Positions 1-64,000 of a DNA stretch of 64,000 nucleotides are shown here, one piece after another (position 1 is the first letter of the stretch; every line of letters starts with the position of its first letter). Origin of the DNA: Neisseria sp. GTDB lineage: Bacteria > Pseudomonadota > Gammaproteobacteria > Burkholderiales > Neisseriaceae. The notes under the pieces are model-generated. The model was not told the origin of the DNA and ran no database searches. It saw only the letters and a list, made by a program, of their open reading frames with translations. The stretch lies in NCBI RefSeq assembly GCF_030530745.1, contig NZ_JAUMUI010000001.1, forward strand, positions 44,961 through 108,960, in the 5' to 3' direction. The position numbers were made by a program, and so were the translations under genes.

Positions 1-876
1 GAGTGAGGGCTGCTCTTCGAGGCCGTCTGAAAAAACGCCGAAGCGTTCTGCGGCCTCGTTGAGGCTGCCCAAACTGTCGAAACACGGTACGCAATAGAGG
101 CCGCCCCAAATGCCTTCGGACGGCCGCTTTTCAAGCCAAACCGCGCCGTCGGGGCGGTGCAGCACCAGCCAGAACAGCGGCAGCGTCCGCACGGCCGGCG
201 CGGCTTTTTTGCGCGGCAGCTCGGCCGTGCAGTTTTGCGCCCGGGCTTGGCAGATGCCGCTCATCGGGCAGGCACCGCACAAGGGTTTGCCGCGCTTGCA
301 GACGGTGGCGCCCAAATCCATCAGCCCCTGCGTATAGGCGGGCATATCGCCGCCGTTTTCGGGCAGCAGCGATTCGGCCAGCGCCCACAGTTGTTTTTCG
401 AATTTTTTGTCGGCGGCGTCTCCGTCGAGCGCAAACACGCGGCAGAGCACCCGTTTGACGTTGCCGTCTAAAATGGCCTCACGTTTGTGGAAGGCGAAAG
501 CGGCAATGGCCGCGGCCGTGCTTCTGCCCACGCCGCAGAGCTTTTCCAGCCCTTCGCGTTCTTGCGGAAACGTTCCGCCGAAGGTTTCCATCACCTGCCG
601 CGCGGCTTTGTGCAGGTTGCGGGCGCGGCTGTAATAGCCCAAGCCGGCCCACAGGCCCAGCACTTCGTCCTGTTCTGCCGCCGCCAGATCGGCCACGCCG
701 GGAAAGCGGGCGGTAAAGCGCGGATAGTAGTCCAATACGGTGGCCACTTGGGTTTGCTGCAACATGATTTCCGACAGCCATACGTTATAGGGGTTGCGCA
801 CCTGCCACGGCAGGTGGCGGCGGCCGTGCTGTTTCTGCCAGCGTATCAGGCGGGTTGCGAAAGAAAGGTCGGTCAT
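1..876 (-). CDS. mutY: A/G-specific adenine DNA glycosylase MutY (C-terminus beyond window)
   Basis: Removes adenine mispaired with 8-oxoguanine or G in base-excision repair. The frame is open from ATG at 876 to the window edge, giving 292 residues with no stop. Residues 35-44 hold SEIMLQQTQV with catalytic Glu36, and an LDGNVKRVL segment carries the conserved Asp. The iron-sulfur loop C-x6-C-x2-C-x5-C is complete (Cys193, 200, 203, 209). The Nudix-like C-terminal domain has begun (LEKRPSEGIWGG, then VPCF) when the window ends. An intragenic uptake sequence lies near 19-30. The gene is transcribed away from uraA. The family call is certain; only the 3' end is missing. Confidence 0.96.
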   Translation of the reverse strand, partial: MTDLSFATRLIRWQKQHGRRHLPWQVRNPYNVWLSEIMLQQTQVATVLDYYPRFTARFPGVADLAAAEQDEVLGLWAGLGYYSRARNLHKAARQVMETFGGTFPQEREGLEKLCGVGRSTAAAIAAFAFHKREAILDGNVKRVLCRVFALDGDAADKKFEKQLWALAESLLPENGGDMPAYTQGLMDLGATVCKRGKPLCGACPMSGICQARAQNCTAELPRKKAAPAVRTLPLFWLVLHRPDGAVWLEKRPSEGIWGGLYCVPCFDSLGSLNEAAERFGVFSDGLEEQPSL

Positions 877-956
877 GGCGGGCAGTTGGCGGGGAAGAAA
901 AGGCGTATTGTAAACGGAATGTGGCTTTTTGAATCTTTGCGGTTTTGCAAAAATGG

Positions 957-990
957 CAGGCCGTCTGAAAGAACATTTTCAGACGGCCTG
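957..990 (-). terminator. DUS inverted pair, probable terminator of uraA
   Basis: Two uptake sequences face each other as perfect 14-base arms around a 6-base loop, 67 bases past the uraA stop. Such pairs commonly act as intrinsic terminators in Neisseria. The mutY start lies on the other side, so only uraA would use it. Confidence 0.75.
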
Positions 991-1056
991 CAAAATGCAC
1001 CGGTTGCCGCAACGCGGCCGACTGCACGCCCAAGCCTCAAGGGCGGACTCAAGCGG

Positions 1057-2292
1057 TCAGATTTCGCGGCCCGGCAAGGTTTCGGCCGGCTTTTCGTCGG
1101 GCAGTATCCAGTTCAGGATAACCGCCAGCACCGCGCACAAACCCACGCCGGCAAAGCTGACGCTGCCCAGTTTGATAATCATGCCGCCCACGCCGGTGGT
1201 GAGCACCGAGCTGACGATAACGAGGTTTTTCGGCTGCATCAAATCCACTTTGGCATCAATCAGCGTTTTCAGGCCGAGCGAGGCGATGGTGCCGAACAGC
1301 AGAATCATAATCCCGCCCATCACCGGCAGCGGAATCGAAGCCAGAAAAGCGTTGAACTTGCCGAAAAATGCCATGCAGATGGCGAATACGGCCGCCCAGG
1401 TCATGATTTTCGGATTGCCGTTTTTGGTGATCATCACCGCGCCGGTTACTTCTCCGTAGGTGGTTACGGGCGGGCCGCCGATCAAGCCCGCCACGCACAC
1501 GCCCAAACCGTCGCCCGCCAGCGTTTTGTCGAGGCCGGGGTCTTTGGCGTAATCTTTGCCGGTTACTTTGCCGACGGCCATCACGCCGCCGATATGCTCG
1601 ATGGCGGGGGCGATGGCAACCGGCAGCATAAACAGCGCGGCCTGCCAGTTGATTTGCGGCGTTTCAAAATGCGGCACGGCAAACCACGGCGCGGCGGCAA
1701 TCGGCGCCGTGTCCACCAAGCCCATTAACAACGCGGCAATATAGCCCGCGCCCACGCCGATTAAAATGGGAACGAGCTTCATCATTCTGCTGCCGAACAC
1801 CGCCACCACCACGGTAACGGCGAAAGTGAAACCCGAAAGCAGCAGCGATTGTGCATAATCCACCGCCTGACTGCCGCCGGCCTGCCCCATCGCCATCTGG
1901 CTGGCCACCACCGCCACCGACAAACCGATCACCATAATCACCGGCCCGATAACCACCGGCGGCAGCAGGCGGTTGACGGCGGCCAGCCCGCGCCATTTAA
2001 TCAGCGCGGCAAACACAAAATACATAAAGCCCGCCGCAAACAGGCCGAACATGGTGGAAGGCAGCCCCCATTCGCCGACAGCGTAAATAATCGGCGCGAT
2101 AAAGGCGAACGACGAGCCTAAAAAAACCGGCACTTTCTGCTTGGTAACCAATTGGAAAAGCAGCGTGCCGATACCCGCGCCCAAGAGCGCCATCGCAGGG
2201 TTCAGGCCGGTTAAGAGCGGCACCAGCACCATCGCGCCGAACGCCACAAACAGAATCTGTGCGCCCGCAACGGCTAATTTGAGTTGTTGCAT
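1057..2292 (-). CDS. uraA: Uracil permease, NCS2 nucleobase transporter family
   Basis: Inner-membrane uracil uptake driven by protons. The 411-residue protein has about 12-14 hydrophobic segments, the FLGSSFAFIAP loop, and the NCS2 stretch AIEHIGGVMAVGKVTGKDY with a conserved Glu, followed by GLGVCVAGLIGGPPVTTYGE. A frame extension begins at TTG 2322, but ATG 2292 has a GGAAC purine stretch at good spacing and starts the MQQLKLAVAGAQ core, so I chose it. The gene stands alone, with its own terminator and a TATAAT upstream. Another NCS2 substrate such as xanthine is less likely because the match to UraA is close. Confidence 0.93.
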   Translation of the reverse strand: MQQLKLAVAGAQILFVAFGAMVLVPLLTGLNPAMALLGAGIGTLLFQLVTKQKVPVFLGSSFAFIAPIIYAVGEWGLPSTMFGLFAAGFMYFVFAALIKWRGLAAVNRLLPPVVIGPVIMVIGLSVAVVASQMAMGQAGGSQAVDYAQSLLLSGFTFAVTVVVAVFGSRMMKLVPILIGVGAGYIAALLMGLVDTAPIAAAPWFAVPHFETPQINWQAALFMLPVAIAPAIEHIGGVMAVGKVTGKDYAKDPGLDKTLAGDGLGVCVAGLIGGPPVTTYGEVTGAVMITKNGNPKIMTWAAVFAICMAFFGKFNAFLASIPLPVMGGIMILLFGTIASLGLKTLIDAKVDLMQPKNLVIVSSVLTTGVGGMIIKLGSVSFAGVGLCAVLAVILNWILPDEKPAETLPGREI

Positions 2293-2331
2293 GTTAAGTT
2301 CCGTTATCCGGGTTGAAGTCAAACGGACGGA

Positions 2332-2337
2332 TTATAA
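2332..2337 (-). promoter_or_regulatory. Candidate -10 box of uraA
   Basis: A perfect TATAAT on the minus strand, 40 bases before the chosen uraA ATG. No good -35 hexamer sits at the usual spacing, so the assignment is tentative. Confidence 0.4.
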
Positions 2338-2417
2338 CGCTGCGAAAGTGTTTTGTGTGCGCTGCCGCACATGCTTTTCAGACTGCTGTAAACAACGCCG
2401 GCACGGCAACAAAAGGG

Positions 2418-2446
2418 TTACAGGCCCATATTCAGTCTTATATAAT
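2418..2446 (+). promoter_or_regulatory. Candidate promoter for cmk, separated from it by a MITE
   Basis: TTACAG (2418-2423), 17 bases, then TATAAT (2441-2446). It points towards cmk, but the 146-bp element at 2467-2612 and a DUS pair lie between it and the cmk start codon. Confidence 0.4.
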
Positions 2447-2466
2447 TCTGCTTTCGTTTTATAGAT

Positions 2467-2612
2467 TGAGACCTCTGCAAAACAGCCAGATGTGGATGCA
2501 GTTCAAGGCGCAGTAGCGCAGCGAGTGCAGACATAACATGGAGTTAGGCAAGCGAGCGAGCAACGCTGCAACGCAGAAATGCGCCGCAGATGGCTGTTTT
2601 GCAAAGGTCTCA
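2467..2612. mobile_element. MITE-like element, 146 bp, 21-bp terminal inverted repeats
   Basis: The ends TGAGACCTCTGCAAAACAGC and its complement form 21-bp inverted repeats with one mismatch. The interior is GC-rich with no coding potential. The GAGACCTTTGCAAAA motif recurs at other repeat edges in this window (about 5755, 18957, 47567, 51065), and from memory resembles ends of Neisseria IS5-type elements such as IS1106. It is probably a non-autonomous relic mobilised by such a transposase. Confidence 0.65.
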
Positions 2613-2617
2613 GATTA

Positions 2618-2669
2618 TTTCAGACGGCCTGAGCAAACAGTTCGGCCAAACCCGAAAGGCCGTCTGAAA
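2618..2669. repeat. Inverted DUS pair in the cmk leader
   Basis: Arms at 2618-2630 and 2657-2669 are facing uptake sequences separated by 26 bases. The large loop and lack of a U-run make termination weak, and the pair lies upstream of cmk rather than after a gene. Confidence 0.5.
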
Positions 2670-2704
2670 AACACCGCTGCAGCGGGTTCAAAGAGAATAC
2701 CGAT

Positions 2705-3364
2705 ATGAATTTAAACCGCAAAATCATCGCCATCGACGGCCCCGGCGCATCAGGAAAAGGCACCGTAGCCTCGCGCGTTGCCGCCGCGCTCGGCTTCAAT
2801 TATCTTGATTCGGGCGCGCTTTACCGGCTGACCGCTCTTTACGCTCAGCAGCGTAACGCCGATTGGGGCGACGAAGCCGCTGTGGCCGCGTTGGCAGAGC
2901 AACTGCCCGCCGGGTTCGACGGCGGCCGCATCCTGCTTGACGGCCGCGACGTTACCGACGCCATCCGCACCGAAGCCATCGGCATGGGCGCATCGGCGGT
3001 GGCGCAACTGCCCAAAGTGCGCGAAGCATTGTTGCAGCGCCAGCGTGCCTTCCTCACCGAAAAAGGCTTGGTGGGCGACGGGCGCGATATGGGCTCGGTG
3101 ATTTTTCCCGATGCCGCGCTGAAAATCTTCCTCACCGCATCCGCCCGCACCCGCGCCGAACGCCGTGCCAAACAAATCGGCGTGCCCGCCGAAGGCGTGG
3201 CGTTCGAGCGCATTCTTGCCGACATTGAAGCGCGCGACGAAGCCGACAGCCGCCGCGCCGTTGCGCCGCTCAAACAGCAGCCCGACGCCCTGCTGCTTGA
3301 CACCACTCACTTAACCATCGAAGAATCGGTAAAAAAAGTGCTTGATTGGTATGCAGAAATCTAG
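2705..3364 (+). CDS. cmk: Cytidylate kinase
   Basis: Phosphorylates CMP and dCMP with ATP in pyrimidine nucleotide recycling. The 219-residue protein has the usual length of the bacterial family. The P-loop GPGASGKGT occupies residues 12-20, followed by YLDSGALYRLTA, a DVTDAIRTE segment, GRDMGSVIFPDA, and the LID region with RAERRAKQ. A GAGAATACC stretch before ATG 2705 can serve as the ribosome site. It is followed by rpsA and ihfB, the order seen in many proteobacteria. The sequence leaves little doubt. Confidence 0.97.
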   Translation: MNLNRKIIAIDGPGASGKGTVASRVAAALGFNYLDSGALYRLTALYAQQRNADWGDEAAVAALAEQLPAGFDGGRILLDGRDVTDAIRTEAIGMGASAVAQLPKVREALLQRQRAFLTEKGLVGDGRDMGSVIFPDAALKIFLTASARTRAERRAKQIGVPAEGVAFERILADIEARDEADSRRAVAPLKQQPDALLLDTTHLTIEESVKKVLDWYAEI

Positions 3365-3372
3365 GCTTGCTG

Positions 3373-3378
3373 TATAAT
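3373..3378 (+). promoter_or_regulatory. Candidate -10 box of rpsA
   Basis: A perfect TATAAT just after the cmk stop codon and 144 bases before the rpsA start. It would give a long rpsA leader containing the DUS hairpin at 3390-3429. The -35 region is poor. Confidence 0.45.
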
Positions 3379-3389
3379 CGCGCCAGCTT

Positions 3390-3429
3390 TTTTCAGACGG
3401 CCCCGAATCTTGAAAGGCCGTCTGAAAAC
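3390..3429. terminator. DUS hairpin between cmk and rpsA
   Basis: Facing uptake sequences form 13-base arms around a 14-base loop. The hairpin may end cmk transcription, but it also lies in the presumed rpsA leader if the TATAAT at 3373 is used. Confidence 0.5.
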
Positions 3430-3521
3430 CGTTTGCAGCAAACGTCTGCCGCGCCAAGGGCGGCAAGCGTTTTTCACAACCCACCCCGCACCCCTTGGCG
3501 GTGTATTGAAAAGAGTTATTT

Positions 3522-5207
3522 ATGACTATGGAAAATTTTGCCCAGCTTTTGGAAGAAAGCTTTACCCTTCAAGAGATGAACCCCGGTGAAGTGATTACCG
3601 CCGAAGTCGTAGGCATCGACCAAAACTTCGTTACCGTAAACGCCGGTTTGAAATCCGAATCTCTGATCGACGTGGCTGAATTCAAAAACGCCCAGGGCGA
3701 GATTGAAGTTAAAGTAGGCGATTTCGTTACCGTAACCATCGAATCCGTTGAAAACGGTTTCGGCGAAACCAAACTGTCTCGCGAAAAAGCCAAACGCGCC
3801 GCCGACTGGATCGCCTTGGAAGAAGCTATGGAAAACGGCGACATCCTTTCAGGCGTAATCAACGGCAAAGTCAAAGGCGGCCTGACCGTGATGATCAACA
3901 GCATCCGCGCCTTCCTGCCCGGCTCGCTGGTTGACGTGCGCCCCGTAAAAGACACCTCTCACTTTGAAGGCAAAGAAGTCGAATTCAAAGTGATCAAACT
4001 CGACAAAAAACGCAACAACGTTGTGGTATCCCGCCGTGCCGTTCTGGAAGTAACTTTGGGCGAAGAGCGCAAAGCCCTGCTGGAAAACCTGCAGGAAGGT
4101 TCGGTTGTTAAAGGTATCGTTAAAAACATCACCGACTACGGTGCATTCGTCGACTTGGGCGGCATCGACGGCCTGCTGCACATCACCGATCTGGCATGGC
4201 GCCGTGTGAAACACCCGGGCGAAGTGCTGGAAGTGGGTCAGGAAGTAGAAGCCAAAGTACTGAAGTTCGACCAAGACAAACAACGCGTTTCCCTAGGTAT
4301 GAAACAGTTGGGCGAAGACCCCTGGAACGGCCTGACCCGCCGCTATCCGCAAGGCACCCGCCTGTTCGGCAAAGTATCCAACCTCACCGACTACGGCGCG
4401 TTCGTTGAAATCGAACAAGGCATCGAAGGTTTGGTACACGTTTCCGAAATGGACTGGACCAACAAAAACGTCCACCCGAGCAAAGTCGTGCAACTGGGCG
4501 ACGAAGTTGAAGTGATGATTCTCGAAATCGACGAAGACCGCCGCCGCATCAGCTTGGGCATGAAACAGTGCCAGGCCAATCCGTGGGAAGAATTTGCCGC
4601 CAACCACAATAAGGGCGACAAAATTTCCGGCGCAGTCAAATCCATCACCGATTTCGGCGTATTCGTCGGCCTGCCCGGCGGTATCGACGGCTTGGTCCAC
4701 CTTTCCGACCTGTCTTGGACCGAAGCCGGCGAAGAAGCCGTGCGCAAATACAAAAAAGGCGAAGAAGTTCAAGCCGTTGTATTGGCCATCGATGTAGAAA
4801 AAGAACGCATCTCTTTGGGCATCAAACAACTGGAAGGCGACCCCTTCGGCAACTTCATCAGTGTGAACGACAAAGGTTCGCTGGTTAAAGGCACGGCCAA
4901 ATCCGTAGACGCCAAAGGTGCCGTAGTTGCCCTGTCCGACGAAGTAGAAGCCTACCTGCCCGCCTCCGAATGGTCGAGCGAGCGCGTTGAAGACCTGCGC
5001 AACGTATTGAAAGAAGGCGACGAAGTAGAAGCCGTTGTTGCCACCGTCGACCGCAAAAACCGCAACATCAAACTGTCGGTAAAAGCGAAAGACGCCAAAG
5101 ACAACCGCGACGCCCTGAATTCGGTTAACGCCGCAGCAACCGCCAGCGCCGGCACCACCAGCTTGGGCGATTTGCTGAAAGCCAAACTTTCAGGCGACCA
5201 AGGGTAA
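3522..5207 (+). CDS. rpsA: 30S ribosomal protein S1
   Basis: RNA-binding protein that brings mRNA to the 30S subunit for initiation. The 561 residues, starting [13 protein letters not shown], match the size of proteobacterial S1. Six OB-fold S1 repeats run in tandem; repeats 3-6 show the clearest signature ([58 protein letters not shown]). GAG precedes the ATG by 6 bases; Met3 is an alternative start. Codon use is strongly biased, as expected for a highly expressed gene. ihfB follows after 11 bases and is probably cotranscribed. Confidence 0.98.
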
Positions 5208-5218
5208 CGGGTGCAGAC

Positions 5219-5530
5219 ATGACCAAGTCTGAATTAATGGTTCGTTTGGCAGAAGTGTTTGCCGAAAAAAACGGCACTCAGCTGATGGCTAAAGATGTCG
5301 AATACAGCGTAAAGATTTTAATCGATACCATGACCCGCTCGCTGGCCAAAGGCCAGAGGATTGAAATCCGCGGTTTCGGCAGTTTCGATTTAAACCGCCG
5401 TCCGGCCCGTGTCGGCCGCAACCCAAAAACCGGCGAACGTGTGGAAGTGCCCGAAAAGTATGTTCCCCACTTCAAACCGGGTAAAGAGTTGCGCGAACGC
5501 GTCGACCAAGCCCTGCTGAACACAAAATAA
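5219..5530 (+). CDS. ihfB: Integration host factor subunit beta
   Basis: DNA-bending nucleoid protein that works as a dimer with IhfA. The 103 residues show MTKSEL at the N-terminus, the [10 protein letters not shown] core, and the arm sequence [12 protein letters not shown] followed by [16 protein letters not shown], diagnostic of IHF beta rather than HU. It sits directly behind rpsA, as in many proteobacteria, and is followed by a strong intrinsic terminator. IHF is also known to bind the long form of Correia elements, several of which occur in this window. Confidence 0.96.
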
Positions 5531-5546
5531 TAAAACCGAAGAAGCA

Positions 5547-5573
5547 AACGCCGCAGAAATGCGGCGTTTTTTT
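5547..5573 (+). terminator. Intrinsic terminator of cmk-rpsA-ihfB
   Basis: AACGCCGC and GCGGCGTT arms around a 6-base loop, followed by seven T residues, 16 bases past the ihfB stop. This is one of the few terminators here not built from uptake sequences. Confidence 0.9.
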
Positions 5574-5584
5574 ATGCGGCAGAT

Positions 5585-5749
5585 TAGGGTCTGTTGACAC
5601 AACGCAACGGCGGTGTTTTTGGTCAAAAACCCCCGTCTGCGGCGTTAAAAATGCTCGCAAGGTGTCCAACCTTGCTGCGCTTTTTGCCTTGCATACGCGG
5701 ATTTTTGCCTCAAAAAACCGCTTCGCCGGTTAAATGTCGACAGACCCTA
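5585..5749. repeat. 165-bp inverted-repeat element, copy 1
   Basis: The ends TAGGGTCTGTTGACA and TGTCGACAGACCCTA form imperfect terminal inverted repeats. The interior contains ACGCAACGGCGG, then CCCCCGTCTGCGGC, a GCAAGGTGTCCAACCTTGC hairpin, and a TTGCCTCAAAAAACCGC stretch. A second copy lies inverted at 49957-50142 and half a copy lies at 51047-51107. There is no plausible ORF. I do not know an established name; the size and termini suggest a MITE. Confidence 0.7.
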
Positions 5750-5754
5750 GGGGC

Positions 5755-5918
5755 TGAGACCTTTGCAAAATTTTTTTCGATATCTTAAAACACTTGCATC
5801 ATGCCCGGGTTTGGCTCGGGCATCTTTTTGTTTTAGAAAAAAGAGAGATACCCGGGCCAAACCCGGGTATGACAAAATAAATTCGGGGCTAAAACGGCTT
5901 TTTTTCAAAGGCCTCGGG
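5755..5918. repeat. Composite repeat with two ATACCCGGG-type hairpins
   Basis: The unit opens with GAGACCTTTGCAAAA and closes with TTCAAAGGCCTC. Inside are two 23-bp near-palindromes, at 5801-5823 (ATGCCCGGG type) and 5848-5870 (ATACCCGGG type), separated by an A/T-rich spacer. The same layout recurs at 18957, 30331 and 39822. By structure it resembles the meningococcal dRS3 repeat (ATTCCC-N8-GGGAAT), with a different core. The short ORF here is translated repeat and not a gene. Confidence 0.7.
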
Positions 5919-5999
5919 CTTTTTCAAACACAAAAACCCCGAACCCGATCCTGACACCTTGCGTGCCTTTTCAAAACTTCCCGGTATTTTCAATATAAT

Positions 6000-6029
6000 A
6001 TGCCGTCTGAAAAATTTTTCAGACGGCAT
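6000..6029 (-). terminator. Perfect 30-bp palindrome of two AT-dialect uptake sequences
   Basis: ATGCCGTCTGAA runs directly into its own complement, with an A/T-rich centre, 25 bases past the rseA stop. It can end rseA transcription. Both arms carry the AT dialect, whereas nearly every other uptake sequence here begins AG. Confidence 0.75.
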
Positions 6030-6053
6030 ATACGGAGGCCTGTTCCAAACGGA

Positions 6054-6632
6054 TTATTTAGTTGCCGCGCTGGCCGCTTTGGCTTCGGGCAGTTTTTCCA
6101 CCCTCACGGCACTTTGCCTTTTAGCCGCGTCGGCGGCCTGCTCGGCGCGCGCCGCATTGGGCACCACCGTGCCCTGTGCTTCAGCATTGGCTACCGCATC
6201 GTTTTTGGCCGGCACAGCTTTACCGCCACCCACCGAAACGATTCCCGATCGGCCTGAGGGAGCTGCTTTTTCAGCTACTGCCGCCACACCGTTGTGGCTT
6301 TGCGGCCAAAACTGCCATACGCCTACCGCTACTGCCAACACGCTGGCCGCAACGGCAAAACCTTTAAAGGCATGGTTGGCGGCAGGGCGGAAGGAATGTT
6401 CCGTGCTGCCGAACGGTTTCGCGACAACCGTTTGTACGCCGGCTTTGGCGCCTTCTGCGTTTTCTTGGCGTGCGGCAGATTGCATCCGCTGCAGACAGTC
6501 CCGGATTAAATGATATTCATGCCACCTTTGCTGTGCTTCGCTGTCAGACAATAATTTATCCAATACTTCTTCCGACAAACTATCATCATCCATGGCGGCA
6601 GAGACAAATTCATAGTCTTTGTTTTGGTTCAT
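6054..6632 (-). CDS. rseA: RseA-type anti-sigma factor
   Basis: Membrane protein that holds sigma-E inactive until envelope stress triggers its proteolysis. It has 192 residues. Residues 1-50 match the RseA N-terminal domain: SAAMDDDSLSEEVLDKLL, then RWHEYHLIRDCLQ. One membrane segment follows (FAVAASVLAVAVGVWQFW), then an Ala/Val-rich, low-complexity periplasmic tail that ends without a recognisable RseB-binding domain. I chose ATG 6632 because AAAGGTGG lies 5 bases upstream; a GTG at 6641 is possible. It starts two bases after the rpoE stop, so the genes are translationally linked. No rseB or degP-type gene follows. Confidence 0.85.
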   Translation of the reverse strand: MNQNKDYEFVSAAMDDDSLSEEVLDKLLSDSEAQQRWHEYHLIRDCLQRMQSAARQENAEGAKAGVQTVVAKPFGSTEHSFRPAANHAFKGFAVAASVLAVAVGVWQFWPQSHNGVAAVAEKAAPSGRSGIVSVGGGKAVPAKNDAVANAEAQGTVVPNAARAEQAADAAKRQSAVRVEKLPEAKAASAATK

Positions 6633-6634
6633 TT

Positions 6635-7234
6635 TTACCACCTTTGGTCGTCAGACGTGTCCAACAGCGGCCTTAAATCTTTGGCGATTACCTCGCGTGC
6701 TCTAAAAATGCGCGAGCGTATGGTTCCGATGGGACAGTCCATAATCTGAGCAATTTCCTCGTAAGACAAACCTTCCATTTCCCGAAGGGAGATGGCTTTC
6801 CGTAAATCGTCGGGCAGTGTGGAGATTGCCGCCTCTACCGTTTCCAATATTTCCCGGTTCATCAACTCAGCCTCCGGCGTATGGTTGTCGGCGAGCTGGT
6901 CGGCCAAATCGAAAACATCCCCTTCATGGTTGGCAACATCGGCACTTACAAAAGACCGCCTGCCGGAAGTAATCAAGTAGTTTTTGGCGGTGTTGATGCC
7001 GATGCGGTAAAGCCACGTATAAAACGCGCTCTCGCCGCGAAAATTCGGCAATGCCCGATAGGCTTTTATCAAAGCTTCCTGCGTAACGTCGTTTAACTCG
7101 TGCTCGTCCTTGACAAAGCGGGACAACAAACGGGTAAGACGGTACTGGTATTTCGACATTAATAGTTCGAATGCTTTATGTTCGCCTTTTTGCGCCCGCT
7201 CTACCAATGCCTGATCGATTTTACGATCATTCAT
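6635..7234 (-). CDS. rpoE: RNA polymerase sigma factor RpoE (ECF, sigma-E/AlgU type)
   Basis: Directs RNA polymerase to envelope-stress promoters. The 199 residues contain region 2 (YRLTRLLSRFVKDEHELNDVTQEALIKAYR in part, FRGESAFYTWLYRIGINTAKNYL) and region 4 (LPDDLRKAISLREMEGLSYEEIA, MDCPIGTIRSRIFRAREVI). These match the classical RpoE/AlgU group and not the zinc-anti-sigma group. The longest frame begins with TTG at 7240, but ATG 7234 has AAGG at suitable spacing. The next gene is its RseA-type inhibitor. Autoregulation is usual for the family but was not read from a promoter here. Confidence 0.95.
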   Translation of the reverse strand: MNDRKIDQALVERAQKGEHKAFELLMSKYQYRLTRLLSRFVKDEHELNDVTQEALIKAYRALPNFRGESAFYTWLYRIGINTAKNYLITSGRRSFVSADVANHEGDVFDLADQLADNHTPEAELMNREILETVEAAISTLPDDLRKAISLREMEGLSYEEIAQIMDCPIGTIRSRIFRAREVIAKDLRPLLDTSDDQRW

Positions 7235-7311
7235 GCTCAAACCTTAAATGACCAGATTACAAATACAGAAAAGGTAAAGCGTGCACTTTATATGCTTCAG
7301 ACACTTTACCT

Positions 7312-8661
7312 TCACTTTGGTTCCAAAACAAAGCAATTAAATTTATCAAAAACAGGGATAGCCCCGTTCGGGCTGCCATGATGAACGCTAACCCGGATAT
7401 TGGCAATAGCCGCGCAGCGGTTGCTGCCGTCGGCCACCACCGGCCAGCAGCGCCTTGCAAACGGCGGAACTTTGCATTCTTGTAAAATTTTCCAAACACT
7501 TTTACGACCAACGGTAGTTTGAATAACATCATCGGCATTTGCAGCCCGGATTACGCATTCTTCATTTAACAATTCCTCACAAATTCCAAACGAATGCGGT
7601 TTAAGGGTAAAACCGTTTTCAGGCAGGATATTTTTCAGACGACCCTTCAAAACACCCTCCTGCGCCAACCACGGCAACACGTTTTGCCAGCCTGTTTTTT
7701 GTGCAAACAGGGTGTCGCGGTAGGCGTAGATTTTTCCCTGCGGCAGCGGCCATTCTGCCGATGCGGCCTGCATCGTGCCCAACACCCGTGAAAAGTCGGC
7801 AAGGCTCTCCTGCGCGGGCACGCCCAAACCATGCAGTTTGGCATAATGCAGCAACTGCTGGCGGCGGCGCGCTTCGCTCAAGGTTTTCCAGCGCGCGGTG
7901 CTGAATGCGCCCGTTTCACAAACATAGGCGTAATCCTGCTCCACAATCTCGTTTAGCACGGCCAGCTCGTTTTGCAGCGAGCGGATGCTGCTAACGATAT
8001 GGCGGTCTAAATGCGGCACGCGGCTGCGCCATTGCGGCAGCGCCTCGTGCCGCAGCCAATTGCGCAAAAATGCGGGGTTGCGGTTGCTGCCGTCTTCCAC
8101 ATAAGCCAAACCGTGTTCGGCGGCATAGCTTTCCAAGGTTTCGCGCGACTCTGCCAAGAGCGGCCGCCAAACCTGAATCTGCCCGTTCAGCGTCCGCTGC
8201 CCGGGCATGGCCGACAGGGCGCGCAGGCCGCCGCCGCGCAACGCGGCCAGCATAAAGGTTTCCACCTGGTCGTCTTGATGGTGTGCCAATGCCAGCACAT
8301 CACAGAAGCCGTCTGAAAATACGCGGTAACGCTGCTTGCGCGCTTCCGCTTCTATGCCCAAACGGCTGTTTGCCACGGTTACTTTTTCCACCCGCAACGG
8401 CACGTTCAGCTGCCGGCACAGTCTGCGGCAAAAGTCTGCCCATTCGTCGGCCTGATCGCTTAAACCGTGGTGCACGTGCACGGCTGCCAACACAAAGCTG
8501 AAACGCTGTTGCAGGGCGGCAAGGGCATGCAGCAGCACCACCGAATCCAAACCGCCGCTCAAGCCCGCTTCAATACGGATGCCGGCGGGAAAATCATATG
8601 GCCAGGATGCGGCTAAGCGTTGCAGCAAAGGGGGAAAGCCTGAAGAAAGTGATTTATTCAT
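7312..8661 (-). CDS. tilS: tRNA(Ile)-lysidine synthetase
   Basis: Joins lysine to C34 of the minor isoleucine tRNA (anticodon CAU), changing its decoding from AUG to AUA; essential in bacteria. The 449-residue protein carries the PP-loop SGGLDS at residues 35-40 and HVHHGLSDQADEWADFC soon after, followed by LALAHHQDDQVETF, the TilS signature. The C-terminal substrate-binding domains complete the usual length. The gene contains an uptake sequence near 8306. No strong ribosome site is seen before ATG 8661. Confidence 0.94.
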   Translation of the reverse strand: MNKSLSSGFPPLLQRLAASWPYDFPAGIRIEAGLSGGLDSVVLLHALAALQQRFSFVLAAVHVHHGLSDQADEWADFCRRLCRQLNVPLRVEKVTVANSRLGIEAEARKQRYRVFSDGFCDVLALAHHQDDQVETFMLAALRGGGLRALSAMPGQRTLNGQIQVWRPLLAESRETLESYAAEHGLAYVEDGSNRNPAFLRNWLRHEALPQWRSRVPHLDRHIVSSIRSLQNELAVLNEIVEQDYAYVCETGAFSTARWKTLSEARRRQQLLHYAKLHGLGVPAQESLADFSRVLGTMQAASAEWPLPQGKIYAYRDTLFAQKTGWQNVLPWLAQEGVLKGRLKNILPENGFTLKPHSFGICEELLNEECVIRAANADDVIQTTVGRKSVWKILQECKVPPFARRCWPVVADGSNRCAAIANIRVSVHHGSPNGAIPVFDKFNCFVLEPK

Positions 8662-8680
8662 AAAGGGGCAAATCGAAATT

Positions 8681-8718
8681 AAATAAAAGCCGCCTGAACG
8701 TTTCAGACGGCCTTTATT
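8681..8718 (-). terminator. Hairpin terminator built on a degenerate DUS pair
   Basis: Arms AAATAAAAGCCGCCTGAA and TTCAGACGGCCTTTATTT pair around a short centre immediately after the stop codon of the phosphate transporter. One arm has a mutated uptake sequence (GCCGCCTGAA). Confidence 0.75.
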
Positions 8719-10506
8719 TTACACAAATGCTTTTTCTTTCTGTTCTATCGGAGCAGGCTCCGTATCCATGGTATTGACGATTTCCGACACGCCCAAACCG
8801 ATGCGTCGGGCATAGTTGATGTCGTTCATCAATGATGTGGTTTCCCAACCGCCTATTTCTTTCTTGCGCAGCCTCACCAGCGTGCGGGCTCGGAAGCTTT
8901 CTAGGGAATCAATGTGTTTTTCCAGTAAATCTGTTTGCACAGGCCGTTCGGCAGAATGATCGGCCGATGCAGCAATACGGCGGAACAACACCAATGTTTT
9001 AAACAAATGGCGGCGCAGGCGCATATAATCTTTAAACACGACAGAATCCGGCTGTTGCAGATACGTTTGCATATTTTTTTGCAAGTGTTTACTTTCTTTA
9101 ACAATTTCAACCATTTGAAAAGCCGACATATACGCAGCGGAAAGCTGCTTTTGCTGCTCTTCGCCCTCTATGTCGATTTTGCTGGCAAAATCCAGCACAT
9201 CGCTATACAAGGGCTTGATTTGGCTTTCATAATATGCTTGAGCATCAAGCTTCAGCGGCGCTTGGGGCAGCGGCAGTTCTTCATCTGCATCAATGCCGGC
9301 TTCATAAAGACTGGCTGCCGGAATAAACAGCGCATGGCATATCACCTCCAAACCCACTGCGTTCAAATGCCCTATTTCTTTAAATACCGCACGGATGGCG
9401 GTATCGCCCGATCGCAGCATATTCGGGTTTAAATACAAAGCCTTCACCGGCTGATGGCCGTCGGGCAGCAGGTGGCCGTTTTCTTCTTTTTCAGGCAGCC
9501 ATTCGGCAAGCTGCTGCGCCAAACGTTTCTGCAGTTTCCAAAATACTGCCAGTCCCAGCACATTGAACAAGGTATGAAACAAAGCCAGTTGCAGCAAACC
9601 GCCCATACCTGTCAGGCCGGCAATCCGGATAACCAGGCCGGTGAGCGGCAGCCACAACAACACAGACAACGCCGCCGTAACCACATTAAACAGCAGATGC
9701 GCCAAAGCCAGCCGCCGGCCGCTTTGCTCGCTGCCGAGCATGCCCACGAATGCAGTAGTGATACTGCTGCCCACATTAGAACCAATGGCAACGGCAAAAC
9801 CCTGTGCCACACTGATTTGCCCGGCCGCCAATGCCGCCAGCGTTAAAATCAGAGTAGCGTGCGTGGATTGCAATACCATCGTAAGCAGCAGGCCGATACC
9901 GCCGAAAATGGCAATTTCGGCCACACCACTGACTTGGATATTGCTGAAATCCACCTGCCCGCCCAAAGACTGAAAGCCCTCTTTAATCGCATCAACCCCC
10001 AAAAAAATCAGGGAAATACCTACCAAAACGCGCCCTACCGTTTTCAGCCTGGCATTAAAAAAACCGGCCAAGATGCCGAACACCAGCATAGGCACGGCCA
10101 CCGGGCTCAAACTGATGCTCTGCCCCGCCAAAGCCAGCAGCCAGATACCGCTGGTAGCACCCAGGTTGGTGCCCAACAGCACGGCGATACCGCCTGCCAG
10201 CGTAATCAGGCCGGTGCTTAAAAAAGCGATGGTCAGCAGCGAAACCAGCGTGCTTGATTGCAGGATAAAGGTGGCGCCTATGCCGAACAGCAAGCCTTTG
10301 GCGGGCGTGGACGTGCTTTTTGCCATCAGGCGCTCCAGCGTGCCGCCCGCCGCATTCCGCAGGCCTTCTTCGATACACTGCATACCGAACAGAAACAGCG
10401 CCAAGCCGTAGCACAATTTCAACCACGGAGCGCTATACCAGAAGCTGTATGCCAGCGCCGCCGACAGGACGGCAGTGAGCACGGGTTTGAACAGATTGCT
10501 TTTCAT
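8719..10506 (-). CDS. Na+/phosphate cotransporter family protein (NptA/YjbB type, PhoU-like tail)
   Basis: Inner-membrane sodium:phosphate symporter family (PF02690). The 595-residue protein starts with a hydrophobic N-terminus. Two inverted halves each carry the QSS motif: ATFILQSSTLVSLLTIAF and LTMVLQSTHATLILTLAAL, paired with GTNLGATSG and GSNVGSSITTA. The last 200 or so residues are helical and soluble, like PhoU. I chose ATG 10506 because GGAG precedes it; the frame extends to 10560 without one. YjbB-like members may export phosphate, so direction is uncertain. The gene stands alone. Confidence 0.88.
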   Translation of the reverse strand: MKSNLFKPVLTAVLSAALAYSFWYSAPWLKLCYGLALFLFGMQCIEEGLRNAAGGTLERLMAKSTSTPAKGLLFGIGATFILQSSTLVSLLTIAFLSTGLITLAGGIAVLLGTNLGATSGIWLLALAGQSISLSPVAVPMLVFGILAGFFNARLKTVGRVLVGISLIFLGVDAIKEGFQSLGGQVDFSNIQVSGVAEIAIFGGIGLLLTMVLQSTHATLILTLAALAAGQISVAQGFAVAIGSNVGSSITTAFVGMLGSEQSGRRLALAHLLFNVVTAALSVLLWLPLTGLVIRIAGLTGMGGLLQLALFHTLFNVLGLAVFWKLQKRLAQQLAEWLPEKEENGHLLPDGHQPVKALYLNPNMLRSGDTAIRAVFKEIGHLNAVGLEVICHALFIPAASLYEAGIDADEELPLPQAPLKLDAQAYYESQIKPLYSDVLDFASKIDIEGEEQQKQLSAAYMSAFQMVEIVKESKHLQKNMQTYLQQPDSVVFKDYMRLRRHLFKTLVLFRRIAASADHSAERPVQTDLLEKHIDSLESFRARTLVRLRKKEIGGWETTSLMNDINYARRIGLGVSEIVNTMDTEPAPIEQKEKAFV

Positions 10507-10606
10507 GTTTTCTCCGAAAACAAACGGTATGTTGTTATGTTTTTTTAAGGATACTTCCAAGCGGTTTCTTTGTTTTCAGACGGCCTCAAGCACCGAGCAG
10601 CCGTCA

Positions 10607-10763
10607 TACAGTAACTCAAATTTAAAAGAAGACGAGGCGGCGAAGCTGCAGACAGTACAAATAGTACGGAACCGGTTCTGTTGCCGCTTCAGCGGCTTAC
10701 AAAATCGTTCTCTTTTAGCTAAGGCGGGGCAACGCCGTACTGTTTTAAATTTAAGCCGCTATA
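10607..10763. repeat. Correia-type element, full length, one end degenerate
   Basis: The core GACAGTACAAATAGTACGG, a TTGCCGCTTCAGCGGCTTAC hairpin, and GGCAACGCCGTACTG are typical of the about 155-bp Correia element. The right end TTTAAGCCGCTATA is intact; the left end has decayed to ATACAGTAACTCAAATTTAA. It lies upstream of the phosphate transporter and beyond the nlpD terminator. The rest of the 10507-10845 gap holds only a DUS and the nlpD terminator. Confidence 0.8.
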
Positions 10764-10799
10764 CATTCAAATGCGGCATTTTAACAGAAACATACAAAA

Positions 10800-10824
10800 G
10801 GCCGTCTGAAATATTCAGACGGCC
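10800..10824 (-). terminator. DUS hairpin, terminator of nlpD
   Basis: Facing 11-base uptake-sequence arms around a three-base loop, 22 bases after the nlpD stop codon. Confidence 0.75.
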
Positions 10825-10845
10825 ACGGCAGACAATACGGCTGTG

Positions 10846-11814
10846 TCAGAAAGCAACAAACTGGGTCGGGTTGACCGGTTTGCCGTTTTGGCGCACTTCA
10901 AAATGCAGCTTGGTACGGTCTGCGTCGCTGTTGCCCATGCGGGCGATGGTTTGGCCGCGTTTCACGGTTTGGCCTTCTTTCACCAGCAGGTTTTGGTTAT
11001 GGCCGTAAGCGGTTAAGAAAGTTTGGTTGTGCTGCACAATCACCAGATTGCCGTAACCGCGCAAACCCGAACCGGCATACACCACTTTGCCGTCGGCGGC
11101 GGATACCACGGCCTGCCCGGCATTGCCGGCAATATCTACGCCTTTGCTGCTGCCGCCGAACCGGGTGATGATATTACCCGCAGTGGGGCGCTGCCAAGTG
11201 ATGCCGGAAACCGTGCGCACGCCGCCGGTCGATACCGTGGGGGTTTTGGCGGGGCCGCTGGCCTGCGGGCGCTGCTGTGCCGGGGCATAACCGGCATTAG
11301 AGGGGGCTGAAGGAGCCGAAGATGCGGGTGGCGTAGCGGGCTTGGACGCTGCCGCCGTTGCAGCCGGTGCGGAGTAGCCGGCCGGTTTCACACGCAGGCT
11401 TTGACCCACGCTGATAGTGTTGTCGGGGCCGAGGTTGTTCCACTCCCGCAGATTGTCTTGGGTGATGTTGTAGCGTTTGGAAATATTGTAAACAGTATCG
11501 CCGCGCACAACCGTATGCGTGGCGGCATTGATATCAACGGGCGCATTAGAAGGAATATAAGCACCGCCGCCCGCCGGAGCGGCAGGCGATGCGGAGGGTG
11601 CCGGTGCCTGAGGTTCGGATGCCCCGGCTTCTGCCGCATTCGGATCATAAGGTGTAGCACCGTAGGGGTTACTCTGCGCCGACGTGCCGGAAGCAGCACT
11701 GCCGGATGCCGTGCCTGCGGTTACGGGGGCGGCAGGCTGCTGGAACCATGAACACGCGCCCAGCATCAATACCAAAGCTGCCGGGCCGGTGCGGAATGCG
11801 GTTTTTTTCAACAT
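10846..11814 (-). CDS. nlpD: NlpD-like lipoprotein: LysM plus degenerate M23 (LytM) domain
   Basis: Envelope lipoprotein expected to activate an N-acetylmuramyl amidase during daughter-cell separation. The 322 residues begin with a lipobox LMLGAC (Cys21), then a long Ala/Pro/Ser linker. A LysM domain follows around residues 100-145 (HTVVRGDTVYNISKRYNIT), then a second linker and a C-terminal M23 fold. The usual metal ligands look incomplete: the HxGxD position reads SSKGVD, and only one His remains in KLHFEV, as in NlpD and EnvC. ATG 11814 has AGAAGG upstream. It lies behind pcm and surE, as in other proteobacteria, but no rpoS follows. Confidence 0.9.
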   Translation of the reverse strand: MLKKTAFRTGPAALVLMLGACSWFQQPAAPVTAGTASGSAASGTSAQSNPYGATPYDPNAAEAGASEPQAPAPSASPAAPAGGGAYIPSNAPVDINAATHTVVRGDTVYNISKRYNITQDNLREWNNLGPDNTISVGQSLRVKPAGYSAPAATAAASKPATPPASSAPSAPSNAGYAPAQQRPQASGPAKTPTVSTGGVRTVSGITWQRPTAGNIITRFGGSSKGVDIAGNAGQAVVSAADGKVVYAGSGLRGYGNLVIVQHNQTFLTAYGHNQNLLVKEGQTVKRGQTIARMGNSDADRTKLHFEVRQNGKPVNPTQFVAF

Positions 11815-11928
11815 ATGTGTATTACCTTCTGTTTTGTTTGGTTTAAGTTTGGAATCGGGGCATATCATAATCAAATTATGCCCCTCTCTACAAGTTTTTG
11901 CGTGTTAAGAAGCATCTGAAGGGCCGGT

Positions 11929-12588
11929 TTAAACATCCATGCCGCTTACCAGCGGCACGAAATTGGCTTCTTGAACGCAAGTTTCGCGGTAGCCTTGCGG
12001 GGTTTTTTCAATCAGCCACAAATATTGGATGCCGCCCTCGTCGAGCGGCAGCACCATGCGCCCGCCGATGGCGAGCTGCTGCAACAGCGCCAGCGGGATT
12101 TCGGTGGGGGCGGCGGTAACGAGAATACCGTCGAACGGTGCCACTTCGGGCAGCCCCAGATAGCCGTCGCCGCACACCAGCCGCGCCTTGGGCGGCAAAC
12201 CGGCCGCGCGCAGGTGCTGTTTGGCGCGTTCGTGCAGCGGGCGCAGGCGCTCCACCGAGAAGATTTCCGGCAATTCCAACGCCAGCAGCACGGCGGTCTG
12301 ATAGCCGCAGCCGGTGCCGATTTCCAGCACGCGACGCATGTTTTGCGGGGTGTTTCCCAATAATAGTTCCGTCATCTTGGCAACGGTGTAGGGCTGGGAA
12401 ATGGTTTGCCCCAAGCCCAGCGGCAGCGACATTTCGTCGTAGGCACGGGTTTGCAGGGCTTCTTCTACAAACAGATGGCGCGGCACCCGGCCCATGGCCT
12501 GCAGCACCAGCGGCCCGATGCCCATTTGCGCGAGGCGGTCGGTCATGCGGCGGCGGCGGTTTTCAAAGCCTGTCCAGTTGGTGTGCAT
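11929..12588 (-). CDS. pcm: Protein-L-isoaspartate O-methyltransferase
   Basis: Uses SAM to methylate isoaspartyl residues in aged proteins and so starts their repair. The 219-residue protein has the conserved N-terminal MTDRLAQMGI and RVPRHLFV, the SAM loop LEIGTGCGYQTAVLL, and GDGYLGLPEVAPFDGILVTAA. The longest frame begins at TTG 12609, but ATG 12588 overlaps the surE stop as TGATG, which suggests coupled translation. It is the middle gene of surE-pcm-nlpD. Confidence 0.94.
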   Translation of the reverse strand: MHTNWTGFENRRRRMTDRLAQMGIGPLVLQAMGRVPRHLFVEEALQTRAYDEMSLPLGLGQTISQPYTVAKMTELLLGNTPQNMRRVLEIGTGCGYQTAVLLALELPEIFSVERLRPLHERAKQHLRAAGLPPKARLVCGDGYLGLPEVAPFDGILVTAAPTEIPLALLQQLAIGGRMVLPLDEGGIQYLWLIEKTPQGYRETCVQEANFVPLVSGMDV

Positions 12589-13340
12589 CAGGGCATCGCT
12601 CCCTGCCAAAACCCTGCCACGCCTGCCATGGTGTCGTAGTCGGTCAGGTCGATTTGCAGCGGCGTAACCGTGATGTAGCCAGCTCCGCTCTCGGCGAAAT
12701 CGGTGCCGTTTTCACGGTCGGAAATATCGCCGACAGGGCCTATCCAATAAACCGCTTCGCCGCGCGGGTTGCGCGCGGGTACCACGCTCTGCACATGGTG
12801 GCGGCGGCCCAAACGGGTGATTTTGCAGCCTTGGATATCTTCGGGGGCGACGGCGGGAATGTTCACATTCCATAAAACCGGCTGTTCGGGCGGATTTTTC
12901 AGCAGGTGCGACAACATAATCCAAGCGGCTTTTTCGGCGGTTTCCCAATAGCGGCCGCTGAAATCGTTAAGCGAAAAGGCCACGGCGGGAATGCCGAGCA
13001 GGTAAGCTTCGGTTGCCGCCGCCACGGTGCCCGAATAAAGCGTGTCGTCGCCCATATTGGCGCCGTTGTTGATGCCCGATAAAACCAGATCGGGCTTGAA
13101 CTCGGGCAGCGCGTGCAGGGCGAGGTGGATGCAGTCGGTGGGGGTTCCGCTCACATAATAAAAGCCGTTGCCGGCTTCGCGCATATGCAGCGGGCGGTCG
13201 AGCGTGAGCGAGTTGCTCACGCCGCTGCGGTCGCGCTCGGGCGCCACCACGCGCACATTGGCGAATTCCGCCGCCACCCGCGCCAGAATGGCGATGCCGG
13301 GAGCGAGGTAGCCGTCGTCGTTACAAATCAGAATATTCAT
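12588..13340 (-). CDS. surE: 5'/3'-nucleotidase SurE
   Basis: Metal-dependent phosphatase of nucleoside monophosphates, often linked to stationary-phase survival. The 250-residue protein opens [10 protein letters not shown] with the metal-binding Asp8-Asp9, then [15 protein letters not shown] with the conserved Ser, [10 protein letters not shown], and [23 protein letters not shown]. This is the full family length. It is the first gene of the surE-pcm-nlpD cluster. A divergent promoter region separates it from the UbiH-type gene. Confidence 0.96.
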
Positions 13341-13432
13341 GGTTGACCTTATTTTCAGACGGCCTCAATTTTACTGGCAGGCTCGGGGGTTGTCTATTTC
13401 GCCGGCATCGCCCGCCGATGTTTACGGCAAAC

Positions 13433-13460
13433 CCGACAGGCCGTCTGAAACGGGTATAAT
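13433..13460 (+). promoter_or_regulatory. Candidate promoter of the UbiH-type gene
   Basis: CCGACA (13433-13438), 16 bases, then TATAAT (13455-13460), 31 bases before the start codon. The uptake sequence GCCGTCTGAA lies within the spacer. Confidence 0.5.
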
Positions 13461-13491
13461 CGGGCAACTTCACTATCTGCACCCATCTTCA

Positions 13492-14640
13492 ATGGACTAC
13501 GAAATTCTGATTATCGGCGGCGGTTTGGTCGGCGCCGCCGCCGCCGTTGCCCTCAAGCGGCAGGGGCGCAATGTGGCGCTGGTTGAAATCCGCCCGCCCG
13601 CAACCGACTCCACCTTTCTCGAAAACGGCTGGGACGCGCGTATTTATGCCGTCAGCCCCGCCAACCAAGCCTTTCTGCAATCGCTGGACGCGTGGCCGTC
13701 TGAAAGCCGCGTGCAGGCGGTGCGCCGTATGGACGTGCGCGGCGACAACGGCGGCCGCATCGAATTTAACGCCGCCGATGCCGACGTGCCGCGCCTTACT
13801 TCGATTATCGAAAACCGCTGGCTGCTGGCGGCGTTGTGGCGGCAGATACATGCGCTGGGCATTCCCGTGGTTACCGAAGCCGCCGCTTCGCTCGCCACCG
13901 ATATTCAGACGGCCTCACTCACGCTGCAAAGCGGCACGGTGCTCACGGCCAAACTGATTATCGGTGCCGACGGCGCCGGTTCGTGGGTGCGCGCGCAGGC
14001 CGGCATTGCGGTTAGGGAAACGCCTTACGCCCAGCACGGTGTGGTGGCGAATTTCCGCACCGGACTCGACCACGACGGCACGGCCTTCCAATGGTTTGCA
14101 GGTGGCGACGTGCTGGCCTACCTGCCCCTGCCCGGCCGCAAAATCTCCATTGTTTGGAGCACCGGCGAACCCGAACGGCTAACCGTGCTCGCTCCCGAAG
14201 ATTTGGCCGCCGCCGTTACCGAAAAAGGCGGCGGCGTGCTCGGCGCACTCTCGCCGCTCTCGCCCGCGTTTGCCTTCAATTTGGTGTTGCGCCGCCCCGA
14301 AACCACCGTGGCGCAGCGCGTGATGCTGATCGGCGACGCCGCCCACACCATCCACCCGCTGGCCGGGCAAGGCGTAAACTTGGGCTTCGGCGACGTTATC
14401 GAGTTTGCGCGCATCAGCCGCCATGCGCCCGACGCAGGCGCGCACCAACTGCTGAAACGCTATGCGCAAAACCGTTTGGGGTTGGTGCGCACCATGCAGC
14501 TCGGCTGCGACGGCCTGTTCCGCCTGTTCGGCACGCAAACCCTGCCCACCCTGCCCTGGCTGCGCAATGCGGGGCTGAATCTGGTTAACGCCGCGCCGCT
14601 GCTGAAGCACCGCTTGATCAAACACGCGATGGGTTTGTAG
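13492..14640 (+). CDS. UbiH/UbiF/COQ6-family FAD-dependent hydroxylase
   Basis: Probably an aerobic ring hydroxylase in ubiquinone synthesis. The 382-residue protein has the dinucleotide-binding start DYEILIIGGGLVGAAAAVAL, a central IGADGAGSWVR motif, and the GDAAHTIHPLAGQGVNLGF signature typical of UbiH-type enzymes. The frame runs back to 13339, but that part is DUS-containing non-coding sequence and holds the TATAAT, so ATG 13492 is the start. Which ring position is hydroxylated cannot be told from sequence alone. Two uptake sequences lie inside the gene. Confidence 0.88.
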   Translation: MDYEILIIGGGLVGAAAAVALKRQGRNVALVEIRPPATDSTFLENGWDARIYAVSPANQAFLQSLDAWPSESRVQAVRRMDVRGDNGGRIEFNAADADVPRLTSIIENRWLLAALWRQIHALGIPVVTEAAASLATDIQTASLTLQSGTVLTAKLIIGADGAGSWVRAQAGIAVRETPYAQHGVVANFRTGLDHDGTAFQWFAGGDVLAYLPLPGRKISIVWSTGEPERLTVLAPEDLAAAVTEKGGGVLGALSPLSPAFAFNLVLRRPETTVAQRVMLIGDAAHTIHPLAGQGVNLGFGDVIEFARISRHAPDAGAHQLLKRYAQNRLGLVRTMQLGCDGLFRLFGTQTLPTLPWLRNAGLNLVNAAPLLKHRLIKHAMGL

Positions 14641-14647
14641 GGCCGGC

Positions 14648-14725
14648 AACCTTTGCAAAATTCAACACCGGCTGCAAAACCTGTTCCGTCATACCCGGGC
14701 TTGAGCCGGGTATGACGCAGATTTT
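14648..14725. repeat. Half-unit of the ATACCCGGG hairpin repeat
   Basis: An ACCTTTGCAAAA edge is followed by one 23-bp palindrome, ATACCCGGGCTTGAGCCGGG plus TAT, at 14691-14713. The second hairpin seen in full copies is missing. Confidence 0.6.
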
Positions 14726-14766
14726 TTTAAGATGCTGAATCACTTGAAAAAACTGCCTGATATAAA

Positions 14767-14805
14767 AAGGCCGTCTGAAAACGCAATCTGTTTTCAGACG
14801 GCCTT
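14767..14805 (-). terminator. DUS hairpin, terminator of pirin gene
   Basis: AAGGCCGTCTGAAAAC and its complement form perfect 16-base arms around a 7-base loop, 13 bases past the pirin stop codon. Confidence 0.8.
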
Positions 14806-14817
14806 GATTGTCAAATA

Positions 14818-15690
14818 TTAATGAATGCTGCCGAACCTGCCGCTGTTGAAATCGTTGATGGCTTCGCGGATTTCTTCGGCGGAGTTCATCACAAACGGGC
14901 CGTAACCCACCACCGGCTCGGCAATCGGCACGCCGGAGAGCAGCAGGATTTTCACTTCTTCACTGCCTGCGGCAATGCTTACTTCGCCGCCGCCGTTTTC
15001 AAAGCCGACCAGCCGGCCTGCGCCCGCTTGGTCTTTGCCGTTGAGGGTTACATTGCCGCGCAGCACCACCAGCGAAAGGCTGTGGTTTGCAGGCACGCTG
15101 ATAACGGCTTCTTTGCCGGCGTTCACCACCACATCCCACACGTTCATTTCGGTGAACGTTTCGGCCGCGCCTTTCACGCCTTCGTAATCACCGGCAATCA
15201 GGCGCAGGTGGCCGGCGTTGTCGGGCAGCGCCGCCACGGGGATATTTTCTTTGGCCAGATGCTGGTAGCGGGCCGGGGTGTTTTTATCTTTGGCGGGCAG
15301 GTTCACCCACAATTGCACCATTTCAAACATACCGCCGTTTTTGCTGAATGCTTCGGAATGGAACTCTTCGTGAATGATGCCTGCGCCGGCAGTCATCCAT
15401 TGCACGTCGCCTTCTTTGATCACACCGCCGCCGCCGCTGGAATCGCGGTGCGCCACCTCGCCCTGATAGGCGATGGTTACGGTTTCAAAGCCTTTGTGCG
15501 GGTGCTGGCCGACGCCGCGCGGGCTGGAAACCCTGCCCGGCTCGAACACACGCGGGGCGGCGTAGTCGAGCATCAGAAACGGGTCGGTGCCGCGGTCTTC
15601 GCCCATGTGGGAAAACAGGGGCTGCACCAGAAAGCCGTCGCCCACCCAGTGTTGGCTGTCGGCACGGTAGATTTGTTTAACGTTACGCAT
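14818..15690 (-). CDS. Pirin family protein (bicupin, possible quercetinase)
   Basis: Two-cupin cytosolic protein. Bacterial pirins often bind iron, and some oxidise quercetin. The 290-residue protein holds the metal-binding histidines in GQHPHKGFETVTI, later a His in VQWMTAGAGIIHEEFH with a following Glu, and a FEMVQLWVNLP segment. ATG 15690 has GAGAGGAAACC before it and is preferred to the longer frame from 15720. A redox-type HxlR regulator lies divergently 460 bases away, an arrangement that often pairs a pirin with its regulator. The actual substrate is unknown. Confidence 0.9.
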   Translation of the reverse strand: MRNVKQIYRADSQHWVGDGFLVQPLFSHMGEDRGTDPFLMLDYAAPRVFEPGRVSSPRGVGQHPHKGFETVTIAYQGEVAHRDSSGGGGVIKEGDVQWMTAGAGIIHEEFHSEAFSKNGGMFEMVQLWVNLPAKDKNTPARYQHLAKENIPVAALPDNAGHLRLIAGDYEGVKGAAETFTEMNVWDVVVNAGKEAVISVPANHSLSLVVLRGNVTLNGKDQAGAGRLVGFENGGGEVSIAAGSEEVKILLLSGVPIAEPVVGYGPFVMNSAEEIREAINDFNSGRFGSIH

Positions 15691-15742
15691 TTGGTTTCCT
15701 CTCGATAGTTTAATAATCAATAATTCATTATTCAGGCAGCGG

Positions 15743-15976
15743 TTACCGAACCTGCATGCCGGCGGCCTGTGCTTCGCGCAGCTTGGCGGGGGTAACGTCG
15801 TTGCCTTCGGTGTCGATAACGGTTAGTGTGGACAGCATATTGGTGAGCTGGCCGCACACTTTGCCGATATAGGCTTGGCGCAAAACCGCGCGTTCGGCCA
15901 GCTCCGCTTCGGTTAAGCCGGCGGTTTTGGCTTTGCGGGCCAGTTCGTTGATGCGGTCTAATTCTGCGATACGCAT
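15743..15976 (-). CDS. DUF896 (UPF0291, YnzC-type) small protein
   Basis: A 77-residue helical protein with IAELDRINELARKAKTAGLT near its start, then ERAVLRQAYI, matching the DUF896 family best known from Firmicutes. Its function is not established. ATG 15976 has GAAAGGAG at good spacing; the frame upstream to 16105 is promoter and DUS sequence. It lies 52 bases upstream of the pirin start and may be cotranscribed with it. Its presence in a beta-proteobacterium is unusual enough to note. Confidence 0.82.
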   Translation of the reverse strand: MRIAELDRINELARKAKTAGLTEAELAERAVLRQAYIGKVCGQLTNMLSTLTVIDTEGNDVTPAKLREAQAAGMQVR

Positions 15977-15999
15977 GATGCGCTCCTTTCGTTCGGTTT

Positions 16000-16026
16000 G
16001 GCCGTCTGAAACCGTTTCAGACGGCC
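16000..16026. repeat. DUS inverted pair in a divergent promoter region
   Basis: Facing 13-base arms GGCCGTCTGAAAC and complement around a single base. Unlike most pairs, this one follows no stop codon: it lies between the starts of the DUF896 gene and the HxlR gene, 23 bases from the former. Confidence 0.55.
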
Positions 16027-16150
16027 TGTGTCGGATTTTTTTATAGGCTTTTTGTTTCGTTAGGCGTATTATACGCAGTACAAATCTTAATACAAGTACG
16101 CACATTTTTTATACTGAAAATAAAAAAATCCGACAGGAAAGGAAACTGCC

Positions 16151-16513
16151 GTGAAACACGAAAATCATGAATATGAAACCTGCTGCCCCGTAACAGCCAC
16201 GCTCGACATTATCGGCGGAAAATGGAAGGTGCTGATTTTATATCATTTAAACACCCAAACCCGCCGTTTCAACGAATTGCAGCGGCTGATGCCCGCCATC
16301 ACCCAGCGTATGCTCACGCTGCAATTGCGCGAACTCGAAAACGACGGCATCGTGCACCGCGAAGTGTATCCGCAAGTGCCGCCGAAGGTGGAATATTCGC
16401 TCACCGAATTCGGCCGCACGCTGATGCCCGTTATCGAAGCCATGCACCGTTGGGGGCAGGAATATGCCGCAGGATGCGCGAAACATCAAAAAGCAGACCC
16501 TCAGGCCGTCTGA
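16151..16513 (+). CDS. HxlR family transcriptional regulator
   Basis: A 120-residue MarR-like winged helix protein. It shows the family start [20 protein letters not shown], then [19 protein letters not shown], and [14 protein letters not shown]. Adjacent Cys11-Cys12 sit where family members such as YodB, HypR and QorR carry a redox-sensing cysteine, so oxidant or quinone sensing is plausible. The start is GTG at 16151 with AGGAAAGGAA upstream. The stop TGA belongs to an uptake sequence in the terminator palindrome. A likely target is the divergent DUF896-pirin pair. Confidence 0.9.
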
Positions 16514-16546
16514 AAAGGTTTTCAGACGGCCTGAGGGTCTGCTTTT
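16489..16546. terminator. 58-bp perfect palindrome, bidirectional terminator of hxlR and argF
   Basis: Arms of 28 bases (AAAAGCAGACCCTCAGGCCG continuing to TGAAAA, and its exact complement) flank only GG. The left arm overlaps the last eight codons and the stop of the HxlR gene. argF ends at 16559 on the other strand, so the hairpin can serve both genes, with T-runs on both strands. Confidence 0.85.
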
Positions 16547-16558
16547 CCTGACTACCTG

Positions 16559-17551
16559 TTATCCCAACGTAGCCACCAGCACTGCCTTGATAGTGTGCAT
16601 ACGGTTTTCGGCCTGATCAAACACCACCGATGCCGGCCCTTCAAACACTTCTTCGGTTACTTCCACGCCGTCCATGCCGAAGGTTTGATTGATCCAATTG
16701 CCGATTTTGGTTTCGCTGTTGTGGAACGCGGGCAGGCAGTGCATAAATTTCACCTCAGGATTGCCCGCCGCCGCCATCAGCGCGGCGTTCACCTGATAAG
16801 GCGCCAACAGTTCGATGCGCTCTTTCCACACGCTTTCCGGCTCGCCCATCGACACCCACACGTCAGTATGGATATAGTCGACGCCGTTAACCGCTTCCTG
16901 CGGGTTTTCGGTTAACAGCAGGCACGCGCCGCTTTTTTCGGCGGTTTCGCGGGCTTTGGCGATCAGTTCTTCAGACGGCCACAGATGGCGGGGCGCGCCG
17001 ATACGCACATCCATACCGAGAATGGCACCGCCCAAAAGCAGCGAATTGCCCATATTGAAACGGGCATCGCCCACATAAGCATAGGCGGTTTGACGCAGGG
17101 GTTTGCGGCAATGCTCGCGCATGGTGAGCATGTCGGCGAGAATCTGGGTGGGGTGGAATTCGTCGGTGAGGCCGTTATACACGGGCACGCCGGCATATTT
17201 GGCCAGCTCTTCCACAATTTCCTGGCCGAAGCCACGGTATTCGATGGCATCATACATGCGCCCCAACACGCGGGCGGTGTCTTTGATGCTTTCTTTGTGG
17301 CCGATTTGGCTGCCGCCCGGTTCAAGATAGGTTACGTTCGCGCCTTGGTCGTAGGCGGCCACTTCAAACGCGCAGCGGGTGCGGGTGGAGGTTTTCTCAA
17401 AAATCAGCGCGATGTTTTTACCGCACAGCCTGCGTTCTTCGCGGCCGCTTTTCTTTGCAGCCTTCAATTCGGCGGCAAGGTCGAGCAGATATTCGATTTC
17501 TTCGGGGGTGTAGTCCAACAGCTTCAGAAAATGGCGGTTTTTGAGGTTCAT
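16559..17551 (-). CDS. argF: Ornithine carbamoyltransferase
   Basis: Makes citrulline from ornithine and carbamoyl phosphate in arginine synthesis. The 330-residue protein contains the carbamoyl-phosphate loop STRTR (residues 55-59), HPTQILAD, the ornithine loop and HCLPAFHN with the active-site Cys. The longer frame starting at 17872 is not coding: ATG 17551 begins the typical [15 protein letters not shown]. An intragenic uptake sequence is near 16967. argH, the last step of the pathway, lies at 60.7 kb. Confidence 0.96.
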
Positions 17552-17667
17552 GGCGGTTGCTTTCTTGGTGGGTTTCAGACGGCCTTCTGAACGGCAACGT
17601 TTTGTTTCGGATAGTAATGGATTTCTGTCGTTCCCACAAACCGTTGCGCAACGGTTTGTGATGGAAA

Positions 17668-18774
17668 TTAAACTGCCCTCAAACGGTAAAGGCTGGTGGT
17701 TTCCCTGCTGCGCGCGAATGCCAGCGGGTCGGCGGCATCGGCGGCCTTGCGGTGCGCGGGCGCCGTTTGCAGAACGCCCGCCACGGCCAGCGAGGCCGTC
17801 TGAAAACATTGCCGCAGAAAATCCGGCTCGCGCAGGTGCAGGTGTTCGGCCAAATCCGACATCACCAGCCATGCCTCGCCGTTGGGGTTCAACCGTTCGC
17901 GTACGCCGTTTAAAAAACCTTTCAGCATGGCGTGGCCGGGGTCATAAAGCGCGGCTTCAACGGCGGAAGTGGGCTTGGCGGGCAGCCACGGCGGATTGCA
18001 GACAATCAAATCGGCACGCTCCTTCGGGAACAAATCGGTTTCTTCAACCTGAACGCGCCCGCCATACCCCAAACGCCCGATATTGGCGCGGGCGCAAGCG
18101 ATGGCGCGCGGGTTGGTGTCGGTGGCGGTGATACGGGGAATACCGCGCGCCGCCAGCAGGGCGGCAATCACGCCCGAACCCGTGCCGATATCGAACGCGC
18201 TTTCGCAAGGTTCGGGCAGCGGCGCGCGGGCAATCAGGCCGAGGTATTCGCCGCGCAAAGGCGAAAACACGCCGAACGGCACATGAACGGCGGCATTCAG
18301 CTCCGGCACGAACACGCCTTTTTTGTGCCATTCGTGCGCGCCGATAAAGCCCAGCAGCTGATTGAGCGGCAGCAGGAAAGGTTTGCTGTTCGGTTCGCCG
18401 TACACATCGGCCAGCGCACCGCGCACATCCGGCGCGCGCGGCAGATCAAGGGCAAAACATGCGCCGATTTCCACCGCCAGCATATTCAGCACGCGGCTGG
18501 TTTGCGCCTGCCGCATACGGTGGTTGTGAAAGGCCGTCTGAACATCCGCCTGCTTGGCAACGGGCTTGCGCACACGCTTCTTCATTGCCGCCAGCACCTG
18601 CTTGGCGTTGTGGAAATCGCCCGTCCACACCGTGGCGGTGTGCGCATACGCCTGCTTCAAAACCGCATCAGCGCCGCATTCGTTCAGATAAACCGCCCGC
18701 TGCGGCGGCTTTTGCGTACTTTCGTTGCGCCATTCGGCGGCGGTTTCGCGGCTGGTGGGAATCAAAACAGGCAT
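17668..18774 (-). CDS. Class I SAM-dependent methyltransferase with NPPW motif
   Basis: The 368-residue protein has a long N-terminal region rich in basic and aromatic residues and a Rossmann methyltransferase core: [14 protein letters not shown] at 195-208, [15 protein letters not shown] at about 217-231, and NPPW at 260-263. That motif usually marks N-methylation of a planar amide or amine on RNA, DNA or protein. The exact target is not evident; RlmG-like rRNA or PrmC-like protein targets are possible. ATG 18774 is chosen over a TTG at 18795. The gene holds two uptake sequences (17791, 18531). Confidence 0.75.
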
Positions 18775-18895
18775 GGCGGTTTGGTGTGAACGCAAAATTA
18801 AAGAAGTGGAGTTTACTATATTTGACCGGCGGTGTTTGGCTTAATGAATATTTGAATTTCAAGCGCTCTTGCACTTTTGCCGGGTTAAACAATAA

Positions 18896-18956
18896 AGGCC
18901 GTCTGAAAACACGGCGGCAATGCGGAATCTGCACTGCTGCAGTTTTCAGACGGCCT
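18896..18956. terminator. DUS pair with a structured 31-base loop
   Basis: Arms AGGCCGTCTGAAAAC and complement at 18896-18910 and 18942-18956. The loop contains its own GCACTGCTGCAG hairpin potential. The pair lies upstream of the methyltransferase and downstream of fabI, so its use as a terminator would be for fabI. Confidence 0.45.
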
Positions 18957-19124
18957 CAGACCTTTGCAAAAAACTTTTTAATTCTGAATTTATTTATATC
19001 TCGTCATACCCGGGCTTGACCCGGGTATCTGCTTTTTCTTCCAAAACAAAAAGATGCTCGGGTCAAGCCCGAGCATGACGCAAGTGTTTTCAGGTATCGA
19101 AAAGAATTTTGCAAATGTTTCAAC
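18957..19124. repeat. Composite repeat with two CCCGGG/CTCGGG hairpins, full copy
   Basis: It begins at AGACCTTTGCAAAAA and ends at TTTTGCAAATGTTTCAACC. Two 23-bp palindromes lie at 19006-19028 (ATACCCGGG type) and 19054-19076 (ATGCTCGGG type), joined by an A/T-rich spacer; GTC and GAC flank the pair. Together with the DUS pair it fills most of the 18775-19153 gap; I see nothing else there. Confidence 0.7.
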
Positions 19125-19153
19125 CTTTGCCGATGCTTGCAACAACCTCCGGA

Positions 19154-19948
19154 TCAAGCCTTTTCTTCGGGGTCGTTAAGCGCGTTGATGCTGTAACCGC
19201 CGTCGACATAAGTGATTTCGCCGGTGATGCCGGAAGACAGGTCGGACAGCAAAAAAGCGGCGGTATTGCCCACTTCTTCGATGGTTACGTTGCGGCCGAG
19301 CGGATTGTGCGAAGCCACATGGTTGAGCAGTTTGCTAAAGTCGGCAATGCCCGAAGCGGCCAGCGTTTTGATCGGGCCGGCGGAAATGCCGTTGCAGCGG
19401 ATGCCTTCTTTGCCCAAACAGGCGGCGGTGAAGCGGATGCCGGCTTCAAGGCTGGCTTTGGCCATGCCCATCACGTTGTAGTGCGGAATCGCACGCACCG
19501 CGCCCAGATAGGTGAGTGCGACAATCGAGCCGTTGCGGCCCTGCATCATCGGGCGGGCGGCTTTGGCCAGCGCGGGCAGGCTGTAGGCGGAAACTTCGTG
19601 GGCGATTTTAAAGGCTTCGCGGCTGATGCTGTCTAAAAAATCGCCGTCGAGCGCTTCGCGCGGGGCGAAACCGATGGAATGCACCAAACCGTCGAGGCCG
19701 TCCCACGCTTTACCCAAATCGGCAAAAGTTTGCGCGATTTCTTCGTCGCTCTGCACGTCGCAGCGGAACACCAGCTCCGAACCCAGCTCGGCAGCCATTT
19801 TGCGCACGCGCTCTTCCAGTTTGTCGACAACATAAGTAAACGCCAAATCCGCGCCCTGTTCGCGGCAGGCTTTGGCAATGCCGTAAGCGATGGAACGCTC
19901 GGAAATCATGCCGGTGATGAGGATTTTTTTGCCTTGCAGAAAGCCCAT
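19154..19948 (-). CDS. fabI: Enoyl-[acyl-carrier-protein] reductase (NADH)
   Basis: Last reduction of each fatty-acid elongation cycle. The 264-residue SDR-type protein starts [25 protein letters not shown], with the atypical nucleotide loop of FabI. The catalytic Tyr-x6-Lys reads [14 protein letters not shown], and [16 protein letters not shown] is the substrate-binding loop. It stands alone, about 120 bases before the end of the divergent AraC-type gene. Confidence 0.97.
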
Positions 19949-20067
19949 GTCGGTTATCCTTAAGTAGAGGTTTTGCGGTTTGCTTAAAATGGCGCATTAT
20001 ATCAAAACACCTGCTTTCGGCATAGGAAGCAGACACACCGCGCAGCGCCTTGGCCGTTTTCTTCCAC

Positions 20068-21009
20068 TCAGATTTCCCAATGCCACAGTTTGAATCCGCC
20101 CTGAGCACCGCTGTTTTTACGGTAGTTGCCGGGGCTGATACCGTATTGCTTCTTGAAAGCTTTTCCGAAATGGGTTTCCGACTGAAAACCCACCGATAAG
20201 GCAACGGAGAGCACCGGCTGCGTGCTGCGCCTTAAAAGGACTGCGGCCTGCTGCAGGCGTATGCGGTTGACGAAGGCATGGGGGCTTAAGCCCGTTTTTT
20301 CTTTAAACAGCCGCATCAGGCCGGAACGGGACATATTGGCCGCTTCTGCCATTTCACCGACACGCCAGGGATATTCCGGCGCATCAAGCACAGCCTGCAC
20401 CAGTTTGTGCAGGTTGGGATTATTCCAAGCGGTCAGCAGGCCTGCCGGCAGCGCATCTTTTTTTTGAAGCAGATAGTGGCGCACAATCCAAACCAGCAGC
20501 ACTGATGCCAGTGCGTCGGTTACCACTGCCGAACCGTATTGCGTATCCGCCGCTTCCTCCTGCAGCAGGCCGGTCAGGCTGCGCAATGCATTTTGAGGCA
20601 GGTTCAGCAGCAGCATATCGGGCAGGCCTGCAATCAGCTCGGCTCGGCTGTCGTATTCGAAACGTGCGCAAAACAGATCCAACCTGCCGCCTTTGCCGGT
20701 GCGCCCTTTAAATGAAAATACCCCCTCACGGCGGATTTCCGGGACATCGCCATCATTTCCGCATCCGTATTCGCTGCTCAAAATATGGCCGGGAATGCGC
20801 GGAAAAAACACCACGTCGCCCGCCCTGAGCAGCAGGGTATCCCCGCTCTCCATCTGCATATAGCCCGATCCTTCGGTAACGATATGCACCATACCGCTGT
20901 GCCGAGCCGGTTTGTGCCGCACATACCAACTGCCTTCAAAACGGCACCGTACATCAATGCTGCCGCGTATCTGCGCCAGCTCGATCAGCCTGTCGAGCAC
21001 ACTTGACAT
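20068..21009 (-). CDS. AraC family regulator, RclR-like (reactive chlorine sensor)
   Basis: The 313-residue protein has an N-terminal cupin (about 1-190) and a C-terminal pair of AraC helix-turn-helix units (PWRVGEMAEAANMSRSGLMR, then ALSVGFQSETHFGKAFKKQY). Cys22 (DVRC) and Cys114 (LDLFC) line up, from memory, with the redox cysteines Cys21 and Cys89 of E. coli RclR, which form a disulfide after hypochlorous acid exposure. It is divergent from an rclC homologue, the strongest support for this role. A Correia element lies 64 bases upstream. A general cupin-AraC regulator is the alternative. Confidence 0.78.
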   Translation of the reverse strand: MSSVLDRLIELAQIRGSIDVRCRFEGSWYVRHKPARHSGMVHIVTEGSGYMQMESGDTLLLRAGDVVFFPRIPGHILSSEYGCGNDGDVPEIRREGVFSFKGRTGKGGRLDLFCARFEYDSRAELIAGLPDMLLLNLPQNALRSLTGLLQEEAADTQYGSAVVTDALASVLLVWIVRHYLLQKKDALPAGLLTAWNNPNLHKLVQAVLDAPEYPWRVGEMAEAANMSRSGLMRLFKEKTGLSPHAFVNRIRLQQAAVLLRRSTQPVLSVALSVGFQSETHFGKAFKKQYGISPGNYRKNSGAQGGFKLWHWEI

Positions 21010-21070
21010 TTTTCCACCATATTATGAGACGATTTGCAGATTATTATAGCCGGATTTTTGCAAAAATCAG

Positions 21071-21100
21071 GCTATAGCGGATTAAATTACTTCGATACAA
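21071..21100 (-). promoter_or_regulatory. Promoter-like left end of a Correia element facing rclR
   Basis: On the minus strand TTGTAT (21095-21100), 18 bases, then TATAGC (21071-21076). It would fire out of the repeat towards the AraC-type gene 62 bases away. Correia ends are known to supply promoters in Neisseria; use here is inferred. Confidence 0.4.
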
Positions 21101-21150
21101 GGAAGCAAGGCGCAGCAACGACGTATCGGAAGTTAAGTTAATCCGCTATA
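21073..21150. repeat. Correia-type element, short form (78 bp)
   Basis: The ends TATAGCGGATTAAATTAC and TTAAGTTAATCCGCTATA are near-perfect inverted repeats; most of the interior seen in 150-bp copies has been deleted. It occupies the middle of the divergent region between the RclR-like gene and rclC, so both promoters are affected by it. Confidence 0.85.
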
Positions 21151-21244
21151 TAAGAAAAATACGGAACAGCATCGGGGCACCATACCCTGTTTTACGCACT
21201 GAATCAGACTACCCCCAACCTTCTTGCAAATAGGAGAGCATAAA

Positions 21245-21820
21245 ATGAGCCTGTTTCAAAATGTTCTGGAAAAGATTGCCCGTGCCGACAAATTCGGTGT
21301 ATTTCTCTGCCGACTGTCTATTTTTATCGTGTTCGCTTGGATAGGCTGGCTGAAATTTATTCCTTACGAAGCCGACAGCATCGTGCCGTTTGTGGCCAAC
21401 AGCCCGTTTATGTCGTGGCTGTACAACGACCCCGCCAATTATGCCCAATATATGAACGCCGAGGGCGTATTGAACGAAGCTCACCGCGCATGGCACGTGA
21501 TGAACAACACCTACGGCTATTCCAACGGCCTGGGCGTAGTAGAACTGGTGTTTGCCTTTATGATTATGGCGCACTATATCAACCCGAAAATCGGCTTTAT
21601 CGGTGCGGCGCTCTGCTTTCTCACGCCTTTCGTTACCTACACCTTTCTGATTTTCACCCCCGAAACCTGGGTTCACGGTGCCGATGCGCACACCGGTTTC
21701 CCCTATCTTTCGGGCGCGGGCAGACTGGTGCTGAAAGATGCCATGATGGTTGCGGCGGGATTTATCGCCATGATCGATTCCGCAAGGGCAATTTTGAAAC
21801 GCGGGCAGGCTGAGGCCTAA
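21245..21820 (+). CDS. rclC: RclC-like inner-membrane protein (DUF417/YkgB)
   Basis: The 191-residue membrane protein shows FIVFAWIGWLKFIPYEADSI, then VPFVANSPFMSWLY, NNTYGYSNGLGVVE, and FPYLSGAGRLVLKD, all hallmarks of YkgB/RclC of E. coli. RclC belongs to the rclABC operon that protects against reactive chlorine species; its biochemical job is not known. I chose ATG 21245, where GGAGAGC lies upstream. The exported rhodanese follows after 86 bases. No rclA (flavin reductase) or rclB is visible in this window. Confidence 0.87.
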   Translation: MSLFQNVLEKIARADKFGVFLCRLSIFIVFAWIGWLKFIPYEADSIVPFVANSPFMSWLYNDPANYAQYMNAEGVLNEAHRAWHVMNNTYGYSNGLGVVELVFAFMIMAHYINPKIGFIGAALCFLTPFVTYTFLIFTPETWVHGADAHTGFPYLSGAGRLVLKDAMMVAAGFIAMIDSARAILKRGQAEA

Positions 21821-21906
21821 TGCGCCGTTGCTGAAAAACCTTTCCCGCCGGCACCAAAAGCCGGCGGAAACCCCCGTAAACCCTGTTACAACGAAAAGGA
21901 ACCGAC

Positions 21907-22281
21907 ATGCAAAAAGCCGTTTTCATTACCTTTGCCGCACTGGCCGCAGCCTTTGCCGCCGCTGCGCCTTCCGCCGCTCCAAACAGCAGCACGGCGGCAC
22001 AATCCGCTGTACGCCCGGCCAAAGCGGCAGGCATCTGGATCGACGTACGCTCGCCCGAAGAATACCGCCAAGGCCACCTTCAGGGGGCGCTGAACATCCC
22101 CGCAGATAAAATCGGTGCGGAAATCGCTGCTGCCAGCCCCGACAAAAACGCTCCTGTCAACCTCTACTGCCGCAGCGGCCGGCGTGCCGAAGCCGCCTTG
22201 CAGGTGTTGAAAAAAATGGGCTACACCAACGTAACCAACCACGGCGGCTATGACGATTTAATCAGACAGGGTTTGAAATAA
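21907..22281 (+). CDS. Exported single-domain rhodanese (PspE-like)
   Basis: Thiosulfate or persulfide sulfurtransferase expected in the periplasm. The 124-residue protein has an Ala-rich signal peptide (about 1-24), WIDVRSPEEYRQGHLQGALNIP, and the active-site loop YCRSGRRAE with Cys88. AAGGA lies before the ATG. The position directly after rclC suggests sulfane sulfur handling or thiol repair during oxidant stress, which is inference. The pair ends at an 18-bp-arm DUS terminator beyond a Correia element. Confidence 0.88.
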   Translation: MQKAVFITFAALAAAFAAAAPSAAPNSSTAAQSAVRPAKAAGIWIDVRSPEEYRQGHLQGALNIPADKIGAEIAAASPDKNAPVNLYCRSGRRAEAALQVLKKMGYTNVTNHGGYDDLIRQGLK

Positions 22282-22299
22282 ATCTGCTTTAAAATATGC

Positions 22300-22447
22300 T
22301 GTAGCGGATTCAATTACTTTGATACAAGGCAGCGAGCCGCAGGCAGTACAAGCAGTAGGTTCTGTTGCCGCTTCAGCGGCTTACAAAACCGTTCCCTTTG
22401 GGCTAAGGCGTGGCAACGCCGAAGCGAAAGTTAAGTTAATCCGCCTA
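22300..22447. repeat. Correia-type element, long form
   Basis: Left end TGTAGCGGATTCAATTAC, right end TTAAGTTAATCCGCCTAT. The interior has GAGCCGCAGGCAGTACAAGC, a TTGCCGCTTCAGCGGCTTAC hairpin and GGCAACGCCGAAGCG. It begins 18 bases after the rhodanese stop codon, so it will be read into the mRNA before the terminator, where it can fold and may attract RNase III. Confidence 0.85.
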
Positions 22448-22455
22448 TTCTATTA

Positions 22456-22496
22456 CTTGAGGCCGTCTGAAAACCATTTTTTCAGACGGCCTCAAG
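22456..22496 (+). terminator. DUS hairpin, terminator of rclC-rhodanese
   Basis: CTTGAGGCCGTCTGAAAA and its complement form perfect 18-base arms around a 5-base loop. Confidence 0.8.
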
Positions 22497-22576
22497 CCGG
22501 AAGCATTCGACAGAAATTTGCCCCCCCGGCCGCATTGGTGCGGCTGTAAAACGGAACATACGGATGCTGCTGCTTT

Positions 22577-22933
22577 TCAATCCTGCCTGCCGAATTCCTG
22601 TGCATATATCGCCGCTTGAAACCCTGCATGGCAGCGGCCGTTGCGGCACAAAACCGGCCTTTTAATCAGACTTGGGTGTGCCGCCATCAGCTTCACCGCG
22701 CCCGCCTGCGTATCTGCCGCGTCCTGCTCGGCGCCGCTGAGTTTGCGCCAAGTGGTGCCGCGCTTGTTCAGCAGGGTTTCGAGCGGAATGTGTTGCAGCC
22801 AGCTTTCAATCAGCGCTTCGTCGGGCGGCGTTTTTTTGAAATCGGAAAATTCGTAATCCACACCGTTTTCGGCCAGCCACGCGCGGGCTTTTTTCACGGT
22901 GTCGCAGTTGGGAATGCCGTAAACCACAGTCAT
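22577..22933 (-). CDS. ArsC-family reductase-like protein (YffB/Spx type)
   Basis: Thioredoxin-fold protein of 118 residues with a single active-site-like cysteine in YGIPNCDTVKKARAWL (Cys10), KRGTTWRKL and a later IKRPVL segment. This is the YffB/Spx-like branch; true arsenate reduction has not been shown for YffB. It reads towards the Correia/DUS terminator region. The gene stands alone, with no arsenic genes around it. Confidence 0.85.
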   Translation of the reverse strand: MTVVYGIPNCDTVKKARAWLAENGVDYEFSDFKKTPPDEALIESWLQHIPLETLLNKRGTTWRKLSGAEQDAADTQAGAVKLMAAHPSLIKRPVLCRNGRCHAGFQAAIYAQEFGRQD

Positions 22934-23048
22934 TGTTTTTCCTCAAATATGTTCAGACGGCCTGATTGTAAAACCGCTGCGGGGGTTTGTCATGCGGCAA
23001 AAAAAAGACTATGCTTTTTTAACCGCGTTATCGATATGGAGCCATACT

Positions 23049-23681
23049 ATGTATAAAACCGCTGTTGCCGCTTCCGCCGCACTGCTGCTGGCCGCCTGCT
23101 CGGGTTCACAGCCCGATAAGGCAACTTTTGAAAAAGCCATCAACCAATATTCGACCGCACAAGGTGTGTGTATGCCTTTGGTTTTGGACGTGGAAAACGG
23201 CCTGTTAACGGGTGCGGCCGTGGTGGGCGAGCCGCTGGTGAAAATCGCCGAGCGCGATTCGGAAGGCCGAAAAATCAACGAATCCGCCCTCAAACAAATG
23301 CGCCTGCTCGATAAAGAAGGCTTCTACAAACAGGCTCGCGCCGAAACCGTGCCCTCGCCCGAAAACGGCCGCAACATCAAAGTGCAGGTTTACGAATTAA
23401 CCGACAAAGGCAAGGCGCAAACCCGCCCCGGCCCCGGCGGTACGCGCTTCTGCATCGGCTCGCTGAAAGTGGAAAAAATCAACTGGTTTACCGAACCCAC
23501 ACCCGCCGACGGCGTAACCGTGTCGAAAGTGTCTTACGAAGCACGGCTGGAAACCGCCAAATGGGTCGGGCAGTTTATGCGCGAAGGCAGCGGCTGGAAA
23601 CACCCCGACACCACGCGCACGCTGGTGGCTACGATGGTAAAAACCAACGACGGCTGGCGCGATATCCGCGAACTGCGCTGA
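23049..23681 (+). CDS. Putative lipoprotein, Neisseria type
   Basis: The 210-residue protein has a lipobox LLAACSG (Cys17) after a short hydrophobic signal and so is likely membrane-anchored. Two further cysteines (GVCMPL, RFCIGS) could form a disulfide in the periplasm. No catalytic motif is recognised and I do not know its function. ATG 23049 has GGAG upstream, so it is chosen over the frame from 22992. The gene stands between the YffB-type gene and a convergent TSUP permease. Confidence 0.75.
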   Translation: MYKTAVAASAALLLAACSGSQPDKATFEKAINQYSTAQGVCMPLVLDVENGLLTGAAVVGEPLVKIAERDSEGRKINESALKQMRLLDKEGFYKQARAETVPSPENGRNIKVQVYELTDKGKAQTRPGPGGTRFCIGSLKVEKINWFTEPTPADGVTVSKVSYEARLETAKWVGQFMREGSGWKHPDTTRTLVATMVKTNDGWRDIRELR

Positions 23682-23798
23682 ACGCCCGCCCGGTTTGCGC
23701 CGCTGCAAATAAGCTGCCGGTATTCGGCGCCGGTATTTGAGTGTTGCACTTGATATGCGGATGCAAGGCCTTTCAAACTACATTTTCAGAACCGAACC

Positions 23799-24608
23799 TT
23801 ATGCCGACAAACGCCACAGCATTCTGCCCGCAATCGCCAGCAGCAGGATTCCGAACGCCAGCTTCAGCTTTTCCGGCGGCAGCCTGTGTGCGGTTCTCAC
23901 GCCGAGCGGCGCAAACACCACCGTTGCCACACTCAGCACTACCACGGCGGGCAGATACCAGAACCCGAACGAACCTTCGGGCAGGCCGCCCACATTCCAG
24001 CCCGAATAAAGGTAACCTGCCGCCCCCGCCACCGCAATCGGCCACGCCAGCCCTGCCGACGTGCCCACGGCGCGGTGCACCGGCACATTGCAGTACATCA
24101 AAAACGGCACCGACAGCGAGCCGCCGCCTATGCCCACCCAGCTCGAAGCAATGCCGAACAGCGTGCCCACGCCGTTCAACCCCGCCCAACCGGGCAGCGA
24201 ACGCGAAGGCTTGGGCTTAGCGTCGGCCAGGGTTTTCAGCGCCACCAACACGGTAAACACGATAAAGAAAATCTGCAACGCCGCATTAGAAATGTGTTTG
24301 GCCAGAAACGAGCCGACCAGCACGCCGGCAATCATGCCCGGCACCATGCGCCGCACCACCTGCCAATCCACCGCGCCTTTACGGTTTTGCGCCATCACGC
24401 TCGAAAACGTGGTGAACACCATAATCGCAAACGACGTGCCCACCGCCAAATGCTGCGCGTGCGGGATATTGTCCAAACCCTGCATCTGCAACACCCACAG
24501 CACCACCGGCACGATAATCATGCCGCCGCCCACGCCGAGCAGCCCCGCGATAAAGCCCGCAAACGCACCCACCGCCAGCATAACCGACACCAACTGTATG
24601 TCCAACAT
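23799..24608 (-). CDS. TauE/SafE (TSUP) family membrane permease
   Basis: Putative anion or sulfur-compound transporter with about eight membrane segments in 269 residues. The repeats GFIAGLLGVGGGMIIVPVVL and ASSWVGIGGGSLSVPFLMY carry the glycine-rich family motif. The substrate (sulfite, sulfoacetate or organosulfur exporters are known members) cannot be read from sequence. It lies directly downstream of pssA with 35 bases between, perhaps in one operon. A second TSUP gene is at 50187. Confidence 0.88.
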   Translation of the reverse strand: MLDIQLVSVMLAVGAFAGFIAGLLGVGGGMIIVPVVLWVLQMQGLDNIPHAQHLAVGTSFAIMVFTTFSSVMAQNRKGAVDWQVVRRMVPGMIAGVLVGSFLAKHISNAALQIFFIVFTVLVALKTLADAKPKPSRSLPGWAGLNGVGTLFGIASSWVGIGGGSLSVPFLMYCNVPVHRAVGTSAGLAWPIAVAGAAGYLYSGWNVGGLPEGSFGFWYLPAVVVLSVATVVFAPLGVRTAHRLPPEKLKLAFGILLLAIAGRMLWRLSA

Positions 24609-24643
24609 GGTTTGTTCTTCTTCTCAAATTTCCAAACGTTTTT

Positions 24644-25399
24644 TCAGACGGCCTTCTTGCGCTTTTTCAACCACCGCCAAACAAACATCACATAACCCGA
24701 CAGGCTGTATCCCAAGAAAAACAGAAACAGCAGCAGCGAAGGCTCCCATGCCGCCACTGCCAACACCAGCATAAACACAATCATCACGAAAAACGGCACT
24801 TTGCGGCGCACGTTGATTTCTTTGAAGCTCCAAAACGGAATCTGCACCACCATCGAAAGCCCCGCAAACAGTGTGATAATCAGGCATACCCATGCCACCT
24901 GCGGAAACCGCTCGTAGCTGTGGTTCACCCAGATCATACCCACGATCAGCGCCGCCGCCGTCGGGCTGGGAATGCCGATAAACCAGCGTTTGTCCACCTT
25001 GCCGATTAATGTGTTGAACAGCGCCAAACGCAGCGCGGCGCAGGCGCAATAGATAAACGCCGCCGAATAGCCGATTTTGCCGAACTGCCAAAGCTGCCAT
25101 TTATAGGCGATTAAGGCGGGGGCGACGCCGAAGCTGACCATATCGGCCAAACTGTCGAGCTGCTCGCCGAAGGCGCTCTGGCTGTTGGTCCAGCGCGCCA
25201 CCCTACCGTCCATGCCGTCGAGCAGCATCGAAACAAACACGGCGATTGCCGCCGTTTCGTAACGCCCGTGCATGGCCTGCGTGATGGCGAAGAATGCCGA
25301 AAACAGCGCGGCGATGGTAAAAGAATTGGGCAGCAGGTAAATACTGTTCTGCCGCAGCAGCGCCCTGAAGCGCGGCGTGGGGTTTTGTGGTGTCGTCAT
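24644..25399 (-). CDS. pssA: CDP-diacylglycerol-serine O-phosphatidyltransferase
   Basis: Makes phosphatidylserine, the precursor of phosphatidylethanolamine. The 251-residue membrane protein contains the CDP-alcohol phosphotransferase motif in DGMDGRVARWTNSQSAFGEQ followed by LDSLADMVSFG. The N-terminus RQNSIYLLPNSFTIAALFSAF is typical of type II PssA. ATG 25399 begins this protein; the frame to 25456 is an extension without support. A phosphatidylcholine synthase is a weaker alternative, since that branch has a different N-terminus. Confidence 0.9.
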   Translation of the reverse strand: MTTPQNPTPRFRALLRQNSIYLLPNSFTIAALFSAFFAITQAMHGRYETAAIAVFVSMLLDGMDGRVARWTNSQSAFGEQLDSLADMVSFGVAPALIAYKWQLWQFGKIGYSAAFIYCACAALRLALFNTLIGKVDKRWFIGIPSPTAAALIVGMIWVNHSYERFPQVAWVCLIITLFAGLSMVVQIPFWSFKEINVRRKVPFFVMIVFMLVLAVAAWEPSLLLFLFFLGYSLSGYVMFVWRWLKKRKKAV

Positions 25400-25582
25400 C
25401 GCTTTTCCGTAACAGCCGGGCGGCCTGTTATATGGTTGGTACGGATTATACCGCAAGCCCCGTACGGTGTGTTTCAGACGGCCTGTGGAAGCGGCACGCG
25501 TTTTTTATGCAGAATCTGCCCATCAGGTTTCGCAGTCCCGGCCTTTACAAGATCTCAGGCCGTCTGAAAACAGGTTGCGGCA

Positions 25583-26194
25583 TCACCGGCGGCCCTGTTG
25601 CGTGCCGCCTGTGCCCGGGTTTTGCCTTTCCCGCTCCTGCCTGCGGAAATCCCAAGGTGCCAGGGCTTTTCTGCTGCGCCACAATCCTGCGGCCGCCTGC
25701 CTTGCTCCGGCTTCGGCATCAGCATAGGCCGCATAGTCGGTTTTATTCTGCCTGCGTTTGGCAATCGATACATAATGCCAAGCATGTCCCTGCCTGATCT
25801 GGTTCAGGTTCAGATCCCTTCCGTCGATGCTCACTTTGGCCACTTCGCGCCCGTAGCGGTCGGTTTCAAACACTTCCACGCTCACAGTCCGCCCCAATGC
25901 TTCGGCACTCAAAGCCCGCTTTGATGCCTGGCCGTGCGCCTGCTGTAATTCGGGTGCGTCGATATAGGCCAGGCGGATTTTATGTCTGGCTCCGTGGCTG
26001 TCGGTAACGCGCAGCGTGTCGCCGTCGGCAACGGAGGTTACGCGGCCCGTGTATTGTTTGCCGGCGCGCACAGTCCGGCCTGCCTGCTGCACTGCCTTAC
26101 TGCCCTGCTTCAGCCATTGCGCCAACACATCTGCCTGCGCGGGCGCACTAAGCGGCAGCAGCGCAATCAAGAGCGGCAATATAATGTTTTTCAT
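25583..26194 (-). CDS. nuc: Secreted thermonuclease (SNase domain)
   Basis: Staphylococcal-nuclease-like enzyme of 203 residues with a signal peptide (1-21, ending SAPAQA). The fold is shown by YTGRVTSVADGDTLRV, KIRLAYIDAPELQQAHG and ETDRYGREVAKV, including the active-site Asp and Arg positions. The gonococcal Nuc of this type degrades DNA of neutrophil traps; the same here is inference. It starts 13 bases after the sirtuin stop, so the two are probably cotranscribed. An uptake sequence lies just after the stop. Confidence 0.9.
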   Translation of the reverse strand: MKNIILPLLIALLPLSAPAQADVLAQWLKQGSKAVQQAGRTVRAGKQYTGRVTSVADGDTLRVTDSHGARHKIRLAYIDAPELQQAHGQASKRALSAEALGRTVSVEVFETDRYGREVAKVSIDGRDLNLNQIRQGHAWHYVSIAKRRQNKTDYAAYADAEAGARQAAAGLWRSRKALAPWDFRRQERERQNPGTGGTQQGRR

Positions 26195-26207
26195 AAATTT
26201 TCTACGG

Positions 26208-26897
26208 TTAATTAGAGGATGCGCGGCGGATTAATTCGTTCACCAGCGCGGGCACGCCGTCTTTGGCTTTTTGCGCGATGATTTCCACCGCCCTGCCCGC
26301 CTGCTGCGGTTTGGGGTCAATCAAAAAACATTCGGCCTGCGGTGGGGCGAAATGCAGCAGCGAAGCGGCGGGATAAACCTGAAGCGAGGTGCCCACCACC
26401 ATCACGATGCCGGCATCGCGCATTTCTTCCACCGCCTGCGCAAACAGCGGCACTTCTTCGCCGAACCACACGATATGCGGCCTGAGTTGGCGGCCTTTGC
26501 CGTCGGTGTGGCCGATGTTCAGATCGCCCGTCCAATCTAAAACCTCACGCCCGTCGGCACAGCTTCGCGCTTTGTTCAGCTCGCCGTGCAGGTGCAGCAC
26601 GCGGCGGCTGCCTGCGCGCTCATGCAGGTTGTCGACGTTTTGGGTGATAATCTGCACTCGATAATGCTCTTCCAGCCGCACCAAAGCCTGATGGGCGGCG
26701 TTAGGTTGCGCTTCGTTGGCCTGCCTGCGGCGCATATTGTAGAAATCGAGAACCAGCTGCGGGTTGCGTGCAAAGGCTTCGGGCGTGCACACATCGGTTA
26801 CTTTATGTCCCTCCCACAAACCGCCGGCATCACGGAACGTGTTCAGGCCGCTGTCGGCGCTGATGCCTGCACCGGTTAGAATCACGCATTTTTTCAT
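26208..26897 (-). CDS. cobB: Sir2-family NAD-dependent deacylase (CobB-like, zinc cysteines missing)
   Basis: Removes acetyl or succinyl groups from lysine using NAD. The 229-residue protein has GAGISADSGLNTFRD, TQNVDNLHERAG, the catalytic His in LHLHGEL, and VVGTSLQVYPAA. Tyr53 and Arg56 in FYNMRRR match the class III acyl pocket, suggesting desuccinylase activity. The four zinc cysteines normally found after HGEL are not seen: only one Cys is present and the loop reads GHTDGKGRQLRPH. ATG 26897 with GAAGGAG is preferred over a start at 26960. nuc follows. Confidence 0.87.
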   Translation of the reverse strand: MKKCVILTGAGISADSGLNTFRDAGGLWEGHKVTDVCTPEAFARNPQLVLDFYNMRRRQANEAQPNAAHQALVRLEEHYRVQIITQNVDNLHERAGSRRVLHLHGELNKARSCADGREVLDWTGDLNIGHTDGKGRQLRPHIVWFGEEVPLFAQAVEEMRDAGIVMVVGTSLQVYPAASLLHFAPPQAECFLIDPKPQQAGRAVEIIAQKAKDGVPALVNELIRRASSN

Positions 26898-26966
26898 CGG
26901 AATCGGCTCCTTCGTCCGGCAGCGGCAGGGCACGGAATCCCACCGCTGCTTTTTACGCAAAAACAG

Positions 26967-26999
26967 CAGGCCGCCTGAAAGATTTTTCAGACGGCCTGA
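26967..26999 (-). terminator. DUS-type hairpin, terminator of mip
   Basis: Facing arms CAGGCCGCCTGAAA and TTTTCAGACGGCCTG, one with a mutated uptake sequence, 14 bases past the stop codon of the Mip-type gene. Confidence 0.7.
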
Positions 27000-27012
27000 C
27001 TGACTGCCCGGC

Positions 27013-27792
27013 TTATTTGCCTTGCGCGGGCGCTTTTTCTATTTTCAACAGTTTTACGTCGAACACCAAAGTGGCGTTCGGGCCGATTTTGTCGCTCACG
27101 GCATTTTCGCCGTAGGCCAGCGCAGAAGGGATAAACAGGGTGTATTCGCCGCCCTCTTTCATCAGCTGGATGCCTTCCGTCCAGCCCTTTATCACCTGAT
27201 CGAGCGGGAAGGTGGCCGTGCCGCCGTGCTGCTTGCTGCTGTCGAACACCGTGCCGTCGGTCAAGCGGCCTTCGTATTCGACGGTTACCACGTCGGCAGC
27301 TTTGGGCTGCGCGCCCGTGCCTTCGGTTTTCACTTTGTATTGCAGGCCGGATGCGGTGGTTTTCACGCCTTCTTTGGCACCGTTTTCTTTCAAAAACGCT
27401 TGGCCTTTTTCAAGATTGGCCTTGGCATCTTCGGCCGCTTTGGCCTGCGCTTTCTGCTGCTGTTCGGCCATAAACGCCATCAGCACTTCCTGCGCCTGCT
27501 GGTCGCTCAGCTTGGGCTCTTTACCCTCTATCATGGTTTGCACGGCTTCGTTAAGCACTTTCAGATCTACTTCGGTGCCCTGGTCTTTCATGCGCTTCAA
27601 TGTTGCGCCGATATCCATGCCCATGGCGTAGCTGGCGCGTTGGGCGGGGCTGCCGAAATCACCCGCTGCTGCTGCGGAAGCGGTTTTTTCGCCGGATGCG
27701 GCACCTGCCGCGCTGCCGCCTTCCTGTTTGCAGGCGGCCAATGCCAATGCGGCGGTTGCGGCCAACACGGCGGTTTTAAGGGTTTTATTCAT
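27013..27792 (-). CDS. mip: FKBP-type peptidyl-prolyl isomerase, Mip-like lipoprotein
   Basis: Outer-surface or periplasmic prolyl isomerase. The 259 residues carry a lipobox LALAAC (about residue 21), an N-terminal helical dimerisation region with SYAMGMDIGATLKRM, a charged linker rich in Gln/Ala/Lys, and a C-terminal FKBP domain (VTVEYEGRLTDGTVFDSSKQ, VIKGWTEGIQLM, IPSALAYGENAV). The gonococcal homologue aids survival in macrophages. ATG 27792 gives the right signal peptide. Confidence 0.94.
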   Translation of the reverse strand: MNKTLKTAVLAATAALALAACKQEGGSAAGAASGEKTASAAAAGDFGSPAQRASYAMGMDIGATLKRMKDQGTEVDLKVLNEAVQTMIEGKEPKLSDQQAQEVLMAFMAEQQQKAQAKAAEDAKANLEKGQAFLKENGAKEGVKTTASGLQYKVKTEGTGAQPKAADVVTVEYEGRLTDGTVFDSSKQHGGTATFPLDQVIKGWTEGIQLMKEGGEYTLFIPSALAYGENAVSDKIGPNATLVFDVKLLKIEKAPAQGK

Positions 27793-27984
27793 TATATACG
27801 TCCTGAGTAACATATTAACGGAAGCGTGGATTATAACGGAGTTTGGGTTAAGTGGAATTAAGGCCGTCTGAAAAATAACCAGTTTCGTACGGCATTGTGT
27901 TAAGAAACACGCACACTGCCTTTCTTCTCTTTTCAGACGGCCTGCTATACAATCCCAAGTCTTTCTTTATACAGGCATTCAAAA

Positions 27985-28866
27985 ATGCACGAACCCAACC
28001 GCCGTGCTGCGCCCATGCTGATTGTGGGCTGTGTGATTTTCGGCCTCGGCAGCCTGATTGTGAAATTCGTGCCGGTGGGCGCGTATGCCATCGCTTTTTG
28101 GCGTTTGGCGGTGGCGGCGGTGATTTTTTGGGTGCTGTCGCGCTTTTTCGGGCAGAAACTGCCGAAAAGCCTGCAGGCGCTGCGTTATGCCCTGCTTTCG
28201 GGTGCGTTTCTCGGCTTCGACCTGGCTTTGTGGCACGAGAGCATTTATGCCGTCGGCCCCGGCATTTCCACCCTGCTCAACAGCCTGCAAATCTTTTTTC
28301 TTTCGGCCATCGGCTTTTGCTTTTTCGGCGAACGTTTGGGCAAAATGCAATTGTTAAGCCTGATAATGGCGGTGGCGGGTGTGGCGCTGATTGCCAGCCC
28401 CGAATTCGGCCACAACCAAAACGCGGGCTGGGGGTTTGCGAGCGGGATTGTGTCGGGCGCGATGCTGGCTTTATCGATGGTGTTCGTGCGCAAAACCCAT
28501 CAGGCCGAGGCCACGGCACTGTTTCCGATGATGCTGCTGGTGAGCCTGGGCGGCATGGTTGCGCTGGTGCTGCCCATGCTGCTGCTCGATTCGGGCAACC
28601 TCTATCCCACCACCCTGCGCGATGCCGGCCTGATTCTGATTTACGGCGCACTGATGCAGTGTTTTGCATGGGGGCTGATTGCCTATGCGATTCCGCTGCT
28701 TTCGCTGTCGTTAACCGGCCTCTTGCTGCTGAGCGAGCCGGTGGCCGCCCTGGTTATCGACTACTTCTGGCTCGACAAACCCATCAACGGACTGCAATGG
28801 GGCGGCGCACTCTTAACGCTGGCGGCGATTTACCTGGGTTCGCAGTCTGAAGACCGCCATGCGTAA
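27985..28866 (+). CDS. EamA/DMT family transporter
   Basis: A 293-residue inner-membrane protein with ten predicted membrane segments and two EamA repeats; the first shows AIAFWRLAVAAVIFW, the second LTGLLLLSEPVAALVIDYFWL. Members export amino acids, nucleobases or other metabolites; the substrate here is unknown. An uptake sequence lies upstream at about 27931. DUF2185 follows after 57 bases, possibly read from the same promoter. Confidence 0.87.
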   Translation: MHEPNRRAAPMLIVGCVIFGLGSLIVKFVPVGAYAIAFWRLAVAAVIFWVLSRFFGQKLPKSLQALRYALLSGAFLGFDLALWHESIYAVGPGISTLLNSLQIFFLSAIGFCFFGERLGKMQLLSLIMAVAGVALIASPEFGHNQNAGWGFASGIVSGAMLALSMVFVRKTHQAEATALFPMMLLVSLGGMVALVLPMLLLDSGNLYPTTLRDAGLILIYGALMQCFAWGLIAYAIPLLSLSLTGLLLLSEPVAALVIDYFWLDKPINGLQWGGALLTLAAIYLGSQSEDRHA

Positions 28867-28923
28867 GGGCGGCGAATCGTGTAAAATAGCCGCATTTGCA
28901 ACCTTTATCTTGCCGTTTTAACC

Positions 28924-29247
28924 ATGAACCTGTTTGCCGACGCCCTCGCCGCCGCACTCGGCCGCTGCATCGTTTCCAAAGCCGTGAGCGAAGACGGCGC
29001 GCCCATCGGTTTTATGTACCGCGAAGAGCCGGTGTTTGAGCAAGACAGCGGCTGGCGTTTTTTCAGCGGCGACGAAACCGACGAATTTGCCGCAAACCCC
29101 GAAAATTTCGGCGTGTACGACATCGGCGGCATCACCCGCAACCACCCCGCCGTGGCCGAATGGCTGAGCCAACCCGCCGGCACGGCATGGGAGCTTGACG
29201 AAAACGGCGTATTCCGACCCGCCGCCGACTGGCAGCCGCAAAATTAG
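28924..29247 (+). CDS. DUF2185 (Imm33-like) protein
   Basis: A 107-residue cytosolic protein with [35 protein letters not shown] and a later YDIGGI stretch, matching DUF2185. Family members occur alone in many genomes and also as immunity genes in polymorphic toxin loci. No toxin gene is next to it here. The frame is well supported by codon use; its function is unknown. Confidence 0.8.
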
Positions 29248-29318
29248 TGTCAAGATCAGTTTTCAGACGGCCTGAAGCTATTTTCTCTATCGTTTACCAC
29301 TCAAACACGGAAAGCCCT

Positions 29319-29795
29319 ATGAACACCATCCAACCCGACCACGACGGCACCAATCTGCGCATCGGCATCGTACAAGCCCGCTTCAGCAACGAAATCGGCA
29401 GCGCCATGCTCAAAGTGTGCACCGACAAACTCACCGCCCTCGGCGTCCACACCGACGATATCACCATAGCCACCGTTCCCGGCGCGCTCGAAGTGCCGCT
29501 GGTGCTGCAAAACATGGCCGCCACCCAACAATATGACGCCCTGATCGCCATCGGCGCCGTTATCCGCGGCGAAACTTACCATTTCGAACTGGTGGCCAAC
29601 GAATCCGGCGCCGGCGTTACCCGGGTGGGCTTGGACTACAACATCCCCATCGCCAACGCCATCCTCACCACCGAAAACGACGAACAGGCGCATGTGCGCA
29701 TCGAAGAAAAAGCCGCCGACGCCGCCATCGTGGCCGTTGAGTGCGCCAACCTCGTGAACCTGCTGCTGGAAGAGCAGTTCGACGACGAAGCCTGA
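29319..29795 (+). CDS. ribH: 6,7-dimethyl-8-ribityllumazine synthase
   Basis: Penultimate enzyme of riboflavin synthesis. The 158-residue protein shows [52 protein letters not shown], and a [17 protein letters not shown] stretch. The start ATG 29319 has ACGGAAAG upstream; the extension to 29247 covers a DUS and is not coding. nusB follows after about 100 bases, the common ribH-nusB pairing. Confidence 0.96.
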
Positions 29796-29812
29796 TATTA
29801 TTCAAATATTAT

Positions 29813-29863
29813 TTCAGACGGCCTGATTGCACCGCTTTGCCCGAATGCATCAGGCCGTCTGAA
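29813..29863 (+). repeat. DUS inverted pair between ribH and nusB
   Basis: Arms at 29813-29826 and 29850-29863 with a 23-base loop, 17 bases after the ribH stop. It may partly end ribH transcription while some transcripts continue to nusB. Confidence 0.55.
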
Positions 29864-29891
29864 CCCCTACCGCAAAACGCAAGGAAACACC

Positions 29892-30317
29892 ATGAAAACA
29901 CCCCGCCGCCGCGCACGCGAATTTACCGTGCAGGCACTTTACCAATCGGCGCTTACCGACGCCCCCGCCGCCGAAACCGCCGAAAACATCCGCGAAAGCA
30001 GCGATTTCAAAAAAGCCGACGGCGAATTGTTTACCGCACTCTTTTTCGGCGCACACGCCAACCGGCGCGAATATATGCAGCAAATCCGCCCCCTGCTCGA
30101 CCGCGACGAAAACGACCTCAGCCCCATCGAGCGCGCCGTGCTGCTGATGGCCTGCCACGAGCTTGCCGCCATGCCCGAAACGCCCTACCCCGTAATTATC
30201 AACGAAGCCATCGAGGTAACCAAAACCTTCGGCGGCACCGACGGCCACAAGTTTGTCAACGGCATTCTCGACAAACTCGCCGCACAGTTGCGCCCGAACG
30301 ACCCCAAACGCGGCTGA
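29892..30317 (+). CDS. nusB: Transcription antitermination factor NusB
   Basis: Binds boxA of nascent rRNA with NusE. It is 141 residues long and all-helical, starting KTPRRRAREFTVQALYQSAL, with VLLMACHELAAMPETPYPVIINE and later GGTDGHKFVNGILDKLA, the family signature. AGGA precedes the ATG. It follows ribH, as in many bacteria. A repeat region of about 280 bases separates it from tkt. Confidence 0.95.
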   Translation: MKTPRRRAREFTVQALYQSALTDAPAAETAENIRESSDFKKADGELFTALFFGAHANRREYMQQIRPLLDRDENDLSPIERAVLLMACHELAAMPETPYPVIINEAIEVTKTFGGTDGHKFVNGILDKLAAQLRPNDPKRG

Positions 30318-30330
30318 CGCAACCGTTCCG

Positions 30331-30535
30331 TCATACCCAAGCTTGGCCCGGGTATGACGGAATACAAAACCTGATACCTTTGCAAAATAACTTAAGGCCG
30401 TCTGAAAACCCAAACACCGTCATACTCGGGTTTGACCCGAGTATCTGCTATTTCTTTCCAAACAATAAGATGCTCGGGTCAAGCCCGAGCATGACGCAGA
30501 GATTTTAAAATACCAACGAATTTTGCAAAGGCCTC
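30331..30535. repeat. Composite hairpin repeat, three palindromes
   Basis: ATACCC-type palindrome at 30333-30355 (arms imperfect, CCCAAG against CCCGGG), then GATACCTTTGCAAAATAAC, a DUS, and a full unit with ATACTCGGG palindrome 30422-30444 and ATGCTCGGG palindrome 30470-30492, closing at TTTTGCAAAGGCCTC. It resembles one half unit placed against one whole unit. It fills the nusB-tkt gap with nothing else recognisable. Confidence 0.65.
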
Positions 30536-30545
30536 AACCCGAAAC

Positions 30546-30586
30546 AAACTTGAGGCCGTCTGAAACTTTCAGACGGCCTCAAGTTT
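30546..30586 (-). terminator. DUS hairpin, terminator of tkt
   Basis: Perfect 20-base arms, AAACTTGAGGCCGTCTGAAA and complement, around a single C, 13 bases after the tkt stop codon. Confidence 0.85.
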
Positions 30587-30598
30587 ATCCGAACGGTT

Positions 30599-32587
30599 TT
30601 ACTGCAAAACCGCTTTCACGGTATTGACCACGTTATCCACGGTAAAGCCGAACTCTTGGAACAGCTGCTCGGCGGGGGCGGATTCGCCGAAGCGGTCGAG
30701 GCCGACCACGGCGCCGTTCAAGCCCACATATTGATACCAGCCGCCGGTAACGCCCGCTTCCACGGCGATGCGCGGCAGGCCGGCCGGCAGCACGCTGTTG
30801 CGGTAGGCTTCGTCTTGGCGGTCGAACACGTTGGTCGAAGGCATGGACACCACATTCACAAACACGCCCTGCTCGGCCAGCACGGTTTGCGCGTTCAAAG
30901 CCAGCTCGACTTCGGAGCCTGTCGCGATAATTATCGCCTGCGCCGCGCCCTCTTTGGCTTCGCTGATTACATAACCGCCGCGCTTGATGTTGCTCAACTG
31001 CTCTTCGCTGCGCGGGATAAACGGCAGGTTTTGGCGGCTGAAAATCAGGCTGCTGGGGTGATCTGCGGCTTTGGCGGCTTCGGCCCACGCCACCAGGCTC
31101 TCGGCGGTGTCGCAGGGGCGCCATACGGCCATATTGGGAATCAGGCGCAGGGTGGCGGTTTGCTCTACCGGCTGGTGGGTGGGGCCGTCTTCGCCCAAAC
31201 CGATGGAGTCGTGGGTAAACACAAAAATCGGGTTGATTTTCATCAGTGCGGCCATGCGCAGGGCGTTGCGGGCGTATTCGCTGAACATCAGGAACGTGGC
31301 GCCGAAGGGTTTCACGCCGCCGTGCAGCGCCATGCCGTTCATGATGGCGGCCATGCCGAATTCGCGCACGCCGTAGTGGATGTAGTTGCCGCCTTTTTCA
31401 CGCGTAACCGATACGCTGTTTGACCAGTCGGTGAGGTTGGACGGGGTTAAATCCGCCGAACCGCCCACCAGTTCGGGCAGCACTTTGGCCAGAATTTCGA
31501 TGCTGTTTTGGCTGGCTTTGCGGGTGGCGATTTTTTCGGCTTTGCCGCACACTTCTTTCAAGGCCGTCTGAACGTAGGCATCAAAGTTTTCAGGTAATTC
31601 TTTGTTCATGCGGCGCACGAATTCGGCGGCTTTTTCGGGAAACTTGGCCTGATATTCGGCAAACAGCGCATTCCAGCCGTTTTCCAGCTTCGCGCCTTTT
31701 TCTTTGGCGTTCCAGCCGTCGTACACTTCCTGCGGGACTTCAAACGCGCCGTAATTCCAGCCCAAATGTTTGCGGGTGGCTTCGATTTCTTCCGCGCCCA
31801 ACGGTGCGCCGTGGGTTTTGTGGCTGCCTTCTTTGGTGGCCGCGCCTTTACCGATGAGGGTTTTGCAGCAGATGATGGAGGGTTTGCCGGTTTCGGCCTT
31901 GGCTTCTCCGATGGCGGCTTCGATGGCGGCGGTGTCGTGGCCGTTAACGTTCGGCACCACATGCCAGCCGTAGCTTTCGAAGCGTTGCGGAATGTTTTCG
32001 GTGAACCAGCCGTCCACTTTGCCGTCGATGGAGATATTGTTGTCGTCGTAGAGGACAATCAGTTTGCCCAAACCCAGCGTGCCGGCCAGCGAGCAGGCTT
32101 CGTGCGACACGCCTTCCATCAGGCAGCCGTCGCCCAAGAATACATAGGTGTGATGGTCAACAATATTCAGGCCGTCTTGGTTGAATTCGGCCGCCAGGAT
32201 TTTTTCGGCCAGCGCCATGCCCACGGCGTTGGCAATGCCCTGACCCAGCGGGCCGGTGGTGGTTTCCACGCCGTCGGTGTAGCCGTATTCGGGGTGGCCG
32301 GGGGTTTTGCTGTGCAGCTGGCGGAAGTTTTTCAGGTCGTCAATCGAAACGTTGTAGCCCGTGAGGTGCAGCAGGCTGTAAAGAATCATCGAGGCGTGGC
32401 CGTTGGAAAGAATAAAACGGTCGCGGTTGTAAAATTTGGGGTTGGCAGGGTTGTGGTTTAAGAATTTCGTCCACAAAACTTCGGCCATTTCGGCCATGCC
32501 CATCGGCGCACCGGGGTGGCCGGAGTTGGCTTTCTGCACCGCGTCGGCAGATAAAAAACGGATGGCGTTTGCCAGTTGTGAAGCCAT
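30599..32587 (-). CDS. tkt: Transketolase
   Basis: Thiamine-diphosphate enzyme of the pentose phosphate pathway. The 662-residue protein has [23 protein letters not shown] at its start, the ThDP motif GDGCLMEG running to an NN motif (DDNNISIDG), [16 protein letters not shown] and [10 protein letters not shown] in the pyrimidine domain. The frame extends to 32821, across the Correia element, but ATG 32587 with AGAGG upstream is the obvious start. A promoter-like Correia end faces this gene. Confidence 0.97.
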
Positions 32588-32671
32588 TTGGATACCTCTT
32601 CTGATTGGAGTAAAAACGGCTTTGATTATCGCCCGATTCGCGGGGGCTTTCAAGGTATGCGGCGGCGGGGT

Positions 32672-32699
32672 ACTATAGCGAATCCACACTTCGGTACAA
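32672..32699 (-). promoter_or_regulatory. Promoter-like Correia end facing tkt
   Basis: On the minus strand TTGTAC (32694-32699), 16 bases, TATAGT (32672-32677), ending 84 bases before the tkt ATG. The -10 hexamer is formed at the junction of the repeat and its flank. Confidence 0.5.
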
Positions 32700-32825
32700 G
32701 GCAGCAAGCCGCAGACAGTACAGATAGTACGGAACCGGTTCTGTTGCCGCTTTAGCGGCTTACAAAATCGTTCTCTTTGAGCTAAGGCGCAGCAACACCG
32801 TAACGAAGTAAGTGGATTCACTATA
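32674..32825. repeat. Correia-type element, long form (152 bp)
   Basis: Near-perfect ends TATAGCGAATCCAC and GTGGATTCACTATA. The interior has CGCAGACAGTACAGATAGTA, a TTGCCGCTTTAGCGGCTTAC hairpin, and CAGCAACACCGTAACG. It lies between the FAH-type gene and tkt, both read leftward, so it separates their expression. Confidence 0.88.
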
Positions 32826-32846
32826 GCGGGAAACGGAAGCGGCCGC

Positions 32847-33494
32847 TCAAGCCACAGTAAATTCAGCCTGCACCAGCCCGCCCAAATCCAGCTTTGCCTT
32901 GTCGCCGGAATGCAGCTCGCCCACGCCTGCGGGTGTGCCGGTAAACACCAGATCGCCGGCTTTCAGGCCGTAGGTGGCGGCCAGCTCCTGTAAAACCGCG
33001 GCAATCGGATAAATCATCAATGCGGTTTGCCCCTGCTGGCGGCGCGCTCCGTTGATGTCCAGCGTGAACGTGCAGTCTTGCGGGTTCGCCAGCCGGCCGG
33101 CCGCCGCAAAATCCGACACGCACGCCGCACCCCGGAAGCCTTTGGCTTTCGTCCACGGCAGCCCTTTTTCTTTCAGGCGGCTCTGGATGTCGCGGGCGGT
33201 TAAATCCAGCCCCACACCGTAGCCTGCCACGATGCTGTCAAAACTGCCGTCGGGGCCGTCTGAATCTTTTCCGATCAGCAAAACCAGCTCGCATTCGTAA
33301 TGCACCGAAGCGCTGTACGCGGGCAGCCTGATGGTGCCGCCGCTGCGCAGAATGCTGTTGTTCGGCTTCATAAACACCACCGGCTCGGTCGGGGTTTCGT
33401 TTTTCAGTTCGGCGATATGGCCAACATAATTGCGGCCGATGCAGTAGATGTTGTTTACACGCACGGCTTGGTTTTCCAAATAAATCTGCGTCAT
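32847..33494 (-). CDS. Fumarylacetoacetate hydrolase family protein (YcgM-like)
   Basis: Cytosolic FAH-fold enzyme of 215 residues; relatives hydrolyse acylpyruvates or decarboxylate oxaloacetate. It shows [19 protein letters not shown], the metal ligands Glu in [10 protein letters not shown] and Asp in [12 protein letters not shown], and later [11 protein letters not shown]. The exact substrate is not decidable. The ATG at 33494 is followed by a typical compact N-terminus. The gene is set off from tkt by the Correia element. Confidence 0.9.
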
Positions 33495-33635
33495 ATCGGT
33501 TTCCTTATGGTTTCAGACGGCCTGAGCCGACCGCTCCCAATATAACGAAACACCATAAACAAAGCAAAAACCGTTCCTTTGGTTTCTTTTCAGACGGCCT
33601 TATGATGCGCGCACGATAAAACAGAAAGCACAACC

Positions 33636-35039
33636 ATGAGCCACTATCCGGTTTTTGCCGATTTAAACCGCCGCGCCGTTTTGCTGGTGGGCGCGGGGCA
33701 TATTGCCGAACGCAAGGCCGAAAGCCTGCTGGCGGCGGGTGCGCAGGTGCGGGTGGCGGCAGAAAAACTCAGCCCGCGCTTTGAAGAATGGCAGCGGCAG
33801 CAGCGCATTATCTGGTTGGGCAAAACTTTTCAGACGGCCTTTTTAGACGGCGTATTCCTGGCCGTGGCCGCCACTAATGACCATGAACTCAACTGGCAGG
33901 TTTTCCAAGCCGCCGAAGCGCGCGGCAAGTTTTGCAACACCGTCGACAACCCCGATTTGTGCTCGTTTACCGTGCCCGCCGTTGTCGACCGCAGCCCGAT
34001 TAAAATCGCCGTGTCCAGCGGCGGCACTTCGCCCGTGCTGGCGCGGCAGTTGCGGCAGGCCATAGAAACGCTGGTGCCGCTGCACACCGGCAAAATGGCC
34101 GCCATCGCAGGCGCATGGCGCACGCGCGTAAAACAGGCCGTCGGCAGCGCAGCCGAACGCCGCCGCTTTTGGGAAACCCTGTTTGCAGGCCGTTTCAGCA
34201 CCTTTGCGGCACAAGGCGACCAAGCCGCCGCCGAAGCCGAATTGCAGGCGCAGCTCAACCATTGGCAGCCCAACCGCGGCGAAGTGGTGCTGGTGGGCGC
34301 AGGCCCGGGCGATGCCGGCCTGCTAACCCTGCACGCCTTGCAGGCCATACAGGCCGCCGACGTGGTGCTGTATGACGCGCTGGTTTCCGACGAAATCATG
34401 GCGATGGTGCGCAAAGACGCCGATAAAATCAGCGTCGGCAAACGCGCAGGCGCGCACCATGTGCAGCAGGAAACCGTCAACCGCCTGCTGGTGGAATACG
34501 CCAGTGAAGGCAGGCGCGTGGTGCGCCTCAAAGGCGGCGACCCCTTCGTATTCGGACGCGGCGGCGAAGAAGCGCAAGTGCTGGCCGAAGCCGGTATCCC
34601 CTACCGCATCGTGCCGGGCGTAACCGCCGCGCTGGGCGCCACCGCCTATGCAGGCATCCCGCTCACCCACCGCGATTCTGCCCAAAGCGCGCTGTTCATC
34701 ACCGGCCATTGCCGCCGCAACGGCGGAGAACCCGATTGGCGCACGCTCGCCCTCGGCAACCAAACGCTGGTGGTGTATATGGGCACGCTCAAAGCCGCCG
34801 ACATCACCGCCAAACTCATCGGACACGGTCGCAGCGCCGACACCCCCGCAGCAGTGGTTTCCAACGGCACCCTGCCCAACCAAAGCGTGCAGACAGGCCG
34901 TCTGAAAGATTTGCCCGCCATGGCCGCGCAAGCCGAACACCCCGCCCTGATGGTTATCGGTGAAGTCGTATCCCTGCGCGACAGCCTGCGCTGGTATGGC
35001 GGCCGCGAGATTCCCACCCAACCTGGGCAAGCCGCCTGA
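33636..35039 (+). CDS. cysG: Siroheme synthase (trifunctional CysG)
   Basis: Converts uroporphyrinogen III to siroheme for sulfite and nitrite reductases. The 467 residues contain an N-terminal precorrin-2 dehydrogenase/ferrochelatase half (VLLVGAGHIAERKAESLL, AATNDHELN, SSGGTSPVLARQLR) and a C-terminal methyltransferase half (GEVVLVGAGPGDAGLLTLHA, RLKGGDPFVFGRGGEEA, GVTAALGATAYAGIPLTHRD). Two uptake sequences are embedded, one encoding FQTAF. hemD, which supplies the substrate, follows. Confidence 0.95.
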   Translation: MSHYPVFADLNRRAVLLVGAGHIAERKAESLLAAGAQVRVAAEKLSPRFEEWQRQQRIIWLGKTFQTAFLDGVFLAVAATNDHELNWQVFQAAEARGKFCNTVDNPDLCSFTVPAVVDRSPIKIAVSSGGTSPVLARQLRQAIETLVPLHTGKMAAIAGAWRTRVKQAVGSAAERRRFWETLFAGRFSTFAAQGDQAAAEAELQAQLNHWQPNRGEVVLVGAGPGDAGLLTLHALQAIQAADVVLYDALVSDEIMAMVRKDADKISVGKRAGAHHVQQETVNRLLVEYASEGRRVVRLKGGDPFVFGRGGEEAQVLAEAGIPYRIVPGVTAALGATAYAGIPLTHRDSAQSALFITGHCRRNGGEPDWRTLALGNQTLVVYMGTLKAADITAKLIGHGRSADTPAAVVSNGTLPNQSVQTGRLKDLPAMAAQAEHPALMVIGEVVSLRDSLRWYGGREIPTQPGQAA

Positions 35040-35060
35040 ACACCACCGCTTGCCGTTTAA

Positions 35061-35102
35061 TTGAGGCCGTCTGAAAAATATCTGTTTTTCTGACGGCCTC
35101 AA
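35061..35102 (+). terminator. DUS hairpin with one mutated arm
   Basis: TTGAGGCCGTCTGAAAAA pairs with TTTTTCTGACGGCCTCAA. The right arm reads TTCTGACGGCCT where the uptake sequence would be TTCAGACGGCCT, leaving one mismatch. It lies 21 bases after the cysG stop. Confidence 0.7.
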
Positions 35103-35155
35103 CCGATATATCATTTAGAACTTTTGCAAGAATCTATTTAGGCCGTCTGAAAACC

Positions 35156-35869
35156 ATGCCGACCATTTTGATTGTGCGCCCCGAAGCACAAGCCGCCGCC
35201 GACATCACCGCCTGCGAAGCCGCAGGCTGGCGCGCGCTGCCGTTCAGCCCGATAAGCCTCGAGCCGGACAACCGCGCCCTGCTCCGCCTCAACGCACAAT
35301 TCCAAGCTGCGCAAGCCGTGTTCTGGGTCAGCCCCGGCGCAGTCGGCACCGCCGCCCCGCATATCGATTTTTCCAACGGGCGCATCGTGCAGATTACCGT
35401 CGGCCGGGCCAGCCGCAACGCCTTGGAAAAATTCTGCCCCCACCCCGTTATCAGCCCCGAAACCGGCAACGACAGCGAAGCCGTGCTGGCGCTGCCGGTG
35501 TGGGAAAGCCTGCCCGCGGGTGCGGAAGTGCTGGTCATCCGCGGCCACGGCGGACGCGGTTTGCTGGCAGACGAACTGCGCCGGCGCGGCTTTGCCGTTA
35601 ATACGGCAGAAGTTTATTTCAGACGGCCCAAGCCTTTGGATTGGCAGGTTTTCGAAGCCGAAAAGCCCCAAGCCGCCTACATCACTTCCGTCGAAATGGT
35701 GCGCGAACTGTTCGCCCAAGCGCCGGACAGAATCACCCAAGTTTTAAGAACCTTGTTATACTTCACCCATCACCCGCGCATCGCCGATGCCCTCCGCAGC
35801 GCCGGAGCGCAACGAATCGAGCTGGTCGAACGCTTGAACCCGCATTCACTCGTGTCTGCTGCCATTTAA
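35156..35869 (+). CDS. hemD: Uroporphyrinogen-III synthase
   Basis: Closes and inverts ring D of hydroxymethylbilane. This family is poorly conserved; the 237 residues begin PTILIVRPEAQAAADITACE, with VFWVSPGAV, LVIRGHGGRGLLADELRRRG and ITSVEMVRELF, matching the two-domain HemD plan. The ATG follows an uptake sequence directly (GGCCGTCTGAAAACC) and no good ribosome site is visible. hemX and hemY follow, as in E. coli, which supports the call. hemC is not in this window. Confidence 0.87.
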   Translation: MPTILIVRPEAQAAADITACEAAGWRALPFSPISLEPDNRALLRLNAQFQAAQAVFWVSPGAVGTAAPHIDFSNGRIVQITVGRASRNALEKFCPHPVISPETGNDSEAVLALPVWESLPAGAEVLVIRGHGGRGLLADELRRRGFAVNTAEVYFRRPKPLDWQVFEAEKPQAAYITSVEMVRELFAQAPDRITQVLRTLLYFTHHPRIADALRSAGAQRIELVERLNPHSLVSAAI

Positions 35870-35910
35870 TTGCCAACAGGCTTTAAACCATGCGCCTCAC
35901 GGAGCAACGA

Positions 35911-37416
35911 ATGAACGAACCCAACGGAAACACCCCCGAAAACACACCGGAGCAGCCCAAACAGCTGCTGGTGGTTTCTTCAGACGGCACCGTCAGGCCG
36001 TCTGAAAATCCCGAAAACGGCGAACCTGCCGAAAGCGGCAGCCTCAAAAAAACCAAAGTTCCGAAATATTCCGACAACAACAAAGGTTTTGCCGCCGCCG
36101 CACCCAACAACCCCGAACCCGCAGGAAACCTTCTTATGTCTGAATCGAAAAACCCCCAGCCCCTCGTTACCCCCGTGGTAATCAAGCAGTCATCGGGCAG
36201 GGCCGTAGCCGTTGTGGCGCTGGCCCTGTCGGTGTTGGCTTTGGGCGCAGGCGGCTTTCTGTTCGTACAGGGCCAGAATCTTCTGAAAAACCAAGAGCTC
36301 GACTTCAACCAAAAAATCGACAAAGCCGCGCTGGGCGAATCCGGCAACGCTTCCATGCTTCAAGACGCCCTGCGCAAACAAAACGAAAGCCAGGCGGTGT
36401 TAGACCAGATTATCAGCAACCAAAAGCAGAACGCCGATAAAATCGCCGCCGCCAACCGCGCCTACCAAGAGCTGCTCAAAGGCCGCGCCGACTGGCTGGT
36501 CGATGAAACCGAAACCATGCTCAATCTGGCTTCGCAGCAGCTGCTGCTCACCGGCAACGTGCCCGCCGCCGTTACCGTGCTCGAAAATATCGAAAACCGC
36601 TTAAGCCGTTTCGACCACCCCGAGCTGCTGCCCGTCAAACAAGCCGTAGCCAATGATTTGACCGCACTGAAAAACCGCCCCTATCTCGACACTTCCGCAG
36701 CCTCGCTGCGCCTGAGCCGTTTGGAAGCCGCCGCAGCCGGCCTGCCGCTCACCGTCGACGGCACCCTGAAACCCGGCCGGGCCGCACCGCAGGCCGCCGC
36801 ACCCGCCGCCAACCTTTCGTGGTGGGAAAACGCCTGGCAGAAATCGCTCGCCGCCCTGAAAGGCATGGTGGAAGTGCGCCGCCTGAACAATAACGACGCC
36901 ATGCTGATGGCGCCCGATCAAGCCTATTTCGTGCGCGAAAACCTGCGCCTGCGCCTGCTCGATGCGCGCACCGCCCTCTTGCAGCACAACAGCGAAGTGT
37001 ATCTCAACGATTTAAACAGCGCCGAAGCCGCCGTAAAACAGTATTTCGACACTTCTTCGCCCGCCACCCAATCCTGGCTGCGCGAAGCGGGCGATTTGAA
37101 AGCGCTCGATTTGCGCGCCGTGGCCGACGATGCACTGAAAAACAGCCTTGCCGCCGTGCGCAGCTATCAGGAAACCGTGCGCCCCAGCCGCCCCGCCGTG
37201 CTGCCTGAAGCCTCATCCGCCCCAGCCGCCTCAGCGGCGGCTTCCGCCCCCGCCGGACCGGCGCAGGCATCCGCACCCGGGCCTGTTACGCCCTCCTCCC
37301 CTTCCACTCTCACCCCCAAACCCGAAGAAGCATCCAAACCCGTAAAACCGGCCACCGTGCCGGGTGTGCGCAAACCTGCGGCTGATCAGGCTGAAGTGAA
37401 AGGAGAACGCGCATGA
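35911..37416 (+). CDS. hemX: HemX-like membrane protein (uroporphyrinogen-III C-methyltransferase-related)
   Basis: Encoded between hemD and hemY in many proteobacteria; the role is probably structural in tetrapyrrole synthesis. The 501 residues have a long polar N-terminus (1-95), one membrane helix (AVAVVALALSVLALGAGGFLF), a coiled-coil periplasmic part ending in a domain with ETMLNLASQQLLLTGN and NDAMLMAPDQAYFVRENLRL, and a Pro/Ala-rich tail. It lacks methyltransferase motifs, despite the family's name. GGAG precedes ATG 35911. An inverted DUS pair lies within its 5' part. Its end overlaps hemY by 4 bases. Confidence 0.87.
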   Translation: MNEPNGNTPENTPEQPKQLLVVSSDGTVRPSENPENGEPAESGSLKKTKVPKYSDNNKGFAAAAPNNPEPAGNLLMSESKNPQPLVTPVVIKQSSGRAVAVVALALSVLALGAGGFLFVQGQNLLKNQELDFNQKIDKAALGESGNASMLQDALRKQNESQAVLDQIISNQKQNADKIAAANRAYQELLKGRADWLVDETETMLNLASQQLLLTGNVPAAVTVLENIENRLSRFDHPELLPVKQAVANDLTALKNRPYLDTSAASLRLSRLEAAAAGLPLTVDGTLKPGRAAPQAAAPAANLSWWENAWQKSLAALKGMVEVRRLNNNDAMLMAPDQAYFVRENLRLRLLDARTALLQHNSEVYLNDLNSAEAAVKQYFDTSSPATQSWLREAGDLKALDLRAVADDALKNSLAAVRSYQETVRPSRPAVLPEASSAPAASAAASAPAGPAQASAPGPVTPSSPSTLTPKPEEASKPVKPATVPGVRKPAADQAEVKGERA

Positions 37417-38639
37417 GGGGGCTGATTTGGATTATCGTATTGTTCGCCGCCGCCGTGGGCCTGGCGGTTGCCGCCGGCTCTTATAACGGCAACGTGTATG
37501 TGGTGGTGGATCAAACCCTGCTGCGCATTAACCTGCACGCCTTCATTCTCGGCCTGATTGCGCTGGTGGTGGTGCTGTATCTGCTGGTACGCCTGATTGC
37601 CGCCATCCTCAACGTGCCTGGCCGTATGCAGCGCTTCGGCACCGCGCGCAAAGGCCGCCAGGCCGCCCACGCGCTCAACAACGCCGGTTTAGCATATTTC
37701 GAAGGCAAGTTCCAAAAAGCCGAACAGGAAGCCGCCAAAGTGCTGGCCAACAAAGAAGCGGGCGACAACCGCACGCTGGCGCTGATGCTGGGCGCGCACG
37801 CCGCCGACCAGATGGACGACACCGCCCTGCGCGACCGTTATCTGAAAGATATCGAACCGCTGCCCGCCAAACAGCAGCTTTCGCGCCATCTGCTTTTGGC
37901 CGAATCCGCACTCGGCCGCCGCGACTACCCCGCCGCCGAAAACCACCTTGCCGCCGCCGCGCAAACCAACCCCGGCCTCACCCGCCTGGTGCGCCTGCAA
38001 CTGCGTTACGCCTTCGACAAAGGCAATGCGCCCGATGTGCTCGACAAAGCCGACAAACTGGTTAAAGCCGGCGCAATCAGCGATTACGAAGCCGAACGGT
38101 ACCAAGGCTGGGCCTACCGCCGCCTGCTGGCGCAGGCCTCCGACGCGGGCGGCCTGAAAGCCTGCCTGAAACGCATTCCCGAAAGCCTCAAAGCAGGCGG
38201 TTTGTGCGTGCCGGTTGCCGAAAAATACCAGCGTTTGGGCATGTATGCCCAAGCCGTGAAATGGGTGAGCGTGTATTACCCGAAAACGCAGCAAACCGAG
38301 CTTTTGGAACCGCTGGTTGAAAGTGTGCGCTTTTTGGGCGACAAAGAACAGCGCCGCGCCATCGATACCGCCGACGGCTGGCTGCAGGCCCACCCCGACA
38401 ACGCCCCCCTGCTGATGTATCTCGGCCGGCTTGCCTACGACAAACAGTTATGGGGCAAAGCGCAGGGCTACCTCGAAGCCAGCATCGCCCTCAAACCCGA
38501 AGTGCCCGCCCGCCTGGCGCTGGCCAAAGTGTTCGATGCCGCCGAAGAGCCTGAAAAAGCCGAAACGCAGCGCAAGCTGGCGCTGGAAAGCATGATGCAC
38601 GACGAAGACGAAACCGCGCTTCTGCCCGCACACAAATAA
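37413..38639 (+). CDS. hemY: HemY-like protein (TPR, inner membrane)
   Basis: Membrane protein with two N-terminal helices (IWIIVLFAAAVGLAVAAGSY and AFILGLIALVVVLYLLVRLI) and a long TPR-type cytosolic or periplasmic domain, 408 residues in all. KGRQAAHALNNAGLAYFEG and several Ala-rich helix pairs show the repeats. It is the HemY of the hemCDXY type, not the protoporphyrinogen oxidase of the same name. It starts in an ATGA overlap with hemX, so the two are translationally coupled. Confidence 0.9.
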   Translation: MRGLIWIIVLFAAAVGLAVAAGSYNGNVYVVVDQTLLRINLHAFILGLIALVVVLYLLVRLIAAILNVPGRMQRFGTARKGRQAAHALNNAGLAYFEGKFQKAEQEAAKVLANKEAGDNRTLALMLGAHAADQMDDTALRDRYLKDIEPLPAKQQLSRHLLLAESALGRRDYPAAENHLAAAAQTNPGLTRLVRLQLRYAFDKGNAPDVLDKADKLVKAGAISDYEAERYQGWAYRRLLAQASDAGGLKACLKRIPESLKAGGLCVPVAEKYQRLGMYAQAVKWVSVYYPKTQQTELLEPLVESVRFLGDKEQRRAIDTADGWLQAHPDNAPLLMYLGRLAYDKQLWGKAQGYLEASIALKPEVPARLALAKVFDAAEEPEKAETQRKLALESMMHDEDETALLPAHK

Positions 38640-38666
38640 ACTCTGCACTGTTCGAACCACCCGTAC

Positions 38667-38695
38667 AGGCCGTCTGAAACTCCTTCAGACGGCCT
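38667..38695 (+). terminator. DUS hairpin after hemY
   Basis: Facing 12-base uptake sequences around a 5-base loop, 27 bases after the hemY stop and before hemE. Confidence 0.7.
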
Positions 38696-38720
38696 TATCC
38701 CGAACAACCGAAAGATAGAT

Positions 38721-39785
38721 ATGCCCACTTTGAAAAACGACACCTTCCTGCGCGCCCTGCTCAAACAACCCGTCGAATACACCCCCGTGTGGATGATGCG
38801 CCAGGCGGGCCGCTACCTGCCCGAATACAAAGCCACCCGCGCGCGCGCCGGCAGCTTTCTCGATTTATGCAAAAACACCGAACTGGCCACCGAAGTAACC
38901 ATACAGCCACTGGAACGTTTCGATTTGGACGCCGCGATTCTGTTTTCCGACATTCTCACCGTGCCCGACGCCATGGGCTTGGGCCTGTATTTTGCCGAAG
39001 GAGAAGGCCCGAAATTCGAGCGGCCGCTGCAGCACGAAGCCGACATCGCCAAACTTGCCGTACCCGACATGGCCAAGCTGCAATATGTGTTCAATGCCGT
39101 ATCTTCCATCCGCCGCGCCTTAAACGGCCGCGTGCCCCTAATCGGCTTTTCCGGCAGCCCGTTCACACTGGCCTGCTATATGGTGGAAGGCGGCGGCAGC
39201 AAAGAATTCCGAACCGTCAAAACCATGATGTATTCGCGCCCCGATTTGCTGCACAAAATCTTAGACACCAACGCGCAGGCCGTTACCGCCTATCTCAACG
39301 CCCAAATCGACGCCGGCGCGCAAGCCGTGCAGATTTTCGACACATGGGGCGGCGTATTGAGCGACGCAGCCTTTGAAGAGTTCAGCCTGCGCTATATGAA
39401 ACAGATTTCAGACGGCCTCAAGCGCGAAAGCGAAGGCCGCCGCGTGCCGCTGATTGTGTTCACCAAAGGCGGCGGCCTGTGGCTGGAAAAAATGGCCGCC
39501 ATCGGCGCCGACGCACTGGGTTTGGATTGGACGTGCAACATCGGCGAAGCCCGCAGGCGCGTGGGCGGCCAAGTTGCCCTGCAAGGCAATTTCGACCCCT
39601 TCGCCCTCTTCGGCACGCCCGAGAGCATCCGCGCCGAAGTTTCGCGCATTCTGGCCGCCTACGGCAGCGGCAGCGGCCATGTGTTCAACCTCGGCCACGG
39701 CATCAACCAACACGCCGACCCCGAACACGCCAAGATACTGGTGGACGCCGTGCACGAATTGTCGCACCCGTATCACCAACCGTAA
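38721..39785 (+). CDS. hemE: Uroporphyrinogen decarboxylase
   Basis: Decarboxylates the four acetate groups of uroporphyrinogen III to give coproporphyrinogen III. The 354-residue protein contains [36 protein letters not shown] with the catalytic Asp, [19 protein letters not shown] and [15 protein letters not shown]. The start ATG 38721 lies just after a GAAAGA stretch. It completes the tetrapyrrole cluster; an uptake sequence inside encodes ISDGL. Confidence 0.97.
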
Positions 39786-39821
39786 GAAAACTTAAACACC
39801 TGCAAAACAAAACACCTGCGT

Positions 39822-39904
39822 CATACTCGGGCTTGACCCGAGTATCTCACTTTCTTAAAAAATTCATGAAAGCCAAAAAGATACTCGGGCCAGGCCCGAG
39901 TATG
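39822..39904. repeat. Composite hairpin repeat, ATACTCGGG type
   Basis: Two 23-bp palindromes, 39823-39845 and 39881-39903 (second with CCAGG centre), facing the spacer TTTCTTAAAAAATTCATG. No ACCTTTGCAAAA edges are clear on either side, so this copy is trimmed. It lies between hemE and the convergent tatD gene and may act as a terminator. Confidence 0.7.
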
Positions 39905-39946
39905 ACGTATGTAAATTTTCTTAAGTTGGTTAGCTATCCAACCCCG

Positions 39947-40714
39947 TCAAAACCCGCCGACCTTTTCCAACAAAGCATTAACATTCCGTTCGGTTTGCGC
40001 CGCCACCTCTTCCGGCGCAATACCCCGCAGCTGCGCGGTGATAACGGCGATTTCACGCACGTTGGCCGGTGTGTTCACCGTGTTTTTCAGCATAAACGGG
40101 CTGTCCGTTTCCAACACGATGTCTTCCGGCGGCAGTTCGGCCGCCGCCCTGCGGGCTTTGCGCGCGGCCGGGTTGAGCAGCAGCGAGCCTATGCCGATTT
40201 TGAACCCGCAGCCCGTGAGTGCCCGCGCCTCTTCCAAACTGCCGGAAAACGCATGGGCGATACCGCCCTGCGTGAAACGGCAGTTTTTCACCGACCGCAC
40301 CACGGCAGCCGTGGCTTTCAGGTTATGGATAATCACCGGACGGCGCAGCCGCTGCGCCAAAACAAGCTGCCGCTCGAACACCGCAACCTGCCGCAGCCGC
40401 TGTTCCTGCGTTTGCGCCCTGCCGTAATCCAAACCGATTTCACCCGCCAACGCCTGCGGGTGTTGCGCCAACCACTGCTCAAGATCTGCAAAATCACTTT
40501 CCGCAGCCGCATCGGCAAACCACGGGTGGATGCCGAACGCAATATGCACCGACGGCAGGGCCGATAAAGCCGCCACGTCGGCAAAATCCCCGCGCTGCGT
40601 GGCAGGCACGATAAAGCGGCACACACCGGCTGCGCGGGCGGCGGCCAAAACCTGCGGCAGGCTGCCGAGCAAGGCGGAATCGGCAAGGTGGCAGTGGGTG
40701 TCGGTTAACTGCAT
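39947..40714 (-). CDS. TatD family metal-dependent hydrolase (putative DNase)
   Basis: TIM-barrel hydrolase of 255 residues: DTHCHLADSALLG near the start with metal-binding His, FGIHPWFADA, GEIGLDYGRA with Glu and Asp, HNLKATAA, GIAHAFSG and VLETDSPFML. This set is that of YcfH/TatD relatives, thought to act as 3'-5' exonucleases or DNA-repair enzymes. ATG 40714 is chosen over a TTG at 40729. It lies downstream of the fdx gene on the same strand, with a DUS pair and half a hairpin repeat between them. Confidence 0.9.
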   Translation of the reverse strand: MQLTDTHCHLADSALLGSLPQVLAAARAAGVCRFIVPATQRGDFADVAALSALPSVHIAFGIHPWFADAAAESDFADLEQWLAQHPQALAGEIGLDYGRAQTQEQRLRQVAVFERQLVLAQRLRRPVIIHNLKATAAVVRSVKNCRFTQGGIAHAFSGSLEEARALTGCGFKIGIGSLLLNPAARKARRAAAELPPEDIVLETDSPFMLKNTVNTPANVREIAVITAQLRGIAPEEVAAQTERNVNALLEKVGGF

Positions 40715-40747
40715 GGCAACAACTTTCAAATAACTGCGGCAATCATA

Positions 40748-40788
40748 TCAGGCCGTCTGAAAGCGGCAAAATCTTTCAGACGGCCTGA
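40748..40788 (-). terminator. DUS hairpin between fdx and tatD
   Basis: TCAGGCCGTCTGAAAG and its complement form 16-base arms around a 9-base loop. It lies upstream of tatD, about 70 bases past the fdx stop, and so would end fdx transcripts. Confidence 0.65.
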
Positions 40789-40814
40789 GCATTTGTTATT
40801 TTTATAACAGACAA

Positions 40815-40845
40815 AAAGACACCCGGGTCAAGCCCGGGTATGACG
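40815..40845. repeat. Single ATACCCGGG-type hairpin
   Basis: One palindrome, ACACCCGGGTCAAGCCCGGG plus TAT (40819-40841), just past the fdx stop. It is a remnant of the two-hairpin repeat and may help end fdx transcription. Confidence 0.55.
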
Positions 40846-40855
40846 CAGGTATCAG

Positions 40856-41197
40856 TTAATGATGTTCGCGGGCGTGGTTGATGGTGTATTTCGGGATTTC
40901 CACCACCAAATCTTCGCCCGCCACTTTAGCCTGGCAGCTCAGGCGCGACTCGGCCTCCAAGCCCCATGCCTGGTCGAGCAGGTCTTCTTCGATTTCTCCC
41001 GGTTCTTCCAAGCTGTCGAAACCTTTGCGCACGATAACGTGGCAGGTGGTGCAGGCGCAGGATTTTTCGCAGGCGTGGTCGATTTCGATGTCGTTGCTAA
41101 GCAGCAGGTCGCAGATGGTTTGCCCTTCGGGAGCGTTTTCTATGGTTTTGCCTTCGGGGCAGAGTTCGGCATGGGGGAGTACGGTTACTTTCGGCAT
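40856..41197 (-). CDS. fdx: ISC-type [2Fe-2S] ferredoxin
   Basis: Electron carrier for iron-sulfur cluster assembly. The 113-residue protein holds the ligands C43, C49, C52 (DHACEKSCACTTCHV) and C88 (RLSCQAK), spacing C-x5-C-x2-C-x35-C, typical of adrenodoxin-type Fdx. It follows hscA on the same strand, the usual isc order, but the 200-base gap contains a Correia element. iscS, iscU, iscA and hscB are not in the window. Confidence 0.94.
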   Translation of the reverse strand: MPKVTVLPHAELCPEGKTIENAPEGQTICDLLLSNDIEIDHACEKSCACTTCHVIVRKGFDSLEEPGEIEEDLLDQAWGLEAESRLSCQAKVAGEDLVVEIPKYTINHAREHH

Positions 41198-41268
41198 GGT
41201 GTGTCGGTTCTTTCTGATGATATTTTTGATTAAATAAGGTTTTCAGACGGCCTGTAAAGGCTTAATGA

Positions 41269-41372
41269 TATAGTGAATCCGCTTACTTCGGTACAAGGCA
41301 GCAAGCCGAAGACAATACAGATAGTACGGCAAGGCGCGGCAACGCCGTAACGGAGTAAGCGGATTCACTATA
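41269..41372. repeat. Correia-type element, short form (104 bp)
   Basis: Ends TATAGTGAATCCGCTTAC and GTAAGCGGATTCACTATA are exact inverted repeats. The interior has CAATACAGATAGTACGG and GGCAACGCCGTAACGG, with the central hairpin of long copies missing. It lies between hscA and fdx. A minus-strand TTGTAC (41291-41296), 18 bases, TATATC (41267-41272) points towards fdx. Confidence 0.88.
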
Positions 41373-41397
41373 TTTCTTTCGAGGCCGTCTGAAACCG

Positions 41398-43260
41398 TCA
41401 AAGCTCTTCTACGTTTTTACCCGCCAGCGCACGCCGGATATTGCGGTTCATGCGCTTGGCGGCAAAGTCGTCGGTGGCGTGTCCGAGGGCTGATACGGCG
41501 GCGCGGATGGCTTCGGCGCTGCCGGTTTGCATTTGGTTTTCCAGCTCGGCAACGGCCGTCTGAACGGCGTGCAGGCCGTTTTCGTCGAGCAGGTCGCCGT
41601 CGAGTTCGAGCGCGGCTTTCACCGCTGCGGTTAAGCCTTCGGCTTCCACCACGGCTTCGGCGCGGGCGCGGGCGGCCATGTCGTCGGAAGCGTTGGCCAT
41701 GCTCTCTTTCAGCATACGGGTGATGGTTTCGTCGTCCAGCCCGTAGGAAGGTTTCACTTCGATTTGCGCCTGCACGCCGGTGGATTGTTCGCGGGCAGAC
41801 ACGGAAAGCAGGCCGTCGGCGTCCACTTGGAAGGTTACACGGATACGCGCGGCGCCCGCCACCATCGGCGGAATGCCGCGCAGGGTAAATTTGGCGAGGC
41901 TGCGGCAGTCGGCCACCAGCTCGCGCTCGCCCTGCACCACGTGGATGGTCATGGCGGTTTGGCCGTCTTTAAAGGTGGTGAATTCCTGTGCGCGGGCGGT
42001 GGGCAGGGTGCTGTTGCGGGGAATGATTTTTTCAACCAATCCGCCGTAGGTTTCGAGGCCGAGCGACAAGGGGGTAACGTCGAGCAGCAGCCATTCGCCG
42101 TCGTTTTTGTTGCCCGCCAGCACGTTGGCCTGCATGGCGGCGCCCAGCGCCACCACTTCGTCGGGGTTGAGGTTGTTGAGCGGGGTTTGGCCGAAATAGG
42201 TGGCGACGGCCTGCTGCACATGGGGCATGCGGGTGGCGCCGCCCACCATAATCACGCCCTTGATGCCGGCTTTGCTTACCCCCGCATCTTTCAGCGCCTG
42301 TTTCACCGGCTCGATGGTTTTGGCCACCAAGTGTTGGGTAAGGTTTTGGAATTCTTGGCGGGTAATGGTGCTGTCGACCTTGCGGCCGTCTGAAAGTGCT
42401 GCCTGAATGGTGGTGCTGTTGTCGGTGGTTAGGGCTTCTTTGGCGGCGCGGGCGAGGCTTAACAGCAGTTGGCTGTCTTGCTCGTTGAGCTGCGAGAGCT
42501 TGTTTTGTTCGAGCAGGTGGCAGAACAGGCGGTGGTCGAAATCATCGCCGCCCAGCGCACTGTTGCCGCCGGTGGCTTTCACTTCGAACAACCCTTTCGA
42601 CAATTGCAGCACGGATACGTCGAACGTGCCGCCGCCGAGGTCGTACACCACAAACGTGCCTTCGGAGGCGTTGTCCAAACCGTAGGCGATGGCGGCGGCG
42701 GTCGGCTCGTTGAGCAGGCGCAAAACGTTCAAACCGGCCAGGCGCGCGGCATCTTTGGTGGCTTGGCGCTGGGCGTCGTCGAAATAGGCGGGCACGGTAA
42801 TCACCGCGCCGGTAAGCTCGCCGCCGAGGGCATTTTCGGCGCGTGTTTTGAGGGCGCGCAGAATTTCGGCGGAAACGTCTATCGGCGTTTTCGCGCCCTG
42901 GCGGGTTTGCATTTCGATAATGCGTTCGTTGCTGCCGAAGCGGTAAGGCAGATAATGGCTGTCTTGCTTCAGATCGGCCAGCGTGCGGCCGATTAGGCGT
43001 TTGGCCGACGAAATGGTGTTGAGCGGGTCGATTTTTTGGGCTTTGAGCGCGTCGTAGCCGGTTTCGGTGCGCGCTTCTTCGCAATAGCGCACCACCGAAG
43101 GCAGGGTTACGCGGCCTTGTTCGTCGGCAATGCACGCGGCGCTGCCGCTTTTTACCGTGGCGACCAGGCTGTTGGTGGTGCCCAAATCGATGCCAACGGC
43201 CAAACGGTGCTGGTGCGGTGCGGCCGACATTCCGGGTTCGGCGATTTGCAGAAGTGCCAT
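41398..43260 (-). CDS. hscA: Fe-S protein assembly chaperone HscA
   Basis: Hsp70-type chaperone that with HscB helps transfer clusters from IscU. The 620-residue protein begins [20 protein letters not shown], close to E. coli HscA, then [41 protein letters not shown] and [13 protein letters not shown]. The shortened C-terminal lid fits HscA rather than DnaK. fdx follows after a Correia element; hscB is not upstream, where the divergent hpnD lies instead. Two uptake sequences are embedded. Confidence 0.97.
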
Positions 43261-43361
43261 GTTTTGTGTGCCTTTTGAGTAATCTATTTTTAATCGGCGC
43301 GTATTTTAGCAGATTTGGCGCGGGTAGTTGAGTGATTTTGTCGGGAATACGGGTGCTTAAA

Positions 43362-43390
43362 TTGTTCTCCCCCCTGTTTCCCGCTACAAT
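43362..43390 (+). promoter_or_regulatory. Candidate promoter of hpnD-hpnE
   Basis: TTGTTC (43362-43367), 17 bases, TACAAT (43385-43390), 34 bases before the GTG start of hpnD. Confidence 0.5.
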
Positions 43391-43424
43391 CCCGCCTTAT
43401 TCGAATAACCAATCAGGAACCGCC

Positions 43425-44276
43425 GTGCAGCCGCTTGAATATTGCCGCCAAAAAGCCGCCGAGAGTAAATCCAGCTTTTTGGCGGGTTTCCGTTTTCTGC
43501 CGCAGCCCAAGCAAAACGCGATGACGGTTTTATACGCCTACTGCCGCGAGCTTGACGATGTGGCGGACGGCTGCTCCGAGCCGCACGTTGCCCAAACCAC
43601 GCTCAACTGGTGGCGGGCCGATTTAAAAAAAGTTTTTTCAGACGGCCAAACGCCCGAACACCCCGTCTGCCGGGCCCTGAAAACCGTGGCGTATGATTTT
43701 TCGCTGCCGCACGGCGAGCTGGAAGAAATCATCAACGGCATGCAGATGGATTTGGAGCAGGCGCGCTACGGGCGCTTTGAGGATTTGCAGCTTTACTGCT
43801 ACCGCGTGGCGGGCGTGGTGGGGCGGCTGATTACACGCATACTCGGCTTTTCCCGCCCAGAAACGCTGGATTATGCCGACAAAATGGGCCTCGCCCTGCA
43901 ACTGACCAACATCATCCGCGATGTGGGCGAAGACGCACGCAACGGCCGCATCTACCTGCCCGCAGAAGAATTGCAGCGCTTCAACGTGCCCGCCCAAACC
44001 GTTCTGCAAGGCACACCCACGCCCGAATTTGCCGAGCTGATGGCGTTTCAAATCGCGCGCGCCCGCCAAACCTACCGCGAAGCCGTGGCGCTGCTGCCTC
44101 GCGAAGAGCGCAAAAACCAGAAGGTCGGCCTGGTGATGGGCAGCATTTACTTTGCTTTACTGAACGAAATCGAGCGCGACGGTGCCCAACACGTATTGCA
44201 ATACAAAATCACTATCCCTTCGCCGCGCAAAAAACGCATTGCCCTGAAAACCTGGCTGTTCGGATTTAACCCATGA
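43425..44276 (+). CDS. hpnD: Presqualene diphosphate synthase HpnD-like
   Basis: Trans-isoprenyl diphosphate synthase of the squalene/phytoene family; HpnD couples two farnesyl diphosphates to presqualene diphosphate. The 283 residues contain the first Asp-rich motif DDVAD (44-48), GLALQLTNIIRDVGEDARNG with the second, and YLPAEELQRF. AGGAACC precedes a GTG at 43425, which I chose; the upstream frame from 43332 overlaps the promoter. hpnE overlaps by 4 bases, so the two are coupled. A phytoene synthase is the main alternative, but the HpnE neighbour argues for squalene. Confidence 0.85.
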   Translation: MQPLEYCRQKAAESKSSFLAGFRFLPQPKQNAMTVLYAYCRELDDVADGCSEPHVAQTTLNWWRADLKKVFSDGQTPEHPVCRALKTVAYDFSLPHGELEEIINGMQMDLEQARYGRFEDLQLYCYRVAGVVGRLITRILGFSRPETLDYADKMGLALQLTNIIRDVGEDARNGRIYLPAEELQRFNVPAQTVLQGTPTPEFAELMAFQIARARQTYREAVALLPREERKNQKVGLVMGSIYFALLNEIERDGAQHVLQYKITIPSPRKKRIALKTWLFGFNP

Positions 44277-45598
44277 AGCCCGCTGCACACTGCCCGAAAA
44301 TCGCCGTAATCGGCGCAGGCTGGGCCGGCCTTTCCGCCGCCGCCCGGCTGGCCGGCCGTGCCGACGTGAGCCTGTTTGAAGCAGGCAAACAGGCAGGCGG
44401 GCGGGCGCGTATGCTCGCGGGCAGCCAAGCCGGGTTCAGCTTCCTCGACAACGGCCAGCACATCATGATCGGCGCTTATCACGGCGTGTTCGCGCTGATG
44501 AAATTGATCGGCATGCGCGAACAAGATGCCTTTTTACGGCTGCCGCTGCAATGGCATCTGGCCGACGGCTTGCAGTTTCAGGCGGCCTCCCTGCCTGCCC
44601 CGCTGCATATCGCCTTCGGCCTGCTCAAAGCCCGCAACCTGCGTTTCGGCGAAAAAATCAGGCTGATCAACGACATGCATGCTTTGCAGCAATACCACGC
44701 CTCGCCACTGCCCGACATCAGCACGGCCGAGTGGCTGCGCGAACGCAACGTTTCGCGCAAACTTACCGGCAACTTCTGGCAGCCTCTGGTGTGGGGCGCG
44801 CTCAACACCCCGCTCGAACACGCCGGCCTGCGTACACTGTGCAATGTGCTGCAAGACGGCGTATGGGCAGGCAAAGCGGGCAGCGACTACCTGCTGCCGA
44901 AGCAGGATTTGGGCGGCATCATCGCCGAACCCGCCTTGAAATTCCTAAATGCGCACGGTGCAAACGTACATTTGGAAACGCGTGCGGCGCGGCTGGCCAA
45001 CCTGCCGGACGGCCGGGTAGCGGTAAACGGCCAAGCCTTCGATGCCGCCGTGCTCGCCGTCGCCCCATATCATGCCGCCGCGCTGATGCCGTCTGAAACA
45101 CCCGATGTCGTGCTGTCGGCTTTCGATGCCATCCGCTACCACGCCATCACCACCGTTTATCTGCGCTACGCCGAAACCGTGCACCTGCCCGCCCCGCTTA
45201 CCGGCCTGGCCGAAGGTACGGCGCAATGGTTTATCCACCGCGGCGCGCTCGGCCTGCCAGCCAACGAAACTGCGGCCGTTATCAGCGTGTCCGACCTTAT
45301 CGGCCGTCTGAAGCCCGAAGAATGGGCAGCGCGCGTGCACGCCGATTTGAAAACGCTCTGCCCCTATCTCGGCGAACCGCTGGCAGCCCGCGTGATTACC
45401 GAACAGCGCGCCACCGCCGCCGCAACCGTTGCCCGCACCCTGCCCGATTTATCGTGGCTGCACCGCCGCCGCGTCTATCCCGCCGGCGACTACCTGCACC
45501 CGCGCTACCCTTCCACCCTCGAAGCCGCCGTGCAGTCTGGCTTGAGCGCGGCAGATGTGTGCTACACCGATTGCTGCGGCGGCAAACACGCTTTTTAA
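44273..45598 (+). CDS. hpnE: Squalene-associated FAD-dependent desaturase HpnE-like
   Basis: Flavoenzyme expected to reduce hydroxysqualene to squalene as the last step of the HpnCDE route. The 441-residue protein has KIAVIGAGWAGLSAAARLA, an FDNGQH-like stretch (FLDNGQHIMIGAYH), and at the C-terminus PAGDYLHPRYPSTLEAAVQS followed by GLSAADV, the amine-oxidase FAD motif. It starts in an ATGA overlap with hpnD. No hpnC (hydroxysqualene synthase) and no squalene-hopene cyclase is seen here. Confidence 0.87.
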   Translation: MKPAAHCPKIAVIGAGWAGLSAAARLAGRADVSLFEAGKQAGGRARMLAGSQAGFSFLDNGQHIMIGAYHGVFALMKLIGMREQDAFLRLPLQWHLADGLQFQAASLPAPLHIAFGLLKARNLRFGEKIRLINDMHALQQYHASPLPDISTAEWLRERNVSRKLTGNFWQPLVWGALNTPLEHAGLRTLCNVLQDGVWAGKAGSDYLLPKQDLGGIIAEPALKFLNAHGANVHLETRAARLANLPDGRVAVNGQAFDAAVLAVAPYHAAALMPSETPDVVLSAFDAIRYHAITTVYLRYAETVHLPAPLTGLAEGTAQWFIHRGALGLPANETAAVISVSDLIGRLKPEEWAARVHADLKTLCPYLGEPLAARVITEQRATAAATVARTLPDLSWLHRRRVYPAGDYLHPRYPSTLEAAVQSGLSAADVCYTDCCGGKHAF

Positions 45599-45803
45599 CT
45601 TAACGCTGTTTTTCAGACGGCCTTAACGGATTTGATAATTGTGCGGGCGTGTTACAGCGGCTACACTTAGAATGAAACAAAAATTGGCTGTACAAACCTT
45701 CGGTTTGACGCCCTAACCCTAACCCCTTTGAAACGCCCAACTGGCCAAACCAACGCAGGCCGTCTGAAAAATACCGCAACACCCGAACAAAAAAGGATTC
45801 CGC

Positions 45804-46523
45804 ATGAACCCCTTGCAAAACAAAATCATTCTGGTAACCGGCGCATCGCAAGGCATAGGCGAGCAAGTGGCCAAAGCCTATGCCGCCGCCGGCGCCACCG
45901 TCGTGCTGGTGGCGCGCCACCAGAAAAAACTCGAAAAAGTATACGACGACATCGTTGCTGCCGGCGGCCCCGAGCCGTTTGCCATCTGCTTCGACCTGCT
46001 CACCGCCGAAGAAGCCGAGTTCGACCGTTTCGCCGCCACCATTGCTGATGCCACCGGCAGCCGTCTCGACGGCATCGTTCATTGCGCCAGCTATTTCTAC
46101 GCCCTCTCGCCGCTCGACTTCCAAACCGTGGCCGAATGGGTAAACCAATACCGCATCAACACCGTCGCCCCGATGGGGCTGACCCGCGCCTTTTTCCCGC
46201 TGTTGAAAGAATCGCCCGACGCTTCGGTGATTTTCGTGGGCGAGAGCCACGGCGAAGACCCGAAAGCCTATTGGGGCGGTTTCGGCGCGTCGAAAGCCGC
46301 GCTGAACTATTTGTGCAAAGTGGCCGCCGACGAATGGTCGCGCTTTCCCAACCTGCGCGCCAACGTGCTGGTGCCCGGCGCCGTCAACTCGCCCCAGCGC
46401 ATGAAAACCCACCCCGGCGAAGCCCGCAGCGAGCGCAAAAACTACGAAGACATCATGCCGCAGTTCGTGTGGTGGAGCAGCCGAGAGAGCAAAAGCCGCA
46501 GCGGCGAAATCGTGTATCTGTAG
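45804..46523 (+). CDS. Short-chain dehydrogenase/reductase, YciK-like
   Basis: A 239-residue Rossmann oxidoreductase. The N-terminus has the cofactor motif ILVTGASQGIGEQVAKAYA. Downstream, LDGIVHCASYF, FVGESHGEDPKAYWGGFGAS with a Tyr-x3-Lys-like site (YWGGFGASKAAL), and the conserved ending point to the YciK subgroup. The substrate is unknown. Like other YciK proteins it is probably cytosolic. serB follows after a DUS hairpin. Confidence 0.88.
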   Translation: MNPLQNKIILVTGASQGIGEQVAKAYAAAGATVVLVARHQKKLEKVYDDIVAAGGPEPFAICFDLLTAEEAEFDRFAATIADATGSRLDGIVHCASYFYALSPLDFQTVAEWVNQYRINTVAPMGLTRAFFPLLKESPDASVIFVGESHGEDPKAYWGGFGASKAALNYLCKVAADEWSRFPNLRANVLVPGAVNSPQRMKTHPGEARSERKNYEDIMPQFVWWSSRESKSRSGEIVYL

Positions 46524-46547
46524 CCGTGCCCGGCTTGCTGCCGCACA

Positions 46548-46581
46548 GGCCGTCTGAACGCCGCCCGCTTTTCAGACGGCC
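46548..46581 (+). terminator. DUS hairpin after the YciK-like gene
   Basis: Facing 11-base arms GGCCGTCTGAA and complement around a 12-base loop, 24 bases past the stop codon. The serB -10 box follows 14 bases later. Confidence 0.6.
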
Positions 46582-46595
46582 GCTGCGATTTCTTT

Positions 46596-46601
46596 TATAA
46601 T
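46596..46601 (+). promoter_or_regulatory. Candidate -10 box of serB
   Basis: A perfect TATAAT 30 bases before the serB ATG. The -35 region overlaps the DUS hairpin and shows no clear match. Confidence 0.4.
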
Positions 46602-46631
46602 CCCGCTTTCCGCCAACCACCTCTCCAAACC

Positions 46632-47471
46632 ATGATGCCGCGCGTACTCGTTCTCCAGCACCCTGCCCTTTCCCAATGCGATTTAAGCGTTTTAAACACT
46701 CTGGGGCTGCCGCCTGCCGCCGTAAACGGCAGCGTTTTGCGTATTCCCGTTTCCGAAACTTTCCGGCTGCCCGAATCCGCCGCCGCAGAGCTGAACCGCC
46801 AACGCATCGACCATGCCGTTCTGCCCGACTTGGCCTTTGCCGGTTTGGGGCTGATTGTGAGCGATATGGATTCCACCCTGATTACCATCGAATGCGTGGA
46901 CGAAATCGCCGCCGGAATTGGCCTCAAAGCACAGGTGGCAGAAATCACCGAGCAGGCTATGCGCGGCGAATTGGATTTCGAGCAGTCGCTGCGCCGCCGC
47001 GTCGCTTTGCTGGAGGGTTTGAACGAACAGGTTTTGCAGCAGGTTTATGAGCAAATACTGCAACTTTCGCCCGGAGCCGAATACCTGCTGGCCGAATGCA
47101 AAAAACACGGCGTGGCGTTTTTGCTGGTGTCGGGCGGCTTCACATTTTTCACCGAACGCCTGCAACAGCGGCTGGGCTTTGAATACCAACACGCCAACGT
47201 ATTGGAAATTTCAGACGGCCTCTTAACCGGCAAACTTACCGGCAGAATCATTGATGCCCAAGCCAAAGCCGAACTGTTGGCCGAATACCGCGAAAAACTG
47301 GGGCTGGCCGCGCACCAGGTGGTTGCGGTGGGCGACGGTGCCAACGATATTCCCATGCTGCTCGAGGCCGGCACGGGCATTGCCTACCACGCCAAACCGA
47401 AAGCACAGCAACACGCCGACGCCTGCATCAATTTCGGCGGCCTCGAAGCCGTTCGCGGCTGGTTCCGCTGA
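46632..47471 (+). CDS. serB: Phosphoserine phosphatase
   Basis: Last step of serine synthesis; HAD-superfamily phosphatase. The 279-residue protein has a weak N-terminal domain, then the nucleophile motif DMDSTLI (Asp78, Asp80) with ECVDEIAAGIGLKAQVAEIT, LLVSGGFTFF and VAVGDGANDIPML. An uptake sequence encodes EISDGLL. The bidirectional terminator at 47592 follows after half a hairpin repeat. Confidence 0.95.
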   Translation: MMPRVLVLQHPALSQCDLSVLNTLGLPPAAVNGSVLRIPVSETFRLPESAAAELNRQRIDHAVLPDLAFAGLGLIVSDMDSTLITIECVDEIAAGIGLKAQVAEITEQAMRGELDFEQSLRRRVALLEGLNEQVLQQVYEQILQLSPGAEYLLAECKKHGVAFLLVSGGFTFFTERLQQRLGFEYQHANVLEISDGLLTGKLTGRIIDAQAKAELLAEYREKLGLAAHQVVAVGDGANDIPMLLEAGTGIAYHAKPKAQQHADACINFGGLEAVRGWFR

Positions 47472-47591
47472 CGGGAGGACGGCGGGTTAAAGCCCGTACT
47501 TTCACCCCGAATCGTCATACCCGGGCTTGACGACGGTTGGTATTTCAGACGGCCTTTAAGATAGTTTTGCAAAGGTCTCGGGCCGTCTGAA

Positions 47592-47637
47592 AGAAAAACC
47601 GCACTTTCATCCGATTCGGAAAAAGTGCGGTTTTTCT
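47592..47637. terminator. Bidirectional intrinsic terminator of serB and the YegP-like gene
   Basis: AGAAAAACCGCACTTT pairs exactly with AAAGTGCGGTTTTTCT around a 14-base loop; runs of T occur on both strands. The genes converge on it. Confidence 0.85.
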
Positions 47638-47669
47638 ATTATTCGGCTTTTTAAAACGCGGCCGGCCCG

Positions 47670-47996
47670 TTAGCCCTCCACCACGCTTGCTTGGGCAGCA
47701 CTGCTTTTCAGGCCGGCAATGGCGGCTTCGCGGCCGGCTTCGTCGGCATACATCATGCTGGTGCCGATAATCTGGCCGTTGGCGGCTTTCAGGTTGAAAT
47801 AAAGTTTGCCCGAAGCGCCGGTTTTCAGCTCGTAGCGGGCATCGTTGCCTGCGTTGTTGCGCACGGATTCGATACCGTTCTGTGCCGAAGCCTTGCTGCC
47901 GTATTGCTCGCTGCGCAAAATGGTTTTATCGCTGCCGTCCACAAAATTAAAATGGAATTCGCCGGAACCGCTTTTTTTCAACTCAAAAATTGCCAT
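47670..47996 (-). CDS. YegP/DUF1508 domain protein (two repeats)
   Basis: A 108-residue protein of two tandem DUF1508 units: KSGSGEFHFNFVDGSDKTILRSEQYGSK in part and KTGASGKLYFNLKAANGQIIG. Each repeat is a small beta-sheet unit of unknown role. GAAGGAG before ATG 47996 fixes the start; the frame extends upstream to 48023 without one. It stands alone between serB and the zinc-linked pair. Confidence 0.9.
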   Translation of the reverse strand: MAIFELKKSGSGEFHFNFVDGSDKTILRSEQYGSKASAQNGIESVRNNAGNDARYELKTGASGKLYFNLKAANGQIIGTSMMYADEAGREAAIAGLKSSAAQASVVEG

Positions 47997-48133
47997 TGCA
48001 GTCTCCTTCTTTATTCGGATCAAAGAGTTTTGGGGTTAGGGTAAATGCTTTTAGGCGCTTACTATAATTAGCGCCCTGCCCGCTTGTCAATACGCTTGCC
48101 GCACCCCATGCTGCGTAGGTTCGGGCCGCTTCT

Positions 48134-48173
48134 TTCAGACGGCCTTTCCCTGTTTTCCGAGAGGCCGTCTGAA
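48134..48173 (-). terminator. DUS inverted pair after the COG0523 gene
   Basis: Arms TTCAGACGGCCT (48134-48145) and AGGCCGTCTGAA (48162-48173) with a 16-base loop, touching the stop codon at 48177. Confidence 0.6.
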
Positions 48174-48176
48174 AAC

Positions 48177-49100
48177 TTATTCGAGCGCTTCGTTCAGTTT
48201 TTTTTCGATTAAATCGGCATCAAACGATTTGGCAATCAGCTCGAAACGGCTGTCGCGCCGCCACGAAACCTGGCTGGCACCCCATTTGCCGTCCACCCAG
48301 TTGAGCCACACCCAGGTGCCCATCACCTGAAACACGCCTTTGGCGCGCACCAAGCCTTCGGTGAATTTGGGCAAGTCGTTGAAGAAATTGGTGAGCCTCT
48401 CGCCGTCGAAATCTTTTCCGGCGGGAAGGGTAAAGCCTTGCGACTGAAAACCCATGGTATTGTCGGGCAGTGCTTTGATGCGGTAGCGCGGTTTTTCGAT
48501 AACGGGAATATCGAGCCAGGCAATGTCCATGCGGGCATTTTCCACTTCCACCACTTTGGCTTTGGGCGGGAACAGCTTGGCGGCATTTTCGCGGAACTGC
48601 TCCAGTTCTTCGGGGGTGCACAAATCGGTTTTGCTCGCCACCAAAACGTCGCACACACCGATTTGGTCTTTATAAAGCGCCTGTTGCGCATAATCGGGAT
48701 TGATGAACTGGCGCGGATCGACCACAGTAAACACGGTGGCGATTTCGAGCTGATCTTGCAGGGGTTTGACTTTCAAATCGTCAATCACGCTGGCGGCGTG
48801 TGCCAGGCCGCTGGCTTCTATCATCAGGCGGGCGGGTTGGGCGTCGCGCAGCATTTTCTGCACGGTGGTGCCCAATTGTGCGCCGGCGGTGCAGCATAAG
48901 CAGCCGCCGGCGATTTCGGCTACGGGAATGCCGTTATCGCTCAATACGGCGCCGTCGATGCCGATTTCGCCGAACTCGTTCACGATAATCACCCATTTTT
49001 CGTTAGGGTCTTTTTGCTCCATCAGACTTTTGAGGGCGGTGGTTTTACCGGTGCCCAGAAAGCCCGAAATCAGGTGCACTTTGGTTTTGTTTACTGGCAT
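48177..49100 (-). CDS. COG0523 (CobW/YjiA-type) GTPase, probable zinc metallochaperone
   Basis: Metal-insertion GTPase of 307 residues. The P-loop GFLGTGKTT is at 13-21, the CxCC metal site GGCLCC at 65-70, NEFGEIGIDG between them, and SKTDL is the guanine-recognition motif. The CobW C-terminal domain follows. It overlaps the 3' end of zur by 10 bases, so it is translated with a zinc regulator. That context makes zinc the likely metal (compare ZigA or ZNG1 types), though cobalamin or nickel roles exist in the family. Confidence 0.88.
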   Translation of the reverse strand: MPVNKTKVHLISGFLGTGKTTALKSLMEQKDPNEKWVIIVNEFGEIGIDGAVLSDNGIPVAEIAGGCLCCTAGAQLGTTVQKMLRDAQPARLMIEASGLAHAASVIDDLKVKPLQDQLEIATVFTVVDPRQFINPDYAQQALYKDQIGVCDVLVASKTDLCTPEELEQFRENAAKLFPPKAKVVEVENARMDIAWLDIPVIEKPRYRIKALPDNTMGFQSQGFTLPAGKDFDGERLTNFFNDLPKFTEGLVRAKGVFQVMGTWVWLNWVDGKWGASQVSWRRDSRFELIAKSFDADLIEKKLNEALE

Positions 49101-49555
49101 TTTTTACAGGTTCCTGTTAAAACAACGTGTTCTTCTTTCAATGCAAAGCCGCTGGCGGCCACACCTGCCCGCAGGGCCGCCCATTCTTGGCTGAGGGTTT
49201 GTTCGTCGACTGCGCCGCACTCGGTACACACTAAAATAAAGGCACTGTGGTGTGCGGCTTCACTGTGCCCGTGGCAGTGGTCGCTGCAATCGTGCTGCGC
49301 GTGGCTGCACAATACATAACCGTTTACCGCCGCCACTTTGTGCAAAACGCCCTGCTCCGCCCAAAAATCCAAGGCGCGGTAGGCGGTGGGCGGGGCAACT
49401 ACGCTTTCGCTCTGCTGCTGCATTTGCGAAAGCACGTTATAGGCTTTAATCACGCCGGTTTGCTGCAAAATAATATCCAGCACCTGTTCGCGCAACGCGG
49501 TTACCTGCACGCCGTCGCGCCGGGCTTGGGCAAGGATTTTCTGTTTCGTGGTCAT
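49091..49555 (-). CDS. zur: Fur family zinc uptake regulator Zur
   Basis: Represses zinc acquisition genes when zinc is bound. The 154-residue protein shows the Fur fold: LREQVLDIILQQTGVIKAYNVLSQMQ, APPTAYRALDFWAEQGVLHK, a His/Cys-rich regulatory region HDCSDHCHGHSEAAHH and structural cysteine pairs CTECG and CKKC near the end. That arrangement matches Zur more than Fur. It heads a two-gene unit with the COG0523 GTPase. A GTTATTATAAC palindrome lies upstream at 49668. Confidence 0.9.
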   Translation of the reverse strand: MTTKQKILAQARRDGVQVTALREQVLDIILQQTGVIKAYNVLSQMQQQSESVVAPPTAYRALDFWAEQGVLHKVAAVNGYVLCSHAQHDCSDHCHGHSEAAHHSAFILVCTECGAVDEQTLSQEWAALRAGVAASGFALKEEHVVLTGTCKKCQ

Positions 49556-49667
49556 AAGCGGCTTTCATACGGCCAGAGGCCTTTGCAATACTGCCGATAA
49601 AATCAAAAACGTGCAAACCGAAGCACATCTGTGTTTGCAAAAAACGGCCTTAATCTTAAGGAAGCGG

Positions 49668-49678
49668 GTTATTATAAC
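49668..49678 (-). promoter_or_regulatory. Candidate Zur operator over the zur -10 box
   Basis: GTTATTATAAC is an 11-base palindrome with A/T-rich half-sites like the known Neisseria Zur box (TGTTAT-N3-ATAACA), but its spacer is one base rather than three. The minus strand contains TATAAT within it, so binding would cover the -10 of the zur transcript, 113 bases before the start codon. Confidence 0.4.
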
Positions 49679-49745
49679 TACCTTGCCCGGAAGCGAAAGG
49701 CCGTCTGAACGTCAACTGCCTCTAAATAGCGGGTAAAACGGGTTT

Positions 49746-49919
49746 TGTAGCGGATAAAAAAATTACTTTGATACAGGAACGGCAATACAATACGGGGCAG
49801 GTTCTGCTCCTTCGCCAACTTACAAAACCGTTCCCTTCAAGCTGATTCAGGCTAAAACCCAACAACGGCGCAGCAGAACAAGTTTGTCCGCCCGTATCGT
49901 TGTTTTGAATTCTGCTATA
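49746..49919. repeat. Degenerate Correia-like element
   Basis: It begins TGTAGCGGATAAAAAAATTAC, has CTTACAAAACCGTTCCCTTC in the middle as in long Correia copies, and ends GAATTCTGCTATAC. The right half is diverged and about 20 bases longer than intact copies. It lies between zur and a second repeat. The 49556-50186 gap holds the zur promoter, this element and the inverted-repeat element at 49957. Confidence 0.55.
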
Positions 49920-49956
49920 CTCCTCCCGCCCTACGCATCAGAAACAGCCGTTTGCC

Positions 49957-50142
49957 TAGGGGCTGTCGACATTTAACCGACGAAGCGGTTTTTTGAGGCA
50001 AAAACCGCGTATGCAAGGCAAGAACGCAGCAGGATCGAACACCTTGCGGGCATTTTAGCTTCGCAAATCCGCTACGCAGCCTAAAGCCGCAGACGGGGAT
50101 TTCAGCCAAAAAAACCGCCGTTGCGTTATGCCGGCAGATCCT
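49957..50142. repeat. Inverted-repeat element, copy 2 (reverse orientation)
   Basis: TAGGGGCTGTCGACATTTAA, the GAAGCGGTTTTTTGAGGCAA stretch and TGCAAGGCAAGAACGCAGCA match the complement of the element at 5585-5749 along its length. The far end reads CCGTTGCGTTATGCCGGCAG, diverged from copy 1. An extra about 20 bases (CTTCGCAAATCCGCTACGCA region) lie in the interior. It stands 45 bases before a TSUP gene. Confidence 0.7.
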
Positions 50143-50186
50143 GCGTCGTATCTCCCCCGCACCATAACAACAAAACCGGAAATACC

Positions 50187-50957
50187 ATGGATTTCTATCT
50201 TATTCCACTTCTAGGCATCGGTTTTCTGGCCGGCCTGATGGATGCTGCCGTTGGCGGCGGCGGCCTGTTGCAGATTCCCGCCCTGTTCAACCTCCTGCCC
50301 AACAGCGTACCGGTTACTTCGGTGATGGGCATCAACAAATTCGCCTCGTTCAGCGGCACAGTTACTGCCTCGGCCCAGTTTGTCCGCAAAATCCGCGTAC
50401 CGTGGAAAATGCTGCTGCCCGCCGCCATTCTGGCTTTCCTGGCTTCCTACAGCGGTGCCAAACTGGTGGCCTATCTGCCCGTACACCACATCAAACCGGC
50501 CATGCTCGCAATTATGGCGGTAATGTTTGTTTACACGTTCTTCAAAAAAGATTTGGGACAGACCGCCCGCACCACGCAGCTCAGCCGGAAAGAAACCGCT
50601 TGTGGGCTGTTTTTCGGTGCGCTTATCGGTTTTTACGACGGCCTGTTCGGCCCCGGCACCGGCAGCCTGCTGGCATTCGTATTTGTACGCTTTTTCGCCT
50701 ACGACTTCCTTACCGCCACCGCCTCGGCCAAAGTAATCAACCTCACCACCAATCTGGCCGCACTCACGTTTTTCGTACCCAACGGCCATATTGTCTGGGC
50801 TTGGGCACTGCCACTGGCCGCAGCCAACCTGTGCGGCGGGCTGGCCGGTACATATCTGGCCATACGCGGCGGCAGCCGCTTTCTGCGCTACGGCTTTATG
50901 GCTCTGCTGTGCGTGTTGATCGGAAAATTCGGTTGGGATTTACTGTATGCGGCATAA
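50187..50957 (+). CDS. TauE/SafE (TSUP) family membrane permease
   Basis: A 256-residue membrane protein with eight predicted segments and the repeated glycine motif: GFLAGLMDAAVGGGGLLQIPAL and GFYDGLFGPGTGSLLAFVFV. This YfcA-like subgroup is of unknown substrate. ATG 50187 has CCGGAAATACC upstream; the frame before it, to 50121, lies in the repeat region. It is not adjacent to sulfur genes. Confidence 0.88.
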   Translation: MDFYLIPLLGIGFLAGLMDAAVGGGGLLQIPALFNLLPNSVPVTSVMGINKFASFSGTVTASAQFVRKIRVPWKMLLPAAILAFLASYSGAKLVAYLPVHHIKPAMLAIMAVMFVYTFFKKDLGQTARTTQLSRKETACGLFFGALIGFYDGLFGPGTGSLLAFVFVRFFAYDFLTATASAKVINLTTNLAALTFFVPNGHIVWAWALPLAAANLCGGLAGTYLAIRGGSRFLRYGFMALLCVLIGKFGWDLLYAA

Positions 50958-50998
50958 CCGCTTTAGCAACGCAAAAAAACCGGAGCCTCGGGAAATTT

Positions 50999-51114
50999 TA
51001 TAGTGGCTAATTATAGTTGCTAAATTCAAAAGAGGATAAGGCGGCAAAGCCGCAGACGGGGGTTTTGCAAAGGTCTCCGCCGTTACGTTGAATGTCGACA
51101 GCCTCTAATCCACT
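50999..51114. repeat. Hybrid of a Correia element and the 165-bp inverted-repeat element
   Basis: The left part TATAGTGGCTAATTATAG through GGCGGCAAAGCCGCAGAC is Correia-like. From GCCGCAGACGGGGGTTTT (51049) the sequence matches copy 1 of the inverted-repeat element instead, ending GTTGAATGTCGACAGCCTC. It then closes with TAATCCACTC, like a Correia end. The junction lies in GCCGCAGAC, present in both families. A GCAAAGGTCTCC insert replaces about ten bases of the second family. Confidence 0.6.
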
Positions 51115-51121
51115 CACCCAT

Positions 51122-51178
51122 AAAAACTGCACCTTTCTAAGTTGGGACGAGACAACTTAATGAAAGGTGCGGTTCAAG
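51122..51178. repeat. 55-bp hairpin repeat (ACTGCACC type), copy 1
   Basis: AACTGCACCTTTCTAAGTTG and CAACTTAATGAAAGGTGCGG form imperfect arms around an 8-base loop. A second copy lies inside a DUS hairpin at 59580-59643, and both share the 20 bases ACTGCACCTTTCTAAGTTGG. It lies 40 bases after the rplI stop codon and may serve as its terminator. Confidence 0.65.
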
Positions 51179-51217
51179 TTTTGTCAGACAGACAGCCTCA
51201 ATATGAAGCCGGGCAGT

Positions 51218-51670
51218 TTATTCGGTGGCAGCCACCACGGCAACATTAATGGTTGCAACGGCATCGGTATGCAGGGCCACTTCCACTTCATATTCGCCCA
51301 CCGCTTTCAGCGGACCGTTAGGCAGGCGTACGTTAGACTTAGAGGTTTCGATCCCTGAGGCAGCAATTGCGGCAGCAATATCGGCATTGGTAACAGAACC
51401 GAACAGGCGGCCGTCGACACCGGCCTTTTGGGCAACGGTAACGGTTTGGCCGTCAAGTTTTTCCTTACGGGCTCTGGCATCGGCCAAAATTTCGGCTTGT
51501 TTGGCTTCCAACTCGGCGCGACGCGCTTCGAATTCCTTCATATTGGCTTCGGTAGCGCGTTTGGCTTTGCCAGAAGGAATCAGGAAGTTGCGGGCATAAC
51601 CGTTTTTCACGGTTACAACGTCGCCCAAATTGCCCAAGCCACCGATTTTTTCTAACAGAATAATTTGCAT
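51218..51670 (-). CDS. rplI: 50S ribosomal protein L9
   Basis: Large-subunit protein of 150 residues, starting [22 protein letters not shown], with the characteristic [20 protein letters not shown] and a long central helix rich in Ala/Glu/Arg before the C-terminal domain ([15 protein letters not shown]). It is last in rpsF-priB-rpsR-rplI. Confidence 0.98.
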
Positions 51671-51688
51671 GGTGTGAATCTCCGTAAA

Positions 51689-51919
51689 TTATTTATGTTG
51701 GTCGGTGTAAGGCAGCAAAGCCAGGAAACGGGCACGTTTCACAGCGGTAGCCAATTGGCGCTGGTAGTGCGCTTTGGTGCCGGTGATGCGGGCCGGAATG
51801 ATTTTGCCGTTTTCAGAAATGAAGTCTTTCAGCAAATCTACTTGTTTGTAATCGACTTCTTGGATTTTTTCAGCCGTGAAACGGCAGAATTTTCTACGTT
51901 TGAATGATTGACGGGCCAT
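51689..51919 (-). CDS. rpsR: 30S ribosomal protein S18
   Basis: Small-subunit protein of 76 residues with the conserved [37 protein letters not shown] and the [18 protein letters not shown] ending. It lies between priB and rplI, tightly spaced (5 and 18 bases). Confidence 0.98.
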
Positions 51920-51924
51920 GTCGT

Positions 51925-52221
51925 TTAACCTTTATATTCTTTAATGTTTTGTATCCGCAGCACCGGTTTGCTGTAACGCCGGCTTTTTTGTGCCAGAAAA
52001 CCGCTTGCTTCTACTACGGTTTGTTCGCGGTGCTGCCAACTGAGCGCATCCTTACCGATAATTTTGGCGGGCATTTCGAGCTTCACCAAACATTGCTGCC
52101 CGTTTTCCCGCTGCCAAGATTCATGCACCAGCACAATGTCTAAAACGGGGATACCGGCGGGCGTATATCGCAGTTCGCCGCATCGGGCAATCTGTGCGGT
52201 AAGGGTAAAAAGATTATCCAA
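51925..52221 (-). CDS. priB: Primosomal replication protein N (PriB)
   Basis: Single-stranded DNA-binding OB-fold protein that helps PriA restart forks. The 98-residue protein shows [28 protein letters not shown] and [14 protein letters not shown]. The ATG lies 8 bases past the rpsF stop. The call relies partly on its location between rpsF and rpsR, its place in other proteobacteria. Confidence 0.9.
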
Positions 52222-52229
52222 TCCTTAAA

Positions 52230-52607
52230 TTACGCTTCGGCAGTTTCTTCTTTAGCCGCGTTACCGCCTTCGAGCAGGTTTTTAGACTTTTCGTCTTTCA
52301 GCATCGGAGAGGCTTCGGTTACGGCGTGTTTGGTTTTGATGGTCAGGTGGCGCAGAACGGCATCGTTGAAGCGGAAAGCGGTCTCCAGCTCATCAACCGT
52401 TTCAGGCGAAGTTTCGATGTTCATCAAAACATAGTGCGCTTTGTGGATTTTGTTGATCGGGTAAGCCAGTTGGCGGCGGCCCCAGTCTTCAAGGCGGTGG
52501 ATTTTGCCGCCGGCTTCGGTAATCATGGTTTTATAACGTTCAACCATGGCGGGCACTTGCTCGCTTTGGTCAGGGTGAACGATAAACACAACCTCATAAT
52601 GACGCAT
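52230..52607 (-). CDS. rpsF: 30S ribosomal protein S6
   Basis: First gene of its operon. The 125-residue protein shows [45 protein letters not shown] and [14 protein letters not shown]. An extended Lys/Glu-rich C-terminal tail follows, longer than in E. coli but common in the family. AAGGAG precedes the ATG. Confidence 0.97.
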
Positions 52608-52788
52608 GTTATCTCCTTACGGTTTAAAACAGCCTTCGGCCATGCGAAAAGCAGAAGGCAAGGTTGGAAAACGCGAAATTATAACGGGCTTGCAAAGACA
52701 AAGCAAGCCACGGTAAAAAGATTACAATAGCGCCTACCATATTTTTTCAGACGGCTTTATTCTCCGGCCGCCGCCTACTATAAAACTC

Positions 52789-53850
52789 ATGGAAACCCGA
52801 AAAATCATCCACATCGATATGGACGCGTTCTATGCTTCGGTAGAACTGCGCGAACAGCCGCACCTGCGCGGCAAGCCCGTGGTGGTGGCGTGGGAGGGGC
52901 CGCGCTCGGTAATTTGCGCGGCTTCGTATGAGGCGCGGCAGTTCGGCCTGCGTTCGGCGATGGCGGTGGCGACGGCCAAGCGGCTTTGCCCGCAGGCGGT
53001 GTATATTCCGCCGCATTTCGATTTATACCGCCGCATTTCGCAGCAGATTCATGCGGTTTTTGCCCGCCATACCGATTTAATCGAGCCGTTGTCGCTCGAC
53101 GAAGCCTATCTCGATGTTACCCGGAATTTCCAAAATATCCCTTATGCCGGCGAGGTGGCACGCATGATCCGTGCCGAAATCAGGCAGGAAACTGGGCTGA
53201 CCGCCTCTGCGGGAGTGGCGCCTAACAAATTTCTGGCCAAAATCGCTTCCGACTGGCGCAAACCCGACGGCCAGTTCGTGCTGCCGCCGCAGAAGGTGGC
53301 GGCTTTTTTGGAAACGCTGCCGTTGGAAAAAATTCCGGGCGTGGGCAAGGTAACGCTGCATAAAATGCATGCGCTGGGCATGCGCACCGCCGGTGATTTG
53401 CGCCGCTTCGAGCGCGGCGAACTGCTGCACCATTTCGGCCGCTACGGCTACCGCTTATATGATTTGGCGCGCGGAAACGACAACCGCGAAGTCAAGCCCG
53501 GCCGCGAGCGTTTGCAGATTTCTACCGAAATCACGCTGCCCGAAGATTTGCCGCTGATTGAAGCGGCCGGGCATTTGCCGCACCTGGCCGAAGATTTATG
53601 GCGGCAGATTGTTCGCAAAAAAGTGGCGGCCCGCAGCGTAACGCTCAAGCTGAAAACGGCGGATTTCCGCATCATTACCCGTTCGCTGACTTATTCCTCC
53701 GCCCTGCCCGACCCTGCCGCGCTTTTGCAGGCGGCACACACCTTGCTGGCGCGGGTGCCGCCGCAAGCCGATGATGCGTTCCGCATGATCGGTATCGGTG
53801 TCGGCCATTTGACGCCCGAGGGGCAGCAACGGCAGCTTTGGAACGATTAA
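52789..53850 (+). CDS. dinB: DNA polymerase IV
   Basis: Y-family translesion polymerase. The 353-residue protein has IIHIDMDAFYASVELREQP with the metal-binding Asp10 and Asp12, PLSLDEAYLDVT with Asp104 and Glu105, GVAPNKFLAKIASDWRKPDG and the IPGVGKVT helix-hairpin-helix. No SOS box is evident ahead of it. The C-terminus ends near GQQRQLWND without an obvious beta-clamp motif QLxLF; the QRQLW tail may act as one. It stands alone. Confidence 0.95.
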   Translation: METRKIIHIDMDAFYASVELREQPHLRGKPVVVAWEGPRSVICAASYEARQFGLRSAMAVATAKRLCPQAVYIPPHFDLYRRISQQIHAVFARHTDLIEPLSLDEAYLDVTRNFQNIPYAGEVARMIRAEIRQETGLTASAGVAPNKFLAKIASDWRKPDGQFVLPPQKVAAFLETLPLEKIPGVGKVTLHKMHALGMRTAGDLRRFERGELLHHFGRYGYRLYDLARGNDNREVKPGRERLQISTEITLPEDLPLIEAAGHLPHLAEDLWRQIVRKKVAARSVTLKLKTADFRIITRSLTYSSALPDPAALLQAAHTLLARVPPQADDAFRMIGIGVGHLTPEGQQRQLWND

Positions 53851-53938
53851 CCCTTTTCAGACGGCCTTTGGCAAACCTGCCGCAACGCAGATTGCCGTTT
53901 GAAACTACACGCACTTTCAGCGCAGCGGCAAAACCCGA

Positions 53939-53944
53939 TATAAT
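53939..53944 (+). promoter_or_regulatory. Candidate -10 box of nadK
   Basis: A perfect TATAAT 30 bases before the nadK ATG. No clear -35 is present, as with serB and rpsA. Confidence 0.4.
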
Positions 53945-53974
53945 CCGAAGTTCTTACTCAGTCCGCACTGTGCC

Positions 53975-54877
53975 ATGATCAGCCAATTCAAACATATAGG
54001 CGTCGTTACCCGCCCCCAAACGCCGCATATTCAGGAAACCCTGCACACGCTGGTGGATTTTCTGCACGAAAAAAAACTGGATATCTACCTCGACGAAGCC
54101 AGCCTGCGCGACGGTTCTGCCTGCGCCGAAGATGCGGAACGCTGCCATATTCTCGATAAGGGCAGCCTCGGTAAAAAATGCGACTTGGTGATTGTGTTGG
54201 GCGGCGACGGCACATTTCTGTCGGTGGCGCGCATCATCGCTCCTTTCCGCGTGCCGGTTATCGGTGTCAACCAAGGGCATTTGGGGTTTCTCACCCAAGT
54301 GCCGCGCGAAAACATGACCCCGGTACTCAACGGCATGCTCTCGGGAAAATACCTGCCCGAAGAACGCATTCTGCTCGAAACCACCCTGATACGCGGCGGA
54401 GAGGCCGTTACCGCTTCACTGGCCTTGAACGACGTGGTACTGTCGCGCGGCGGCGCTGGTCAGATGATTGAATTCGAAGTGTTTATCAACAAAGAATTCG
54501 TTTACACCCAGCGTTCGGACGGCCTGATTGTTTCCACCCCCACCGGCTCCACCGCCTATGCGCTCGCCGCCGGCGGCCCGATTATGCAGGCCAGCCTGCG
54601 CGCGTTCACGTTGGTGCCCATCTGCCCGCAATCCATGACCAACCGCCCGATTGCCGTCGCCGACACTTGCGAAATCGAAATATTGGTTACCAAAGGCGGC
54701 GATGCCCGCGCCCATTTCGACGGCCAGTCGTTTATCGACATCCAGACTTTCGACCGCATCAAAATCCACCGCTACCGCCATCCGCTGCGCGTACTGCACC
54801 CCACCGATTACCAATACTACAAAACCTTGCGCCAGAAGCTGCATTGGGGCGAACAATTGGTTCAAACACTCCGTTAA
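53975..54877 (+). CDS. nadK: NAD kinase
   Basis: Makes NADP from NAD and ATP. The 300-residue protein contains LVIVLGGDGTFLS with GGDGT at 76-80, GVNQGHLGFLT, the substrate loop NDVVLSRG and SDGLIVSTPTGSTAYALAAGG, which is the NadK signature. ATG 53975 lies in the expected place, and no longer frame is likely. Confidence 0.97.
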   Translation: MISQFKHIGVVTRPQTPHIQETLHTLVDFLHEKKLDIYLDEASLRDGSACAEDAERCHILDKGSLGKKCDLVIVLGGDGTFLSVARIIAPFRVPVIGVNQGHLGFLTQVPRENMTPVLNGMLSGKYLPEERILLETTLIRGGEAVTASLALNDVVLSRGGAGQMIEFEVFINKEFVYTQRSDGLIVSTPTGSTAYALAAGGPIMQASLRAFTLVPICPQSMTNRPIAVADTCEIEILVTKGGDARAHFDGQSFIDIQTFDRIKIHRYRHPLRVLHPTDYQYYKTLRQKLHWGEQLVQTLR

Positions 54878-55017
54878 ACGGAGAAGGCCGTCTGAAAAAA
54901 GTTAAACCGCCCCCAATTCTCGGACAATTTAAAACCTTTTTTCAAACAGCCTGTCCGGGCCGGATCCCGTATGCAGCAGAATCCGGCTTTTTATTGTGCC
55001 GCCTGCCGTGCGCGGCT

Positions 55018-56394
55018 TCAGCCGCCTTGAAGCCTCACGGCATTCAAAACTTCATCGCCCGTCAACAATTGCGCAAGCGCTTTGCCTGCCGCCAAAACCG
55101 TTTCGTCGCACCCGTAGGGCGCCGATACCATCATGGCCGCAGGCAGGCCGTCGGCGTTCAGCCCGGCGGGTATGGTGAGCGAGGGCATGTCGAGAAAGCT
55201 GCCCGCCATGGTGTTGCGCAGGATTTTGGCGTTGCAGGCAAAAAAGTAGTTTTGATCTTGTTCCAAACGTGCCAGCGGCGGCGCGCCGACGGCGGTAGTG
55301 GGCATCAGCAGCAGTGCGCCTTGCAGCTCTTCGGCCAGCATGTGCTGCAAATGTGTGCGCCGGGCCAGCAGCTGTGCCAGGTTTTGCGGCGGCCAAGCGG
55401 CGTTGGCCTGCAGGCGTTTTGCCACCCGCTCATCCATTAGTGCGGCCTGCGCCAGCGCGCCTTGGTGGAGCTGCCACGCCTCGATGCCGACCAGCGTGCC
55501 GTATCCGCCGAACAGCGCTTCCAGCCGTTCAAGCGCACGCAGCGGCTTGCGGGTGATTTCCGCCCCGGCGGCTTTCAGACGGCCTATGTTGTTTTCGAAT
55601 GCCTGCAATATCTGCGGTTCGGCATCTTCGCCGTACAAACCCTGCGGCACCACTATTCTGAGGCCGTCTGAAACTGTGCCGGCACGAATGCCGAAAGCCG
55701 CCATTACGGTGCAGACGTCTGCCACCGTATGCGCCAGCGGGCCGATGCTGTCGAGCGTGGGCGAGAGCGTCCACACGCCGATGCGCGACAGCCGCGCCGA
55801 TGTCGGCTTGAAACCCACCAGCCCGTTGAGCGCGGCCGGAATGCGTATCGAACCGGAAGTGTCGGTTCCCATTGCATAAGCAGCCAAGCCGCATGCCACG
55901 GACACCGCCGCGCCGCATGAAGAACCGCCCGGCGCCGACGGCTCGGGGTACGGCCACACATTCGGCGGCGTGCCGTAGTGCGGGTTGAGGCCCAGCCCGG
56001 AAAAAGCGAATTCGGTCAGATTGGTACGCCCGAGCGATACTGCCCCCATGCTTTCCAGCAAATCGACAGCGGCGGCATTATGCGTTTTCGGTGCATCGTG
56101 AGCGGTGGTGGGGCTGCCTGCGCGGGTAGTTTCGCCTGTCTGATCGAACAAATCTTTCCACGACACGGGGATACCGTCGAGCGCCCCCAGCCGCCTGCCC
56201 GTTTTCAGGCGGGTTTCGGCAGCCAGCGCGGCAGCCAGCGCACGTTCGGGCGTAAGTGCGGTAAATACAGACTGCGTCTGCGCCGCCCGCTGCAGCAGGC
56301 TTTCGGCCAACGCAGAAGGTGTGGCGGTGCCGCATTCAAACGCGGCGTTCAGTGCAGCAACAGTGGGCAGGGTTTGGGGGGCGGGATATTTCAT
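55018..56394 (-). CDS. Amidase signature family hydrolase
   Basis: Amide hydrolase of 458 residues with the Ser-cisSer-Lys triad: Lys80 in PVSWKDLFD, Ser158 in APGGSSCGA and Ser182 in GTDTSGSIRIPAA (nucleophile). This could be GatA, but the gene has no gatC or gatB neighbour and its C-terminal part is less like GatA. It is probably a stand-alone amidase of unknown substrate. Two uptake sequences lie inside. Upstream, 56395-56685 holds only a single DUS. Confidence 0.87.
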   Translation of the reverse strand: MKYPAPQTLPTVAALNAAFECGTATPSALAESLLQRAAQTQSVFTALTPERALAAALAAETRLKTGRRLGALDGIPVSWKDLFDQTGETTRAGSPTTAHDAPKTHNAAAVDLLESMGAVSLGRTNLTEFAFSGLGLNPHYGTPPNVWPYPEPSAPGGSSCGAAVSVACGLAAYAMGTDTSGSIRIPAALNGLVGFKPTSARLSRIGVWTLSPTLDSIGPLAHTVADVCTVMAAFGIRAGTVSDGLRIVVPQGLYGEDAEPQILQAFENNIGRLKAAGAEITRKPLRALERLEALFGGYGTLVGIEAWQLHQGALAQAALMDERVAKRLQANAAWPPQNLAQLLARRTHLQHMLAEELQGALLLMPTTAVGAPPLARLEQDQNYFFACNAKILRNTMAGSFLDMPSLTIPAGLNADGLPAAMMVSAPYGCDETVLAAGKALAQLLTGDEVLNAVRLQGG

Positions 56395-56685
56395 GCGTAT
56401 TCACGGGCAATGCGTTACAAAGGGGTTCGGATATGCAATATACCCCTCTGCCGCCGACATGCAAACCGCCGTGCCGTTTTCCGGCACATCGGGCACGCGC
56501 TGCAGGTGCACCCTGTTTCATCAGACAACCCGCCGCCCACGCCGTCTGAAAACATTATCCGCACGATGCCTTGCAGATGCTGAGGCCTGTTATAACGAAA
56601 TCATCTTTTATTAAAACCAAGCATTCTTTCCTTTTTTCAGACGGCCTCGGTAAAGTGGCGGTATTTTCCCTGCCGTATTTCTGCC

Positions 56686-57522
56686 ATGCTATTACTTAAA
56701 ACCCCCAGCGTGTTACCCGGTTTCAAAATCAGCTTAGGGTTGACCGTGTTGTGTCTGTCGCTTCTGGTTGTGCTGCCGTTTGCCATGATGGCTGTGAAAG
56801 CAAGTGAAATCGGTTGGACGGCGTTTTGGCAGACCATTTCCGAGCCTAACGTTTTGGCCGCGGTGTGGCTGAGTTTGCGGATGTCGTTTTACGCCATGCT
56901 CACCAATATCGTGTTCGGCACGCTGGTGGCGTGGGTGTTGGTGCGTTATGAGTTTCCCGGCAAAAGCCTGGTAAACGCATTGGTTGATCTGCCGTTTGCG
57001 CTGCCCACCGCCGTAACCGGCATCGCGCTGGCCACGCTGTATGCTCCGCAGGGTTGGATCGGCAGCCTGTTTGCACCCTTGGGCATCAAAATCGCTTTCA
57101 CCCCTATCGGCATCTGGATTGCGCTGGTGGTGGTGAGCCTGCCGTTTATCGTGCGCGCGGTGCAGCCGGTTTTGGAAGAGTTGTCGGCCGAATGCGAAGA
57201 AGCCGCCGCCACGCTGGGCGCGGGCCGTTTCACCACGTTCCGCCGCATCCTGCTGCCCGAAATCGCGCCCGCCCTGTTCACCGGCGCCGGCATGATGTTC
57301 GCCCGCGCCACCGGCGAATACGGCTCGGTAATTTTTATTGCGGGCAATATCCCGATGGTTTCCGAAATTCTGCCGCTGATTATCACGGGCAAACTGGAGC
57401 AGTTCGACGTGCAGGGCGCATCGGCGGTGGCGCTGTTTATGCTGATGATTTCGTTTACGGTTCTGTTTCTGTTGAACGCAGGCCAATGGGCTTTGAGCAA
57501 ACGGGCGGGGGCGAAGGCTTAA
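56686..57522 (+). CDS. cysT: Sulfate/thiosulfate ABC transporter permease CysT
   Basis: Inner-membrane subunit of the sulfate importer. The 278-residue protein has six hydrophobic segments and the permease EAA loop ECEEAAATLGAGRFTTFRRIL, with ATGEYGSVIFIAGNIPM near the end, as in CysT/CysU. cysW and cysA follow on the same strand. The periplasmic binding protein (sbp or cysP) is not in this window. Confidence 0.94.
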   Translation: MLLLKTPSVLPGFKISLGLTVLCLSLLVVLPFAMMAVKASEIGWTAFWQTISEPNVLAAVWLSLRMSFYAMLTNIVFGTLVAWVLVRYEFPGKSLVNALVDLPFALPTAVTGIALATLYAPQGWIGSLFAPLGIKIAFTPIGIWIALVVVSLPFIVRAVQPVLEELSAECEEAAATLGAGRFTTFRRILLPEIAPALFTGAGMMFARATGEYGSVIFIAGNIPMVSEILPLIITGKLEQFDVQGASAVALFMLMISFTVLFLLNAGQWALSKRAGAKA

Positions 57523-57531
57523 CCGGCACCG

Positions 57532-57568
57532 AGGCCGTCTGAAAAACCGCATTTTTTTCAGACGGCCT
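57532..57568 (+). terminator. DUS hairpin between cysT and cysW
   Basis: AGGCCGTCTGAAAAA pairs with the run TTTTTTCAGACGGCCT; the loop is short. It lies 10 bases past the cysT stop inside the operon and would reduce cysW-cysA expression unless read through. Confidence 0.65.
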
Positions 57569-57616
57569 TTTACCCAAGCGGCCTTACCGGCACACAAACC
57601 ATAAAACACCTGAATC

Positions 57617-58477
57617 ATGAAAACCTACACTTCCAACCCCAACCTTACCGAACCGCGCTGGCTGCGTTTCACGCTCACCGCCGCCGCACTGGCGTTTCTG
57701 CTGCTGATGCTGGTGGTGCCGTTAACGGCGGTGTTTTACGAAGCCCTGAAAGGCGGCTGGGATTTATACGTTCAGTCGGTAACCGACCCCGAAGCCTGGT
57801 CTGCCATCAAGCTCACGCTGATTACCGCCGCCATCGTCGTGCCCGTTAACGCCGTGCTCGGCACCGCAATGGCCTGGCTGCTCACCCGTTTCGATTTTCG
57901 CGGCAAACAGTTTCTCACCACCCTGCTCGATTTGCCCTTTTCCGTGTCGCCCGTGGTGGCCGGCCTGATGTTCGTGTTGCTGTTCGGCGCGCACACCGCG
58001 CTGGGCGGCCGGCTCGAAGCACAGGGCATACAGATTATCTTTGCCATTCCCGGCATCATTCTGGCCACGCTGTTCGTTACCTTTCCCTTCGTTGCCCGCG
58101 AGCTGATTCCGCTGATGCAGGCGCAGGGCGACAGCGAAGAGCAGGCCGCGCTGATTTTGGGCGCAAGCGGCCGGCAGATGTTTTGGCGCGTTACCCTGCC
58201 CAACATCAAATGGGCGCTGCTCTACGGCATCATTCTCACCAACGCGCGCGCCATGGGCGAATTCGGCGCCGTGAGCGTGGTGTCCGGCCACATCCGCGGC
58301 GAAACCAACACCATTCCGCTGTTGGTGGAAATTTTTTATAACGAATACAACTTCACCGGTGCCTTCGCCCTTTCCGGCGTGCTCGCCCTGCTCGCCCTGG
58401 CCACGCTGGCGCTGCAAAACATCATCACCCGCATTCAAGAACGCAAACTTGCCACCGCCGGAAGGAGTCGCACATGA
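57617..58477 (+). CDS. cysW: Sulfate/thiosulfate ABC transporter permease CysW
   Basis: Second permease subunit, 286 residues, six membrane segments, with the EAA motif [22 protein letters not shown] and [20 protein letters not shown] plus [16 protein letters not shown], all typical of CysW. The start is ATG 57617. Its stop overlaps the cysA start (ATGA). Confidence 0.94.
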
Positions 58478-59547
58478 GCATTACCATTCAAAAATTAAAC
58501 AAACATTTCGGCAGTTTCCACGCCCTCAAAAACATCAACCTTGAAGTGCCCACCGGCAAGCTGGTTTCCCTGCTCGGCCCTTCCGGCTGCGGCAAAACCA
58601 CCCTCCTGCGCATCATCGCCGGTTTAGAAAACGCCGATAACGGGCAAATCCTGTTCGACGGCCAAGACGTTACCCGCAAACACGTGCGCGAACGCAAAGT
58701 GGGGTTTATGTTCCAGCACTACGCCCTCTTCCGCCATATGAACGTGTTCGACAACGTTGCCTTCGGCCTCACCGTATTGCCGCGCGGCGAACGCCCCCCG
58801 AAAGAGCAAATCCGCGCCAAAGTCGGAGAGCTGCTGCAACTCGTGCAGCTTGCCCATCTGGCCAAAGCCTACCCGCACCAGCTTTCGGGCGGCCAGCGCC
58901 AGCGCATCGCACTTGCCCGCGCGCTCGCCGTTTCCCCCAAACTGTTGCTGCTCGACGAACCTTTCGGCGCGCTCGATGCCAAAGTGCGCAAAGAACTGCG
59001 CACCTGGCTGCGCGACATCCACCACGAATTGGGCATCACCAGCATACTCGTTACCCACGATCAGGAAGAAGCGCTGGAAGTGTCCGATCAGATCGTGGTG
59101 ATGAACCACGGCAGAATCGAGCAGACCGGCACCGCCGAAAGCCTTTACCGCAAGCCCGAAAACGCCTTCGTAACCGAATTTCTGGGCGAAACCGACGCCT
59201 TTGAAGGCCGCATCGAAAAAGGCGCGTGGCTCTACAACGGCTACCGCCGGCCGCTTGATGCCGCGCACAAATGGCAGGAGCAGACCGCCATAGGCTACGT
59301 ACGCCCCCACGAATGGGCGGTGGCCGCCGCCGGCACCGTGCCCATGCTCAACGCCCGCATCGAAAAAATCCACCCCGCCGGCGCACTTACCCACCTTACT
59401 GTGAAAGAAGGCGGGCAAAACGTACGCATCACTTTCGCCGGCAGCGATGCCGCGCGCCTTGGGCTGGCCGAAGGCCGAAACATCGCACTTTCACCCAAAC
59501 AGATTTATATCTTTCCCCAAAGCGAGCTGATTGATTTTGCGATTTAA
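58474..59547 (+). CDS. cysA: Sulfate/thiosulfate ABC transporter ATP-binding protein
   Basis: Powers sulfate import. The 357-residue protein has Walker [10 protein letters not shown] (35-43), the signature LSGGQRQR, Walker [13 protein letters not shown], the His-loop [11 protein letters not shown] and a C-terminal TOBE-type domain ([18 protein letters not shown]), as in CysA. It begins within cysW at ATGA and ends 23 bases before a DUS hairpin that contains another repeat. Confidence 0.96.
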
Positions 59548-59569
59548 ACCGCCCGCTCCCATTCAAAAT

Positions 59570-59655
59570 GGCCGTCTGAAAAAAATATGAACTGCACCCC
59601 AAAAGTTGGACACCCGCCAACTTAGAAAGGTGCAGTTCATATTTTTCAGACGGCC
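59570..59655. terminator. DUS hairpin containing a 55-bp hairpin repeat (copy 2)
   Basis: The outer arms are facing uptake sequences (59570-59580 and 59645-59655). Between them, ATATGAACTGCACC and GGTGCAGTTCATAT extend the stem, and AAGTTGG/CCAACTT form the inner loop. The interior matches the repeat at 51122. The result is one long hairpin that can stop cysA and era transcripts, which converge here. Confidence 0.75.
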
Positions 59656-59697
59656 TGTCGTAAACCGGCTACTGAAACTCAAGATACCCTATCCGGC

Positions 59698-60618
59698 TCA
59701 CAAGCCCAATTCGTTTAAAAAGCGCACGTCGTCGGCCCAACCCGATTTCACTTTCACCCACACTTTTAAAAACACTTTGCAGTCGAACAGTTTTTCCATA
59801 TCCAACCTGGCTTCGGTGGATATTTTTTTCAGCTTTTCGCCGCCTTTGCCGATCACGATGGGCTTTTGGTTTTCTTTATCCACCAGCACCGCGATGTAGA
59901 TATGGCAGATGCCGTTTTCTTCTTTAAACTGTTCGATTTCCACGTTCATGGCATACGGCAGCTCTTCGCCCAAATAGCGGAACAGTTTTTCGCGCACGAT
60001 TTCGGTGGCGAGAAAACGGCTTGATTTGTCGGTAACCATGTCTTCGGGATAGAGCGGTATCCCTTCGGGCAGAAAAGGCTTGAGCGCGTGCAGCAGTTGG
60101 GCGATGCCCAACCCGTGTTTGGCGCTGACGGTTTCCACGCCGGCAAAATCGAATTCGGCACGCACTTTTTCGATAAAGGCGGCCAGCTCGGGCGCTGATT
60201 TGGCTTTCGACAAATCGATTTTGTTCACCACCAGCAGCACGGGAATATGCTTGGGCAGCAGGCGCATCACGCGGCGGTCGGCCTCGGTGAAACGCATGGC
60301 TTCGACAACGAACACCACCGCATCCACGCCGCCCATGGCTTCGGTAACGTTTTGGTTGAGGCGGTCGTTCAGGGCGTTGCGGTGTTCGGTTTGAAAGCCC
60401 GGAGTATCGACGAAAACAAACTGTGCGGTGTCGTCGGTGTAGATGCCGGTTACTTTGTGGCGGGTGGTTTGCGCTTTTTTGCTGGTGATGCTGATTTTCT
60501 GGCCGATTAAGTGGTTCATCAGCGTGGATTTGCCCACGTTGGGGCGGCCCACTATCGCCACGAAACCGCAACGGTATCCGTTTGCGCCGGGCGGGTGTTG
60601 GGAAAGGTTTTCGTTCAT
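59698..60618 (-). CDS. era: GTPase Era
   Basis: Essential Ras-like GTPase that binds the 3' end of 16S rRNA during 30S maturation. The 306-residue protein has FVAIVGRPNVGKSTLMNHL (P-loop 24-31), FVDTPGFQ, VVNKIDLSK and a C-terminal KH domain with PIVIGKGGEKLKKI. The ATG at 60618 fits the usual start. No rnc gene precedes it, unlike in E. coli. Confidence 0.97.
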   Translation of the reverse strand: MNENLSQHPPGANGYRCGFVAIVGRPNVGKSTLMNHLIGQKISITSKKAQTTRHKVTGIYTDDTAQFVFVDTPGFQTEHRNALNDRLNQNVTEAMGGVDAVVFVVEAMRFTEADRRVMRLLPKHIPVLLVVNKIDLSKAKSAPELAAFIEKVRAEFDFAGVETVSAKHGLGIAQLLHALKPFLPEGIPLYPEDMVTDKSSRFLATEIVREKLFRYLGEELPYAMNVEIEQFKEENGICHIYIAVLVDKENQKPIVIGKGGEKLKKISTEARLDMEKLFDCKVFLKVWVKVKSGWADDVRFLNELGL

Positions 60619-60637
60619 AGCTTATCTTTCATGCTTT

Positions 60638-60673
60638 TTTCAGACGGCCTGTTTTATTTCAGGCCGTCTGAAA
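60638..60673 (-). terminator. DUS hairpin between era and argH
   Basis: TTTCAGACGGCCTG and CAGGCCGTCTGAAA face each other across about 8 bases, just past the argH stop at 60684 and 20 bases before the era start. Confidence 0.65.
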
Positions 60674-60683
60674 CGGCGGCACC

Positions 60684-62084
<1,401 letters not shown>

Positions 62085-62127
62085 TCGCTCGCTTGCTTAT
62101 CGCATTAGTTAGGATTTTGTTGTAAAG

Positions 62128-63165
62128 ATGCCTATTATACGTCAAATGCACACTTGGTTTGCAGTTCCCGATTTGCGCAATTTCGGCACCATATCGCGCC
62201 TGATGCTGACAAGCATGCTGGCTTTGCTGCTGTTTCCGCTGATCAGCAATTCTTCGGAAAGCTACCTTGGGCAGGTTTACGGAAATGCCGCATGGGCGGC
62301 ACCCACGCTGCTGCTGATTCTGGTGAAGGGCTACACACTGGCAAACGTGCTGCGGCGCGTTACCGAATCCAGATTCGCCGTGCCTGTCATACATATCTCC
62401 AACCTAGTAATATTTACAGTGGTGGATTATGTGGTATTGGGCGAGCGCATGTCGTTTTGGCAACACTTTTTCCTGTTCAATTTCTTTGCTTTGGGGTTTA
62501 TGTACACCGAAGCCTCGCGCCGTTACAGCCTGGCGCCCTCGCTTTCCGAAGCGCGTTTGAGCGCGCTGACCGCCCGCATCCGCCCGCACTTTCTGTTTAA
62601 CAGCCTCAACGCTGCCATCAGCCTGATCCGCCTGCGCCCCTATGATGCGGAAACCCTGCTCGAAAATCTGGCCAACCTGTTCCGCGCCCAACTGCGCGAC
62701 GGCAGCCAAAACAGCACGCTGGGGCAGGAAATCGAATGGGCGCAGGAATACATCGCCATCGAACAGATCCGCATGGGCCACACGCGCGTGCAGGTGATGT
62801 GGCAGCACCATGCGCCCGACGACGCCGAAACGCCGCACCTTCTGCTGCAGCCCCTGCTGGAAAACGCCGTGTTCCACGGCATTGAATCCACCCACCGCCC
62901 CGGCTGCATTTCGGTGCTGACCACGCGCCAGAAACATTGGATCTATATCCGCATCGAAAACCCCTACGTTCCCACCGACAGCCAGGAAAACGCCAAACCC
63001 CACAAAGGCAATTCTATGGCGCTGCGCAACCTGAAAGAGCGTTTGGCGCTGATGTACGACAACGATGCGGTGATTAAAAGCCGCCAGCTCGACGGTATTT
63101 TCCGCGTCGACATCCGCCTGCCCTACCGCAGGAAGTCTTCCGATTTAAAGCAGCTGTTCGGTTAA
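62128..63165 (+). CDS. AlgZ/LytS-type membrane sensor histidine kinase
   Basis: The 345-residue protein has about four membrane segments (1-125), then a His_kinase domain (PF06580 type) with the phospho-acceptor His154 in RIRPHFLFNSLNAAISLIRL, an N-box-like PLLENAVFHGIE, and later GNSMALRNLKERL. It resembles AlgZ (FimS) of Pseudomonas, which lies next to argH there too. AlgR-type response regulator genes usually follow; here a DUS hairpin and then a zinc peptidase follow instead. ATG 62128 is the chosen start; Met7 is also possible. Confidence 0.85.
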   Translation: MPIIRQMHTWFAVPDLRNFGTISRLMLTSMLALLLFPLISNSSESYLGQVYGNAAWAAPTLLLILVKGYTLANVLRRVTESRFAVPVIHISNLVIFTVVDYVVLGERMSFWQHFFLFNFFALGFMYTEASRRYSLAPSLSEARLSALTARIRPHFLFNSLNAAISLIRLRPYDAETLLENLANLFRAQLRDGSQNSTLGQEIEWAQEYIAIEQIRMGHTRVQVMWQHHAPDDAETPHLLLQPLLENAVFHGIESTHRPGCISVLTTRQKHWIYIRIENPYVPTDSQENAKPHKGNSMALRNLKERLALMYDNDAVIKSRQLDGIFRVDIRLPYRRKSSDLKQLFG

Positions 63166-63181
63166 GAGCCACACCCGCATC

Positions 63182-63215
63182 AAGGCCGTCTGAAAAATTG
63201 TTTTTCAGACGGCCT
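63182..63215 (+). terminator. DUS hairpin, terminator of the kinase gene
   Basis: AAGGCCGTCTGAAAAA and complement form perfect 16-base arms around TTG, 16 bases past the stop codon, followed by TTTTAT. Confidence 0.85.
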
Positions 63216-63272
63216 TTTATGCAAAAATCCTGCCGCCCTTCCCTCTGCCGCCTTAAACCCGAAAAGCAGGCG

Positions 63273-63278
63273 TATAAT
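63273..63278 (+). promoter_or_regulatory. Candidate -10 box of the peptidase gene
   Basis: A perfect TATAAT 36 bases before the start codon, with no good -35 hexamer. Confidence 0.4.
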
Positions 63279-63314
63279 GCTGCCGTATTTTTTACCCGCA
63301 AAAGGAATCAGACC

Positions 63315-64000
63315 ATGCGTTGGCAAGGAAGGAAACAAAGCTCTAACGTGGAAGACCGCCGCAGCCGGGGCAGCCGCACCGGCGGCAAAGGCACCGGCAT
63401 CATCGGCATCATCATTTTACTGGTGGGCGCTTATTACGGCGTGGATTTATCCGGCATTGTCGGCACACCGCAAATCGGCACAGCCGCGCAGCAGTCTTCA
63501 CTCAGCAGCGGGCAGGAAGCCCAATTAAACGAGCTCTCGCGCGTGGTGCTGGCCGACACCGAAAGCGTGTGGGCCGATTATTTCAGCAAACGCGGCAGCC
63601 GCTACACACCCGCCACGCTGGTGCTCTACACCGCCGGCACCCAAACCGCCTGCGGCACCGGCCGGGCGGCGATGGGGCCGTTTTACTGCCCGGCCGACCG
63701 TAAGGTTTATCTGGATTTGTCGTTCTACGAAGACATGCGCAAACAGCTCGGCGCATCGGGCGATGCGGCGTTTGCCTATGTGATTGCCCACGAAGTCGGC
63801 CACCATGTGCAAAACCTGCTCGGTATTCTGCCGCAGGTGAACCAGGCACAGCAGAGCGTGGGCAAAACGCAGGCCAACGCGCTTTCGGTGAAGCTCGAAT
63901 TGCAGGCCGACTGCTTTGCCGGCATTTGGGCGCATTACGCCGTCAACCAGAAACTGTTTGAAGAGGGCGACATCGAAGAGGCCGTGGCCGCCGCCGAAGC
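63315..64000 (+). CDS. YpfJ-type neutral zinc metallopeptidase (C-terminus beyond window)
   Basis: Membrane-anchored zinc peptidase family (PF04228). The frame runs from ATG 63315 to the window end: 228 residues. It has a basic Gly-rich N-terminus, one membrane helix (IIGIIILLVGAYYGV), a conserved CGTG segment, YCPADRKVYLDLSFYEDM, and the zinc site HEVGHH at 159-164, followed by the LQADCFAGIWAHYA motif with a further ligand Asp. AAAGGAATC precedes the ATG. The substrate of this family is unknown. Confidence 0.94.
   Translation, partial: MRWQGRKQSSNVEDRRSRGSRTGGKGTGIIGIIILLVGAYYGVDLSGIVGTPQIGTAAQQSSLSSGQEAQLNELSRVVLADTESVWADYFSKRGSRYTPATLVLYTAGTQTACGTGRAAMGPFYCPADRKVYLDLSFYEDMRKQLGASGDAAFAYVIAHEVGHHVQNLLGILPQVNQAQQSVGKTQANALSVKLELQADCFAGIWAHYAVNQKLFEEGDIEEAVAAAE

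Follow-up and report, generated by a model that had tools for sequence, protein, structure and literature searches.

An AraC-type regulator, an rclC gene and a rhodanese gene lie side by side in a contig of Neisseria sp., raising the question of whether these genes form a defense against reactive chlorine and how such a locus is assembled in this genus. The window, the whole stretch of DNA analyzed, spans 64,000 nucleotides. The available parts of two reports describe control by RclR of rclX in Pseudomonas aeruginosa and of rclABC in Escherichia coli under HOCl or HOSCN (PMC7950407, PMC12096828). The reading favored here, with moderate confidence, is that of an RclR-type, HOCl/HOSCN-inducible envelope defense locus that is horizontally movable and accommodates exchangeable effectors, the induction and the chemistry being what we infer from the known systems.

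The ORF list and translations of the Neisseria sp. window contain open frames for all three genes (Table 1). The regulator is divergent from rclC, and the rhodanese follows rclC. Pfam assigns Cupin_6 and HTH_18 to the regulator, DUF417 to the second gene and Rhodanese to the third. The rclC frame as listed begins at a TTG at 21224; the best ATG, at 21245, is preceded by a purine-rich stretch. The gap between rclC and the rhodanese (21821-21906) holds a hairpin, which counts against the favored reading.

Table 1. Features of the regulator-rclC-rhodanese locus in window coordinates
Feature	Position	Strand	Details or basis
RclR-type AraC/Cupin_6 regulator (Cys22, Cys114)	20068..21009	-	313 aa; Pfam, NCBIfam, alignments, tree
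Putative regulator box TGAGACGATTTGCAGATTATTA, 22 bp	21025..21046	+	kept upstream of ahpD in Neisseria
Putative extended -10 TGCAAAAAT	21059..21067	+	34-nt spacing to box start, shared with relatives
Correia-like element, 78 bp, presumed 5' leader of rclC	21073..21150	.	repeat analysis
rclC, DUF417 inner-membrane protein	21245..21820	+	191 aa from best ATG
PspE-like rhodanese, probably exported	21907..22281	+	124 aa; Cys88 in CRSGRR
Longer Correia-like element, 3' of rhodanese, ends approximate	22301..22446	.	repeat families D1, D2
Inverted pair of AGGCCGTCTGAA	22456..22496	.	repeat analysis
2.5-kb island between fabI and arsC-like gene	20032..22560	.	alignment to G011, G012

The second gene had been described in the initial annotation as a clear RclC homologue divergent from the regulator, and the curated models agree: its product passes the RclC model NF040476 (295 against a cut-off of 275 bits) and shares 105/188 positions (56% identity) with E. 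coli RclC. Identity to the RclC proteins of Pelistega, two Moraxella and Lysobacter pythonis (L016, L018, L019, L020) is 75-81%, which seems a lot given how far apart these genera are and could be due to transfer. The third gene, annotated as an exported rhodanese, retains that description on the strength of its Rhodanese domain and of a hydrophobic N-terminus that looks by eye like a signal peptide, and the protein is apparently periplasmic. Its only cysteine, Cys88, lies within the CRSGRR active-site loop; the curated PspE models are missed (94 against 102 bits and 91 against 126 bits). A second PspE-like rhodanese of the same genome (L013:908-1339) adjoins a dihydrolipoyl dehydrogenase gene.

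The proposal that the rhodanese stands in the place of rclA and rclB holds in part. The rhodanese does follow rclC, and no RclA ortholog was found among three matches in the window's genome, the two best of which were classified; the locus as a whole does not look like a reduced rcl operon. These two candidates were rejected: against an RclA model cut-off of 740 they reach 217 and 232, and by score they fall among the dihydrolipoyl dehydrogenases; the third match, on L015, has 24% identity. Among the ORFs of the locus, no rclA was found beside rclC and no rclB was recognized.

The arrangement of the locus is best understood against the genus. Of 47 Neisseria genomes, 6 have rclC, and a neighborhood table that takes the best match to each gene in each genome gives the regulator in 27 and ahpD (AhpD/CMD) in 28. 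Those AhpD/CMD copies that were read have the CXXC motif CESC; an AhpD of this kind was not found in the window's genome. The regulator adjoins ahpD in 25 of the 27 regulator-bearing genomes, with all 25 pairs divergent, and ahpD adjoins a rhodanese in 15 of the 28 ahpD genomes, so that a locus consisting of regulator, ahpD (RclX-like) and PspE-like rhodanese is common to 15/47 Neisseria (e.g. L142, L145). The order regulator-rclC-rhodanese occurs in the window's genome only, one of the six rclC-bearing Neisseria, while G039 harbors regulator, ahpD and rclC together. In three of the six carriers (G002, G008 and G016, over stretches of 12, 12 and 5.7 kb), rclC has neither regulator, ahpD nor rhodanese beside it, a further point against the favored reading. 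In G021, where the search detected no ortholog of the regulator, rclC is followed by ahpD (L008:5664-6696). Copies of the regulator or of ahpD are interrupted or shortened in some Neisseria (G008, G009, G015, G023).

Outside this set, 80 rclC loci were kept from 121 relatives, one of them a N. iguanae record and some ending at contig ends. An RclR-type regulator lies within 3 kb of rclC in 46 of these loci (L070 counted) and an AhpD gene in 29, and a rhodanese near rclC in none of the 80. The link between rhodanese and RclC that the initial annotation put forward is therefore not upheld, as the rhodanese is separate from rclC in most relatives (together in 1/6 Neisseria carriers and 0/80 outside loci). 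The idea of a reduced, rewired rcl module likewise gives way to a conserved Neisseria plan of regulator-ahpD(-rhodanese) into which rclC appears to have been swapped. The window locus is better read as a version of this common Neisseria arrangement with one effector exchanged than as a cut-down rcl operon of the E. coli kind, because the rhodanese accompanies regulator and AhpD in 15/47 genomes and rclC here occupies the ahpD slot beside the regulator.

These distributions also bear on whether the rhodanese belongs to the unit. It could be a housekeeping PspE-like sulfurtransferase that lies downstream by chance, leaving only regulator and rclC as the unit, and the empty count in the 80 outside loci, the hairpin that separates the two genes and the genomic distribution of the rhodanese (best match at E <= 1e-32, one per genome, in 36/47, with only 15 plus the window's copy in the locus) are all in keeping with this. 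The adjacency of the rhodanese to regulator-ahpD in 15 genomes, however, is spread over several branches of the regulator tree, although related genomes are not independent, and the window rhodanese is again found beside the same regulator despite a different middle gene. A chance neighbor is thus regarded as somewhat unlikely.

The nature of the signal depends on the regulator, which the initial annotation took to carry Cys22 and Cys114 at the places of the redox cysteines of E. coli RclR. These are Cys21 and Cys89, according to the accessible portion of PMC7464077. The regulator is 28% identical to E. coli RclR (86/303 columns), and the family alignment puts Cys22 in the column of Cys21 and Cys114 in that of Cys89, a correspondence that recurs in a larger family alignment and agrees with the annotated placement. 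The Cys114 match depends on the family alignment because plain two-sequence alignments pair Cys22 with its E. coli partner and do not do so for Cys114. Conservation was counted in 73 rclC- or ahpD-linked regulators, remaining from 85 aligned rows after 12 were set aside (10 controls, L059|7178 and L070); the set was collected through rclC, ahpD or regulator searches, making linkage partly a matter of design. All 73 have Cys114, and 71 have Cys22; the two without it are incomplete at the N-terminus. L059|7178 (the second regulator of its locus) and L070 (a doubtful match), both near rclC, have Gly at the Cys22 column and retain the cysteine at that of Cys114. Most of the aligned Neisseria orthologs also share a third cysteine, Cys83, the exceptions being G005, G009, G015, G023, G039 and G040.

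Regulators drawn more broadly give a different picture for each cysteine. Ten Cupin_6 regulators drawn class-wide as controls have Cys22 in 0/10 (one is without that stretch) and Cys114 in 7/10, and a wider phylum draw of 62 has Cys114 in 55; from these counts, Cys114 is a general feature of Cupin_6 regulators. Fifteen of the 62 have an rclC or ahpD match on the fetched stretch, three of them by a loose AhpD profile only. Cys22 is present in 5 of these 15 and absent in 10, and it occurs in 16/47 phylum-draw regulators without such neighbors (16/57 unlinked regulators in both draws together); both the absences among linked and the presences among unlinked regulators weigh against the favored reading. 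The case for Cys22/Cys114 as a mark unique to RclR is weakened by these counts. Eight of the 10 linked regulators without Cys22 have a cysteine three columns later. The ahpD-linked Cupin_6 regulators L260, L266, L271, L276 and L284, from other lineages, share this cysteine three columns past Cys22, and such ahpD-linked regulators are perhaps a second class of cysteine-pair sensors. The Cys22/Cys114 pair favors an RclR-type sensor without proving one.

Classification by whole-sequence methods is divided. The regulator misses the curated RclR model NF040475 by a wide interval (152 against a cut-off of 400 bits), which counts against the favored reading; the regulators of two scanned Neisseria relatives score 135 and 103 bits. 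A tree of 144 rows places the window regulator and E. coli RclR in one 80-row clade with an SH-aLRT of 99, in a quick search without bootstrap, with a midpoint root and long branches among the outside rows. The clade consists of all 72 rows of the rclC/Neisseria set and eight drawn rows, five of them linked and all eight with Cys22; Cys22 is present in 13/64 rows outside it.

The missed RclR model and the presence of the cysteine pair in unlinked Cupin_6 proteins would also suit a regulator that senses another thiol-reactive signal, such as an organic hydroperoxide, a quinone, an electrophile, nitric oxide or reactive sulfur, with AhpD, RclC and rhodanese as a general thiol-stress regulon. Members of the AhpD family are peroxidase-related, and rhodaneses handle sulfane sulfur, both of which agree with such a regulon. 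Against it stand the position of the regulator in the E. coli RclR clade and the passing of a chlorine-resistance model by RclC. In addition, P. aeruginosa rclR mutants are described, in the part of PMC7950407 that is accessible, as not sensitized to H2O2, methyl viologen, tert-butyl hydroperoxide, three electrophiles or an NO donor. On balance, sensing of another signal is judged unlikely.

The promoter region bears on the shared control that a defense locus with exchangeable effectors would have. Boxes resembling TGAGAYGATTTGMMGATTAT are common to the regulator-ahpD intergenic regions of Neisseria. With -10 patterns picked after viewing the sequences, 24 of 25 measured cases (window included) have the -10-like sequence 34 nt from the start of the box, and one has it at 33 nt; by these patterns G039 has neither box nor -10-like sequence. 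Two features of the window promoter count against the favored reading: its -10 sequence is TGCAAAAAT, a weaker one than the TGCAATAAT usually seen, and the 78-bp element lies between this -10 and rclC. A near-perfect palindrome of 32 bp (window 21045-21076) includes the putative -10 and borders the Correia-like element.

The box is rare in the genome. Its first 20 bases, used as a pattern, have one exact place and no other within 2 mismatches, and with up to 3 mismatches there are two places in 2.28 Mb, one being the exact site, compared with none for the reversed control. The other place (C40:1334, 3 mismatches) was rejected as a second target, as it lies inside a DoxX-family reading frame. 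For a scan of 13 sequences (forward strand, 300 shuffles each, uncorrected p values), a matrix was derived from 24 Neisseria promoters, the window's included, with each distinct box used. Box-like matches precede the stand-alone rclC genes of G002 (p 0.007), G008 (p 0.033) and G016 (p 0.003), and in G008 the genome's own regulator copy is interrupted. A Pelistega intergenic region also has a box-like match (p 0.010), those of Moraxella are borderline (p 0.11 and 0.08), and none was detected before rclC/ahpD in G021, G039, Lysobacter, Citrobacter, Edwardsiella or Massilia (p 0.20 to 0.97).

The three genes lie on an island whose site is empty in two close relatives: G011 and G012 are 92-96% identical in nucleotides to the window up to position 20031 and from 22561, with 11 bp between. 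The nucleotide match of G021 to the window stops at 20032. The flanks alone would suit gain and loss of the island alike; the window regulator is at most 55% identical to other tree rows, in keeping with a gain. Both repeat elements of the island are of a kind that we take to be Correia, and the AGGCCGTCTGAA pair is presumably of the DNA uptake sequence type. At the nucleotide level the island ceases to resemble regulator-ahpD loci between 21048 and 21073, where the 78-bp element starts, and the similarity of rclC to G021 starts at 21241, which suggests that the element may mark the junction of the replacement of ahpD by rclC. A decaying or silenced import, in which the leader element and the weak -10 leave rclC and the rhodanese poorly expressed, would suit the empty site in these two relatives, the 78-bp element that separates rclC from its putative promoter and the interrupted or shortened regulator copies of G008, G009 and G015, but is very improbable given three intact ORFs, the purine-rich stretch before the rclC ATG and the conserved box and spacing.

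The locus can be compared with several known systems. It resembles E. coli rclR-rclABC in its AraC/Cupin_6 regulator of the same clade with Cys21/Cys89-equivalent cysteines and in an rclC on the divergent strand whose product is 56% identical; it differs in that the window's genome has no RclA ortholog that was found, the locus no recognized rclB, and a rhodanese follows rclC. RcrR of UPEC, the regulator of rcrARB, is of the TetR type. As in rcrARB, the effector is a DUF417 inner-membrane protein (RcrB is an RclC homologue) under an oxidant-sensing regulator; unlike it, RcrR is a repressor, and the accessible text mentions no rhodanese (PMC9600549). The 25 Neisseria genomes with an RclR-type regulator divergent from an AhpD/CMD gene resemble P. 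aeruginosa rclR-rclX, in which RclX is AhpD-like with a CXXC (available part of PMC7950407) and is likened by description to the CESC-bearing Neisseria AhpD; the window, with rclC in that slot, is without ahpD. For P. aeruginosa itself, it is stated that the Rcl proteins of E. coli have no homologs there (PMC12096828, in part).

The partnership of a small membrane protein with a sulfurtransferase in oxidative defense has a parallel in the DoxX-SseA-SodA complex of Mycobacterium tuberculosis (accessible parts of PMC7907618, PMC9227533, PMC6930017), where the membrane protein DoxX and SseA, a sulfurtransferase, set a precedent for combining a membrane protein with a rhodanese (PMC7907618). The parallel differs in that kinship of RclC to DoxX is only weakly hinted at. 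Pfam gives DoxX_3 at E 0.08 for E. coli RclC and MauE at E 0.0006 for one homologue; DUF417 is the one Pfam family matched by the window RclC. Alignment of RclC with a single DoxX sequence by hhalign gives P 0.015 and a probability of 3%, and the best PDB match to the predicted RclC fold (mean pLDDT 86) has E 0.29, with none at E <= 0.001. RclC was accordingly rejected as a DoxX relative. It is improbable that RclC and the periplasmic rhodanese would form a membrane unit for sulfur transfer or thiol repair like DoxX-SseA, with RclX-type AhpD and RclC as interchangeable rhodanese partners under one RclR-type promoter. If true, this would be the first biochemical context for RclC, and sulfane sulfur would join the reactive-chlorine response. 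In E. coli, deletion of rclB or rclC increases sensitivity to HOSCN, and the mode of action is described as not known in the available portion of PMC12096828.

The reading of an inducible envelope defense with exchangeable effectors is supported by the same-column cysteines, the clade shared with E. coli RclR and the RclC model that is passed, and further by the adjacency of regulator to ahpD and of ahpD to rhodanese, the spacing and rarity of the box and the boxes before stand-alone rclC genes. By analogy with E. coli RclR, host HOCl, chloramines or HOSCN would oxidize Cys22 and Cys114. The activated regulator would bind the 22-bp box beside the extended -10, a promoter predicted from its conservation, and rclC and the exported rhodanese would be switched on as one transcript. 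RclC may then protect at the inner membrane, while the periplasmic rhodanese may handle sulfane sulfur, or cyanide from these oxidants and thiocyanate. In most regulator-bearing Neisseria, the same predicted promoter stands before an AhpD/RclX-like gene, often followed by a rhodanese, with rclC taking that slot here.

A literature search on titles and the beginnings of abstracts, which covered few subscription papers, returned no RclR-type locus described in Neisseria and no description of the regulator-ahpD-rhodanese locus of 15/47 genomes. The sequence data suggest the presence of an RclR-type regulator in 27 of the 47 Neisseria genomes examined. The predicted operator of this Neisseria regulator is directly testable. 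The locus also provides a handle on RclC, since the AhpD/RclX-like protein and the periplasmic rhodanese are the two partners to which it points.
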